Source: Myxococcota bacterium | Lineage (GTDB): Bacteria; Myxococcota_A; UBA796; UBA9615; JAKLKC01 | Assembly (NCBI GenBank): GCA_023150875.1 | Contig: JAKLKC010000052.1 | Span: forward strand, 1-48,432 | Direction of reading: 5' to 3' | DNA: 48,432 nucleotides | Shown: in pieces, positions 1 through 48,432 of the stretch | Position numbering within the stretch: position 1 is the first letter of the stretch | Layout: each line of letters opens with the position of its first letter | Notes under the pieces: model-generated | The model's database searches: none | What the model was told of the DNA's origin: nothing | The model's input: only the letters and a program-made list of their open reading frames with translations | Translations under genes and position numbers: made by a program

Positions 1-40
1 CAGGGTCGCGCGGCGATCCCTGCGCCCGCAAGGCCGAGGC

Positions 41-89
41 GGACGGCCGGATTCACTCCGGCCGTCCAGGGGGGGCGCGTGCCCCCCCT
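41..89 (-). terminator. Two back-to-back GC-rich hairpins downstream of vapC
   Basis: Positions 41-51 and 57-67 are perfect 11-bp inverted arms around a 5-base loop. They are followed at once by 68-76 and 81-89, perfect 9-bp arms (A, seven G, C) around the loop GCGT. They lie about 90 bases past the stop of the minus-strand vapC, so they could end its transcript. There is no T-tract, so classical intrinsic termination is not assured. Rho-assisted arrest, a transcript-stabilising structure or a repeat element are alternatives. The hairpins are directly visible; the role is inferred. Confidence 0.4.
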
Positions 90-178
90 GAACAGTTACG
101 GGGAACTCATGACCGCTCGGGCCCCGTCAGGGGGTCGCTCTCCCGGGGCGGCCGGCCGACGTCATCCGCCGCCGGGCC

Positions 179-565
179 CTACCACACGGTCCGGACGTGC
201 CCGTAGTTCTGGATGCTCGCGTCCCGAGTGACGAGTGCCACGTCGAGTTCGACGGCGGTGGCTACGACGATGCGATCCGCCGGATCGCCGTGAAACGTGC
301 CCGGGAGGCTCGTGCTGAGGACCACGATCCTGGGCGTGAGGGGTTGCAGGACCACTTCGGGGAGCGCCAGGGCGGTCTCGATCCAGTCCAGGACGTCCTG
401 GTTGAGGCCGAGACGCCCCTTGGCGACCAGCATGGCGACTTCCCGCCAACTGATGGCACTGACCAGCACCTCGCGATGTCGGTCGATCGCCCGCCGAGTC
501 CGCGCGGGCATGTCCCGCGAGTCGTTGACCCACCAGACCCACGCGTGGGTGTCCAGCAGGATCAC
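179..565 (-). CDS. vapC: PIN-domain ribonuclease toxin, VapC type
   Basis: A 128-residue PIN-domain protein of the size usual for VapC toxins, which are Mg2+-dependent RNases cutting tRNA or rRNA. The conserved acidic residues are visible: LLDTHAWVWW near the N-terminus (first Asp), SWREVAML (Glu, about residue 42), GDPADRIVVATA (Asp, about residue 95) and LVTRDA. The start is a GTG inside the GTGA that also ends the upstream antitoxin gene, so the two are translationally coupled. The protein looks intact. Family assignment is strong; the RNA target cannot be read from sequence. Confidence 0.9.
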   Translation of the reverse strand: MILLDTHAWVWWVNDSRDMPARTRRAIDRHREVLVSAISWREVAMLVAKGRLGLNQDVLDWIETALALPEVVLQPLTPRIVVLSTSLPGTFHGDPADRIVVATAVELDVALVTRDASIQNYGHVRTVW

Positions 566-801
566 CGAGCAGCATCCCAGCTCTCACCCGTGGGCGAGAC
601 GATGTCCTCCTCGAAAGTCACGCTGTTGCGCAAGCGCTGGCGCAGTTCGTCCGCCTTCTTGCCACGCCGGGGCTTCGGCTTGACGGTGATCTCGATGGTC
701 CTGCCGACGAGCCGGACATCGACCTCGGCGCGCCCGCGAAGCCCGAGCTTGTCCCGGATGGGTGCGGGGATGGTGACCTGCCCACGCTCGCTGACTCGCA
801 T
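562..801 (-). CDS. AbrB/MazE-type antitoxin paired with VapC
   Basis: A 79-residue protein starting MRVSERGQVTIPAPIRDKLG, the standard swapped-hairpin AbrB/SpoVT DNA-binding fold. The C-terminal half (about residues 45-79, charged and rich in Arg, Lys and Glu) is presumably the toxin-binding tail. An upstream in-frame start would add 11 residues, but the internal ATG at 801 places the domain at the very N-terminus as in the family. The gene ends in the GTGA that starts the PIN toxin, which is the usual antitoxin-first order. Such antitoxins normally repress their own promoter; candidate palindromes lie upstream at 846-928. Confidence 0.88.
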   Translation of the reverse strand: MRVSERGQVTIPAPIRDKLGLRGRAEVDVRLVGRTIEITVKPKPRRGKKADELRQRLRNSVTFEEDIVSPTGESWDAAR

Positions 802-840
802 CGCTTCGGCTCCGGGTTGACGGGGCGCCCCCATGCCGCG

Positions 841-928
841 GGCTACTCCCCTGGGGAGCGCCTCGCGCAGTCAAGCGCCGCCTGGATCATTCTGGCATCG
901 GACCAGCCCCACGGCTACTCCGTCGGAG
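841..928 (-). promoter_or_regulatory. Repeated GGCTACTCC-palindrome motif upstream of the AbrB antitoxin
   Basis: The 9-mer GGCTACTCC occurs at 841-849 and 913-921. Each copy runs into a short palindrome: CTCCCCTGGGGAG at 846-858 and CTCCGTCGGAG at 918-928. Both lie in the 297-base gap between the divergent antitoxin gene (start 801) and the membrane-protein gene (start 1099). AbrB-fold antitoxins autoregulate from such sites, so these are operator candidates. No convincing -10/-35 pair was seen; the rest of this gap shows nothing else. Confidence 0.25.
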
Positions 929-1098
929 ACTCGCCGGCATCCGGCCGCGCCGGCTCCTGTGCCGCGGGATCGACGTGGTCGAGGGTCCATGGGCGGTCAA
1001 GCGTCGGGAAGCTCGGGACGCCGTGACGGTGGCAGCCCCCCTCCCCTGTCGCCGCCGCCTCGGGTCCGGTACCCTCTGCCCTCGTTCCGGGAGCAGAC

Positions 1099-2109
1099 GT
1101 GGGCCGATCCGATCAGGACCTGATCCGGAGGTTTCGCCGGTGGGTGGTGACCGCCCTGGCGGCGGGCGTCCTGCTGTACGTCGGCTACTCGGTGTGGGCG
1201 GGGTTCGCCGAGATCGGGGAGCAGCTCTCCGGCTTCCGGTGGGGCCTGTACGCGCCGGTCCTGCTGCTCACCCTCGGGAACTACGCCCTGCGCTTCGCCA
1301 AGTGGCACTGGCTGATGCGCCTGCTGGGGGTGCGGATCTCCGTCCGGGAGGACGCGGCGATCTTCACCGCCGGCCTCGCCATGGTGATCTCCCCCGCCAA
1401 GGCGGGGGAGCTGCTCAAGCCCTACCTGGTTTCCCGGCGCACCGGCGTCCCCATGGCGACCACCATCCCCGCCCTGGTGGCCGAGCGCCTCACCGACGGG
1501 ATCGCCATGCTGGCCCTGGCGGCGTTCTCCATCGGCACCTACGCCGCCGACCGGGTGGCGGTGGTGGCGATCCCCGCGGCCCTGGTGGCGGTCGGCCTGC
1601 TGGTGCTCAGCTCCAGCCGCCTGTCCAAGGCCGCCCTCTCCCTCCTCGCCCGCCTGCCGGGCATGTCCCGGATCGCCCCCAAGCTGGAGCAGATGTACCA
1701 GGCCACCCGCCGCTGCCTGGCCCCGGGGCCCCTGCTGGTGACGGTGGCCCTGTCGGTGCTGGCCTGGTGGCTGGAGTGCGCCGGCTTCGTGCTGGTCTTC
1801 CAGGGCCTGGGAGCCACCGCCTCCCTGGACGCCTGCACCTTCCTCTACGCCTTCGCCACCATCGCCGGAGGCGCCAGCCCCGGGGGCCTCGGGATCGCCG
1901 ACACCGCCCTGGTGGCCCTGGCGGTCCCGGTGCTGGCGGTGGAGCGCCCCCTGGCCGTGGCCGCCTCGCTGCTGATCCGGGTGGCCACCCTGTGGTTCGG
2001 CGTGCTGCTGGGGGCCATCGCCCTCTTCCGCTTCGAGGACCTGCTGGGGGAGGGGCTGGCGCCGGGGGTGGACAAGGGCGGCGAGGGCGGGGTGCGGGTG
2101 GGGGGCTGA
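1099..2109 (+). CDS. Flippase-like integral membrane protein (UPF0104/YbhN, LPG synthase TM family)
   Basis: A 336-residue polytopic membrane protein with about eight hydrophobic helices. It has the family's Pro/Gly-rich signature near the C-terminal third, GGASPGGLGIADTALVAL, and the earlier motif SPAKAGELLKPYLV. Members include the membrane half of lysylphosphatidylglycerol synthase and AglD/YbhN-like proteins, thought to handle lipid-linked molecules. No C-terminal aminoacyl-transferase domain is present, so it is the stand-alone type. The GTG start is preceded by GGGAG at seven bases. The C-terminus ends in a Gly/Val-rich tail. Substrate unknown. Confidence 0.8.
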   Translation: MGRSDQDLIRRFRRWVVTALAAGVLLYVGYSVWAGFAEIGEQLSGFRWGLYAPVLLLTLGNYALRFAKWHWLMRLLGVRISVREDAAIFTAGLAMVISPAKAGELLKPYLVSRRTGVPMATTIPALVAERLTDGIAMLALAAFSIGTYAADRVAVVAIPAALVAVGLLVLSSSRLSKAALSLLARLPGMSRIAPKLEQMYQATRRCLAPGPLLVTVALSVLAWWLECAGFVLVFQGLGATASLDACTFLYAFATIAGGASPGGLGIADTALVALAVPVLAVERPLAVAASLLIRVATLWFGVLLGAIALFRFEDLLGEGLAPGVDKGGEGGVRVGG

Positions 2110-2358
2110 GCGGCCGCCCTCGGCCGAGCGGGGCGACCACAGCGAGGCTCGAAATACCGGCCCACCCGCCCGCCGCGCTCCCTGGGGTGGGCGCTGGAGC
2201 ACGGCGGCGGTCCGCAGGCGCGCGTCCCACACCAAGGCGCGGGAGCCTCGATTTCTCCTTGGGCGCGGGAACAGCCGTGTGGTATGGGGACCTGCGAGGC
2301 GACGGCGCGCCGAGCCCGCGTCCCGGGGCGGCCCGGTGGCCGCCGCGGCTCCGTGGAG

Positions 2359-5300
2359 ATGGAAACGATGGTGGTTCTGCGGTTCGTGGCGTTGTGGGCG
2401 GGGTTCGGGCTGGTGGGGGGATGCTACGGCGGGCAGGCCGATGCCGGGAGCGGGGCGGACGCGGACGCGGCGCCGGCCGCCCCCACCTCGGCAGAGCCGA
2501 CGGCGCGGACCGAGGCCGCGGCTTCCCGCTCGGGGCGGGGTGAGATCCTGAGCCGCGGTTCCGCCGGCACGTACGCGTTCCGCGGCGACGCCAGGGGTGG
2601 TCTCACGGGCTCCAACCGGGCCCAGGGGCTGCTGTCGCGCTTCGACGCGGGCGGCGTGGCCGTGTCCCCCGGGGCCGGAGCGGGCGGCGCCATCACGCTG
2701 CGGCTCGTGGGGTGGGGCGGCGACCGGATCGCCCCCGCCCGCGGCGGGCAGGGGCCGGAGCTGGGCGCCTGCCAGTCCGACGGAGCGGTCGACGCGGACG
2801 GGGAGTGCCTGAGGCGGGTCGAGTACGTTCGGGGAGACGTGACGGAGTGGTGGGAGAACTCGCCCCGCGGCCTGGAACAGGGCTTCACGGTGGCCCGCCG
2901 GGCGGGATCGCCCGGCGGCCTCGTCCTGGACCTGGCCCTAGACGGAGCGGTGGCCCGGGTGGAGGCGTCGGGCACCGCGGCGGAGCTCCAGGGCGAGTCC
3001 GGGGCGGCGCTCCGCTACTCGGGCCTGCGCGCGTGGGACGCCGCCGGCCGAGATCTCCCGGCGGCGATGGAGCCGAGGCCGGGGGGGCTGCGGCTCCGGG
3101 TGGACGACCGCGGGGCGGCGTATCCGGTCACGGTGGATCCGCTGCTGACCTCCCCCGCGTGGACGGCGGATGGCGACCAGCAAGCGGCGTACTTCGGGCA
3201 GGCGGTGGCACCGGCGGGGGACGTGAACGGGGACGGGTTCGGGGACGTGATCGTCGGTGCACCGGACTACGACGATGGGGAGGCGGACGAAGGCGGTGCC
3301 TTCGTGTTCCTCGGGTCGGCCACGGGCCTGGCGGCCACGCCGGACTGGACGGCCAGCGGTGAGCAGGCGGGCACCAAGTTCGGCTACTCGGTCTCGTCGG
3401 CGGGGGACGTGAACGGGGACGGGTACGCCGACGTCGTCGTGGGCTCGCCCTTCTTCGACGTCGCCGGGAACTATGGGGGGAACAACGATGGCAAGGCATA
3501 CCTGTACCTGGGCTCGGCGTCGGGCCTCTCCGCGGTGCCCGCGTGGACGGCGGAGTCGGCCGGGGTGGACGCGTGGTTCGGCCACTCCGTTTCCGCCGCC
3601 GGGGACGTGAACGGCGACGGGTACGGGGACGTGCTGGTCGGGGCGCCCTACCACAACCAGACATACAACTACGAAGGGCGGGCCCTCCTCTACACCGGCT
3701 CCCCCAGCGGGCTGTCCGCGACCCCCGCCTGGACGGTGGATTCGGGCGCGGAGGACGTCCACCTCGGGTTCTCGGTGTCCTCGGCGGGGGACGTGAACGG
3801 CGACGGGTACGGCGACGTCGTCGTCGGGTTGCCCGGGAACGGCTGGGACAACGGGAGCCCCGGCCAGGCTTGGGTCTACCTCGGTTCGCCGAGCGGCCTG
3901 GCCGCAGGACCCGCATGGACGAATTGGGTGGACCAAGGACAGGCGCAGTTCGGCTACTCGGTCGCCTCGGCGGGGGACGTGAACGGGGACGGGTACGGCG
4001 ACGTCGTGGTGGGGGCATACGCGTACGGCAACGGGCAGACCGCCGAGGGGGGAGCGTTCCTCTACCTGGGTGATCCTGGGGGCCTGTCGGCGACCCCCGC
4101 ATGGACCGCGGAGCCGGACCTCGCGAATGCGCGGTTCGGCGAGTCGGTGTCGTCCGCGGGGGACGTGAACGGCGACGGGTACGCGGACGTGGTCGTCGGC
4201 GCTCCATACGCGTCCGACGTAGGGCAGTACGAGGGGCGCTCCACTCTCTACTTCGGGTCGCCCGGCGGCCTCGGCGCGACCCCCGCATGGACCTTCGAGG
4301 GCGACCAGGCGTACGCGATGCTGGGCCGATCATCGGCGGCGGGGGACGTGAACGGGGACGGGTTTGGGGACGTCCTCGTGGGGGCACAGGGGTACAACAA
4401 TGGGCTCGCCGCCCAGGGGCGCGCCTTCCTGTTCCCGGGTTCGGGGGCGGGGCTCGCCTCCTCGGAGTCCTGGACCGGGTCCGCCGGGGTGCCCTCGTCG
4501 TTCTTCGGGTGCGCGCTGGCTTCGGCCGGGGACGTGAACGGGGACGGGTACGGCGACGTGATCGTCGGAGCGAGGGAGTACGGACCGCAGGACGTCGGGG
4601 TGGCGTTCGTGCACCTGGGCACCTCGTCGGGGCTGTCCGAGGCGGCGTCCTGGAGCGCCGGATCGGAGGAGTCGGTCGCCTACTTCGGCTGGTCGGTGGC
4701 CTCGGCAGGGGACGTGAACGGGGACGGTTACGGGGACGTGGTGGTCGGAGCGCCCCGCGAGGACGGCGGAGAGGAGGACGAGGGGAGGGCGCACCTGTTC
4801 CTGGGCTCGGCGTCGGGACTCGCCGGGACGGCGGCGTGGACCGGGGAGGCCGACCAGGCGTCCGCCGCCTTTGGAACCTCGGTGGCTTCGGCGGGGGACG
4901 TGAACGGAGACGGCTACGGAGACATCGTGGTCGGGGCGCCCTACTACGATGCGGGGCACCCGTCGGGAGGGCGGGCCTACCTCTACCTCGGGTCCTCCTC
5001 GGGGCTGGCGGCTTCACCCGCGTGGACCGCGGATGCCGACGAGGACGGGGCGTGGCTCGGGTGGTCGGTGGCGGCGGCAGGGGACGTGAACGGGGACGGG
5101 TACGGGGACGTCGTGGTGGGAGCGAGGGCGCAGGACGGCGTGGAGTTGGACGAGGGCCGCGCCTACCTGTTCCTGGGCTCGGCCGCTGGCCTTTCCGCCG
5201 ATCCGGCGTGGAGCGCGGGCTCCGGAGCCGGGAGCCAGAACTTCGGGCACGCGGTGGCGTCGGCGGGGGACGTCAATGGGGACGGATACGGGGACGTGAT

Positions 5301-8259
5301 CGTCGGGGCGCCCGGCTACGCGGGAGGGCAGTCGGGCGAGGGCCGGGCGTACGTCTACCTGGGGTCCGCTTCGGGTCTCTCCCCCACGCCCGCCTGGGAC
5401 GTGGAGTCCGACCAGGAGAATGCGAACCTCGGCGGGTCGGTGGGCTCCGCCGGGGACGTGGACGGCGACGGATACGGGGACGTGGTCGTCGGCGCCTACC
5501 GCATGGACGGCGGGGAGACCGACGAGGGCCGGGCCTGGGTCTACCGCGGATCCGCCTCGGGCCTGGAGCCGGTGGCGTCGTGGACGGCGGAGCCGGACGA
5601 GGCGAACGCGCAGTTCGGGCACTCGGTCTCGTCCGCAGGGGACGTGGACGGCGACGGCTTCGGGGATCTGGCGGTGGGGGCGCCGTATTTCGACTACCTC
5701 GTCGGGGGCGGTGGGGCCTTCGTGTACCTGGGCAACGGTGGGGACGGGACCGGGCCGGGCGTGCCCCGGGTGAGCCAGGCGCGCCGCCCCGGATCGTCCA
5801 CGCCGGTCCTGCCCGGGGGCTTCTCGGGGGTGGACGGGTCCTTCGACGTGGCGGCGGAGGGGCGGGGCGCCTTCGGTCGCGGCCGGGTGAAGCTCCAGGT
5901 GGAGGTCAAGCCGCTCGGGACCCCGTTCGACGGCACCGGCCTCGTGGAGGGGGGGACCTTCGCCGACACCGGCGTCGCGGGCGTCGCGCTCCAGGAGACC
6001 GTCTCCGGCCTGGCGGATACCGCGAGCTTCCACTGGAGGGCGCGCCTCCTCGCCGATCCGGCCCTGGGGCTTCCCCAGGGGTGGTCCACGTGGCTGCAGG
6101 GAGGCGTCTCGGGGGACGCGGCGGGGATGCACGTCCGCACCGGCTCTCCGGACGAGGACGGCGACCTGTACTCGGCGTGGTCCGGCGACTGCGACGACGT
6201 CGACGGGGCGGTCCACCCGGGGGCCACCGAGGACTGCGACGGGCTGGACAACGACTGCGACGGGGCCGTGGACGACGCCCCGGACGGGGACGGGGACGGC
6301 TACACCCCCTGCGACGGGGACTGCGACGACGCCGAGGCGTCCGTCCACCCGGGCGCGGCCGAGTCCTGTAACGGGCTGGACGACGACTGCGACGGGCAGG
6401 CGGACGACGGCCTGGTCGACGACGGGGACGGGGACGGGTACACGACCTGCGACGGGGACTGCGACGACTCAGGCGCCCTCGCCCACCCGGGAGCCGCCGA
6501 GTCCTGCAACGGGCTGGACGACGACTGCGACGGCTCCCTCCCCTACTCCGAGGCCGACCAGGACGCCGATGGGTGGACCCCCTGCGACGGGGACTGCGAC
6601 GACCGGGACGCCGCCACCTCCCCCGGGGCTCCCGAGGCGTGCGACGGCGCGGACAACGACTGCGACGGGACCGTGGACGAGAGCCTGGACACGGACGGCG
6701 ACGGGGTCGCGGCGTGCGACGGGGACTGCGACGACGTGGATCCTTCGGTCTTCCCGGGGGCCGTGGAGGCGTGTGACGGGGTGGACCAGGACTGCGATGG
6801 CACGGCCGACGATGGCCTGACGGTGGACGCCGATGGCGACGGGCACTCCACTTTGGCGTCGTGCGCCGGGACCCAGGACGACTGCGACGACGGCGCCTTC
6901 TACACCCATCCGGGGGCCCCCGAGGCGTGCGACGGCCTGGACGACGACTGCGACGGCCTGGTCCCCCGCGGCGAGCGGGACTCCGACGGCGACGGCCAGC
7001 GGCGGTGCGAGGCGGACTGCAACGACCAGGACGCCACCACCTTCGATGGGGCTCCCGAGGTGTGCGACGGCATGGACAACGACTGCGACGACGTCCTGCC
7101 CGGAGACGAGCTCGACGCCGACGCCGACGGCTACGCCCTGTGCGCCCTGGACTGCGACGACACCGATCCCGCCCTCAGCCCCGGCCTCCCCGAGGTGTGC
7201 GGCGACGGGGCGGACAACGACTGCTCCGGCACCGCCGACGACGGCTGCCCGGTCACCCCGACCCCGGGGAGCCTGGTGGTCACCGAGGTGCTCATCAATC
7301 CCTCCGCGGCCCTGGACTCCAAGGGGGAGTGGCTGGAGGTGCTGAACCTCTCGGGCGACACGCTGGACCTGGACGGGGTGACCTTCGCCTCCAACTCCGG
7401 GACGCGCACCCTCACCAGCACGGTGCTGGTGGCCCCCGGCGAGTACGCCGTCCTGGGCCGCAACGGCTCCCCCGGCCAGAACGGCGGGGTGACGATGGAC
7501 GCGGTGTACGGGAACACCGTCCTCTTCGACAACGGCACGGACACCCTGACGGTGACGGCGCCGGGCGACGTCCTGCTCGACGCCCTCACCTGGGGGGTGG
7601 GCGACGCTCCGACGGGGGCCTCCCTGACCCTCGGGGACGGGGCGCTGGACCCCGATCTCAACGACGACCTCGCGGCGTGGTGCGAGGCCACGTCGCCCTT
7701 CGGCGGGGGGGACCTGGGGACCCCGGGCGCCCCCAACGACCACTGCCCCCAGGTGGTGGCCCCGGCCCCCGGGGACCTGGTGGTCACCGAGATCCTGGCT
7801 GACCCCGGGGCGGTGGCGGACGTGCGGGGCGAGTGGTTCGAGGTGGCGAACGTCAGCGCCGACATCCTGGAGCTGGACGGGGTGGCGATCACGACCACGG
7901 GCGGCAGCGCGACGATCACGGGCTCCGTCCAGGTGCCCGTCGGCGGCTACGCGGTGCTGGGGCGATACGGAAACCCGGCCCAGAACGGCGGAGTGACCCC
8001 GGACTACGTGTACGGGAACGCGCCGAGCCTCGCCGAGGGGGGGGACACCCTGACCCTGACCGCCCCCGACGCCAGCGTGCTGGACACGTTCACCTGGGGC
8101 GCCGGGGTGTTCACGGCGGGGACGGCCCTGTCCCTCGACCCGTCCATGACCGACGACCTGGCCAACGACGACGCCGGCGCCTGGTGCGCCGCCACGGACC
8201 CCTTCGGCGACGGCGACCTGGGCACCCCGGGCGCGGCCAACCCGAGCTGCGGGCCCTGA
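2359..8259 (+). CDS. Giant surface lipoprotein: 14 FG-GAP repeats, 8 MopE-like repeats, 2 lamin-tail domains
   Basis: About 1966 residues from the ATG at 2359, chosen because it directly precedes a lipoprotein signal ending LVGGC; an upstream ATG at 2284 would add a basic, uncharacteristic leader. Residues of about 60-260 carry the WENSPRGLEQGF module that often precedes propellers in myxobacteria. Residues of about 265-1128 hold 14 FG-GAP units (AGDVNGDGYGDVVVGAP type), enough for two seven-bladed integrin-like propellers with Ca2+-binding DxNxDG loops. Residues of about 1264-1630 hold eight Cys/Asp-rich MopE-like units (GDCDD...HPGA.E.CDG.DNDCDG). Two lamin-tail domains (about 1636-1798 and 1804-1966) end the protein, each starting with a VVTE motif. 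Probably an exposed Ca2+- or metal-binding adhesin or scaffold; ligand unknown. Confidence 0.88.
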   Translation: METMVVLRFVALWAGFGLVGGCYGGQADAGSGADADAAPAAPTSAEPTARTEAAASRSGRGEILSRGSAGTYAFRGDARGGLTGSNRAQGLLSRFDAGGVAVSPGAGAGGAITLRLVGWGGDRIAPARGGQGPELGACQSDGAVDADGECLRRVEYVRGDVTEWWENSPRGLEQGFTVARRAGSPGGLVLDLALDGAVARVEASGTAAELQGESGAALRYSGLRAWDAAGRDLPAAMEPRPGGLRLRVDDRGAAYPVTVDPLLTSPAWTADGDQQAAYFGQAVAPAGDVNGDGFGDVIVGAPDYDDGEADEGGAFVFLGSATGLAATPDWTASGEQAGTKFGYSVSSAGDVNGDGYADVVVGSPFFDVAGNYGGNNDGKAYLYLGSASGLSAVPAWTAESAGVDAWFGHSVSAAGDVNGDGYGDVLVGAPYHNQTYNYEGRALLYTGSPSGLSATPAWTVDSGAEDVHLGFSVSSAGDVNGDGYGDVVVGLPGNGWDNGSPGQAWVYLGSPSGLAAGPAWTNWVDQGQAQFGYSVASAGDVNGDGYGDVVVGAYAYGNGQTAEGGAFLYLGDPGGLSATPAWTAEPDLANARFGESVSSAGDVNGDGYADVVVGAPYASDVGQYEGRSTLYFGSPGGLGATPAWTFEGDQAYAMLGRSSAAGDVNGDGFGDVLVGAQGYNNGLAAQGRAFLFPGSGAGLASSESWTGSAGVPSSFFGCALASAGDVNGDGYGDVIVGAREYGPQDVGVAFVHLGTSSGLSEAASWSAGSEESVAYFGWSVASAGDVNGDGYGDVVVGAPREDGGEEDEGRAHLFLGSASGLAGTAAWTGEADQASAAFGTSVASAGDVNGDGYGDIVVGAPYYDAGHPSGGRAYLYLGSSSGLAASPAWTADADEDGAWLGWSVAAAGDVNGDGYGDVVVGARAQDGVELDEGRAYLFLGSAAGLSADPAWSAGSGAGSQNFGHAVASAGDVNGDGYGDVIVGAPGYAGGQSGEGRAYVYLGSASGLSPTPAWDVESDQENANLGGSVGSAGDVDGDGYGDVVVGAYRMDGGETDEGRAWVYRGSASGLEPVASWTAEPDEANAQFGHSVSSAGDVDGDGFGDLAVGAPYFDYLVGGGGAFVYLGNGGDGTGPGVPRVSQARRPGSSTPVLPGGFSGVDGSFDVAAEGRGAFGRGRVKLQVEVKPLGTPFDGTGLVEGGTFADTGVAGVALQETVSGLADTASFHWRARLLADPALGLPQGWSTWLQGGVSGDAAGMHVRTGSPDEDGDLYSAWSGDCDDVDGAVHPGATEDCDGLDNDCDGAVDDAPDGDGDGYTPCDGDCDDAEASVHPGAAESCNGLDDDCDGQADDGLVDDGDGDGYTTCDGDCDDSGALAHPGAAESCNGLDDDCDGSLPYSEADQDADGWTPCDGDCDDRDAATSPGAPEACDGADNDCDGTVDESLDTDGDGVAACDGDCDDVDPSVFPGAVEACDGVDQDCDGTADDGLTVDADGDGHSTLASCAGTQDDCDDGAFYTHPGAPEACDGLDDDCDGLVPRGERDSDGDGQRRCEADCNDQDATTFDGAPEVCDGMDNDCDDVLPGDELDADADGYALCALDCDDTDPALSPGLPEVCGDGADNDCSGTADDGCPVTPTPGSLVVTEVLINPSAALDSKGEWLEVLNLSGDTLDLDGVTFASNSGTRTLTSTVLVAPGEYAVLGRNGSPGQNGGVTMDAVYGNTVLFDNGTDTLTVTAPGDVLLDALTWGVGDAPTGASLTLGDGALDPDLNDDLAAWCEATSPFGGGDLGTPGAPNDHCPQVVAPAPGDLVVTEILADPGAVADVRGEWFEVANVSADILELDGVAITTTGGSATITGSVQVPVGGYAVLGRYGNPAQNGGVTPDYVYGNAPSLAEGGDTLTLTAPDASVLDTFTWGAGVFTAGTALSLDPSMTDDLANDDAGAWCAATDPFGDGDLGTPGAANPSCGP
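3195..5700 (+). repeat. Fourteen tandem ~186-bp repeats encoding FG-GAP blades
   Basis: The core GGGGACGTGAACGG(G/C)GACGG recurs 14 times with spacings of about 181-193 bases, near 3218, 3407, 3600, 3788, 3977, 4158, 4344, 4527, 4709, 4892, 5079, 5266, 5450 and 5638. The last two copies read GACGTGGACGG. The repeats are in frame within the giant lipoprotein and encode its propeller blades. Their DNA similarity makes them a likely site of recombinational gain or loss of blades and a likely assembly problem. Confidence 0.9.
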
Positions 8260-8482
8260 TCCACCCGAACCCGGCGGCCCCCCCGGCCGCCCCTGCACCA
8301 CCCCGGGACGGGACGCGCCTTGGGGGGATGCGACGCCGTCCCCGGGCCACGGCCCCACCGCCCCGGCGGGGCGCCCCCCATGATCGTGAACTCCCGCTCA
8401 TCGATGAGTTGAATCGGGTCGGCATTGTGGACTTCGGTCCGGGGTCTTACCTTTGGGGCCGTCCCCGTCACCGGAGGTCCCC

Positions 8483-9163
8483 ATGCAGATCGCCATCCTC
8501 GGAACCGGAATCGTCAGCCGCACCCTCGCCGCGAAGCTCGCCAGCCTGGGCCATGACGTCCACGTCGGCACCCGCGACGTCGCCGCCACCCTCGCCCGCA
8601 CCGAGACGGGTTCGTGGGGCTCGCCCCCCTACTCCACCTGGGCGGCGGAGAACCCGAGCGTCCGTCTGGCCTCCTTCGCGGACGCCGCCGCCGCGGGCGA
8701 GGTCGTGCTCAACTGCGTCTCGGGCACGGGCTCCCTCGCCGCGCTCCAGCTCGCCGGGGCCGCCCACCTGGCGGGCAAGGTGCTCATCGACCTCGCCAAC
8801 CCCCTGGACTTCTCCAGGGGGATGCCCCCACGCCTGTCCATCGGCAACGACGACTCCCTCGGCGAGGCCATCCAGCGCGCCTTCCCCGAGGCCCGGGTGG
8901 TGAAGGCGCTGAACACCGTGAACTGCGCGCTCATGGTCGATCCCTCCCGGATCCCCGGGGACCACGACGTGTTCGTCGCCGGGAACGACCCCACCGCCCG
9001 CGCCGCCGTCACCGGCTGGCTGCGGGAGTGGTTCGGTTGGAAGTCCCCCATCGACCTGGGTGACCTCACGGCGTCCCGGGGCCTGGAGGCCTGGTTGCAC
9101 CTGTGGCTGCGCCTCTACGCCACCCTCGGCACGGTGGACTTCAACATCCGGGTGGCGCGCTGA
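8483..9163 (+). CDS. NADPH-dependent F420 reductase / NADP oxidoreductase family protein
   Basis: A 226-residue Rossmann protein beginning MQIAILGTGIVSRTLAAKLA (GxGxxxxxLA dinucleotide loop), followed by HVGTRD, where the Arg suits NADP(H) phosphate. Later motifs IDLANPLDFSRGMPP and VKALNTVNCALMVDP match the F420H2:NADP+ oxidoreductase-like family (PF03807). The start at 8483 is set by GGAGG five bases upstream and gives the loop at residue 6; an earlier in-frame ATG at 8453 has no such site. Many bacterial members act on substrates other than F420, so a role with F420 is not proven. It stands alone between surface-protein genes. Confidence 0.85.
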   Translation: MQIAILGTGIVSRTLAAKLASLGHDVHVGTRDVAATLARTETGSWGSPPYSTWAAENPSVRLASFADAAAAGEVVLNCVSGTGSLAALQLAGAAHLAGKVLIDLANPLDFSRGMPPRLSIGNDDSLGEAIQRAFPEARVVKALNTVNCALMVDPSRIPGDHDVFVAGNDPTARAAVTGWLREWFGWKSPIDLGDLTASRGLEAWLHLWLRLYATLGTVDFNIRVAR

Positions 9164-9239
9164 CCCCGCGGCGGGGAAGCAAGGAAACGGCGTTCGCAAA
9201 GGCCGAGGGGAACCCGAGCAGACCGGCCGCAACCGCGGG

Positions 9240-9256
9240 GTTCCGCAGAGCGGAAC
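9240..9256. terminator. Hairpin between convergent genes
   Basis: GTTCCGC (9240-9246) and GCGGAAC (9250-9256) form a perfect 7-bp stem around AGA, in the 136-base gap between the convergent oxidoreductase gene and the 15-residue-repeat protein gene. A second short GC stem, CCCC-GCGGC-GGGG, follows the oxidoreductase stop directly. Neither has a T-tract. A bidirectional terminator is the likely role. Confidence 0.4.
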
Positions 9257-9299
9257 GCGCGGCAGGGCGGAGGGTGAGTCGTCCGGGATCAGGGCAGCC

Positions 9300-10388
9300 T
9301 CAGGGGCCGGCGGGGTAGGTCTCCCAGGAGCCGAGCGTTTCGTTCCAGGCCCCGCCGAGGATGCTGGAGAGCGCTCCGGAACTGTGGTTGCTTTCGCCCC
9401 CGCACACCGAGGACCGGGACCCGCTCGCCACGTTGAAGTAGCCCCCGCTCACCGAGGAGTCTTCGCCGGCCGCATCGTTGGCCCTGCCCCCGCCCACCGA
9501 GGACCCGAGGCCGGACGCCACGTTGTACTCGCCCCCGCTCACCGAGGACATTTCCCCACTGGACTCGTTGAAGTAGCCCCCGCTCACCGAGGACCATTGC
9601 CCACTGGCCTCGTTGTAGAAGCCGCCGTTCACCGAGGAGAGGGTCTCGGATGCCAGGTTGGCGAGGCCTCCGCACACCGAGGAGTACATCCCGGACGCCG
9701 TGTTGTCGTAGCCCCCGCTGACCGTCGCCCCTGCGCCGATGATGCTGTTCTCCTGTCCCGCCACCAGGCCCCCGTAGCTGGTCCAATCGTGGTACTGCCC
9801 GATCACCACGTTGTGGGACCCGGTGCGATCCTCGTTGCCCCGGGCCTCCGAGTAGCCCACCACCAGGTTGCCGAGACCGTTCTGGGTATCCGTCTCGGAC
9901 ATGCCGTTCGTGACGTACACGTTCGCGCCCACGAAGTGGACCGCGTGCTGGGCCTCGTCCACCTGCAGGTAGCCCGCCAGGGCGGAGAGGGTGGGGTTGA
10001 TCGCGACGGCGAAGTCCTGGGCCAGCACCCAGGCCTGGGTGGCGAAGCCCTGGGCCGACACCCAGGCCTGCGTGGCCAGGCCCGCCCCCAAGAGTCCGTC
10101 CAGGTCGTCGCGCAGGGACTCCACCTCGGCGTTCGCCGCCGCGAGCTCCGCCTGCGTGTCGGCGAGCTCCACCTGGGTGGCGGCCAGGGAGTCTTGCAGC
10201 GAAGCGTTGATCGCCGCCTGGGCCTCCTGCTCGGCGGCGACGCACACCGCAAAGCGCCGGAAGGCCAACCCCGGATCGCACGCCGCCTGGGCGGCGGGGG
10301 CCGCGAGGAGGAGGAGGCCGGAGGCGAGGGCCGTGACGCCCGCCTTCAGCGAGGGGCGGGGGAGGGTGAGGGATCGGGGGGCGGGCAT
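9300..10388 (-). CDS. Secreted protein with coiled coil and nine 15-residue YadA-head-like repeats
   Basis: A 362-residue protein starting at ATG 10388, chosen because GGAGG lies five bases upstream and a signal peptide follows (MPAPRS..., hydrophobic LASGLLLLAAPAAQAA). Next come a heptad-like segment (about residues 50-95, rich in Ala, Glu, Leu and Gln) and a linker with two AQGFATQAWVLAQDF-like stretches. About nine tandem 15-residue units of the form SSVSGGYFNVASGxx end it (about residues 225-360). The units resemble Hep/Hag head repeats of trimeric autotransporter adhesins, which form left-handed beta-rolls. No C-terminal membrane anchor is visible, so it is either released or held by a partner. 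Confidence 0.75.
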   Translation of the reverse strand: MPAPRSLTLPRPSLKAGVTALASGLLLLAAPAAQAACDPGLAFRRFAVCVAAEQEAQAAINASLQDSLAATQVELADTQAELAAANAEVESLRDDLDGLLGAGLATQAWVSAQGFATQAWVLAQDFAVAINPTLSALAGYLQVDEAQHAVHFVGANVYVTNGMSETDTQNGLGNLVVGYSEARGNEDRTGSHNVVIGQYHDWTSYGGLVAGQENSIIGAGATVSGGYDNTASGMYSSVCGGLANLASETLSSVNGGFYNEASGQWSSVSGGYFNESSGEMSSVSGGEYNVASGLGSSVGGGRANDAAGEDSSVSGGYFNVASGSRSSVCGGESNHSSGALSSILGGAWNETLGSWETYPAGP

Positions 10389-10497
10389 GGGACCTCCAGG
10401 TGGGGGCGGGGACGCGACGTGCGCCTGCAGGATCGTCGCTCTCGGCGCGGGATGTGACATCGGCGCCGAACCCGCGCCCGCAGCACGACGTTGCGCG

Positions 10498-10512
10498 GGG
10501 CGGTCACCGCCC
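10498..10512 (-). terminator. Palindrome just past the vapC remnant
   Basis: GGGCGGTCACCGCCC at 10498-10512 is a perfect palindrome with a single central base and can fold as a 5-bp GC stem with loop GTCAC. It starts one base beyond the stop of the disrupted vapC on the minus strand. It has no T-tract. It may be the old terminator of the vapBC unit. Confidence 0.3.
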
Positions 10513-10627
10513 TTCACCGCCCGGCGGGCAGCACGAGCTGGACGTCCGTTCGCGGGAAGTCGGCGCCGCGACACAGCAGCGGATGGCCCGACGCCTGGGA
10601 GAGGGCGTAGGAGAAGCAGTCCCCGTA

Positions 10628-10635
10628 GTTCAGCC
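10628..10635. repeat. 8-bp target-site duplication, left copy
   Basis: GTTCAGCC, repeated exactly at 10809-10816 on the far side of the inserted element. One copy belongs to the ancestral vapC codons for Arg-Leu-Asn. Confidence 0.85.
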
Positions 10636-10808
10636 ACTGCCAGTCCGCTTGCCGCCCAAGACTCCGGGCTCCCCGCTCTTCCCTTTGTGTTCTCTGTGGG
10701 CCCCGGACGGGCCGCTCTGTGCCTCTGTGGGCGAGCCTAGGACGGCGAGCCATTTACGCCGGCCGACTGTCGTCACGAACCGCCCTGGGTGGCATCCGGA
10801 TAGGCATG
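10636..10808. mobile_element. 173-bp MITE-like element inserted in vapC
   Basis: The ends form imperfect terminal inverted repeats. The left end (TGCCAGTCCGCTTGCCGCCC, from 10638) and the reverse complement of the right end (TGCCTATCCGGATGCCACCC, from 10806) agree at 17 of 23 aligned positions. It is flanked by a perfect 8-bp direct repeat and has no transposase, so it fits a miniature element mobilised in trans. An 8-bp duplication is typical of IS256, ISL3 or IS66 relatives (general knowledge), but the family is not determined. The interior carries CTCTGTG-type repeats at about 10692-10730. No second copy was noticed in the window. Confidence 0.75.
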
Positions 10809-10816
10809 GTTCAGCC
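10809..10816. repeat. 8-bp target-site duplication, right copy
   Basis: GTTCAGCC, identical to 10628-10635. Together the copies bracket the 173-bp insert in the vapC pseudogene. Confidence 0.85.
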
Positions 10817-11095
10817 GAGCCGGGTGGCGCCCCTCCCCGTATCGCAGGTACGCCTCCCTGGCGAGCTTCGCGTGGGCCTCGGTCACGGACACGACGTCGA
10901 TCCCGGCCTCCCGCAGCAGCTCGTCCAGCTTGACGCCCCCGGGCTCGCCGTGCCGCGCGACCATGACGATGCCCGCCTCGACGACCGTCGCCGCGGACAC
11001 CCGCCGGATCTCCGCCGCCGAGATGGCCGCCGCGAAGGGACCGGCGTCCTCCTCCGGGTCGAGGATGGCGACCAGCGCGGACGTGGCCAGGACCA

Positions 11096-11350
11096 TCAGG
11101 TCGGCAGCCCGTGGGGGTCGTGGCCGACGATGTCGTCGGCGGCGCGGTCGTCCACCCGGGGCGGCCTCGCGCATTCCCGCCCGATCTCCATCAGGCGCTC
11201 GACGAGCGGGCGGTTGTCGCCCGCCGCCCGCTTCCGCTCCTGCCGTTCCCGGAGGGAGAGGACGACGGCCTCGGTCAGGGACTCACCGGTCAGCTCGGCC
11301 AGCTCCCGGGCCCGCCGTTCGACCTCGTCGTTCTGGATGCTCAGGGCCAC
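11096..11350 (-). CDS. vapB: VapB-type antitoxin (PSK operon transcription factor-like)
   Basis: An 84-residue protein beginning MALSIQNDEVERRARELAEL and then TGESLTEAVVLSLRERQERK, the ribbon-helix-helix-like N-terminus of VapB antitoxins. The tail (about residues 50-84) is charged and proline-containing, as expected for the toxin-wrapping segment. Its TGA shares one base with the ATG of the downstream VapC remnant. Because that toxin is interrupted by a mobile element, this antitoxin may now be an orphan, possibly still a repressor or an antidote to related toxins. Family confidence is high; present role is inferred. Confidence 0.85.
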   Translation of the reverse strand: MALSIQNDEVERRARELAELTGESLTEAVVLSLRERQERKRAAGDNRPLVERLMEIGRECARPPRVDDRAADDIVGHDPHGLPT

Positions 11351-11383
11351 GGCGGGACCTCGGTCCAGAAACTGGCTGTGACT

Positions 11384-12133
11384 CTATCGCTTCAGCGCCA
11401 CCGTCACCCCGTCCCGGAGGGGGAGGAGGGTGGTGAAGACGGCGGCGTCGTCGGCGAAGAGGAGGCGGTTGTGGTCCAGCACGCCGCGGGTCTCGGCGTC
11501 GTCGGCGCCTCCCCCCAGCACCCGCCCGTGCCAGAGGGTGTTGTCGGAGATCAGCAGCCCCCCGGGACGCAGGCGGGGCAGGGCGGCGCGGACGACGTCC
11601 GGGTAGGCGTGCTTGTCCACGTCGTTGAACACGATGTCGAACTCCCCCGGCACCGCCGCCAGGGCCTCCAGGGCGTCGCCGACGTGGAAGCGCACCTTCT
11701 CCGCCACCCCGGCCCGGGCGAGGAGCCCCTCCGCCAGGCGGGCGTTGGCGGGATCCCCGTCGGTGCAGTGGACCTCTCCCCCCTCGGGCAGGGCCCGGGC
11801 GAACCAGACGGCGGAGTAGCCGAAGCCCGATCCCAGCTCGAACACCCGGCGGGCGCCGATCATCAGCGCGAGCTGGTGCAGCAGGCGGCCCACCTCGGGG
11901 CCGATGAGGGGGAAGCGCCGCTCCTCCCCCAGCGCCTCCATCTCCGCCAGCACCGGGTCCCGCGCCGGCATCAGGGCCTCGGCGTACCGGGACATGGCGG
12001 GGTTGCTGGGGGTGAGCTGCCACCACCGGATGGAGGGATCCCGCACCTTCAGGGCGGCATATTGGCGGGCACGAGCGGCGGCGAAGCGGAGGCGGGCTGG
12101 GGAAAGGAGGCTGGGAAGTCGCTTTCCGGGCAT
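11384..12133 (-). CDS. SAM-dependent O-methyltransferase, family 3 (CCoAOMT/COMT-like)
   Basis: A 249-residue Rossmann methyltransferase. The SAM-binding motif VFELGSGFGYSAVWFARAL lies at about residues 97-115, followed by VHCTDGDPANARLAEGLL with the acidic ribose-binding residue. Metal- and substrate-loop motifs FDIVFNDVDKHAYPDV and GGLLISDNTLWHG come later. All are typical of small bacterial caffeoyl-CoA-type O-methyltransferases, which use Mg2+ and act on catechol-like or small hydroxylated substrates. The start at 12133 follows GAGGAG at about five bases. It is divergent from the GxGYxYP gene with 105 bases between starts. The natural substrate is unknown. Confidence 0.88.
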   Translation of the reverse strand: MPGKRLPSLLSPARLRFAAARARQYAALKVRDPSIRWWQLTPSNPAMSRYAEALMPARDPVLAEMEALGEERRFPLIGPEVGRLLHQLALMIGARRVFELGSGFGYSAVWFARALPEGGEVHCTDGDPANARLAEGLLARAGVAEKVRFHVGDALEALAAVPGEFDIVFNDVDKHAYPDVVRAALPRLRPGGLLISDNTLWHGRVLGGGADDAETRGVLDHNRLLFADDAAVFTTLLPLRDGVTVALKR

Positions 12134-12163
12134 GGTTCTCCTCGCGGAGCGCCTAGAATAACG

Positions 12164-12545
12164 CCTCCACGGGGCGCCGGCCGCTCGGGTCGGCGGGGAG
12201 ACCGGGAGATCGTGGGCGCGGCGACGACGGAGCTCTGGATGCCACGGGCGAGACGGACGCGGCCTTTCGTGCTGGCGGGCTGCCCGGTGGCGGGGGCGGT
12301 GGGCTGCCTCCCCACCGCCGAGGACCCTCCCCCGGGCGAGGGCGAGGGCGACCACGACCCCGGGGTGCCCTGGCCCGGCGCCGACGACGACACCGGGCCG
12401 GTGGGGGACCCGCCGTGGTCCGAGGCCGATCCCGTGCTGGGGATCGGGACGGTGTCGCGGTGGCCCGAGGATCCCCTCCACGCCGGGGAGGCGAGGACGA
12501 GGGCCCTCTTCGTCGGGGGGGGCACCGACGCCCGCTTCCCTGCCC
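12164..12545 (+). repeat. Direct duplication, left copy (leader and 5' end of the 14644 lipoprotein gene)
   Basis: Bases 12164-12243 match 14569-14648 at 75 of 80 positions without a gap, covering non-coding leader plus the start codon. Similarity continues into coding sequence for about 300 bases: the proteins share DPVLGI.TVSRWPEDP.HA and RALFV.GG.DARF. It then ends abruptly near 12545. The copy is fused in frame to the glycoside hydrolase-like gene that follows. Confidence 0.8.
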
Positions 12546-14464
12546 CCCCTCCCGGCCAGCATCCCCGTCGAGCCCCCTCGGCGGGTCCGGGCGCCACGCC
12601 CCCGCGCCTCCGGTCCCGGGCCAGGGAAGGGAGTCCCGTCCCCGCAGCCAGCCCCGGCCCCCATCATCCCGGACCGCTCCGCCCCCCGATCCCTCGGACC
12701 TTGGACGCGGGGGTCGGCTGCACCCGGCTCGTCCCTGCCCTGGCCCTGGCCCTTGCGGCCCAGGCATGCACGAGCGGATCGGCCGGCCCCGGCGACGAAA
12801 TTCCGGCCGCCTATGCCGACCGCTTCACCACGGTGCTGGTCGACGCCTCGGCCAGCGTGCCCACGCAACTGGCCGTGCACGCCTGCGCGGGCCTGCACAA
12901 CCGCCGCCTGGGCGGCTCGGTATTCGTCGAGACCGCCGCCGACGTGGAGCAGTCGCAGCTCGACGGCGTCCTGGTGGGTGACGCGGTGTGGCTGGACGAC
13001 CTTGGTCTCGAGCCGAGTGCCACCGTGGGCTACCGGGAGTTCTTGGATTCGTGCGTCGGCGAGTTCAACGGCTGCGTCCGCTACGACTACGATGCACAGC
13101 AGGCGATCCTGCCCAGCATCCTGACGCTCGCCGCCGCCCTGGGCGCAGTGCCGCTGATCGACGCCGCCCCGACCGCCTGCGCCGATCCGGTCGTGGACGC
13201 CACGCAGGTGTTTGCCGACAAGGCCACGCCCCTCGAGGCCACCGAGTACGTGTATCAGAACCACCTGAGCCAGACCACCGGCCTGGCCATGCTCAACCCC
13301 GGCTTCAACCGCGATCCCGACGACCTGGCCGATCCCGACATCGACGACGACATGTCGGTGGCGCTGATCGACCTGGTGTTCTCGCGGCGGCTGTTCGTGG
13401 TGTTCTTGATCAACGGCTGCACCGACGGCCATCCCGAAGAGATCCTGCTGACCAGGATCGTCTCCGAGAGTGGCTGGCCCACGCCCGTGGGCGTGTACGG
13501 CTACAACGACAGTTGGCTGGTGGGCGGCTACCTGTGGGAAGCGCAGACCCGCTGCCTGGACACCGCCAACATGGGCGCCATCCCTACGCGCACCACGAAC
13601 CTGTCGTTCTTCGACACGCGCCGCCCGGCCATCACCGAGCCCGAGGAACTGGCAGCGATCGAGCCGGAACGAATCGCCTATGACCCCGACAAGACCTACG
13701 TGGCCTTCGTGGTCGGCGACGGCGACAATGTCCGCTACATCATGAGCACGCGCCGCGACTGGCTGACGCAGCGCCTGGACGCGTGCGGGGACGCGGCCAC
13801 GCCCTGCCCGCCGCTCAACTGGAGCATCTCGCCGCACCTGCCGGACCTCGCCCCCGACGTGCTCGCCTGGTACTACCAGGCCGCGCAGTCGACGGGAGCC
13901 GACTACTTCGTGCTGCCGCCGAGCGGCTACCAGTACGCGTATCCCGCGGGCCTGAACGACGGCGACCAGGCCGTGTTCGCCGCCGAGACCGAGCACGCCG
14001 GGCACCTTCTGGGCACGCGAAGCGTGGTCCACTGGGAGTGGCTGGACCAATGGCAGGACGCGGTGGACACGTTCCTGCCGCGCTACGCCCACGCCGGGGG
14101 GCAGATCCGCGGCATCTTCCCCATGAACGTACCCTACCTGCTGGATGCCTTCCCCGACTGGCCCGCCGACAAGCTGGTGGAGGTCCTGGAAGGCGCCGAC
14201 GGCGAGGGCCGGGCGGCGCTCTTTCGCTCCCACTCGTGGCGCGGCGTGGACGGCGCCGACGAGTTCCACCTGACCCCGCAGGGCATGGCCGACAAGCTGG
14301 CCGCCCTCCCCAAGGGCTCCGTCACGTGGATGTACATGACCAGCGACGGAGGTCTGACGCTGGAGAACAGCTACTTCGAGCTGCTGCCGCTGCTACCCGA
14401 ACACGTCCAGTTGACCTCGGCCGACGCCGCGGCCGAGCTGGCGATCGACGGAGCGGGGAGCTAG
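12239..14464 (+). CDS. GxGYxYP-family putative glycoside hydrolase with a duplicated lipoprotein leader
   Basis: The body (about 12710-14464, some 585 residues) matches the GxGYxYP putative glycoside hydrolase family (PF14323 type). Visible features are AFVVGDGDNVRYIMS, WSISPHLPDLAPDVLAWYY and the family motif PPSGYQYAYPAGL, followed by a Trp/His-rich region. Its own lipoprotein signal appears to be LVPALALALAAQAC, with TTG 12701 as the only suitable in-frame start. The frame is also open from ATG 12239, which carries a copy of the next gene's leader (GGAG seven bases upstream), so a fusion could be made. The 12546-12700 linker looks non-coding in composition. Codon choice in the body is slightly less GC3-rich than its neighbours, hinting at separate origin. 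The exact start is uncertain. Confidence 0.7.
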   Translation: MPRARRTRPFVLAGCPVAGAVGCLPTAEDPPPGEGEGDHDPGVPWPGADDDTGPVGDPPWSEADPVLGIGTVSRWPEDPLHAGEARTRALFVGGGTDARFPAPPPGQHPRRAPSAGPGATPPRLRSRAREGSPVPAASPGPHHPGPLRPPIPRTLDAGVGCTRLVPALALALAAQACTSGSAGPGDEIPAAYADRFTTVLVDASASVPTQLAVHACAGLHNRRLGGSVFVETAADVEQSQLDGVLVGDAVWLDDLGLEPSATVGYREFLDSCVGEFNGCVRYDYDAQQAILPSILTLAAALGAVPLIDAAPTACADPVVDATQVFADKATPLEATEYVYQNHLSQTTGLAMLNPGFNRDPDDLADPDIDDDMSVALIDLVFSRRLFVVFLINGCTDGHPEEILLTRIVSESGWPTPVGVYGYNDSWLVGGYLWEAQTRCLDTANMGAIPTRTTNLSFFDTRRPAITEPEELAAIEPERIAYDPDKTYVAFVVGDGDNVRYIMSTRRDWLTQRLDACGDAATPCPPLNWSISPHLPDLAPDVLAWYYQAAQSTGADYFVLPPSGYQYAYPAGLNDGDQAVFAAETEHAGHLLGTRSVVHWEWLDQWQDAVDTFLPRYAHAGGQIRGIFPMNVPYLLDAFPDWPADKLVEVLEGADGEGRAALFRSHSWRGVDGADEFHLTPQGMADKLAALPKGSVTWMYMTSDGGLTLENSYFELLPLLPEHVQLTSADAAAELAIDGAGS

Positions 14465-14568
14465 GCGCAGCGCAACCGGGACGGGTCCCGATTCGGAACG
14501 CGGCCGCTGGCAACGCTCCTGCCGCTACGGTGCACGGACACGCGGGAAGACGACGTACGAGAGTACCC

Positions 14569-14960
14569 CCTCCGCGGAGCGCCGGCCCCTCGGGTCGGCG
14601 GGGAGACCGAGAGATCGTGGGCGCGACGACGACGGAGCTCTGGATGCCTTGGGCGGGACGGATGGGGCCTTCCCTGCTGGCGGCCTGCCTGGCGGCGGGG
14701 GCGGCGGGGTGCCTCCCGGACGCCGTGGACCCGCCCGAGGACGGGGGCGACGACGACACCGGGGTGCCCTGGCCCGGCGACGACGACTCCGCCGGGGCGG
14801 ACGACGACACCGGACCGGTGGGGGACACGCCCTGGCCCGAGCCCGATCCGGTGCTGGGGATCGTGACGGTGTCGCGGTGGCCCGAGGACCCCTTCCACGC
14901 CGAGGAGGCGCGGGCCCGGGCCCTCTTCGTCGAGGGGGGGATCGACGCCCGCTTCCACGA
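14569..14960 (+). repeat. Direct duplication, right copy
   Basis: Partner of 12164-12545; the first 80 bases are 94% identical, including the non-coding leader and GGAGCTCTGGATG. The right copy continues into the full-length lipoprotein gene, so it is probably the original and the left one the derived fragment. Confidence 0.8.
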
Positions 14961-15627
14961 CCCCGCCTACCAGATCTGCGGCGACCGCATCGACACCGAC
15001 GGCTACTTCGCCTCCTACACGTACCCCAACCTGGGCTGGTTCGACTTCTGGGACGGGAGCTTGTGGGATGCCGAGGGGGCCCGGGCGCTGGACGTGGGCG
15101 ACGCCGTCACCATCGGGACCGAGCCCCCCCTGGCGGTGCTGGAGGCGGTCGCCGATGGGTCCTGCCACGCCATCGACGCCGCCTGGTTCTCGGCGCCGCT
15201 GGCCCTGGGCCAGTGGGCCTGGGGGCAGGACTACGACCTGGGGATCTCCGGGGGCGCCGACGTCGCCGCCGGGACCTTCGCGGGCGCGGTGGAGCTGGGG
15301 GACTGGTTCGTCCCCACCAGCCACGCCCTGGACGAGTGGCACGTCGTCCCGATGGGGGAGCCCCTGGCGCTGAGCTGGGGTCCCATCGACGCCTCGGGGG
15401 AGTCGACCATGCTGATCACCCTCATCGGCCCCACCGACACCCTCCTCGGGCGGGTGCGGGACACCGGGGCGACCGAGGTCCCCGCCGACCTCCTGGCCCG
15501 GATGGGCGGGGGAGACGCGGTGCTGCTGCTGGCCCGAGAGAGGGAGACGCGGGCCCCCCTCGCCGAGGGGGACGTGGTGGTGCGGGCCCGGTTCGAGTAC
15601 TGGATCTACCTCACCCTCGTCGACTGA
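14644..15627 (+). CDS. Hypothetical lipoprotein with Asp-rich linker
   Basis: A 327-residue protein with a lipoprotein signal (LAACLAAGAAGC, Cys about residue 23). A disordered linker rich in Asp, Pro and Gly (GDDDTGVPWPGDDDSAGADD) leads to a folded domain of about 240 residues with conserved-looking stretches WFDFWDGSLWDAEG and WFVPTSHALDEWHVVPMGEP. No known family was recognised. The start has GGAG seven bases upstream, shared with the duplicated upstream leader. The stop is seven bases before the acyltransferase start, so the two are probably co-transcribed. Likely outer-membrane or periplasmic. Confidence 0.75.
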   Translation: MPWAGRMGPSLLAACLAAGAAGCLPDAVDPPEDGGDDDTGVPWPGDDDSAGADDDTGPVGDTPWPEPDPVLGIVTVSRWPEDPFHAEEARARALFVEGGIDARFHDPAYQICGDRIDTDGYFASYTYPNLGWFDFWDGSLWDAEGARALDVGDAVTIGTEPPLAVLEAVADGSCHAIDAAWFSAPLALGQWAWGQDYDLGISGGADVAAGTFAGAVELGDWFVPTSHALDEWHVVPMGEPLALSWGPIDASGESTMLITLIGPTDTLLGRVRDTGATEVPADLLARMGGGDAVLLLARERETRAPLAEGDVVVRARFEYWIYLTLVD

Positions 15628-15634
15628 GGAACGA

Positions 15635-16522
15635 GTGCGCCTGACCGAGTACGCCTCGCGGATCGCCTTCTGGCACGGGTTCGCCCCGGGCCTGGGGGGC
15701 CTCCCTCCCCTCCGCGCCCTGGCCGCCGCGCGGGTCCTCTCCGCCACCCTTCCGGTGCGCCCGCGCCCCGCCGTCCGGCACGCCTTGGGGATCGCCTTCC
15801 CCGAGCGGAGCGCGCCGGCCCTGGACGCCCTGGCCGCCGCCGAGGCGCGCTTCACCCTCCGCCAGCGCCTGGAGATGGCGGTCTTCCCCCGCCTGGACCG
15901 GGCCTCGGCGGAGCGCCACGTGCGGCTCGTGGGCCGCGCCCACCTGGACCGGGCCCTCTCGGGGGGGCGCGGGGCGGTGCTGGCGGGGGCCCACATCGGG
16001 GTCCACGGCCTTCCTCCCCTGGCCCTCGCCCGGGCGGGCTACCCGGTGGCGACCCGGACCTTCCTGCTGCCCGACGCCGAGCTCTCCCCCGCCCAGGCGT
16101 ACGGGCAGCGCAAGCGCAAGGCCCTGGAGTCCCGGATGGGCCTGCGGTTCATCCGCGCCGGCGAGCCCGGCGACGATCCCTTCGCCCCCCTTCGCCGGGG
16201 GGAGGCTCTGATCTCCACGGGCGACGGCCTGGGACCCGAGCAGGTGCTGGGGGAGGCGCCCCGGGTACTCCCCCTGCTGGGCCAGCCCGTGGCGTGGCCC
16301 GAGCAGGCGTTCCGAATCGCCCGAGAGGCGGGCGCCCCGGTACTGGGGCTCTTCCTTCGCTCCGAGGGCGAGGGCCATCGCCTGCGGATCACCCCTCCCC
16401 TGGGCGGGGACGATCCCCTTCCCGAGTTCGTCCGGACCTACGAAGAGGAGCTCCGGGACTGCCCCGAGGAGTGGCAGTTCTGGGACCTCTTCCGGGACGG
16501 GGCGTTGATCCGCGGGTACTGA
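15635..16522 (+). CDS. LpxL-like acyltransferase family protein (lipid A biosynthesis type), catalytic motif altered
   Basis: A 295-residue protein with the length and layout of LpxL/HtrB-family acyltransferases (PF03279). It has an N-terminal hydrophobic Arg-rich segment, the motif region GAVLAGAHIGVHG (about residues 110-122), GDGLGPEQVLG in the middle, and a C-terminal EEWQFWDLFRDG resembling the family's Trp-rich end. The canonical HX4(D/E) active site is not complete: five residues after the His there is Gly. It may be inactive, use another residue, or belong to a divergent clade. GTG start with GAGGA upstream; seven bases from the preceding lipoprotein stop. Confidence 0.65.
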   Translation: MRLTEYASRIAFWHGFAPGLGGLPPLRALAAARVLSATLPVRPRPAVRHALGIAFPERSAPALDALAAAEARFTLRQRLEMAVFPRLDRASAERHVRLVGRAHLDRALSGGRGAVLAGAHIGVHGLPPLALARAGYPVATRTFLLPDAELSPAQAYGQRKRKALESRMGLRFIRAGEPGDDPFAPLRRGEALISTGDGLGPEQVLGEAPRVLPLLGQPVAWPEQAFRIAREAGAPVLGLFLRSEGEGHRLRITPPLGGDDPLPEFVRTYEEELRDCPEEWQFWDLFRDGALIRGY

Positions 16523-16546
16523 GGGCGGGGCCAGGCCACGGGCAAG

Positions 16547-17230
16547 CTAGTCCACGCAGTCGGTGTAGGCATCGAAGTAGTCGTTCATCACCGGGTTGGA
16601 GATCCGGGCGGCGGCCACGTTGGGGCCGGCGACCAGGTAGGGGGTGATCCACACGGGATCCACCACCTGCGACGCGACGCACTCGGCGTCCCCGTTGACG
16701 CAGCCCTCCTGCTGCCAGTCGCCTCCCCAGTGGCCCACCTCGATCCCGTTGAGCCAGAACCAGATCCCGTCGTCCGACTGCATCGACAGAAAGAAGTCCG
16801 CGGGGACGAAGTCCAGGGCGAAGTCGGATCGGTAGACCCGGTCGTGGCCCGTCGGGATGTGGCCCGAGTCGGGCAGGACGACCGTCGAGAAGTCCACCAT
16901 CTCGAAGTCCACCGCCCAGAACGGCCGGCCGGAGCCGTCGGTGGGATCCTCCTCCTCGGAGAACGGCGGGCTGCCCCACCACTGCCAGTCGGCGGGCATC
17001 GCCTCGTCGCAGGGGGGCAGGTCCGGGGTGGTGTCGTCGTCCTCCTGGGTGCCGGTGTCGTCGTCCCCGGTGCCGGAGGTGTCATCGTCCGAGGGGGCCG
17101 GGGTGGTGTCGTCGTCCTCGGGGGGATCCTCCGCGCCGCCGTCGTCTCCCGGGGCGAAGAAGTAGTCGGAGCAGCCCGCCGCCGCCAACGCCACCGCCGC
17201 CACCCACCCTGCCCATCGCCCCCGCAGCAT
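16547..17230 (-). CDS. Lipoprotein with DDDT linker and PA14-like domain
   Basis: A 227-residue lipoprotein. The signal ends VALAAAGC (Cys about residue 20), and a low-complexity linker of EDDDTTPAPSDDDTSGTGDD type spans about residues 28-70. The folded C-terminal domain contains SDDGIWFWLNGIEVGHWGG, reminiscent of the DDG/LxxNG core of PA14-like carbohydrate-binding domains. GGAGGA lies five bases upstream of ATG 17230. The acidic linker presumably holds the domain away from the outer membrane. The PA14 relation is by motif only. Convergent with the acyltransferase gene, 24 bases apart. Confidence 0.72.
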   Translation of the reverse strand: MLRGRWAGWVAAVALAAAGCSDYFFAPGDDGGAEDPPEDDDTTPAPSDDDTSGTGDDDTGTQEDDDTTPDLPPCDEAMPADWQWWGSPPFSEEEDPTDGSGRPFWAVDFEMVDFSTVVLPDSGHIPTGHDRVYRSDFALDFVPADFFLSMQSDDGIWFWLNGIEVGHWGGDWQQEGCVNGDAECVASQVVDPVWITPYLVAGPNVAAARISNPVMNDYFDAYTDCVD

Positions 17231-17267
17231 GTCTTCCTCCCCTTGGAGCCGCCGAGGGCCCCGGCAA

Positions 17268-17927
17268 TCACCGCACCGTCAGCGCTCCGGCGTCCCCCTG
17301 CCCCCAGCCGTCGTCGGTGCCCGTCAGGTCGCACGGCGTGTACGTGGCGCCACTGTCGGTGCTGAAACGGAAGGCGTAGCTCCAGGTGCCCGCTCCGGGG
17401 GCCGGGAAGGTCGCCGCGTACTCGTCGTTGGACAGGTCGCCTGGGATCAGGCCGTCGTAATCGGCGTTGTAGGCCGCCTCCGTCCACGTCCACGAGGCGT
17501 CCGACGCGGGATCGGTGCCGCTGGGCCCGACGCCGATCTGCCCCTGCACCCCCGGGCCCTGCCCCGGCCCAGGCGTAGTGCCTGCGACGTAGACCCGGCC
17601 GTAGACCGGTCCCGCGGCAGGATCCCCGGCGGTGGCTTCGAGGGTCGGGGGCCATTGCAGGTTGCACCAGCCGACGGCGGCGGCGGTGTCGTCGTCCCCG
17701 GAGGTGTCGTCGTCCGCGGCCGTGGAGTCGTCGTCCGCGGCCGTGGAGTCGTCGTCCGCGGCCGTGGAGTCGTCGTCGCCCGAGTCGTCGTCCGCCGGCG
17801 TGGAGTCGTCGTCGCCCGAGTCGTCGCCCGAGTCGTCGTCGTCCGGCTGGTCGATGCCGTAGTCCGGACTGCACCCCGCCATCAACACCGCCACCGCCGC
17901 GAGGGACAGCGAGAGGTTCCACTCCAT
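17268..17927 (-). CDS. Lipoprotein with repeated STAADDD linker
   Basis: A 219-residue protein. The signal peptide ends AVLMAGC (Cys about residue 19), followed by a 60-residue acidic linker made of DDDSTAADDDS-like units. A C-terminal domain of about 130 residues resembles a beta-sandwich, with GPVYGRVYVAGTTPGPGQG and FRFSTDSGATYTPCD, similar to segments seen in metallo-hydrolase-associated lipoproteins. No family is assigned. Part of the linker is encoded by three perfect 21-bp repeats. It lies 37 bases upstream of the second DDD-lipoprotein gene on the same strand, so the two may be paralogous or co-expressed. Confidence 0.75.
   Translation of the reverse strand: MEWNLSLSLAAVAVLMAGCSPDYGIDQPDDDDSGDDSGDDDSTPADDDSGDDDSTAADDDSTAADDDSTAADDDTSGDDDTAAAVGWCNLQWPPTLEATAGDPAAGPVYGRVYVAGTTPGPGQGPGVQGQIGVGPSGTDPASDASWTWTEAAYNADYDGLIPGDLSNDEYAATFPAPGAGTWSYAFRFSTDSGATYTPCDLTGTDDGWGQGDAGALTVR
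17706..17768 (-). repeat. Three perfect 21-bp tandem repeats in a lipoprotein linker
   Basis: Units at 17706-17726, 17727-17747 and 17748-17768 are identical, starting GTCGTCGTCCGCGG on the plus strand. Degenerate copies follow up to about 17830. On the minus strand each unit encodes STAADDD-like linker residues. The 21-base period keeps frame, so copy-number change would lengthen or shorten the linker without a frameshift. Confidence 0.9.
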
Positions 17928-18210
17928 CGAAGACCGCAAGGCTCGTCCTCCGCCGGCGACTGGGGTCCGCTCCGGCGGCGCCCATTGTAGATCGCCACAC
18001 GCGACGGCGTCCCCAGAGGGAAGGGCCTCCCCCGGCACGGAGGCGGCGATCTCTGGCACCGCGCTGGACCTGCTGGAGGAGGAGCGCGGCTCCCCGCCGC
18101 CGGAGCTCCCGGTCGCTGGCGCGATCGAAATCCCGGCCCCGCGGCCTCCCCCGGGAGCCCCGGGGGCGGTATCCTGGCCCTCGCCTTCCGTCCACCGACC
18201 GGAGTCTCCC

Positions 18211-19635
<1,425 letters not shown>

Positions 19636-19652
19636 GCCCCGGGGAGGGACCT

Positions 19653-20450
19653 CTACCCGCAGCCGGACTCCTCGGGGGTGGGATCGGGCCAGTCGCAGGC
19701 GGCGGGATCGGCCACCGGTGAGAGCACCTGCCAGCGGTCGTCGGTGAAGTCGATCTCGGGGAAGCACCCGTCGCCGAAGCGGAGCGTCGCGCCGAAGCCG
19801 ACCTCCCCCACGTCGATGGCCCCCTCGACGTGGGCCGCCCCCGGGGCGCAGCCCCCCCAGGGGGAGTAGGGGTCCCACCAGCACGAGGAGTCGTCGATCC
19901 AGCCCTGCTCGTCCAGCGAGACGGTCATGGCCAGGTAGAAGGGGCGGGGGGAGTCGCAGGTCTCGGCTCCCGACGCCTCGGCGGCGCAGGCGTCGGCGGC
20001 GCTGGTGCCGGGGGGGAGGTCCGCCGAGCGGAGCTGGAGCAGGCAGGTGAGCGCCCAGCGCACGTCGTAGGGGCCCGCGGTCCCCCCCTCGTCCCACTCC
20101 ACGTCCACGCATCCCGTGGCGCTCAGCAGCAGGTCGGCCTCCCCGGACTCCGCCCGGACCTCCACCGTCTCCAGGCGCAGGCGGACCTCGTCGGAGCGCA
20201 GGGTCGCCCCCAGGTCCGTCCCCGCGGCGGCCACCGTGATGGCGAGGTCGTCCGTCGCCTCGACGCACATCGACCTCAGGGCGCACACCGAGGCGCCGTC
20301 GTCCGCGCCCTCGCCGATGGCCACGGAGATCCGGCACCCGGAGAGGAGCAGGAGGGCCGCCACCCCGGGGATCGACCACCCCGGACCGGCCCGCCCGCGG
20401 ACCTCAGCAGCCGTCGTCCGGCACCCCGTCGCAGTCGTCGTCCACCCCAT
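19653..20450 (-). CDS. Hypothetical lipoprotein, last gene of the MopE operon
   Basis: Up to 265 residues. A hydrophobic segment GWSIPGVAALLLLSGC gives a lipoprotein signal, followed by about 225 residues with several Cys and a SCWWDPYSPWGGC stretch; no family recognised. The start is uncertain. ATG 20450 overlaps the upstream MopE gene by 47 bases but gives Arg residues before the hydrophobic part. GTG 20363 would leave no basic n-region. The stop is 18 bases from the convergent peptidase stop. As the last member of a coupled four-gene unit it probably works at the same envelope site as its partners. Confidence 0.65.
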   Translation of the reverse strand: MGWTTTATGCRTTAAEVRGRAGPGWSIPGVAALLLLSGCRISVAIGEGADDGASVCALRSMCVEATDDLAITVAAAGTDLGATLRSDEVRLRLETVEVRAESGEADLLLSATGCVDVEWDEGGTAGPYDVRWALTCLLQLRSADLPPGTSAADACAAEASGAETCDSPRPFYLAMTVSLDEQGWIDDSSCWWDPYSPWGGCAPGAAHVEGAIDVGEVGFGATLRFGDGCFPEIDFTDDRWQVLSPVADPAACDWPDPTPEESGCG

Positions 20451-21312
20451 CGCCGCACGCCTCCCCCGCGCCGGGGTTCACCCCCGGGGCGCCGTCGTCG
20501 CAGTCCCCCGCCGCCCCGGCGTAGCCCAGGGGCCGGGTGCACCCGCGCACCTCCTCGCCCTCCACCCCGTAGCCGTCCCCGTCGGCGTCAGCGTACCACG
20601 GGGCGGCGTCCACCGAGTCGCCGTCCTTCGTCTCGCCGTCGCAGTCCTGGTCGACGGCGTCGCACCACTCCGGGGCCCCGGGGTGGATCCCCCCGTCGCC
20701 GTCGTCGCAGTCGGTGTCGTCGGCGACGTACTCCGCGTCGACCGGCACCCCTTCGGGATCGCAGCTCTCGAACTGGCCCGACGAGAGGGCCCCAAAGCCG
20801 TCCCCGTCCCCGTCCCGGTAGAAGGGCCGGAGGTGGAGTGGGAGGTGGTCGTCCACGTCGCCGTCGCAGTCCTCGTCGCGGCCGTCGCAGGTCTCCGGGG
20901 CGCCCAGGTACACGTCGGGGGCGCCATCGTCGCAGTCGCCCGCGTCCGTGACCCACCCCTCGGGACAGGCGCCGCAGCCGACGCTCGGCGCCCCGCCTCC
21001 CATGCCGTCCCCGTCGGCGTCCACGGAGCACTCCCGGGCCCCCTCCTCCGACAGCGAGGGGTCCTCGGCGTCCACCAGGCCGTCGCAGTCGTCGTCCAAC
21101 CCGCCGCAGTACTCCGTGGCGCCGGGGTGGACGGCGGCGTTGGCGTCGTCGCAGTCCTCGGGAGGGATCCAGCCGTCCCCGTCCCCATCGGTGGGGATCC
21201 AGGGCTCGCCCGCCGCGGAGTCGTCGTCGACGTCGTAGGCCAGGGGCGTGGTGCAGGCCGCCGCCAGGGCCAGCAGGAGGCCCGGGAGCCCGGGTACGTG
21301 GGCGTACCTCAC
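20404..21312 (-). CDS. MopE-like repeat lipoprotein
   Basis: A 302-residue lipoprotein starting at the GTG of a GTGA shared with the upstream gene's stop, with GGAGG about six bases before it. The signal is LPGLLLALAAAC. Four MopE-like repeats follow, each with a DGDGDG calcium-type loop, a GDCDD motif and an ETCDGRDEDCDG or DGVDDDCDG close (about residues 40-302). The family is typified by the copper-binding surface protein MopE of Methylococcus (PF11617); each unit is rich in paired Cys and Asp. Metal binding is expected from the family; which metal is unknown. Confidence 0.85.
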   Translation of the reverse strand: MRYAHVPGLPGLLLALAAACTTPLAYDVDDDSAAGEPWIPTDGDGDGWIPPEDCDDANAAVHPGATEYCGGLDDDCDGLVDAEDPSLSEEGARECSVDADGDGMGGGAPSVGCGACPEGWVTDAGDCDDGAPDVYLGAPETCDGRDEDCDGDVDDHLPLHLRPFYRDGDGDGFGALSSGQFESCDPEGVPVDAEYVADDTDCDDGDGGIHPGAPEWCDAVDQDCDGETKDGDSVDAAPWYADADGDGYGVEGEEVRGCTRPLGYAGAAGDCDDGAPGVNPGAGEACGDGVDDDCDGVPDDGC

Positions 21313-24263
21313 GGGGCGCCTCCGCAGGACGACCGGTCGAAGGCGTGGACCACCAGCCCCTCGCCGGTCGAGAACGGCCAGCCGGCCCAGCCCCCATCGA
21401 GGATCCGGATCCCCAGCTCGGGGAGCCCGTCCCCGTCCAGGTCGCCGGCGAGGGGCGAGGGGCGGGCGATCCCCTCCTGGACGGAGCGAAGGCCGGCGGC
21501 GTCGGGGTGGAGGGTCTCGGGCAGGGACGGCGCGCCGAACCACACCGTCACCTCCGCCACCACGCCCCCGTCCCACTCCTCGGTCCCCACCACCAGGTCG
21601 TCCAGGCCGTCCCCGTCCAGGTCCGCCACCGCCACCCCCGCGACTCCCTCCAGCGGATCGGTCCCGTCGAAGGGGAAGAGGCTCACCGCGTCGGGCGCGG
21701 CCCGGCCCTCTCCGCAGGCCACCCCCCTCCACAGGGCCACCCCCGAGCGGTCCCACGCCACCACGTCGGGGGCGCCGTCGCCGTCGAGGTCGCCCGCGTC
21801 CACCCCCAGCGCGACGTGCTCCCCCCACTCCAGGGCGGCGGGGGGCCCGGGGAAGGGTCCTCCTTCCGCCCTCCCGCACAGCAGGAAGGCCCCCATGCCC
21901 GCCCCGGCCGCCACGTCGGTCGTCCCGTCCAGGTCGGCGTCCCCGGCGGCGGCGAGCCCCCGCCCCATGCCCGTGCCCGGGAACGGGCCCGGAAGCCGCT
22001 GCACCCGCAGGTCCGGGGCCTCGCCGGAGACGGCGTACTCCCCCGGGGCGAGGGGCCCGAAGACCACGTGCACCGCCCCCGCGCCGGGCCCCAGGTCGCC
22101 GGCCCGGGGATCCCCCACCAGCAGGTCCCCGTGCCCGTCCCCATCGAAATCGGCCACGGCGTAGGGCCAGCCGAAGCTCGCCGTGGAGGACCAGCCCCCG
22201 TCCGAGCCGTCCAGCACCGCGTAGGCGGGTCCCGACGGCGAGCCCAGGGACGCCGATCCGCCCGTCGCCTCGAAGGGGGCGAAGAGGACCACGAAGGGGA
22301 CCTCCGCCGAGGTCCCGTCCCCGAGGGCCCAGTCCCCGCTGGCGGCCACGACCAGGTCGGGCCGCCCGTCGCCGTCCAGGTCCGATCCCCCCGCGATCCT
22401 CGCCCCGAGCCCGGCGTAGGCGTGGGCCCCCAGCACCCTCAGGTCGTATCCCGCGCCCACGTCGGCCACGTCGCCGCCCTCCAGCAGGCCGGAGTGGACG
22501 ACGACCTCGCCCCGGGCCGACTCGGCCACGGGATCGCCGAAGACCAGCTCCGGGAGCCCGTCCCCCGTCAGGTCGGGCGCGACCGCCAGCGCGCCGCCCG
22601 CGATCCCGCCCACCCCCACGGCGCCGTCCGCCAGGGGCAGGGGGGAGGCGGAGGCGAGGCAGGGCACCACGTCCACCCGCCCGTCGCAGTCCTGGTCGAC
22701 CCCGTCGGGGACCACCTCGGCCGCCCCCGGGTGCACGGCGGGATCGGCGTCGTCGCAGTCCCCGGACGGCTCCACGAAGCCCGCCGGGGCCGCGCACGAA
22801 ACCAGCGCGTCCCCCGCCACTCCCCATCCGTCCCCGTCGCCGTCCCGCCGCCAGGTCCGCGCGTCCCGGGACTCGGGCTCGTCGGCCTCTCCGTCGCAGT
22901 CGTGGTCCACGCCGTCGCACGCCTCCGGCGCGCCGGGGTGCACACCGGGATCGGCGTCGTCGCAGTCCCCGGCCTCCCCCACCCGCCCCGGGGGGGCCGC
23001 GCAGGCGCTCACCGGGCCCGCGGGGTCACCGTACCCGTCTTCGTCGGCGTCCGCGTACCACTCCGAGACCGGCAGGCCGTTGTCCAGCATCCCGTCGCAG
23101 TCCTGGTCGACGGCGTCGCACACCTCCTCGGACTCGGGGTGGATCCCGCCGTCGCCGTCGTCGCAGTCCCCGGTGGTGGGCCGGTAGCCCGCCGGCTCGT
23201 AGCACGCCTCGAAGGGGGTGGCTATCCGCCCCCACTGGTCCCCGTCGGAGTCCCGGTACCAGGCCGACACCGGGAAGCCGTCGTCGGGGACCCCGTCGCA
23301 GTCCTGGTCCACCCCGTCGCAGACCTCGGCGGCCCCGGGGGAGATCCCGGGGTCGTCGTCGTCGCAGTCGCCCCCCGGGGCGACGCGTCCGGGGGGGGCC
23401 TCGCAAGCCGCGACCGCCTCGTCGGGGTCCCCGTACCCGTCCCCGTCCTGGTCCCGGTACCAGGTCGGCGCGTCCACCGCCGACTCGTCGACGAAGTGGT
23501 TGCAGTCCTGGTCCCGGCCGTCGCAGACCTCCTCGGCCCCCGGGTACACGGCGGGATCGTGATCGTCGCAGTCGTCCCGAACGTCCCGGACCCACCCCGG
23601 GATGGGGCCGCACAGGCGCTGCACCGGACCCTCCGCGGCCCCGTGGCCGTCGCCGTCGGCGTCCAGGAAGTGCAGGGCGACGTCCACCGCCTCCTCGTCG
23701 ACGGCGCCGTCACAGTCCTGGTCCCGGCCGTCGCAGATCTCCGCCACCCCTGGGTGGATCCCGGGATCGGTGTCGTCGCAGTCCAGGTCGTCGGCGAACC
23801 CGTCGTGGTCGAGGTCGCAGGGGGTCGGATCCGCCGGAGCGGCACCCCGGGGCACCAGGGCCGAGGTGGACACCCACACGGGCACGTATCCGGCCTCGTC
23901 CGGCCACTCCAGGGCCTGGATCCCGCCGGGCTCGCAGGGGTCCAGGTCCTCCTCGCCGTCGTCGTCCCTCCAGATCCGCAGGCGCAGGCGGTCCTTCTCG
24001 GCCTCGGACTCCACGGTGACCTGGGCGGGGAAGGTGCCGGTCCCCCCGAACCGGGCGTGGACGACCTCGGTGAGGACGCCGTTGACCGCGGTGGCGGCGT
24101 CGGCGCGCTCGGTCACCACCTCGACCTGGATCGCGCCCCCCGGGGTGCCGGTCTCGGGCACCGTCAGCAGCAGGCTCGCCCGGAACGCCTCGTCCGCCAC
24201 GCAGCCGACCGCCGCCAGGACGATCCCCGCCAGGACCGCCGCACGGGCGATGGGGGGGGTCAC
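21309..24263 (-). CDS. Lipoprotein with six MopE-like repeats and a seven-bladed FG-GAP propeller
   Basis: 984 residues from a GTG that overlaps the upstream stop (GTGA). The signal ends GIVLAAVGC, followed by an N-terminal domain of about 120 residues. Six MopE-like repeats (about residues 145-525) have signatures such as DLDCDDTDPGIHPG and CDGRDQDCDG. Seven FG-GAP blades follow (about residues 530-975), including DLTGDGLPELVFG, DLDGDGRPDLVVA, DFDGDGHGDLLVG and DLDGDGLPELGIR. Seven units make one complete integrin-type propeller. The order (MopE before propeller) is the reverse of that in the giant lipoprotein at 2359. Probably a surface Ca2+-dependent binding protein. The C-terminus ends in SSCGGAP with no anchor. 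Confidence 0.88.
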   Translation of the reverse strand: MTPPIARAAVLAGIVLAAVGCVADEAFRASLLLTVPETGTPGGAIQVEVVTERADAATAVNGVLTEVVHARFGGTGTFPAQVTVESEAEKDRLRLRIWRDDDGEEDLDPCEPGGIQALEWPDEAGYVPVWVSTSALVPRGAAPADPTPCDLDHDGFADDLDCDDTDPGIHPGVAEICDGRDQDCDGAVDEEAVDVALHFLDADGDGHGAAEGPVQRLCGPIPGWVRDVRDDCDDHDPAVYPGAEEVCDGRDQDCNHFVDESAVDAPTWYRDQDGDGYGDPDEAVAACEAPPGRVAPGGDCDDDDPGISPGAAEVCDGVDQDCDGVPDDGFPVSAWYRDSDGDQWGRIATPFEACYEPAGYRPTTGDCDDGDGGIHPESEEVCDAVDQDCDGMLDNGLPVSEWYADADEDGYGDPAGPVSACAAPPGRVGEAGDCDDADPGVHPGAPEACDGVDHDCDGEADEPESRDARTWRRDGDGDGWGVAGDALVSCAAPAGFVEPSGDCDDADPAVHPGAAEVVPDGVDQDCDGRVDVVPCLASASPLPLADGAVGVGGIAGGALAVAPDLTGDGLPELVFGDPVAESARGEVVVHSGLLEGGDVADVGAGYDLRVLGAHAYAGLGARIAGGSDLDGDGRPDLVVAASGDWALGDGTSAEVPFVVLFAPFEATGGSASLGSPSGPAYAVLDGSDGGWSSTASFGWPYAVADFDGDGHGDLLVGDPRAGDLGPGAGAVHVVFGPLAPGEYAVSGEAPDLRVQRLPGPFPGTGMGRGLAAAGDADLDGTTDVAAGAGMGAFLLCGRAEGGPFPGPPAALEWGEHVALGVDAGDLDGDGAPDVVAWDRSGVALWRGVACGEGRAAPDAVSLFPFDGTDPLEGVAGVAVADLDGDGLDDLVVGTEEWDGGVVAEVTVWFGAPSLPETLHPDAAGLRSVQEGIARPSPLAGDLDGDGLPELGIRILDGGWAGWPFSTGEGLVVHAFDRSSCGGAP

Positions 24264-25141
24264 TTCGCCCCCCCGGGGGCCCGGCCCGCGCCCAGCGCCA
24301 CGCCGAAGGTGACCTGGGCGGTGGGCTGGAGGATCGCGGCGCCCCGCTCCGGCTCGCTCCCGTGGAAGTCCACGGACCACGAGGCCGCCACCCCCCCGCC
24401 CACGCTCCACTCCAGGGCGGCGCCGGGCAGGAGCACGCCCCCGGCGAAGGCGAGCAGGGCCTCGAAGCCCCGGGGCTCCAGCACGAAGACCCGCTCCCCG
24501 ACCCCCTCGGGATCCACCACGTCCCGGCGGATCGAGAGCCAGTGGAGGTCGACCCGGAGCCGGGGACCGAAGGCGAGGGAGCCGCCCGCGGGGCCGAGGG
24601 CCCGCAGGTCGAAGCGCAGGAGGGGGAAGGCGTCCACGACCTCCTCGTCCACCACCACCGTCGCCATGGCCGCGGCCGCCCGCCGTCCCGCCCCCGCCAG
24701 CACGTCGAGCTGGACCCGGGGGGAGGCGGGCGCGGGGGGAGGCCCGATCCTCAGCCCCCCCATCAGGGACCACGAGGCGGCGCCGCCGTCACCGCCGTCG
24801 CCGGAACCCTCGGGATCCAGGGGGATGAAGCCCACCGACCAGGCGAGGGCGGGGCCGATCTGGGGGACGGGCCGGAACGCGACGTCGCCGGTGAGGCCGG
24901 CGTGGCCGTCCAGGCGATCGTCCACCCCGAAAGAGAGCCGGATCGCCAGGCGCTCCGGCGCGAAGGGGAACGGAGCCGCGACCGGCGCCGCGCCCGCCCC
25001 GGCGGCCATGCCCGCCGCGGCGCCCCCCGGAACACCCAGGGCGGCCACCAGGGCCAAGGCGGCCGCGAGTCGCGGGCCCCGCCGGGTCGGCGGACGTGCG
25101 GCGGTGGAGGGCCGGCGGATCGGAGTCCCCTTCGACGGCAT
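24260..25141 (-). CDS. Exported beta-barrel-like protein, first gene of the MopE operon
   Basis: 293 residues from ATG 25141, preceded by GGGGGA; a GTG six codons further upstream is possible. An Arg-rich N-terminus and hydrophobic LAAALALVAALGVPGGAAAG make a signal peptide without lipobox. The remainder alternates hydrophobic and polar residues in short stretches (LAIRLSFGVDDRL, VAASWSVDFHG, TAQVTFGVALG) separated by Gly/Asp loops, as in outer-membrane barrels. The final residue is Lys rather than the usual aromatic, so barrel status is not certain. Its stop overlaps the next start by GTGA. It may anchor or export the downstream propeller and MopE lipoproteins (inference). Confidence 0.6.
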   Translation of the reverse strand: MPSKGTPIRRPSTAARPPTRRGPRLAAALALVAALGVPGGAAAGMAAGAGAAPVAAPFPFAPERLAIRLSFGVDDRLDGHAGLTGDVAFRPVPQIGPALAWSVGFIPLDPEGSGDGGDGGAASWSLMGGLRIGPPPAPASPRVQLDVLAGAGRRAAAAMATVVVDEEVVDAFPLLRFDLRALGPAGGSLAFGPRLRVDLHWLSIRRDVVDPEGVGERVFVLEPRGFEALLAFAGGVLLPGAALEWSVGGGVAASWSVDFHGSEPERGAAILQPTAQVTFGVALGAGRAPGGAK

Positions 25142-25313
25142 CCCCGTTCCCCCGGGCACCGGGAGAGCGGCTGGGCCAGGACTTCCTAGGATACAACCGG
25201 CGCGGGGAGGGAGAAGCGGAAAACTCCACGTTCGCCCGAGGTTGGCCCGGATCCCGACGCTCCGGCGCGCCTCGGTGCTGGCTCGGGAGTCGCAGCCGGC
25301 CTATGCTCGGGGG

Positions 25314-25550
25314 GTGACAAGCTCCCGCCCCGAACCCGAGAGCCCCCGCCCCGCCCTCCCCGACGCCGTCGCCGAGGTCTTCGCCCGGGTGGCCGCCATC
25401 GACCCCCTGCTGGTGGAGGCGGCGGACGAGGTGGACCTGGGGTTGGTCCGGAGGAGCATGCTCCTGACTCCCCGGGACCGGATGCGGGCGACGTACCGGA
25501 GCACGTCCGCGCTCACCGGGTATCGGCGTGTCCGCCCGACGGACGGCTGA
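25314..25550 (+). CDS. Small helical protein paired with a nucleotidyltransferase
   Basis: A 78-residue protein from GTG 25314. It contains DLGLVRRSMLLTPRDRMRAT and then YRSTSALTGYRRVR, a short Arg-rich helical pattern. From memory, small proteins with a LTPRERL-like motif commonly precede single nucleotidyltransferase genes in Myxococcota and Planctomycetes. It overlaps the nucleotidyltransferase gene by 23 bases, indicating a two-gene unit, possibly of toxin-antitoxin type. No ribosome-binding site stands out, and the start could lie further upstream. Function unknown. Confidence 0.55.
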   Translation: MTSSRPEPESPRPALPDAVAEVFARVAAIDPLLVEAADEVDLGLVRRSMLLTPRDRMRATYRSTSALTGYRRVRPTDG

Positions 25551-26031
25551 CGGGGGGGCGCTCCTCGACCGGCTCGCCGCTTCGGGCGTGGAGTTCGTCG
25601 TCGTCGGTGGATACGCGGCGGTCCTCCACGGGGCGCCGATCACCACCCGCGACCTCGACATCGTCCCGCGGCGGGACCCCGACAACGCCCGGCGTCTCCT
25701 CGCCGCGCTGGAGGCCATCGACGCGGTCTACCATGACCCCCTCGGCAGGGCGCTCCGACCCCGGGCCGAGGACTTCCTCGGCCGGGGCCAGCCCTGCCTC
25801 CGCACCTCTCTCGGGGATCTGGACGTGCTCTGCGTCCTCCACGACGGGAGGGACTACGACGACCTCGTACGCCGCTCGGACGAGTTCGAGGTCGACGACC
25901 TGCGGATCCGCGTCCTCGACCTGCCCACCCTCATCGAGGTCAAGGCCGGCACCGGGCGCGCCAAGGACCGGATCATGGTGCCGATCCTCCTGGCGGTCCT
26001 CCGGGAACGGGAGACGGCGGGCCGGGGATGA
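25528..26031 (+). CDS. Nucleotidyltransferase-fold protein (MNT/AbiEii-like)
   Basis: A 167-residue protein with the nucleotidyltransferase core GGYAAVLHGAPITTRDLDIV (about residues 27-46), whose Gly-Gly and paired Asp residues bind nucleotide and metal. A later RDYDDLVRRSDEFEV region and VLDLPTLIEVKAGTGRAKD (possible second acidic and Lys motif) match small nucleotidyltransferases such as those of abortive-infection or toxin-antitoxin pairs. The GTG start overlaps the small upstream gene by 23 bases. Its 3' end overlaps the convergent hydrolase gene by 59 bases. The modified target is unknown. Confidence 0.78.
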   Translation: MSARRTADGGALLDRLAASGVEFVVVGGYAAVLHGAPITTRDLDIVPRRDPDNARRLLAALEAIDAVYHDPLGRALRPRAEDFLGRGQPCLRTSLGDLDVLCVLHDGRDYDDLVRRSDEFEVDDLRIRVLDLPTLIEVKAGTGRAKDRIMVPILLAVLRERETAGRG

Positions 26032-26743
26032 GGGCCTCGGCGAGGAAGGCCCGGGTGAGGGCCCAGGCCTGGGCGGCGGCGGCGGGGTCGTGCTCCCCCC
26101 GGGCGTCGCAGAAGAAGCCGTGGTCGGCGAAGGAGAACTCGCACTCCACGTACGCGCGGTCGTACTCCTTGAGGGCGGCGGCGATCCGCGCCCTCTCGCC
26201 GGGGGCGACGTGGGGGTCCAGGCCGCCCCAGAACAGCAGCATCGGCGCGTGGAGGTGGGGGGCGAGGTCCAGCAGGTCGGCGATCCGCGCGCCGTAGAAG
26301 GAGATCGCCGCCCTGAGGGGGAGGCCGGCGTTGGCGCGCCAGGCGATGGCCCCGCCCATGCCGAACCCCAGGGCCCCCACCCGGTCCTGGGGGACGCCCC
26401 CTTGGGTGGTCAGCCAGCGGTAGGCGGCGGACCCGTCGGCGGCGATCCCCTCCGCCGTCCCCCGGCGGGCCTGGGCCCGGGCGGCCTCCGGATCCTCGTA
26501 GCTCCCCTCGAAGCGGGGCGCCGTGCGGTGGAAGAGGTCCGGGGCGACGGCGACGTAGCCCTCCCCGGCGAGGCGCCGGGCGACGTCGCGGACGTGGGGG
26601 TCCACGCCGTACACCTCGTGGAAGACCAGGACGCCGGGCCGCGCCTCCGCCCCCTCGGGCCGCGCCACCCACAGCCCCAGGTCCGTCCCGTCGTCGGCGC
26701 GGACCTCCACCCACTCGCTCCGGATCGCCTCGCCCGCCGACAC
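25973..26743 (-). CDS. Dienelactone hydrolase-family protein lacking the catalytic nucleophile
   Basis: A 256-residue alpha/beta-hydrolase of the dienelactone hydrolase family: VLVFHEVYGVDPHVRDVARRL (oxyanion region), YVAVAPDLFHR and DRVGALGFGMGGAIAW. The strand-nucleophile turn normally reads GxCxGG or GxSxGG; here it is GFGMGG, with GGC (Gly) where TGC (Cys) is expected. The acid (GGLDPHVAP) and His (FADHGFFC) are kept. One base change explains the loss, so the enzyme may be inactive, re-purposed or carry a sequencing error. GTG start with GGGAGGT five bases upstream. Its last 59 bases overlap the convergent nucleotidyltransferase. Confidence 0.85.
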   Translation of the reverse strand: MSAGEAIRSEWVEVRADDGTDLGLWVARPEGAEARPGVLVFHEVYGVDPHVRDVARRLAGEGYVAVAPDLFHRTAPRFEGSYEDPEAARAQARRGTAEGIAADGSAAYRWLTTQGGVPQDRVGALGFGMGGAIAWRANAGLPLRAAISFYGARIADLLDLAPHLHAPMLLFWGGLDPHVAPGERARIAAALKEYDRAYVECEFSFADHGFFCDARGEHDPAAAAQAWALTRAFLAEALIPGPPSPVPGGPPGGSAP

Positions 26744-26810
26744 CGCGCACCTCCCGCGGCCACCCCCCGCCGCCGCCGCGCCCGCATCGTGGGAGCCCCG
26801 GGGCCTCCGG

Positions 26811-27779
26811 TCAACCCCGCGCCGGCGGCCGGGCCTCCCGCAGCGGCGAGGCCGGGCAGTGGTGCAGCCAGTACTCCAGCCACGCCACCCGGTTCGCGTG
26901 GGCGCCGAAGCGCGCGTACACGGCGCGGATCTCCGCCTCGCTCCCCCGCCGGCCCCCGAAGTGGGCCCGGGCGGTGAAGTCGTAGGTCGTGGAGTCCACG
27001 CTCAGCCGGGCGCACCGCCCCCGCAGGGTCATCAGGTAGTGGGCAGTGGCGGGGCCGATCCCCGGGAAGGCCAGCAGCCCCCTGCGCAGGTCCTCGTCGG
27101 GCAGGCCGGCGCGGGCGGCGGCGTCCAGGGACTCGGGATCGACGCTCCCCTCCCGGACGGCGCGGACCAGGGTGTCCACGTAGGCGGCGCGGTACCCGAG
27201 GCGCCCCTCCCGGACCAGGAAGTCCACCCCCGCCCGGGCGATCTCCTCCGCGGTGGGCCAGCAGCGAAGCGGGGGGCCCGAGTCGTCCGGCAGGGGCGCC
27301 TCGGGGGCCAGGGTGGCGATCCGCTCCGTCATGCGGACCGCCTGCGTCCACGCCACGTTGGTCCCGCAGATCCCCTTGACCACGTCCTCCAGCAGGGTGC
27401 TCCCCCGCATCCACCGCCCCGCGCCCATCCGCACCGCCGGCTCCATCGGGGGGTAGGAGGCGGCGAGCTCCTCGAAGCCCGAGAGGTCGTGGTCGAAGCC
27501 GAGGCACAGGGAGACGAGGCGCCCCGCGGCGGCGACGTCCCCTTCGTCGAGTCCCTCGCCGTGGACCGCGCAGGCGAGGAGGCCCCCCGGCCCGCCGGGC
27601 TGCTCCACCCGCACCGCGCGGGGCCCCCGGTCCCCGCGCCACCGCTCCGCCCGCCACAGGGCGCCGGCGCCCTCGTCCCACCGGAAGGCGGGGGTCTGGT
27701 ACCAGCCGTGCACCAGGGCGGTGGCCCGGAGGCCGAGGCGGCCGGGGACGGGCAGGGTGAAGGCGAGGGGGGACCCCAC
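26811..27779 (-). CDS. HhH-GPD DNA glycosylase (AlkA/OGG-like)
   Basis: 322 residues. The helix-hairpin-helix LLAFPGIGPATAHYLM (about residues 236-251) is followed by RLSVDSTTYDF, which carries the conserved catalytic Asp position. There is no Lys at the usual bifunctional OGG1 site that I could see, favouring a monofunctional AlkA-like activity. GICGTNVAWTQAVRM resembles the base-pocket helix of the family. It would excise damaged bases from DNA. The GTG start directly abuts the allA stop with GGAGGAG just before it, so it is the last gene of the urate operon, an unusual placement for a repair gene. Confidence 0.82.
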   Translation of the reverse strand: MGSPLAFTLPVPGRLGLRATALVHGWYQTPAFRWDEGAGALWRAERWRGDRGPRAVRVEQPGGPGGLLACAVHGEGLDEGDVAAAGRLVSLCLGFDHDLSGFEELAASYPPMEPAVRMGAGRWMRGSTLLEDVVKGICGTNVAWTQAVRMTERIATLAPEAPLPDDSGPPLRCWPTAEEIARAGVDFLVREGRLGYRAAYVDTLVRAVREGSVDPESLDAAARAGLPDEDLRRGLLAFPGIGPATAHYLMTLRGRCARLSVDSTTYDFTARAHFGGRRGSEAEIRAVYARFGAHANRVAWLEYWLHHCPASPLREARPPARG

Positions 27780-28295
27780 CTAACGCTCCTCCACCACCAT
27801 CACCGCCTCCTCCAGATCCACCTCCTCGCAGTCCCCGGGCCCGCCGTCCTCCCAGGCGAGCATGGCCAGCTCCGCGGGGGCGTCCAGGGCGACGATGGGG
27901 TGGTGCCACACCCCGACGCGGTAGCCCACCCCCTGCCCGGGGCCGCACAGGAAGGCGGCGAGGCGGGAGGGATCGGGGGCGCCGTCCGGCCGCGAGGGGG
28001 CGGTGACCACCAGGTAGCGGGCGCACAGGAGGGGGAGGAAGACCTGGGTGGAGCAGGGGTGGCGCTCCAGCAGGCGCACCCGGAAGGGCAGGGTCGCCGG
28101 CAGGGAGCGGAAGACGGCGAGGTTGGGGAGGGCGCCGGGGCGGGTGGAGTGGAGCGCCGCGGCGTGGTCGAAGCGGACCGCCGTGCCGTGGTTGGCCCCG
28201 CGCCCCGGCCCGAGGCCGGCGGAGACCACGTCCCCGTAGGGGGCGAAGGCCGCGGGGTCCAAGGGGACGGCGGCGATCCGGCGCTCAGGAGCCAC
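27780..28295 (-). CDS. allA: Ureidoglycolate lyase
   Basis: A 171-residue protein of the AllA family, which splits ureidoglycolate into glyoxylate and urea in the cytoplasm. Family signatures are clear: FAPYGDVVSAG at the N-terminus, LLERHPCSTQVFLPL in the centre and VGVWHHPIVAL near the end. The GTG start lies inside the uraH 3' end (11-base overlap), and the stop is directly followed by the glycosylase start. It finishes the pathway begun by PuuD; no urease is present in the window, so urea must be exported or handled elsewhere. Confidence 0.93.
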   Translation of the reverse strand: MAPERRIAAVPLDPAAFAPYGDVVSAGLGPGRGANHGTAVRFDHAAALHSTRPGALPNLAVFRSLPATLPFRVRLLERHPCSTQVFLPLLCARYLVVTAPSRPDGAPDPSRLAAFLCGPGQGVGYRVGVWHHPIVALDAPAELAMLAWEDGGPGDCEEVDLEEAVMVVEER

Positions 28296-28617
28296 GGTAG
28301 GTCGAGTAGCCGAAGGGGCTCAGGAGCAGCGGCACGTGGAGGTGCCCGCCCCCGCCCGCCCGGAAGTGGACCTGGACCTCGGGGTAGAAGGCCGCCACCC
28401 CCTGCCCCTCGAACCACGCACCCACCGCGAAGGTGATCCGGTACTCCCCCGCCTCGGCCTGGCCCTCGGGCAGCAGGGCCCGCACCCTGCCGTCGGCGTC
28501 GGTGGCCCCCGCGCCCACGGGGACGAAGCCGCCCCCCTGGGCGCGCTCCAGGACGACCTCCACCCCCTGGGCGGGGCGGCCGCGGGTGGTGTCCAGGACG
28601 TGGGTGCTGATCCCCAT
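28285..28617 (-). CDS. uraH: 5-hydroxyisourate hydrolase (transthyretin-like)
   Basis: A 110-residue HIU hydrolase that opens 5-hydroxyisourate to OHCU. The N-terminal GISTHVLDTTRGRPAQG motif with its catalytic His and the C-terminal SPFGYSTYRGS signature (YRGS) are both intact. GGAGGG five bases upstream supports ATG 28617. No signal peptide is present, so it is cytoplasmic. It follows the allantoicase-OHCU decarboxylase gene by 21 bases and overlaps allA by 11. Confidence 0.95.
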   Translation of the reverse strand: MGISTHVLDTTRGRPAQGVEVVLERAQGGGFVPVGAGATDADGRVRALLPEGQAEAGEYRITFAVGAWFEGQGVAAFYPEVQVHFRAGGGGHLHVPLLLSPFGYSTYRGS

Positions 28618-28638
28618 GGGCTCCCTCCGGCCGGAGGC

Positions 28639-30225
28639 TCAGGCCGCCAGCCACTTGCCGATCCGCAGGCGGGTGATCCGCGCCTGCTCCCGGGCGGCGT
28701 TTCCGATCTCCGCCGCCCGGGGGTTGTCCAGCCGCCGCTCCAGGACCTCCAGCACCTGGGCGGCGCTGCGTCCCGACGCGAAGCAGATGAAGATGAAGCC
28801 GAAGGCCTGGAAGTAGCGCTCGTTCAGGTCCCGCAGGCGCTCCAGCACCCCGGCCTCCCCCTCCGCCACCCCCCGCTGCTCCCCCCGGGACCACGCCGCC
28901 GAACGCTCCGTCTGGGAGCCGGCCCTGCGGGCGTCCCCGAGGCGGGGGTGGGCGGCGAAGGCCTGGAGGAAGTCCTGGGGGCCCAGGGACCACCACACCG
29001 AATCGGCGGCGGCGAAGAGGTCGCGGACCGAGGCGAAGGGGCGGCGGGCCAGCATCCCCTCGGCGAACGCCTCCGCCCCGTTGAAGGAGAGGAACAGCGC
29101 CCGCGCCTCGGCCCCGGGCAGGGCGTGGAGGGCGGCCAGCCTCGCCCCCTCGCCGGGGGTGTCCAGGGCGTGGCCGAAGACCCGCAGCCGGTTCACCCCC
29201 CCGTGGGGGAAGATGTGGACCCGCAGGTGGGTGGCGGCGAGGGGCCGCGCCGGCTCCAGGACGTGGCGACGGTGGGGGACCAGGGGCGTGGGCTCCAGGA
29301 GCAGGTCCCAGCCCTCCGGCGCCCGGAGGCGCTGGGGGACGGCATCGGCCCCCAGGGCCTCCTCGTCCAGGCACTCGATCATCGCCGCCTGGGGGGCGTT
29401 GCCCTTGAAGAAGTGGGTGTCCAGATCGATCCGCTCCACCACCCCGCGGCGCCCCAGGCGGATCGCGCACCAGTCGGAGCCGGGGGTCCGGCGGCGCTTC
29501 GTCTCCCAGCCGTCCCCCATGTCCACGCCCCGTCCCGGCAGGAGCAGGTTGGAAGGGGGGCCGAAGAAGGCGTCGCTGGCGGCGGCGATGGTGCCCCCGT
29601 GCTCCACCGCCGCCAGGTCCACCGAGCCCGGCCCCCAGAAGGCGCGGGGATCCGGGTGCACCACCCCGTACACCCGCAGGCGGGCGACGCCGCCGTCGGG
29701 GTGGATGTGCAGGCGGACGTGGGTGACCCGGCCGGTGGGGGCGGCGAGCTCCAGGACGTTCCGGGCGTCGGGGCGGACCGCGGCGCGGGGCAGGACCCGC
29801 AGCCAGGCGGGGCCCCGGGCCGCGAGGGCGGCGTGCTCCCCGGCGTCCCCGGCCACCGGCAGGGCCAGCAGCTCGGCGGCGGTGGCGGTGTGGGGGGCGT
29901 CGATGACGTCCAGGGCCACCGCCTCGGGGGCGTTGCCCTTGAAGTGGGTGGTGTCGCACAGGATCCCGTGGACCGAGCCCGGGGTGCCCAGGCGGACGAT
30001 GGCGGAGTCGTGGCCGGGCTCCCGGCGGCGCTGGGACTCCCAGCCGTCCATCCACTTGCCCCGGTCGGTGTACGCGCCCTCCCTCCACTCCGGGGCGCCG
30101 GGGCGGAGCAGGGCCTCCTTGGGGGCGAAGTAGTCGTCGGTGGCGTGGAGCACGAACCCCCCCGTCGCGTCGGCGGCGAGGTCCACGAGGTGGGCGTAAG
30201 GCTCGGGGGGAGGGAGGTGGGCCAT
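28639..30225 (-). CDS. alc-uraD: Allantoicase fused to OHCU decarboxylase
   Basis: 528 residues. Residues 1 to about 345 are allantoicase (allantoate to ureidoglycolate and urea), with its duplicated jelly-roll halves marked by DSAIVRLGTPGSVHGI/THFKGNAPE and CAIRLGRRGVVERI/THFFKGNAPQ. Residues of about 360-528 are OHCU decarboxylase, showing FLQAFAAHPRLGD, SRGEQRGV and FGFIFICFASGRSA, the family's HPR, EQ and GR motifs. The two steps are not consecutive: decarboxylation makes S-allantoin before allantoinase and allantoicase act. ATG 30225 lies five bases after the allB stop. Fusion ensures equal amounts and replaces a separate uraD gene, which is absent here. Confidence 0.9.
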   Translation of the reverse strand: MAHLPPPEPYAHLVDLAADATGGFVLHATDDYFAPKEALLRPGAPEWREGAYTDRGKWMDGWESQRRREPGHDSAIVRLGTPGSVHGILCDTTHFKGNAPEAVALDVIDAPHTATAAELLALPVAGDAGEHAALAARGPAWLRVLPRAAVRPDARNVLELAAPTGRVTHVRLHIHPDGGVARLRVYGVVHPDPRAFWGPGSVDLAAVEHGGTIAAASDAFFGPPSNLLLPGRGVDMGDGWETKRRRTPGSDWCAIRLGRRGVVERIDLDTHFFKGNAPQAAMIECLDEEALGADAVPQRLRAPEGWDLLLEPTPLVPHRRHVLEPARPLAATHLRVHIFPHGGVNRLRVFGHALDTPGEGARLAALHALPGAEARALFLSFNGAEAFAEGMLARRPFASVRDLFAAADSVWWSLGPQDFLQAFAAHPRLGDARRAGSQTERSAAWSRGEQRGVAEGEAGVLERLRDLNERYFQAFGFIFICFASGRSAAQVLEVLERRLDNPRAAEIGNAAREQARITRLRIGKWLAA

Positions 30226-30230
30226 GGTTC

Positions 30231-31595
30231 CTACCGGGGGGCGGCGACGAAGGAGCCCCGGGGCCGCGCGGAGAGCCCCGACGCGCGGTCCCAGGCGACG
30301 CCACCCCCGACCCAGGTCCTCTCCACCACCCCCCGCAGGACCCGGCCGGCGTAGGGGGTGAGCTTGTGGCGGTGGAGGAGGACCTCGGGGGTCACAGCGA
30401 AGGTGGCGGCATCGTCCCACACCACCAGGTCGGCGTCGAAGCCCGGGGCGATCCGCCCCTTGCGGTGGGCGAGGCCGGCGAGGCGCGCCGGGGCCTCGGC
30501 GTTCCACGACAGCATCCGGGGGACGTCGTGGCCCCGCTCCCGGGCCAGGGTCCACAGGACCGGCAGGCCGAGCTGGAGGGAGGAGATCCCCCCCCACGCG
30601 GCGAGGAAGTCGCCGCTCTCGGGGCGCTTGAGGACGGGGGTGCAGGGGGAGTGGTCCGAGACCACCATGGAGACGGTCCCGGCGCCCAGGCCCTCCCACA
30701 GGCGCTCCCGGTTGGCGGCCTCGCGGATGGGGGGCGCGCACTTGAAGGCGGTGGCGCCGTCGGGCACCTCCTCGGCGGCGAAGGCGAGGTAGTGCAGGCA
30801 GGTCTCGGCGGTCACGGGGACGCCGTCCCGCCGGGCTTCCTCCAGCAGGGGCAGGGCGGAGGCACTGGAGAGGTGGACGACGTGGACCGGCGCCCGGTGC
30901 TTGCGGGACAGCTCCACCAGCAGGGCGACGGCCTCGTCCTCGGCCCGGCGCGGCCGGGAGCGCAGGTAGGTCCCGTAGGCCCGGGGATCCAGGCCCGCGA
31001 CGCCGACCTCGGCCTCGGCCTCGCCGAGGGGGCCCGGGGACTCGGCGTGGACCAGGAGCACCCGCCCCAGGTCCCGCAGCACTGGCAGGGCGGCGTCCAG
31101 CTCGGCGCGGCCGACGTGGGGGAACTCGTCCACCCCCGAGGGGCAGAGGAAGCACTTGCAGCCCGGGACGCCGAAGCGGGCCAGATCGGCGAGATCGTTC
31201 AGGTTTCCCGGGACGAGCCCCCCCCAGAACGCCACGTCCACGTGGACCCGGTCCCGGAGCGCGTCCCGCTTGGCCTCCGCCGCCGCGCGGGAGGTCGTCG
31301 CGGGCACGCAGTTCAGGGGCATGTCGACGACGGTGGTGATCCCGCCCGCGGCGGCGGCGGCGGTGGCGGTGGCGAAGCCCTCCCACTCGGTGCGGCCGGG
31401 CTCGTTGACGTGGACGTGGGCGTCCACGAGGCCCGGGGTGACCAGCAGGTCGCCGGCGTCGTACAGGCGCTCCGGCTCCCCGGCGCGTCCGTGGGGGGCG
31501 ACCTCGGCGATCCGCCCGGCGCGGACGTGGACGGCGGCGGGGACGAGGGCGCCGTCCACCAGCACGCGGCGGGAGCGGACGACGAGGTCGCTCAC
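30231..31595 (-). CDS. allB: Allantoinase
   Basis: 454 residues of the cyclic amidohydrolase superfamily, hydrolysing allantoin to allantoate. Metal ligands are visible: VDAHVHVNEPGRTEWEGF (HxH), CKCFLCPSGVDE (Lys expected to be carboxylated), LLVHAES, HVVHLSSASALP and VVSDHSPCTPVLKR (Asp). The GTG start is inside the GTGA that ends puuD, so the two are coupled. The downstream allantoicase fusion starts five bases later. Cytoplasmic; complete in length compared with E. coli AllB. Confidence 0.94.
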   Translation of the reverse strand: MSDLVVRSRRVLVDGALVPAAVHVRAGRIAEVAPHGRAGEPERLYDAGDLLVTPGLVDAHVHVNEPGRTEWEGFATATAAAAAGGITTVVDMPLNCVPATTSRAAAEAKRDALRDRVHVDVAFWGGLVPGNLNDLADLARFGVPGCKCFLCPSGVDEFPHVGRAELDAALPVLRDLGRVLLVHAESPGPLGEAEAEVGVAGLDPRAYGTYLRSRPRRAEDEAVALLVELSRKHRAPVHVVHLSSASALPLLEEARRDGVPVTAETCLHYLAFAAEEVPDGATAFKCAPPIREAANRERLWEGLGAGTVSMVVSDHSPCTPVLKRPESGDFLAAWGGISSLQLGLPVLWTLARERGHDVPRMLSWNAEAPARLAGLAHRKGRIAPGFDADLVVWDDAATFAVTPEVLLHRHKLTPYAGRVLRGVVERTWVGGGVAWDRASGLSARPRGSFVAAPR

Positions 31596-32854
31596 GGCGA
31601 GGCGGCCTCGGGCGAGGCCATCGGGGCGGCGGCCGGGGGGAGGCGAGCGGGACCGGGGGCGGAGGTGTCGGCCCCCTGGGCGATCCACGCCCCCAGGAGG
31701 GCGCGCTCGGCGTCGGTCATGCCCGTGAGGTTGCCCAGCGGCATGGTCCGGGTCTGGACGGCGCGCACGGCGATCCGGTCGGCGTGGGCGCGGACCTGCT
31801 CGGGGCTGTCCAGGACCACCCCCAGGGGCGGCGCGGCGAAGGCGGGATCCGTGGGCGCCGCCGCGTGGCACGAGACGCACCGGGCCCGGAGGATGGCGTC
31901 GGCGGTGGCGAAGGACACCGGGGGCGAGGCGGCGAGGGCCGCGTCCACCCCGGGGGACGCGGGGACGGCGGGGCGGGTCATGGCCATCACGGCGACGAGG
32001 GCCGCGGCGGTGCCCCCCAGGGCGAGGGGGTGGGAGCGCCCCCTGAAGTTCATGGCGTACTTCACGCCGACCCCCACCACCACCACCAGGGCCAGCACCA
32101 ACCAGGGCGTGGCGTTCCCGTACAGGCTCGGGAAGTGGTTCGACACCATGGTGAACAGCACGGGCAGGGTGAGGTAGTGGTTGTGGACCGAGCGCTGCTT
32201 GGCCCGGGCCCCGTAGGAGGTGTCGACGGGGGTGCCGGCGGCGGTGGAGGCGAGCATGTGCGCCTGGGCGGGGATGATCACGAAGAAGACGTTGCTGGCC
32301 ATGACGGTGCCCAGCAGCGCCCCCACCTGGATGAACGCGGCCCGGGGGGTGAAGACCTGGGTGGACCCCCACGCGACGGCGAGGAGCAGGGCGAGGCCGA
32401 CGGCCCCGAAGGCCCGGGGGTCCCGGATCAGCGGCGTGCGGCACAGGGCGTGGTACACGGCGGTGCCGAGGGCGAGCCCACCCAGCCCGATCCCTACGGC
32501 GGCCCCGTGGGACAAGGGGGAGGCAGCGTCCAGCAGCATCGCCCTCCCGCCGGCCCAGTAAACGATGATCAGGAGCAGGAAGCCGGTGATCCAAGTCGAA
32601 TACGACTCCCACTTGAACCAGGCCAGGTCCGGGGGGATCTCCGTGAGGGAGCGGCGCTTGACCACCTCGTAGAAGCCGCCCCCGTGGGCCATCCGCATCT
32701 CGCCGACGACGTCCCCCTCCAGGGGCCGGCGGGGCTCCGAGAGCCGGGCGTCGAGCCAGATGAACAGGAACGAGTCGCCGATCCACAGGATCCCGGCGAG
32801 CACATGGGCCCACCGCACCGCGAGGTTCGCCCACTCCTGTACCCAGGGATCCAT
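31592..32854 (-). CDS. puuD: Membrane-bound urate hydroxylase with C-terminal cytochrome c domain
   Basis: 420 residues from ATG 32854 (GGGAGA upstream; a GTG four codons earlier is less likely because family members start near MDPW/MEP). About eight hydrophobic helices lead through WANLAVRWAHVLAGILWIGD, AQAHMLASTAAG and RSVHNHYLTLPVLFTMVSNH, all typical of PuuD. The C-terminal part (about residues 320-400) holds a haem c site, ARCVSCHA, with a distal Met likely in TRTMPLGN. It oxidises urate to 5-hydroxyisourate and passes electrons to the respiratory chain rather than O2, so no H2O2 is expected. First gene of the urate operon. Confidence 0.93.
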   Translation of the reverse strand: MDPWVQEWANLAVRWAHVLAGILWIGDSFLFIWLDARLSEPRRPLEGDVVGEMRMAHGGGFYEVVKRRSLTEIPPDLAWFKWESYSTWITGFLLLIIVYWAGGRAMLLDAASPLSHGAAVGIGLGGLALGTAVYHALCRTPLIRDPRAFGAVGLALLLAVAWGSTQVFTPRAAFIQVGALLGTVMASNVFFVIIPAQAHMLASTAAGTPVDTSYGARAKQRSVHNHYLTLPVLFTMVSNHFPSLYGNATPWLVLALVVVVGVGVKYAMNFRGRSHPLALGGTAAALVAVMAMTRPAVPASPGVDAALAASPPVSFATADAILRARCVSCHAAAPTDPAFAAPPLGVVLDSPEQVRAHADRIAVRAVQTRTMPLGNLTGMTDAERALLGAWIAQGADTSAPGPARLPPAAAPMASPEAASP

Positions 32855-32920
32855 GCCCTCTCCCACCCCCGGCGCCGCCGGGCGGGACGACTGTATCGCC
32901 CGCGGGTGGGGGGGACAAGA

Positions 32921-35900
32921 CTACCAGGTGCCCGTCGCCACCCTCACCTCCACCGCGGCCAGGTCGCGGGAGGCGCGTTCCTGGACGCGGGCGAGGCGGG
33001 CGGCGAGGAGGCTGGCGCGGGCGAGCTCGACCTCGACCCAGGTGTTGGAGCCGGCGGAGAACTCGATCTCGGCGAGGCGGAGGTTCTCCTCGGCCAGGGC
33101 CAGCTCCTCGGCGACGGTGGCGAGGGCGCTCTCGCTGCGGGCCAGGCGCTCGTAGGCGTTGCGGACGTCCTCGTCCACCTGCTGGCGCTGCCGCTCCACC
33201 AGCAGGCCGGCCAGGCGGACCTCGGCGCGCTTCTGGCGGAGCTGGGCGAGGCGCATGCCCCCGTCCCACAGGCTCCAGTTCGCCTGGAAGAGCAGCATCC
33301 ACTGGACCGGCTCGGCGGAGAAGCCGGTGTTCTCGGTGGCGTTGACGATGAATCGGCCGTCCACCGAAGGCAGCCAGGTGAAGGCCCGGGCGGTCAGCTC
33401 GTGGCGGACCGCCCGCTCCCTCTGGACCGCCGCCCGCAGGTCGGGGCGGCGGGCCGATGCCTCCTCCAGGGCCCCGGCGACGTCCGGGGGGACCTCGATG
33501 GGCTCGTCCAGGCTCAGGGGGGTCCCGCCGGGGAGGCCCGTCGCCCGGGTGAAGGCCAGGGCCGACTGGGACTCCTGCTGCCGGGCCCCCGCCAGGTCCC
33601 TGTCGGCGCGGCTCAGGGCGAGGCGGGCCTGGAGCAGCGCCCGGGCCGCCACCGATCCCGCCACCACCCGGCGGGAGGCCAGCTCCATCTGGCGCCGGGC
33701 GAGCTCCACCGACTGCTCGGCGATCTGGCGCGCCTCCCGCGCCACCGCCAGGGCGTAGAAGGCCCGCGCCACCGACGCCCGCACCCGGGACCGGGTGGCC
33801 GCCTCGTCGTGGCGGGCCGCGTCGATGGTGCGGTTGGCCGAGAGCAGCGCCGGGAAGGCCGCGCCGTTGAACAGGGGCTGGGTGAGGGTCAGGGAGGCGG
33901 CGCCGTAGGCCTTCTCCTGGATCACCGTGGGCTCCCCGGAGTCCTCGAAGAAGTCCTGGAACTCCTCGGGGATCTGCTCGGTGAAGTCCAGGGTGGTCTC
34001 GTACTGGTTGATGGTGTAGCTGCCCGAGGCGTCGAGGCGCGGGGAGATCGCCGAGAGGGCCTGCCCCTTCAGCGCCTCCATCCCCCGGGCCTGCTCCCGG
34101 GCGATGGCGAACTCCACGTTGTGGCCCTCGGCGGCGGCCAGGGCCTCGGAGAGGGTGAGGGCCGCGACCGGCGCCGGCGCCAGGGCGGCCAGGAGTCCGA
34201 GCCCCGCCCCCAGCACCGCGAGGCCCAGCCCCTTGGCGGCGGCGGGGGCCGCGGCGGCATCCCCGTCGTCGGCCTCGTCGTCCAAGCCCCGGATGGCCCC
34301 GGGGCGGCCCCGCGAGAAGAGGCCCCGGACCCACCTCCCCGTGTCGTCCCAGAGCTTGTAGAGGGTCGGCACCAGCACCAGGGTCAGCACGGTGGCGAAG
34401 GCGAGGCCGAAGATCACCGCCACCGCCATCGGCCCCCACCACTCGGCGCTGGACCCGCCGATCAGCAGACGCGCGCGGCGGAAGTCCACCGAGACCCCCA
34501 CCGCCATGGGCACCAGCCCGAGGATGGTGGTCACCGCCGTCAGCAACACCGGGCGGAAACGGGTGAGCCCCGCCTGGACCAGGGCCTCTTCCAACCCCAC
34601 GCCCCGGGCGCGGAGCTGGTCCACGTAGTCGAGCAGCACGATGGCGTTGTTCACCACCACGCCCGCCAGGGAGATCACCCCGATCCCGGTCATGATCACC
34701 CCGAACGAGGTGCCGGTCAGGATCAGGCCCCAGAGCACCCCCACCAGCGACATGACCACGGAGCTGAGGATGATCACCGGCTGCGAGAACGCGTTGAACT
34801 GGGCGATCAGCACCAGGGAGATCAGGGCGAGGGCGATGAGGAAGGCGCGCCCCAGGAACTCCTGGGCATCCCGCTGCTCGTCGTCGGCGCCCCCGAGTCG
34901 CAGCGCGTAGCCCTGGGGCGGGGCGGCCTTCCCGATGGCATCCTGAACCTGCGCCCGCACGGCATTCTGGTTGAACCCCTGGAGCACGTCCCCCTCGATG
35001 GTGACCACCAGGTCCTGGTCCACGTGGCGGATGGAGCCCGAGCCCGCGGCCAGCTCGTAGGAGGCCACCGCCGAGAGGGGCACGGGGAAGGAGCCGGGGG
35101 CGGTGTCCTCGCGCCCCGGGAAGCGCAGGTCCAGCACCTTCTGGAGGTCCGCCCTCCACTCCGGGGCCAGCTCGACGACGATGTCGTACTCGTCCTCCCC
35201 CTCCCGCAGGACGCTGGCCTTGGTGCCCGCCACCGCCGTGCGGACGGCCCCGGCGACGCCGTTGGTGCTGGCCCCCACCCGCTGCGCCGCGCCGCGGTCG
35301 ATGCGGAAGCGCATCTCGGGGCGACCCACCTTGTAGTCGTCCCGCAGCTCGGTCACCCCGGGGATCGCCGAGAGGTCCCGCCTCGCCTTCGCCGCCAGGG
35401 CCCCCACCTGGTGGAAGTCGTCCCCCGAGACCTCCACGGCGATGGCCGCCCCCACCGGCGGCCCGTTCTGCTCCTGGTCCACGGAGATCTCCGCCCCGGG
35501 GATGTCTGCCACGGCGGCGCGGATCCTCTTGATGGACTCCCGGGAGCTCTCCACCCGCGACTTCCCCCCCTCGGCGGTGTTGTTGCGGTGGGGCAGGAAG
35601 TCCACGGTGATCTGGGCCTGGCTGGACACCGCCTGGGAGCCCCCGAAGCTCCCGCCGCCTCCGCCGACGCCGGACTCGGCCACGTACACGTCCACGTTGG
35701 GGTCCCGGGCGAGGATCCCCTCGATCCGCCGCACCACCCCGTCGGTGGTCTCCAGGTCCATCCCGTCGGGCAGGCGCACGCTGATCACCGCCCGATCGGG
35801 CTCGGTGTCGGGGAAGAACTCCGTGCCGTGGTTGAGGAACCCGTAGGCGACGAAGGTGCCGACGAGGACCCCGAGGGCGCCGCCCAGGGTCGCCTTCGGG

Positions 35901-37438
35901 CGGGCCAGGGTCCAGCGGAGCATCCCCTGGTAGCGGGCCATGAACCGCCCCTGGGGAGGCTCCGCCCCGTCCCGCCTCGTCCGCTTCATGGCCCGGGCGG
36001 TCAGCACCGGCAGGATCCCGATGGCCGCCACCAGGGAGGCGGTGAGCACGATGATCACCGTCTTGGGCAGGTAGCCCATGAACTGGCCCATGATCCCCGT
36101 CCAGAAGACCAGGGGCAGGAAGGCGGCGACCGTGGTGGCGGTGGAGGCGATCACCGCCATCGCCACCTCCCGGGTCCCGTCGATGGAGGCGGCGAAGAGG
36201 TCCTTGCCCTCCTCCATGTGCCGGTAGATGTTCTCGACGATGACGATGGCGTTGTCCACCAGCATCCCGAGGGCGAGGATCAGCGAGAAGAGCACGATCA
36301 TGTTCAGCGTCAGCCCGAGGGCCTCGATGACCATGAAGCTCATCCACATCGCCAGCGGGATGGACAGGGCGACGAAGAGGCTGTTGCGGACGCCCATGAA
36401 GAACAACAGCACGCCCACCACCAGGATCAGGGCGGTGATGATGTTGTTCTCGAGGTCCGCGACCATGTCCTCGATCTGCCGGCTCTGATCGGCCAGCACC
36501 CGGTACTCCACCCCCTCGGGCCACCCCTCCGCCGCCCGGGCGGCCATGGCCTTGGCGTCCCGGGCGATGTCCACGATGCTCGCGCCGGCCCTCTTGGTCA
36601 CCGCCAGGGACACCGCGGGGCGGCCGTTCATGCGCGCGTAGGTCTCGCGGTCCTCGTAGCCGTCCACCACCCGGGCGACGTCCCGGACGAAGACCGGCCG
36701 GTCGCCCACCCTCTTGATGGCGACCTGCTCCACGTCCCTCGCCGCCTCGAACTCCCCCGGGACCCGCAGAAGGAACGACGCGGTTCCCGCGCCGACCTCG
36801 CCCCCGGGGACGTTGACGTTCTCGTTGCCGATGGCCCCGATCACGTCGCTCAGGGAGAGCTCGTAGTGGGAGAGCCGCGTCGGGTCGACCTGGACCCGGA
36901 TCTGCCTCTCGAGCCCCCCCGACACGCGGGCCTCCAGCACCCCGGGGATCTTCGCCACCTCGTCGCCCAGGGCCTCGCCGATCCCCTTGAGGACGTCCTC
37001 GTCCACCTGGCCCGCGATGGTGATGATGAAGATCGGCCAGTCGCTGAACGAGATCTCCCGGATGTCGGGGTCCTCGGCGTCCTCGGGGACCTTGGACTGG
37101 GCGCGGTTGACCCGGTCCCGGACCCGCTGGAGGGCGTCCTCGATCACCACCTCGGGCTCGAACTCCAACGAGACGATGCTGACCCCCTCGGCGGAGGTGG
37201 AGGACATCTTCTTGACGTCCTTGAGGGAGGACAGCTCGTTCTCGATGGGGATGGTGACCAGGGCCTCGACGTCGGCGGGGGAGACGCCGATGTAGGGCGT
37301 GGACACCATCACCACGGGGATCTTCACGTCCGGGGCGGCCTCCCGGGGGAGGCTGACGTAGCTGATGCTGCCGAAGACGAGGATGCTGATCGTGGCGACC
37401 AGCACGGCCGGACCCATTCGGACCAGGGAGGCGATCAT
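32921..37438 (-). CDS. RND efflux permease fused to a TolC-type outer-membrane factor
   Basis: One uninterrupted frame of 1505 residues. Residues 1 to about 1045 are a full-length AcrB/HAE-type RND permease with 12 predicted helices: IASLVRMGPAVLVATISIL (TM1), LGMLVDNAIVIVENIYRHME (proton-relay helix with Asp-Asn) and GVVVNNAIVLLDYVDQLR. After an acidic Ala-rich linker comes a hydrophobic stretch GLGLAVLGAGLGLLAALAP (about 1070-1092) ending APVAALT, like a Sec signal. Residues of about 1095-1505 are a complete TolC-family factor (LTLSEALAAAEGHNVEFAIA; SLWDGGMRLAQLRQKRAEVR; EIEFSAGSNTWVEVELARA). GGAG precedes the ATG. The TolC part would need re-export and probably cleavage to reach the outer membrane. 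Confidence 0.9.
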   Translation of the reverse strand: MIASLVRMGPAVLVATISILVFGSISYVSLPREAAPDVKIPVVMVSTPYIGVSPADVEALVTIPIENELSSLKDVKKMSSTSAEGVSIVSLEFEPEVVIEDALQRVRDRVNRAQSKVPEDAEDPDIREISFSDWPIFIITIAGQVDEDVLKGIGEALGDEVAKIPGVLEARVSGGLERQIRVQVDPTRLSHYELSLSDVIGAIGNENVNVPGGEVGAGTASFLLRVPGEFEAARDVEQVAIKRVGDRPVFVRDVARVVDGYEDRETYARMNGRPAVSLAVTKRAGASIVDIARDAKAMAARAAEGWPEGVEYRVLADQSRQIEDMVADLENNIITALILVVGVLLFFMGVRNSLFVALSIPLAMWMSFMVIEALGLTLNMIVLFSLILALGMLVDNAIVIVENIYRHMEEGKDLFAASIDGTREVAMAVIASTATTVAAFLPLVFWTGIMGQFMGYLPKTVIIVLTASLVAAIGILPVLTARAMKRTRRDGAEPPQGRFMARYQGMLRWTLARPKATLGGALGVLVGTFVAYGFLNHGTEFFPDTEPDRAVISVRLPDGMDLETTDGVVRRIEGILARDPNVDVYVAESGVGGGGGSFGGSQAVSSQAQITVDFLPHRNNTAEGGKSRVESSRESIKRIRAAVADIPGAEISVDQEQNGPPVGAAIAVEVSGDDFHQVGALAAKARRDLSAIPGVTELRDDYKVGRPEMRFRIDRGAAQRVGASTNGVAGAVRTAVAGTKASVLREGEDEYDIVVELAPEWRADLQKVLDLRFPGREDTAPGSFPVPLSAVASYELAAGSGSIRHVDQDLVVTIEGDVLQGFNQNAVRAQVQDAIGKAAPPQGYALRLGGADDEQRDAQEFLGRAFLIALALISLVLIAQFNAFSQPVIILSSVVMSLVGVLWGLILTGTSFGVIMTGIGVISLAGVVVNNAIVLLDYVDQLRARGVGLEEALVQAGLTRFRPVLLTAVTTILGLVPMAVGVSVDFRRARLLIGGSSAEWWGPMAVAVIFGLAFATVLTLVLVPTLYKLWDDTGRWVRGLFSRGRPGAIRGLDDEADDGDAAAAPAAAKGLGLAVLGAGLGLLAALAPAPVAALTLSEALAAAEGHNVEFAIAREQARGMEALKGQALSAISPRLDASGSYTINQYETTLDFTEQIPEEFQDFFEDSGEPTVIQEKAYGAASLTLTQPLFNGAAFPALLSANRTIDAARHDEAATRSRVRASVARAFYALAVAREARQIAEQSVELARRQMELASRRVVAGSVAARALLQARLALSRADRDLAGARQQESQSALAFTRATGLPGGTPLSLDEPIEVPPDVAGALEEASARRPDLRAAVQRERAVRHELTARAFTWLPSVDGRFIVNATENTGFSAEPVQWMLLFQANWSLWDGGMRLAQLRQKRAEVRLAGLLVERQRQQVDEDVRNAYERLARSESALATVAEELALAEENLRLAEIEFSAGSNTWVEVELARASLLAARLARVQERASRDLAAVEVRVATGTW

Positions 37439-37492
37439 GGGCTCTCCATCGCGGGGAGGGGGGCGGATCGTTTGGAAAGCGGGGGGCGACTC

Positions 37493-38605
37493 TCAGCGGG
37501 CCGCGAAGTCCACGCGCCCCTGGGTGCAGCACACCCCCTCCCGGGCGAGGAGCAGGCGGTCGCCGTCGGCGAGCTCCCGGTGGCCGGTGGTGACCACCCT
37601 CTCGCCGGGGGCGAGGCCGCCGGTGACGATCACCTGGTCGTGGACGACCTGGCCGAGGGTGAGGGGACGCCACCGCGCCACCCCCTGCTCCTCCACGAAG
37701 ACGCCGATCCCGTCCAGGCGGGTCACCAGCACGTCCTGGGGCAGGACCACCGCCTGCTCCGCCAGGGTGCGGGCCAGGCGGACGTTGGCGATCATGCCCG
37801 GGAGCAGCCGCCTGCCCGGGTTCGACACCTCGATCTCCGCCTCGAAGGCGCGGGTCTTGAGGTCCCCGGCGGGGCTGACGTGGACGACCTTCCCGTCCAG
37901 CAGCTCGGGGATGGCCTCGGTGGTGACCTTGGCGTCCATGCCCTCCACGAGGGCCACCATGTCCCGGTCGGCGACGGACACCTTCACCCGCACCGGCTGG
38001 AGCTGGACCAGGCGGGCGACCCTGGCCCCGGGGGGCGCGATCTCGCCGACCTCCACGTCCACGCTGGCCACGGTGCCGGCGAAGGGCGCCGAGACCACCG
38101 AGCGGGCCAGGGCCAGCTCCGCCTGCTCGTGGCCGGCCCGGGCGATCCGGGCCCGGATCTCCGCCGCCTGGAGCTGGGCGGGGGAGATCCCGTCCCCCAC
38201 CGCCCGGGCCCTCTCCAGCTCGGCCTCGGCCAGGGCGAGGTCGGCGGCGGCCTGCTCCCGCCGGATCTGGTAGGAGGCGGTGTCGACCCGGGCGATGGCC
38301 TGCCCCTTCTTCACCGCCTGGCCGGGCCGCACCAGCACCGCCTCCACGGGACCGCCCGCGGGGGAGCCCAGGATCGCGTCCCGGATCCCCTCGACCTCGC
38401 CGGGCAGGGATACGTCGATCCGGGCCGGAGTCGCCTCGATCCGCGCCACCTCCACCCGGGTGCGGGGGGCCTCCGGGGCGGTGGCGGCGGCGGCGGCGGT
38501 TGGAGGGGCACCTTCCCCCCCGGCGCCGGCGGGGGCGCAGGCGGAGAGGGCGAGGAGGGTGGCCAGCAGGGACCAGGGGAGGGGGATCCGCGAACGCAGG
38601 GTCAT
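37493..38605 (-). CDS. RND efflux membrane-fusion lipoprotein (HlyD/AcrA family)
   Basis: A 370-residue periplasmic adaptor with lipoprotein signal LLATLLALSAC (Cys about residue 23). The beta-barrel/lipoyl halves (VEAVLVRPGQAVKKGQAIAR and SVVSAPFAGTVASVDVEVGE) flank an alpha-hairpin rich in Ala, Glu and Arg (about residues 110-165). The C-terminal part RWRPLTLGQVVHDQVIVTGG matches the membrane-proximal domain. The ATG overlaps the TetR stop (ATGA), and the RND-TolC gene begins 54 bases after the stop, so the unit carries regulator, adaptor and pump-channel in one transcript. Confidence 0.92.
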   Translation of the reverse strand: MTLRSRIPLPWSLLATLLALSACAPAGAGGEGAPPTAAAAATAPEAPRTRVEVARIEATPARIDVSLPGEVEGIRDAILGSPAGGPVEAVLVRPGQAVKKGQAIARVDTASYQIRREQAAADLALAEAELERARAVGDGISPAQLQAAEIRARIARAGHEQAELALARSVVSAPFAGTVASVDVEVGEIAPPGARVARLVQLQPVRVKVSVADRDMVALVEGMDAKVTTEAIPELLDGKVVHVSPAGDLKTRAFEAEIEVSNPGRRLLPGMIANVRLARTLAEQAVVLPQDVLVTRLDGIGVFVEEQGVARWRPLTLGQVVHDQVIVTGGLAPGERVVTTGHRELADGDRLLLAREGVCCTQGRVDFAAR

Positions 38606-39210
38606 CGAGCGACTCCACGGAGGAGGATGTCGACCAGCCGCTCGGGCAGGTCGTCGGGGAAGGGAACGCCGGTGAGCCAGAGGAGAACCCGGAGGTCCAC
38701 CATGCCGATCAGGGCCAGGAGGGCGTCGTCGACGTCCACGTCGGCGCGGAGCTCGCCGCCCTCCCCGGCGCCCTCCAGGATCCGCCGCATCAAGTGGGAC
38801 GTCCGCGCCTGCATCGGCTGGCAGTCGAAGACGGGAGCCCCCTCCTCGGGCCGGGTGTGCAGGCGGACGAGGAGGCGGACGGCCACCGGGTGCTCGGTGA
38901 CGAAGCCGAACCAGCGCCGGACCATGGCGACCAGGCGCTCCCGCAGCGTGCCCGGGTGGGAGAGGCCCTCTTCGAGGATCGCGTCCATGGCGCGGCCGTA
39001 CCGCTCCACCACCGCCAGGAACAGGGCCTCCTTGCTCGGGAACCAGTAGTACAGCGCCGGCTTGGTGCACCCCACGGCGAGGGCGACCTCGCGCATCGAC
39101 GTCGCGGCGTAGCCCCGGTCCGCGAACAGGGGCGCCGCCGCGTCGAGGACGCGGGTACGCAGGTCCTGGGTCGTGTCCTGGACGGAGGGGTGGGTCGATG
39201 CCGGGGTCAC
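38602..39210 (-). CDS. TetR/AcrR-family transcriptional regulator of the efflux operon
   Basis: 202 residues from GTG 39210 (AGGAG seven bases upstream). The TetR helix-turn-helix DAAAPLFADRGYAATSMREV followed by ALAVGCTKPALYYWFPSKEA occupies about residues 19-60. The C-terminal ligand domain (about 65-202) contains RLHTRPEEGAPVFDC. It is first in the operon and overlaps the adaptor gene by ATGA. A palindromic candidate operator sits 11 bases upstream of its start and over the promoter, so it probably represses itself and the pump until an efflux substrate binds. The ligand is unknown. Confidence 0.92.
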   Translation of the reverse strand: MTPASTHPSVQDTTQDLRTRVLDAAAPLFADRGYAATSMREVALAVGCTKPALYYWFPSKEALFLAVVERYGRAMDAILEEGLSHPGTLRERLVAMVRRWFGFVTEHPVAVRLLVRLHTRPEEGAPVFDCQPMQARTSHLMRRILEGAGEGGELRADVDVDDALLALIGMVDLRVLLWLTGVPFPDDLPERLVDILLRGVAR

Positions 39211-39220
39211 GGGGCCGCTC

Positions 39221-39261
39221 CTGACCGACCGGTAGGTAAGACCTCTTCCGGAACTTGTCAA
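39221..39261 (-). promoter_or_regulatory. Promoter with palindromic TetR operator for the efflux operon
   Basis: On the minus strand TTGACA (39261-39256) is a perfect -35 box. Sixteen to seventeen bases later, TTACCT or TACCTA could serve as a weak -10. The -10 overlaps a 20-base near-palindrome at 39221-39240, CTGACCGACCGGTAGGTAAG, in which 8 of 10 pairs are complementary and the core is ACCGGT. Size and symmetry match TetR/AcrR operators. The regulator start is 11 bases downstream. The match is visible; the binding is inferred. Confidence 0.65.
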
Positions 39262-39490
39262 CGGGCGTCCCCCTCGATTCGTTCCGACCCTCCTCCCGGG
39301 GTCGGGAACGACCGAGACCTCGTGGGTCCCGCGGGGCCCGGCGGGGACGGGGTCGCGGCGTCCCCCGGGACGGAGCGGCCCCTTGCCGCCCCCGCCGGGG
39401 GAGGTATAGCCCCGGATGTACCACGCCACGGCTCGGCGGAGCGCCCGGGGGGTGGGGCCCGGGCAGTCCCGGGCGGGAGGGGGTTCTCGT

Positions 39491-40609
39491 ATGGCCGCTC
39501 ACGTCCTGGTGACCGGCGGCGCCGGGTTCATCGGCTCCCACCTCTGCGACGCCCTGCTGGCCCGGGGGCACAGGGTGCGGGCCCTGGACAACCTGGAGGT
39601 CCAGGTGCACGGACCCGGCACGCCCCGCCCCGACTACCTGCACCCCGAGGTGGACTTGGTGGTCGGGGACGTCCGGGACCGGGAGGCGGTGGAGCACGCC
39701 CTGGAAGGGGTGGACGCGGTGTACCACTTCGCGTCCCTCGTGGGCGTCGGCCAGAGCATGTACGAGATCGAGAGGTACACCGACGTGAACGTCCGGGGCA
39801 CCGCCGTCCTCCTGGAGGCGCTGGTCCGCCGGCCCGTCTCGCGCCTGGTGGTCGCCTCCAGCATGAGCATCTACGGCGAGGGGGCGTACCGGGACGTCGA
39901 GGGGCGCTCCGCGGCTGCGGTGGAGCGCACGGTGGAGGACCTCCGCGCCGGACGGTGGGAGCCCCGGGACGGGAGCGGGAGGCCCCTGGTGCCCCTGCCC
40001 ACGCCCGAGGGCAAGAGGCCGGCCCTGCCGTCGGTGTATGCGATGACCAAGTACGACCAGGAGCAGGTGTGTCGCGTCGTCGGGCGCGCCTACGGGATCC
40101 CCACGGTGGTCCTGCGCTTCTTCAACACCTACGGCACCCGCCAGGCCCTCTCCAACCCCTACACCGGCGTCCTGGCGATCTTCGCGTCGCGCCTCCTCAA
40201 CGGCAAGCCTCCCCTGATCAACGAGGACGGCCTCCAGAAGCGGGACTTCGTCTCGGTCCTGGACGTCGTCCAGGCCGCGGTGCTGGCCCTGTCCTGCCCC
40301 CACGCCCCCGGGGGGGTGTTCAACGTCGCCAGCGGGCGGCGCTTCACGGTGGCCGAGGCCGCCCGCCTCGTGGCCGCCTCGCTGGGCCGCGACGACATCG
40401 TCCCCGAGATCACCTCGAAGTACCGCGTCGGCGACGTGCGTCACTGCTTCGCGGACATCGGCCAGGCCCGGAGGGTGCTGGGCTACGAGCCCCGGGTCCC
40501 CCTGGAGGAGGGGCTGGTGGAGCTGGCGGGGTGGTTGGAGGGCCAGGCGGCCGAGGACCGCGTCGCCGACGCCCGCGCCGAGCTGGAGGCACGGGGCCTG
40601 TCGCTGTGA
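39491..40609 (+). CDS. NAD-dependent nucleotide-sugar epimerase (dTDP-L-rhamnose 4-epimerase-like)
   Basis: A 372-residue extended SDR. The start at ATG 39491 (GGGAGGGGG seven bases upstream) gives MAAHVLVTGGAGFIGSHLCD with the GxxGxxG loop at residues 9-15. The active-site triad is present as SSMSIYG and YAMTKYD (YxxxK). LRFFNTYGTRQALSNPYTGV and LINEDGLQKRDFVSVLDVV resemble dTDP-rhamnose 4-epimerase-type enzymes more than GalE. It likely makes a nucleotide sugar for the downstream glycosyltransferases. First gene of a seven-gene overlapping operon; its TGA forms a GTGA with the next start. Confidence 0.9.
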   Translation: MAAHVLVTGGAGFIGSHLCDALLARGHRVRALDNLEVQVHGPGTPRPDYLHPEVDLVVGDVRDREAVEHALEGVDAVYHFASLVGVGQSMYEIERYTDVNVRGTAVLLEALVRRPVSRLVVASSMSIYGEGAYRDVEGRSAAAVERTVEDLRAGRWEPRDGSGRPLVPLPTPEGKRPALPSVYAMTKYDQEQVCRVVGRAYGIPTVVLRFFNTYGTRQALSNPYTGVLAIFASRLLNGKPPLINEDGLQKRDFVSVLDVVQAAVLALSCPHAPGGVFNVASGRRFTVAEAARLVAASLGRDDIVPEITSKYRVGDVRHCFADIGQARRVLGYEPRVPLEEGLVELAGWLEGQAAEDRVADARAELEARGLSL

Positions 40610-42627
40610 CCCAACGCCGATCCCCCACCTCCCCTCCCCGCCTCGGCCTCGTCGAGCACTTCCGGCCCGGCGAGACGGAGAGGGTCGAGCGCGCCCTGGC
40701 CGAGCTCCAACGCCTGGGGGTCCAGGACCTGCGGATCCTGCTGCCCTGGGCCGACTGGTACGCCCCGGGCGGCGAGCCGTGGCTGGCGTGGCTCCTGCCC
40801 CACCTCGGCCGGAGGGTCCGCCTCCTGCCGGTGGTGGCCCGCACCCCCGCCACCCTGGGGGTCGCCCCGCGCCCCTCATCGCCCCCTCGGGATCCCCGGA
40901 GCTACGCCGACTACCTGGACCTCCTGGTCACCCGTTTCGGGGACTGCTTCGAGTGGGTGGAGCTGTGGCACCGGGTGGAGGACCGGCGGGAGTGGGACCC
41001 TCGCCTCGATCCCGGGGGCGCCCTGCTGGCCGCCACCCTGGGACAGGCCGCCCACCGGATGCGCCTGCGGGGCCGCGGGCCGGTCCTCACCCTGCCCGCC
41101 CCGGTGGACCGGGCCTGGCTCCGGGCCCTGTCCCAGCGGGGGATCCTGCAGGCGGTGGCCGCCGTGGGGCTCCGGGCGGTGGGGCGGCCCGATCCCGACT
41201 TCGAGGGGTGGGCCGCCGAGGTGGACGGGGTCCGGGACGAGCTGGCGCGCCACGGGTCCACCGCGGAGGTGTGGATCTCCGAGTGCGGCCACCCCGTGGG
41301 GGAGTACGACGCCCGGGGTGCCGCCGCGGCGTGGCTCGCCGCCCGGGAGGCGCCGGTGGAGCGGGCCTACTGGTTCCGCCTGCTGGAGCGGCGCGCCGGG
41401 GATTCCCAGGCGGATCCGGTCCTGGACGACCCCGATCGCCTCCACGGCCTCGTCGACCCCGACGGCCGCCCCAACGCCCTCTTCCGGGCGTGGGCGGCGC
41501 CCGACCCCCGGACGATGCGGAGGCTGGCGGGCCAGGAGGGAAGCCCCCGGGCCCGTTCCCCCGGGGTGGGCCCGGCCCTGATCACCGGCGGCGCCGGCTT
41601 CATCGGCACCAACCTGGCGGACGCGTGGCTGTCCCGGGGGAGGCCCGTACGGGTGCTGGACGACCTCTCCCGCCCCGGGGTCGAACGCAACCTGGCGTGG
41701 CTCGAGACCCGGCACCGTTCGCTGGACGTGGAGGTCGCCGACGTCCGGAACGCCTCCGCCGTGCGGCGGGCCCTCGTGGGGGCGTCCCGGGTGGTGCACC
41801 TGGCCGCCCAGGTGGCGGTGACGACCTCCGTGACCGATCCCCGCCTCGACTTCGACGTGAACCTCCGGGGCGTGATGAACCTGCTGGACGCCCTCCGGGA
41901 CCTCCCCGAGCCGCCCCCCCTGGTGCTCACGTCGACCAACAAGGTCTATGGCGCGCTGGCGGACCTGCGCCTGCGGGCCCATGGGGCGCGGTGGCAGCCC
42001 GACGACCCCGCTCTGGCGGAGCGCGGCCTGTCCGAGGACCGCCCCCTGGACTTCCACAGCCCCTACGGCTGCTCCAAGGGGGCCGCGGACCAGTACGCCG
42101 TGGACCACGCCCGCACCTACGGCCTGCGGGCGACCGTCTTCCGGATGAGCTGCGTGTACGGTCCCCACCAGCACGGCACCGAGGACCAGGGCTGGGTCGC
42201 CCACTTCCTGATCGGCGCCCTGGCGGAGCGCCCCATCACGATCTTCGGCGATGGGCGTCAGGTGCGGGACCTCCTCTTCGTGGAGGACCTGGTGGACGCC
42301 TTCGACCTCGCCTTCGAGAGGGCCGACCAGGTCGCCGGGCGGGCCTTCAACCTCGGGGGTGGTCCGGCCAACGCGGCGAGCCTCGTGGAGCTGCTGGAGC
42401 GGATCGAGGAGCGGACCGGGCGCCGGCCCGACACCGAGTTCCGGGACTGGCGTCCCGGGGATCAGCGCTGGTACGTCACCGACTCCGCCCGGTTCCACGA
42501 GGCGACGGGTTGGAAACCCCGGGTCCCCATCGCCACCGGCTTGGACCGCCTGTTGGAATGGCTGCGGGAGGACCGGCCGGTCCCCGGCGCGCCCGCCCAC
42601 GCCCCCCTGGCCCGGGAGGAGGCGTGA
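40606..42627 (+). CDS. Degenerate glycosidase-like domain fused to NAD-dependent epimerase
   Basis: 673 residues from GTG 40606. The N-terminal half (about 1-310) looks like a clan-A TIM-barrel glycosidase: RLGLVEHFRPGETERV, DLRILLPWADWYAPGGEPW, WVELWHRVEDRREWD and VWISECGHPVGEYD. The usual acid/base motif NEP after ELW is replaced by HRV, while the candidate nucleophile Glu in SECG remains. The C-terminal half (about 325-673) is an SDR with GGAGFIGTNLADAWLSRG, TSTNKVYG and SPYGCSKGA (YxxxK), most like CDP-paratose 2-epimerase/RfbE. Overlaps both neighbours by GTGA. It may couple sugar recognition to epimerisation. Function otherwise unknown. Confidence 0.82.
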   Translation: MTQRRSPTSPPRLGLVEHFRPGETERVERALAELQRLGVQDLRILLPWADWYAPGGEPWLAWLLPHLGRRVRLLPVVARTPATLGVAPRPSSPPRDPRSYADYLDLLVTRFGDCFEWVELWHRVEDRREWDPRLDPGGALLAATLGQAAHRMRLRGRGPVLTLPAPVDRAWLRALSQRGILQAVAAVGLRAVGRPDPDFEGWAAEVDGVRDELARHGSTAEVWISECGHPVGEYDARGAAAAWLAAREAPVERAYWFRLLERRAGDSQADPVLDDPDRLHGLVDPDGRPNALFRAWAAPDPRTMRRLAGQEGSPRARSPGVGPALITGGAGFIGTNLADAWLSRGRPVRVLDDLSRPGVERNLAWLETRHRSLDVEVADVRNASAVRRALVGASRVVHLAAQVAVTTSVTDPRLDFDVNLRGVMNLLDALRDLPEPPPLVLTSTNKVYGALADLRLRAHGARWQPDDPALAERGLSEDRPLDFHSPYGCSKGAADQYAVDHARTYGLRATVFRMSCVYGPHQHGTEDQGWVAHFLIGALAERPITIFGDGRQVRDLLFVEDLVDAFDLAFERADQVAGRAFNLGGGPANAASLVELLERIEERTGRRPDTEFRDWRPGDQRWYVTDSARFHEATGWKPRVPIATGLDRLLEWLREDRPVPGAPAHAPLAREEA

Positions 42628-43949
42628 GGGTCGCGCTGGTCCAGCCCCGGTGGAGCTTCGAGGGGGGGATCTACTTCGGGTGCCGAGAGCCCCACCTGCC
42701 CCTGGAGCTGGCCTACTCCGAGGCCCTGCTGGGCGCCGCCGGGCACGAGGCGTTCGTCGTCGACGCCGACGGCGAGGGGCTGTCCCACGACGAGGCGGCC
42801 TCCCGGGTGCTGGAGGGCCGCCCCGACGCCGTGGCGCTGGCCACCGCCCCCACCTATCTCTTCTGGCGCTGCGCCCCTCCGGAGCTGCGGGTGCCCATGG
42901 AGCTGCTGTCCTCCCTGCGCCGGGCCGCCGAGGGGGGAGGCGGTGGCGTGGCCCCGCGGATCGTGGCGGTGGGCCCCCACGGCTCGACGACGCCCCGGGC
43001 GGTCCTCCGCAAGCTCGGGGCCGACGCCGTGGTCCTCGGGGAGTGCGAGGAGGTGCTGGTGCGCCTGGCCGGCACCCCGCCCGAGGACTGGCACCGGGTC
43101 CCCTCGGTGTGCGCCCCCCACGGCGGCGAGGCACGGGTGAACGGCGGCCCCCACGCCTCGGCCATGGACGCCCTCCCCCCCCTGCGCTGGCCCCTGGCCG
43201 CGGTGCGGCGCCACCCCCACCACCACCACCGCTTCGAGGCCACCCCCCGGGGACCGGGGGCCGAGGTGGAGGCGAGCCGCGGCTGCCCCTACCGCTGCAC
43301 CTTCTGCGCGAAGGAGCGGTTCCGGGACGGCTACCGGAGGCGGCCCCTTCCGGTCCTGCTCTCGGAGTTGGACGGACTGCTCTCCCAGGGGGTGGAGTAC
43401 GTCTACTTCATCGACGAGATCTTCCTCCCCGACCGCCCCCTGCTCCGGGCCCTGGCGGAGCGCCGCGTCCCCTTCGGCGTGCAGACGCGCATCGACCTCT
43501 GGAAGCCGGAGATGCTGGACCTGTTGGGGCAGGCGGGCTGCGTGTCCATCGAGGCAGGGGTGGAGAGCGTCACCCCCGAGGGGCGCGACCGGCTTGCAAA
43601 GGACTGTCGCATGGACAGCGCCGCGCTGGCGGAGCGCCTGTCCCACGCAAAGGGGGCGGTGCCCTTCGTCCAGGCGAACCTGATCCGGTCCCCCGAGGAC
43701 GATCCCGAGGCGGTCGCCGCGTGGAGGCGGGACCTCAACGCCCGGGGCGTGTGGGCGAACGAGCCGGTGCCCCTCTTCCCCTACCCCGGCTCCCCGGAGT
43801 ACACGCGGCGGTGGGGTCCCCCCGACGATCGTGCCTGGGAGAGGGCGGTGGACGCGTACCTCGCCGAGCACGGCGCCTTCAGCGACCTCCAGGAGCGGGA
43901 TCCCCTGCCCCTGCAAGACCTGGAGCGGCGGGGGACCGATGTCTCGTGA
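42624..43949 (+). CDS. B12-binding-domain radical SAM protein
   Basis: 441 residues. The N-terminal domain (about 1-190, VALVQPRWSFEGGIYFG, DAVVLGECEEVLVRLAG) has the B12-binding-like fold of radical SAM class B enzymes. The classical cobalamin DxHxxG motif is not obvious. The radical SAM core starts with SRGCPYRCTFCAKERF (CxxxCxxC, about residues 218-233) and contains YVYFIDEIFLPDRPLL and CVSIEAGVESVTPEGRDRL. From memory this resembles the TIGR04295 family, found beside CgeB-like glycosyltransferases and SDR epimerases in many bacteria. It may methylate or rearrange a sugar. GTG start in GTGA; the next gene overlaps by 11 bases. Confidence 0.85.
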   Translation: MRVALVQPRWSFEGGIYFGCREPHLPLELAYSEALLGAAGHEAFVVDADGEGLSHDEAASRVLEGRPDAVALATAPTYLFWRCAPPELRVPMELLSSLRRAAEGGGGGVAPRIVAVGPHGSTTPRAVLRKLGADAVVLGECEEVLVRLAGTPPEDWHRVPSVCAPHGGEARVNGGPHASAMDALPPLRWPLAAVRRHPHHHHRFEATPRGPGAEVEASRGCPYRCTFCAKERFRDGYRRRPLPVLLSELDGLLSQGVEYVYFIDEIFLPDRPLLRALAERRVPFGVQTRIDLWKPEMLDLLGQAGCVSIEAGVESVTPEGRDRLAKDCRMDSAALAERLSHAKGAVPFVQANLIRSPEDDPEAVAAWRRDLNARGVWANEPVPLFPYPGSPEYTRRWGPPDDRAWERAVDAYLAEHGAFSDLQERDPLPLQDLERRGTDVS

Positions 43950-45078
43950 CTCCGCGCCGCCACTGCGGATCCTGATGACCGCGGACACCGTCGGCGGCGT
44001 GTGGACCTACGCCATCGACCTGTGCCGCGCCCTGTGCGAGGGGGGCGCGCGGATCGCCCTCGCCACCTCCGGCGCCTGGCCGACGCCCCGCCAGCGGGCC
44101 GAGGCCGCCGCCGTGCCCCGCCTCTCCCTGCACCCCAGCGCCTTCCGCCTGGAGTGGATGCGGGATCCCTGGGCAGACGTGGCGAGGGCGGGGGCGTGGC
44201 TGCTGGACCTGGAGCGGGAGACGGCCCCCGACGTGGTCCACCTGAACGGATACGTCCACGGCGCCCGGCCCTTCCGCGCCCCGGTGCTGGTGGTCGGCCA
44301 CTCCTGCGTCCTGTCGTGGTGGGAGGCGGTCCGGGGAGGGGCGCCGCCCCGGGAGTGGGACCGCTACGCCCGGGAAGTGGAGGCCGGGCTCCGGGGGGCG
44401 GACGCGGTGGCGGCACCCTCCCGGGCCATGGCCGCGGCCCTCCAGCGCCACTACGGCCCCCTGCGGGGGATCGAGGTCGTCCCCAACGGCCGGGATCCCC
44501 GCCTCTTCGCGCCCCGGGCCAAGGAGCCCTTCGTGATGGGGGTGGGGAGGGTGTGGGACGAGGCCAAGGGGCTGGCGTCGCTGGACCGCGTCGCGGCGCG
44601 CCTCCCGTGGCCGGTGCGGATCGCGGGGGAGGAGCGGCACCCCGACGGGGGGAGGGCGGAGACGCGGCGGGCGGAGATGCTGGGATGCCTCCCCCCCGAG
44701 GCGCTGGCGGAGTGCCTGGGGAGGGCGGCGATCTACGCCCACCCCGCCCGGTACGAGCCCTTCGGGCTGTCGGTGGTGGAGGCGGCCCTCTCGGGCTGCG
44801 CCCTGGTGCTCTCGGACCTGCCTGGCCTGAGGGAGATCTGGGGCGACGCCGCGGTCTTCGTGGCGGCCGGCGACGAGGAGGGGCTGGGGACGGAGCTGGC
44901 CGCCCTGGCGGGGGACGAGCCCCGGCGGCGGAGCCTGGGGGCGAGGGCGAGGGAGCGGGCGCTGGGCCTCGATCCCGCGGCGACCGCCGCCTCGACCCTG
45001 GACCTGTACCGGCGACTGCCGGACCGCCACCGGGCCACGGTGGGGACCGAGGCGGAGGGGCCGGCGTGCGCTTCGTGA
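43939..45078 (+). CDS. GT4-family glycosyltransferase
   Basis: 379 residues of the GT-B fold. The N-terminus RILMTADTVGGVWTYAIDLC holds the Gly-rich loop used by retaining GT4 enzymes. The C-terminal domain has VMGVGRVWDEAKGLASLDRV and the nucleotide-sugar site ARYEPFGLSVVEAALSGCAL (E-x7-E form). It should transfer a sugar from a nucleotide donor, cytoplasmic or membrane-associated; no signal peptide is present. The ATG lies 11 bases inside the radical SAM gene, and the CgeB-like gene starts 13 bases before its stop. Donor and acceptor are unknown. Confidence 0.88.
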   Translation: MSRDSAPPLRILMTADTVGGVWTYAIDLCRALCEGGARIALATSGAWPTPRQRAEAAAVPRLSLHPSAFRLEWMRDPWADVARAGAWLLDLERETAPDVVHLNGYVHGARPFRAPVLVVGHSCVLSWWEAVRGGAPPREWDRYAREVEAGLRGADAVAAPSRAMAAALQRHYGPLRGIEVVPNGRDPRLFAPRAKEPFVMGVGRVWDEAKGLASLDRVAARLPWPVRIAGEERHPDGGRAETRRAEMLGCLPPEALAECLGRAAIYAHPARYEPFGLSVVEAALSGCALVLSDLPGLREIWGDAAVFVAAGDEEGLGTELAALAGDEPRRRSLGARARERALGLDPAATAASTLDLYRRLPDRHRATVGTEAEGPACAS

Positions 45079-46187
45079 TGGTGTATCACTCGCTGCTCTC
45101 GTGCTGGAACCACGGGAACGCCCACTTCCTGCGGGGCGTGGCGCGGGAGCTGAGGGATCGGGGGCACGAGGTGGCGGTGCTGGAGCCGAGGCGGGGGTGG
45201 AGCTTCGTCCACTGCCTCGCCGAGCCCGGGGGCCCGGGCGCGATGGAGGAGGTCCGCAGGGCCTGTGCCGGGATCGAGGTGGTCCGGTACGACCCCGCCG
45301 CCTTCGCCCCCGAGCGGCTCCTGCGGGGGGCGGACGTGGTCCTGGTCCACGAGTGGAGCCCCACCCCCGTGGTCCGGCGGATCGCGAGACACCGGCGCGG
45401 GCGGGGGGACTACGCCCTGCTGTTCCACGACACGCACCACCGAGCGGTGACCGATCCCGGGGCCATCGCCGCCTTCGACCTGGACGCCTTCGACGGGGTG
45501 CTGGCCTTCGGCGAGGCGCTGCGGGCTCGCTACCGGGTCCTGGGCGGCCCGGGGCGGGTCTACACCTGGCACGAGGCCGCCGACGTGCGGACCTTCCGGC
45601 CCCTGCCCCGGGGGCGCCCGGAGGGGGACCTGGTGTGGGTGGGCAACTGGGGGGACGGGGAGCGCACCGCGGAGATCCGGGAGTTCCTGGTGAAGCCGGT
45701 GCGGGCGCTCGGGCTGCGGGGAAAGGTCTACGGGGTCCGCTGGCCCGAAGAGGGCCTGGAGGCGTTGGCCGAGGCGGGGATCGAGTACGGCGGCTGGCTG
45801 CCCAACCACCGGGTCCCCGACGTCTTCGCCCGCTTCCGGCTGACCGTCCACGTCCCCCGCCGCCCCTACACCCGCTTCCTGCCGGGGATCCCCACCATCC
45901 GCCCCTTCGAGGCCCTGGCCTGCGGGATCCCCCTGGTGTCCGCCGCCTGGCCCGACGTCGAGGGCCTGTTCCGTTCCGACCGGGACCTGCGCTTCGCCGC
46001 CGACGGCGCCGAGATGACGCGTCACCTCGCGGACCTCCTGGCCGATCCCGAGGCCGCCGCCCGCCAGGCCCGCTCGGGGCTGGAGACCGTGCTCTCGCGC
46101 CACACCTGCGCCCACCGGGTGGACGAGCTGCTCCGGATCGTCAAGGAGGTCCGCCGGCCGGTGGCGGCGGAGGCCGCGTCGGGCTGA
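45066..46187 (+). CDS. CgeB-like glycosyltransferase, copy 1
   Basis: 373 residues from GTG 45066, with GGAGGGG six bases upstream inside the preceding gene. The N-terminal motif FVMVYHSLLSCWNHGNAHFL and the C-terminal FEALACGIPLVSAAWPDVEG (nucleotide-sugar-binding E-A-x-A-C-G pattern) and LSRHTCAHRVDELL match CgeB-type proteins, a GT-B family of bacterial glycosyltransferases. VWVGNWGDGERTAEI begins the second Rossmann domain. It has a His/Trp pair (YTWHEAADVRTF) absent from its two paralogues. It probably glycosylates the same glycan as its neighbours. Confidence 0.82.
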   Translation: MRFVMVYHSLLSCWNHGNAHFLRGVARELRDRGHEVAVLEPRRGWSFVHCLAEPGGPGAMEEVRRACAGIEVVRYDPAAFAPERLLRGADVVLVHEWSPTPVVRRIARHRRGRGDYALLFHDTHHRAVTDPGAIAAFDLDAFDGVLAFGEALRARYRVLGGPGRVYTWHEAADVRTFRPLPRGRPEGDLVWVGNWGDGERTAEIREFLVKPVRALGLRGKVYGVRWPEEGLEALAEAGIEYGGWLPNHRVPDVFARFRLTVHVPRRPYTRFLPGIPTIRPFEALACGIPLVSAAWPDVEGLFRSDRDLRFAADGAEMTRHLADLLADPEAAARQARSGLETVLSRHTCAHRVDELLRIVKEVRRPVAAEAASG

Positions 46188-46203
46188 GGGAGGGAGCTCG
46201 TCG

Positions 46204-47292
46204 ATGGAGATCGCGTTCTTCGGGTCCAGCCTCGTCTCGGCCTTCTGGAACGGGGCGGCGACATACTACCGCGGCGTCGTCCGCGCCCTTCACCGGCGGG
46301 GGCACCGGATCGCCTTCTACGAGCCGGACGCCTACGACCGACAGGCCCACCGGGACATCCCCGATCCGCCGTGGGCGAGGGTGGTGGTGTACTCCGCCCG
46401 GGGCGAGGAGGGGGTCCGGCGGGCGCTGGAGGAGGCCCGGGGGGCGGACCTGGTGGTGAAGGCCAGCGGCGTGGGGGTGTTCGACGCGCTGCTGGAGGAG
46501 GCGGTCCTCTCCTTGCGCCGCCCGGGGGGCCTGGTCGCGTTCTGGGACGTCGATGCCCCGGCGACCCTGGAGCGGGTGGGCGCCGATCCCGCCGACCCCT
46601 TCCGGGCCCTGATCCCCAGGTACGACGTCGTGTTCACCTACGGCGGGGGGGCGAAGGTGGTGGCACGCTACCGTTCCCTGGGCGCCCGGGCCTGCGTCCC
46701 CGTCTACAACGCCCTGGACCCCGACGTCCACCACCCCACCCGCGCCGATCCCCGCTTCGAGGGGGACCTGGGCTTCCTCGGCAACCGCCTCCCCGACCGC
46801 GAGGCTCGGGTGGAGGAGTTCTTCCTGCGGCCCGCCGCGTCCCTGCCCGGCCGCCGCTTCGTCCTGGGGGGCGCCGGGTGGGACGACCGCCCCGTGCCCG
46901 AGGGGGTCCGGTGGGTGGGCCACGTGTACACCGCCGACCACAACGCCTTCAACTGCTCCCCCCGGGCCGTCCTGAACGTGTCCAGGGACAGCATGGCTCG
47001 ATACGGATATTCACCGGCGACCCGTGTGTTCGAGGCCGCGGGCGCCGGGGCGTGTATCATCACCGACCACTGGGAGGGGGTCGAGGCCTTCCTGGAGCCG
47101 GGCTCGGAGGTCCTGGTCGCCCGCCACGGCGACGAGGTCGCCGAGCACCTCCGGGCCCTCACCCCCGGCAGGGCGGCGGAGGTGGGCCTCGCCGCCCGGC
47201 GCCGGGTGCTCGCCGCCCACACCTACGACCGGCGTGCCGCGCGCGTGGAGGAGGCGCTGGCGGGCGGCGCGCTGGCGGAGGGGGCTCCGTGA
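46204..47292 (+). CDS. CgeB-like glycosyltransferase, copy 2
   Basis: 362 residues. The start MEIAFFGSSLVSAFWNGAAT follows GGGAGGGA. The layout parallels the next gene: AFWDVDAPATLERV, GDLGFLGNRLPDREARVEEF (start of second domain), VGHVYTADHNAFNCSPRAVL and RVFEAAGAGACIITDHWEGV with LEPGSEVLVA. These are CgeB/glycosyltransferase signatures. It is 16 bases after copy 1 and overlaps copy 3 by GTGA. It and copy 3 are clearly paralogous (ITxxWEGVE versus VSxxWPGLE), suggesting successive transfers or hetero-oligomer work. Confidence 0.85.
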   Translation: MEIAFFGSSLVSAFWNGAATYYRGVVRALHRRGHRIAFYEPDAYDRQAHRDIPDPPWARVVVYSARGEEGVRRALEEARGADLVVKASGVGVFDALLEEAVLSLRRPGGLVAFWDVDAPATLERVGADPADPFRALIPRYDVVFTYGGGAKVVARYRSLGARACVPVYNALDPDVHHPTRADPRFEGDLGFLGNRLPDREARVEEFFLRPAASLPGRRFVLGGAGWDDRPVPEGVRWVGHVYTADHNAFNCSPRAVLNVSRDSMARYGYSPATRVFEAAGAGACIITDHWEGVEAFLEPGSEVLVARHGDEVAEHLRALTPGRAAEVGLAARRRVLAAHTYDRRAARVEEALAGGALAEGAP

Positions 47293-48371
47293 GCCCCCCG
47301 ATGCGGATCGTCATCCTGGGCCTGTCCATCACGTCGTCGTGGGGCAACGGCCACGCCACCACCTGGCGGGGGCTGGTGCGGGGGCTCGCCGCCCGGGGCC
47401 ACGACGTGCTCTTCCTGGAGCGGGACGCGCCGTGGTACGCGCGGAACCGGGACCTGCCGAAGCCGCCCTGGGGGCGGACCGAGCTGTATCACGGTGTCTC
47501 CGACCTGGAGGCCCGCTTCGGCGCCGCCATCGCCGCCGCGGACCTGGCCATCGTCGGGTCCTACGTCCCCGACGGGGTCGAGGTCGGGCGCCTCGTCGTC
47601 GCCACCGCCCGGGGGATCGCCGCCTTCTACGACATCGACACGCCGGTCACCCTGGCGAGCCTGGCGAGGGGGGACGCCGAGTACCTGTCCCACGACCTGT
47701 TGCCCCTGTATCACCTCTACCTGTCGTTCGCCGGCGGACCCGTCCTGGAGCGCCTCGCCGCGCTGGGGGCCCGGAACCCCCGGGCCCTGTATTGCTCGGT
47801 GGACCCCGATCTGTATCACCCCGAGCCCGCGACCCCCCGCTGGGACCTGGGATACATGGGGACCCACTGCGAGGACCGCATGCCGGTCCTGGAGCGCCTG
47901 CTCCTCGACCCGGCGCGACGCCACCCCGCAGGGCGCTTCGTGGTGGCGGGGCCCATGTACCCCGAGGACCCCGGGTGGCCTGCCAACGTGGAGCGGATCG
48001 TCCACGTCTCGCCCCGGGAGCACCGCGCCTTCTACAACCGCCAGCGGTTCACCCTGAACCTGACCCGGGCCGACATGGCGCGGGCGGGCTGGTCGCCCAG
48101 CGTCCGCCTCTTCGAGGCGGCGGCCTGCGGCACCCCCATCGTCAGCGACGCCTGGCCGGGCCTGGAGACGCTGCTGGAGCCCGGATCCGAGGTCCTCCTG
48201 GCCGGGACGGCCGAGGAGGCCCTGGCGTACCTGCTGGAGGTCTCCGAGGCCCGCCGCCGCGCCGTCGGGGCCCGGGCGAGGCAGCGGGTGCTGGCGTCCC
48301 ACACCTGCGACCACCGGGCGGCCGAGCTGCTCGCCTTCGTCGGCGAGGGCCGGGGGCGGCTCGCGCCCTGA
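47289..48371 (+). CDS. CgeB-like glycosyltransferase, copy 3
   Basis: 360 residues from GTG 47289 (coupled GTGA); ATG 47301 is an alternative start. MRIVILGLSITSSWGNGHAT, AAFYDIDTPVTLASLARGDA, LGYMGTHCEDRMPVLERLLL, LTRADMARAGWSPSVRLFEA and CGTPIVSDAWPGLETLLEPG match the CgeB pattern shared with copy 2. It is the last gene seen in the operon; the 61 bases after it show no further start. Donor sugar unknown. The protein appears full length. Confidence 0.85.
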   Translation: MSPPMRIVILGLSITSSWGNGHATTWRGLVRGLAARGHDVLFLERDAPWYARNRDLPKPPWGRTELYHGVSDLEARFGAAIAAADLAIVGSYVPDGVEVGRLVVATARGIAAFYDIDTPVTLASLARGDAEYLSHDLLPLYHLYLSFAGGPVLERLAALGARNPRALYCSVDPDLYHPEPATPRWDLGYMGTHCEDRMPVLERLLLDPARRHPAGRFVVAGPMYPEDPGWPANVERIVHVSPREHRAFYNRQRFTLNLTRADMARAGWSPSVRLFEAAACGTPIVSDAWPGLETLLEPGSEVLLAGTAEEALAYLLEVSEARRRAVGARARQRVLASHTCDHRAAELLAFVGEGRGRLAP

Positions 48372-48432
48372 GGGACCCTCCGGGCGGCCGGGGGGGCCTG
48401 ACTCGGGCGCGGGAACGGGGACGAGCACGAGC

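Follow-up and report, generated by a model that had tools for sequence, protein, structure and literature searches.

A single gene on the reverse strand of the window (the whole 48,432-nucleotide stretch of DNA that was analysed) joins an RND permease to a TolC-type outer-membrane factor, and its product is, as judged from sequence, a real, conserved and convergently evolved pre-protein of a tripartite pump. The frame is continuous and is conserved among relatives, the linker between its two halves resembles a signal peptide, the channel half has a TolC fold, and the gene lies in an operon with an adaptor gene (Table 1). The usual teaching is that a tripartite RND pump comprises three separate proteins; here two of these parts, bound for different membranes, would be made as one pre-protein.

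Table 1. Features of the fusion gene and its operon (window coordinates)
Feature	Coordinates	Strand	Basis
TolC-type outer-membrane factor half, predicted mature residues 1094-1505	32924..34159	-	OEP x2, AlphaFold2, Foldseek
V1091-A1092-A1093 codons, predicted signal peptidase I site, cut before L1094	34160..34168	-	sequence; small-x-small in 30/30
Linker, residues 1030-1093, predicted internal signal peptide	34160..34351	-	sequence, hydropathy, layout common to 30 fused relatives
RND permease half, residues 1-1029	34352..37438	-	ACR_tran, 12 predicted transmembrane helices, cytoplasmic C-terminus
Membrane fusion (periplasmic adaptor) lipoprotein gene	37493..38605	-	Pfam HlyD_D23, HlyD_3; lipobox LSAC
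TetR-family regulator, start uncertain	38602..39429	-	Pfam TetR_N

Pump and channel in one reading frame

The gene (32921-37438, reverse strand) is a single 1505-codon frame that begins with an ATG at 37438 and ends with a TAG at 32921-32923. In agreement with the earlier note, which had described pump and channel as continuous in one polypeptide, Pfam places an RND permease and then a TolC-type outer-membrane factor in the 1505-amino-acid protein without an intervening stop. ACR_tran covers residues 11-1029 (E = 1.1e-208) and is followed by two OEP copies, one at residues ~1096-1301 (window 33536-34153) and the other, the better match, at residues 1323-1503. The genome is very GC-rich and contains many long spurious frames, one of which, of 2421 amino acids, is present on the opposite strand, so an open frame by itself counts for little. 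We accept the fusion despite this because both halves are real genes in one frame, GC3 is steady and the join is conserved. GC3 is 0.92-1.00 in each 50-codon block of the gene and 0.97 across the junction and linker, and this unbroken course indicates that the two halves were not brought together by a frameshift.

Among 71 genomes of the window's class, the protein has 33 matches at E ≤ 1e-150. The open frame continues past the permease with no stop in 28 of these, and one match (L026, from G044) ends at a contig end. The remaining four (31-32% identical, family f7) each consist of a pump gene and an adjoining channel gene separated by one TAG. In L030-L032 pump and channel genes meet in one frame as ...TAG ATG..., one substitution from fusion, which offers an easy route in either direction. 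The junction could be read directly in approximately 26 distinct main-clade sequences from separate genomes, all of them fused, as are all intact members of the window's class above 50% identity in which the junction was read; no full-length copy in the main fused clade has a break in the frame at the junction. As a draft assembly, the genome is spread over 180 contigs, and a lost stop or a frameshift introduced by assembly or sequencing could have joined two genes. Against this, the same continuous frame recurs in those main-clade sequences and in low-GC isolates of another phylum, and GC3 is unbroken. We consider such an error to be extremely improbable, and an assembly artefact is ruled out by the relatives and GC3. 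The earlier note had raised the prospects of a frameshift or of a split in all relatives and had proposed a survey of homologues for conserved fusion; close relatives turned out to be fused in frame in many independent genomes.

The permease half has the marks of an AcrB-type RND permease, namely a full-length ACR_tran match and 12 RND segments, and its nearest solved sequences are MexK, MdtB and ZneA (E = 1e-80 to 1e-99). It falls below the curated cut-offs of both the CusA/CzcA heavy-metal RND subfamily (TIGR00914, 422 vs 701.45 bits) and the multidrug RND subfamily NF033617 (602 vs 1250 bits). Read by eye, TM4 is LVDNAIVIVEN and TM10 is VVVNNAIVLLD (residues 383-415 and 925-940). The AcrB proton-relay residues are D407, D408 and K940; by the same reading by eye, the first TM4 Asp is kept and the positions of D408 and K940 are Asn. 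This suggests that the proton relay of the window permease may differ from that of AcrB.

The channel half contains two OEP repeats, four strands, long paired helices and a TolC-like fold, as expected for a TolC-type channel. AlphaFold2 modelling of residues 1068-1505 gave the channel a mean pLDDT of 91, the signal segment being the one low-confidence part, and Foldseek matched the channel model to TolC, VceC, CusC and OprM (TM 0.70-0.77, E to 7e-20). In three fused proteins (L021, L024 and L063) the chain is longer by approximately 80 residues, inserted early in the channel half, in the interval from OEP position 76 to 79 of the query channel.

The linker as an internal signal peptide

Hydropathy analysis reveals the 12 RND helices and then an extra hydrophobic segment at residues 1071-1089 (Kyte-Doolittle mean 2.02 over 19 residues). 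Past helix 12 the window reads WDDTGRWVRGLFSRGRPGAIRGLDDEADDGDAAAAPAAAK GLGLAVLGAGLGLLAALAPAPVAA, followed across the predicted cut by LTLSEAL. The linker consists, in order, of a basic stretch (WVRGLFSRGRPGAIRG), an acidic Ala-rich stretch, K1069, the hydrophobic segment and a c-region ending in V-A-A. Its hydrophobic core and small residues at -3 and -1 are those of a signal peptidase I substrate, as far as sequence features go. The APVAA string that the earlier note took as the site is present at residues 1089-1093, and its best -3/-1 reading is the narrower V1091-A1092-A1093, with L1094 beginning the channel. The 25 residues before the core hold two basic and six acidic residues in the window, whose n-region is less basic than those of its relatives because the acidic DDEADDGD precedes a single K1069. 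At 64 residues the window linker is also the longest in the main clade, owing to an acidic Ala-rich stretch (GLDDEADDGDAAAAPAAA, window 34259-34300) that is not seen in relatives.

Although linker sequences diverge widely (for instance KVLLAGLLLGGLSSRALA followed by AP, and AKLVPVFLLAALAAGQAHA followed by QE), their layout does not. The best 14-residue stretch beside the channel has a Kyte-Doolittle mean of 1.64-2.54 in 30 of 30 fused proteins; no such stretch was found in 27 unfused RND tails, where the mean hydropathy reaches at most 0.97. A small-x-small motif directly precedes the channel in all 30. An A-x-A lies within nine residues of the channel in 23 of the 30, vs 13.2 expected from composition-keeping shuffles (p ~6e-4, a value that overstates independence because the sequences are related by descent); the window is counted here through APA, its likelier site being V-A-A, which is not an A-x-A. 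The distance from hydrophobic core to channel is 3-12 residues in 28 of 30, and the two exceptions arise from a misplaced motif start. A lipobox, with Cys right after the signal as in OprM and CusC (NodT type), was sought at the junction of the window and of 30 fused relatives, and no Cys was found there; a lipoprotein-type junction is excluded on this ground.

The stand-alone channel relatives have an N-terminal signal at exactly the same position (L082, MSKLAPVALILSIAASDAVAAPVTLEEA; L030, MLLSLLAPVAFALTLDEA), which points to the linker being the old signal peptide of the channel, retained in the chain. Translation of the channel might instead also begin separately at a start codon within the linker, the fusion being a by-product of overlapping translation. 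The window does have a GTG 19 codons and a TTG 42 codons before the channel, and the TAG ATG arrangement in the frame of L030-L032 would fit such a start. Neither of the window codons is preceded by a Shine-Dalgarno-like 5/6 match, however, and in six of the 30 fused genes this region lacks any in-frame ATG, GTG or TTG. Start positions in it are not conserved, and we regard internal initiation as very unlikely. Because the hydrophobic stretch and small-x-small motif occur in every fused protein and in none of the unfused tails, and because those six genes lack a start codon, the linker is best read as a retained, conserved internal signal peptide; the earlier note, too, had proposed an internal signal sequence.

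A further reading is that the join stays uncut, the segment serving as a true thirteenth helix that leaves pump and channel covalently linked or holds the channel half at the inner membrane. In a 19-residue scan, the hydrophobic segment does read as transmembrane in the window and in several relatives. The conserved small-x-small c-regions and the ordinary signal peptides at the same place in split relatives argue against this, and so does geometry. Known channels have a 100-angstrom periplasmic barrel, and their helix H1 is part of the equatorial ring at its mid-height (PMC8277102). In our model, TolC helix H1 starts at residue 1096, 12 residues past the end of the signal helix, and the 3-12 residues between core and channel in nearly all fused proteins are too short to reach from the inner membrane to that ring. 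With approximately 10 residues available, an uncut chain could not extend from the inner membrane to H1, past the periplasmic part of the permease and the adaptor, so a conventional complex would, on these published dimensions, need a cut chain. We judge a permanently joined protein of this kind to be rather unlikely.

Operon and genome context

The operon order in the window is tetR, adaptor lipoprotein, fusion. The adaptor gene lies 54 bases upstream of the fusion gene, and the regulator stop overlaps the adaptor ATG (ATGA). Every full-length fused locus of the main clade has an adaptor relative immediately upstream. Adaptor and fusion together are thus two genes predicted to encode a complete tripartite pump, its transport function being read from the genes. 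A search for promoter or terminator consensus inside the fusion gene gave nothing above chance. Genes for signal peptidase I and for POTRA/BamA-like proteins are found in the same genome. A defence function was also considered and excluded, with no PADLOC hit. Purine breakdown genes follow the efflux operon (28639-32866, reverse strand); they include a membrane protein with a urate oxidase N-domain and, at its C-terminus, a CxxCH motif (31592-32866, reverse strand) and, beyond it, amidohydrolase/allantoicase-like frames that were read by eye.

Independent origins of the fusion

The window's own genome contains a second fusion (contig C174, 1535-5890; L075) of 1451 amino acids, with ACR_tran and OEP in one frame, a signal-like linker (RRRRPARAAAAAVALLAALLPWPARA) and a relative, L077. 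On a quick permease tree of the same class, the fusion label needs four changes: a gain in the main clade, its loss in an 11-row Polyangia clade, and further gains in L075/L077 and, separately, in L076/L078. The channel tree agrees in that three kinds of fused channel are separate. The C174/L077 and L076/L078 proteins share the ACR_tran and OEP layout and signal-like linker of the window protein, but their permeases are only ~30% identical to it and occupy separate positions in both trees. At the resolution of a quick tree, these two pairs appear to be fusions independent of the main clade.

The unfused Polyangia pumps nest inside the fused clade on the permease tree, and their channels, which are encoded upstream or downstream of the pump, fall outside the fused channels and belong to another lineage. 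Taken together on the quick tree, this nesting and these outside channels suggest that the fused channel was lost and another used, not that the fusion simply split. A few channels that stand alone (L082-L084 and L030-L032) group within the fused channels, which indicates that channel halves have also moved or become detached.

In Bacteroidota, CusA/CzcA-type RND proteins of ~1450 amino acids likewise consist of ACR_tran and then two OEP copies, an example being WP_013768944.1 on Haliscomenobacter plasmid pHALHY01. Their linker is hydrophobic and signal-like and ends in small-x-small (KGRIKKVASVSVLLLLLFGLSSPLNAQ), with a hydropathy of 2.19-2.72 in seven aligned fusions. At least 40 plasmid records contain a fusion of this type. 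No plasmid record was found to carry the window's own channel half, and the best 5000 plasmid matches to the window protein included no fused full-length one. Bacteroidota fusions such as L107:1522-5877 are annotated only as 'CusA/CzcA family', with the channel half unnamed. Since the RND subfamily differs, the Bacteroidota fusion probably had an independent origin. The fusion thus appears to have arisen at least four times in two phyla, with three origins in the class and a fourth in Bacteroidota, and the earlier note's description of it as rare is only partly right.

Proposed maturation of the pre-protein

We propose that the gene product is a pre-protein of an RND tripartite pump. The 12-helix permease would be made first, with both termini in the cytoplasm. 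After a basic cytoplasmic tail, the hydrophobic segment would act as an internal signal peptide, entering the Sec channel N-in/C-out and carrying the downstream chain into the periplasm, where signal peptidase I would cut after residue 1093 (between VAA and LTL). The released channel chain would pass to the BAM machinery and form a trimer in the outer membrane; the permease, still carrying the spent signal as a thirteenth hydrophobic segment at its C-terminus, would trimerise in the inner membrane, and the upstream-encoded lipoprotein adaptor would link the two. The outcome would be an ordinary adaptor-pump-channel complex from two genes, with pump and channel made 1:1, the ratio that the complex uses. 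Routing through Sec, cleavage, assembly by BAM and whatever benefit a fixed ratio may bring are what we infer. We consider this account as a whole to be likely; that signal peptidase I cuts the linker, so that a normal 12-helix pump is left and the channel is set free, is very probably correct. Quite unlikely, in our estimate, is a junction that is cut slowly, partially, under control or never, such that pump and channel form a single covalent chain for a time or for good and the uncut chain guides or paces assembly of the trans-envelope complex. The earlier note had called the precursor self-processing, a term that does not hold, as Pfam reveals no protease domain in the protein and host signal peptidase I is the expected enzyme. 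The fixed pump-to-channel ratio that it foresaw stands in the sense of equimolar synthesis, which follows from the gene structure.

The repeated origins seem to share one solution, in which the signal peptide of the channel is kept inside the chain, and they would clearly exemplify a bacterial envelope pre-protein that is presumably separated into its parts by signal peptidase. The fusion lets the need for 1:1, side-by-side synthesis of pump and channel be tested directly, and the unfused pump of the Polyangia clade is relevant to whether selection favours a fixed ratio. It is also a natural design for equimolar pump-channel expression. As the Bacteroidota cases illustrate, automatic annotation hides such RND-channel fusions.

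Comparison with known systems

With ACR_tran and OEP in one frame and a signal-like linker between them, the window protein is an RND-channel fusion. Natural RND-channel fusions and their processing are not described in the literature searched, an absence that is not proof. The Bacteroidota fusions share with the window the single chain, the signal-like linker and an adjoining adaptor gene, but they belong to the heavy-metal CusA/CzcA subfamily, have the adaptor gene downstream and occur in another phylum. MexAB-OprM, AcrAB-TolC and MdtABC have the same three parts with the same folds; in these systems pump and channel are separate genes, whereas in the window they would be made as one pre-protein. 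Bradyrhizobium FbcH is a cytochrome b/c1 pre-protein that signal peptidase cuts at an internal signal. Its proteins are unrelated to those of the window, but there too a membrane protein and an exported protein are made in one chain and parted at an internal signal, as we propose for the pump and channel described here.
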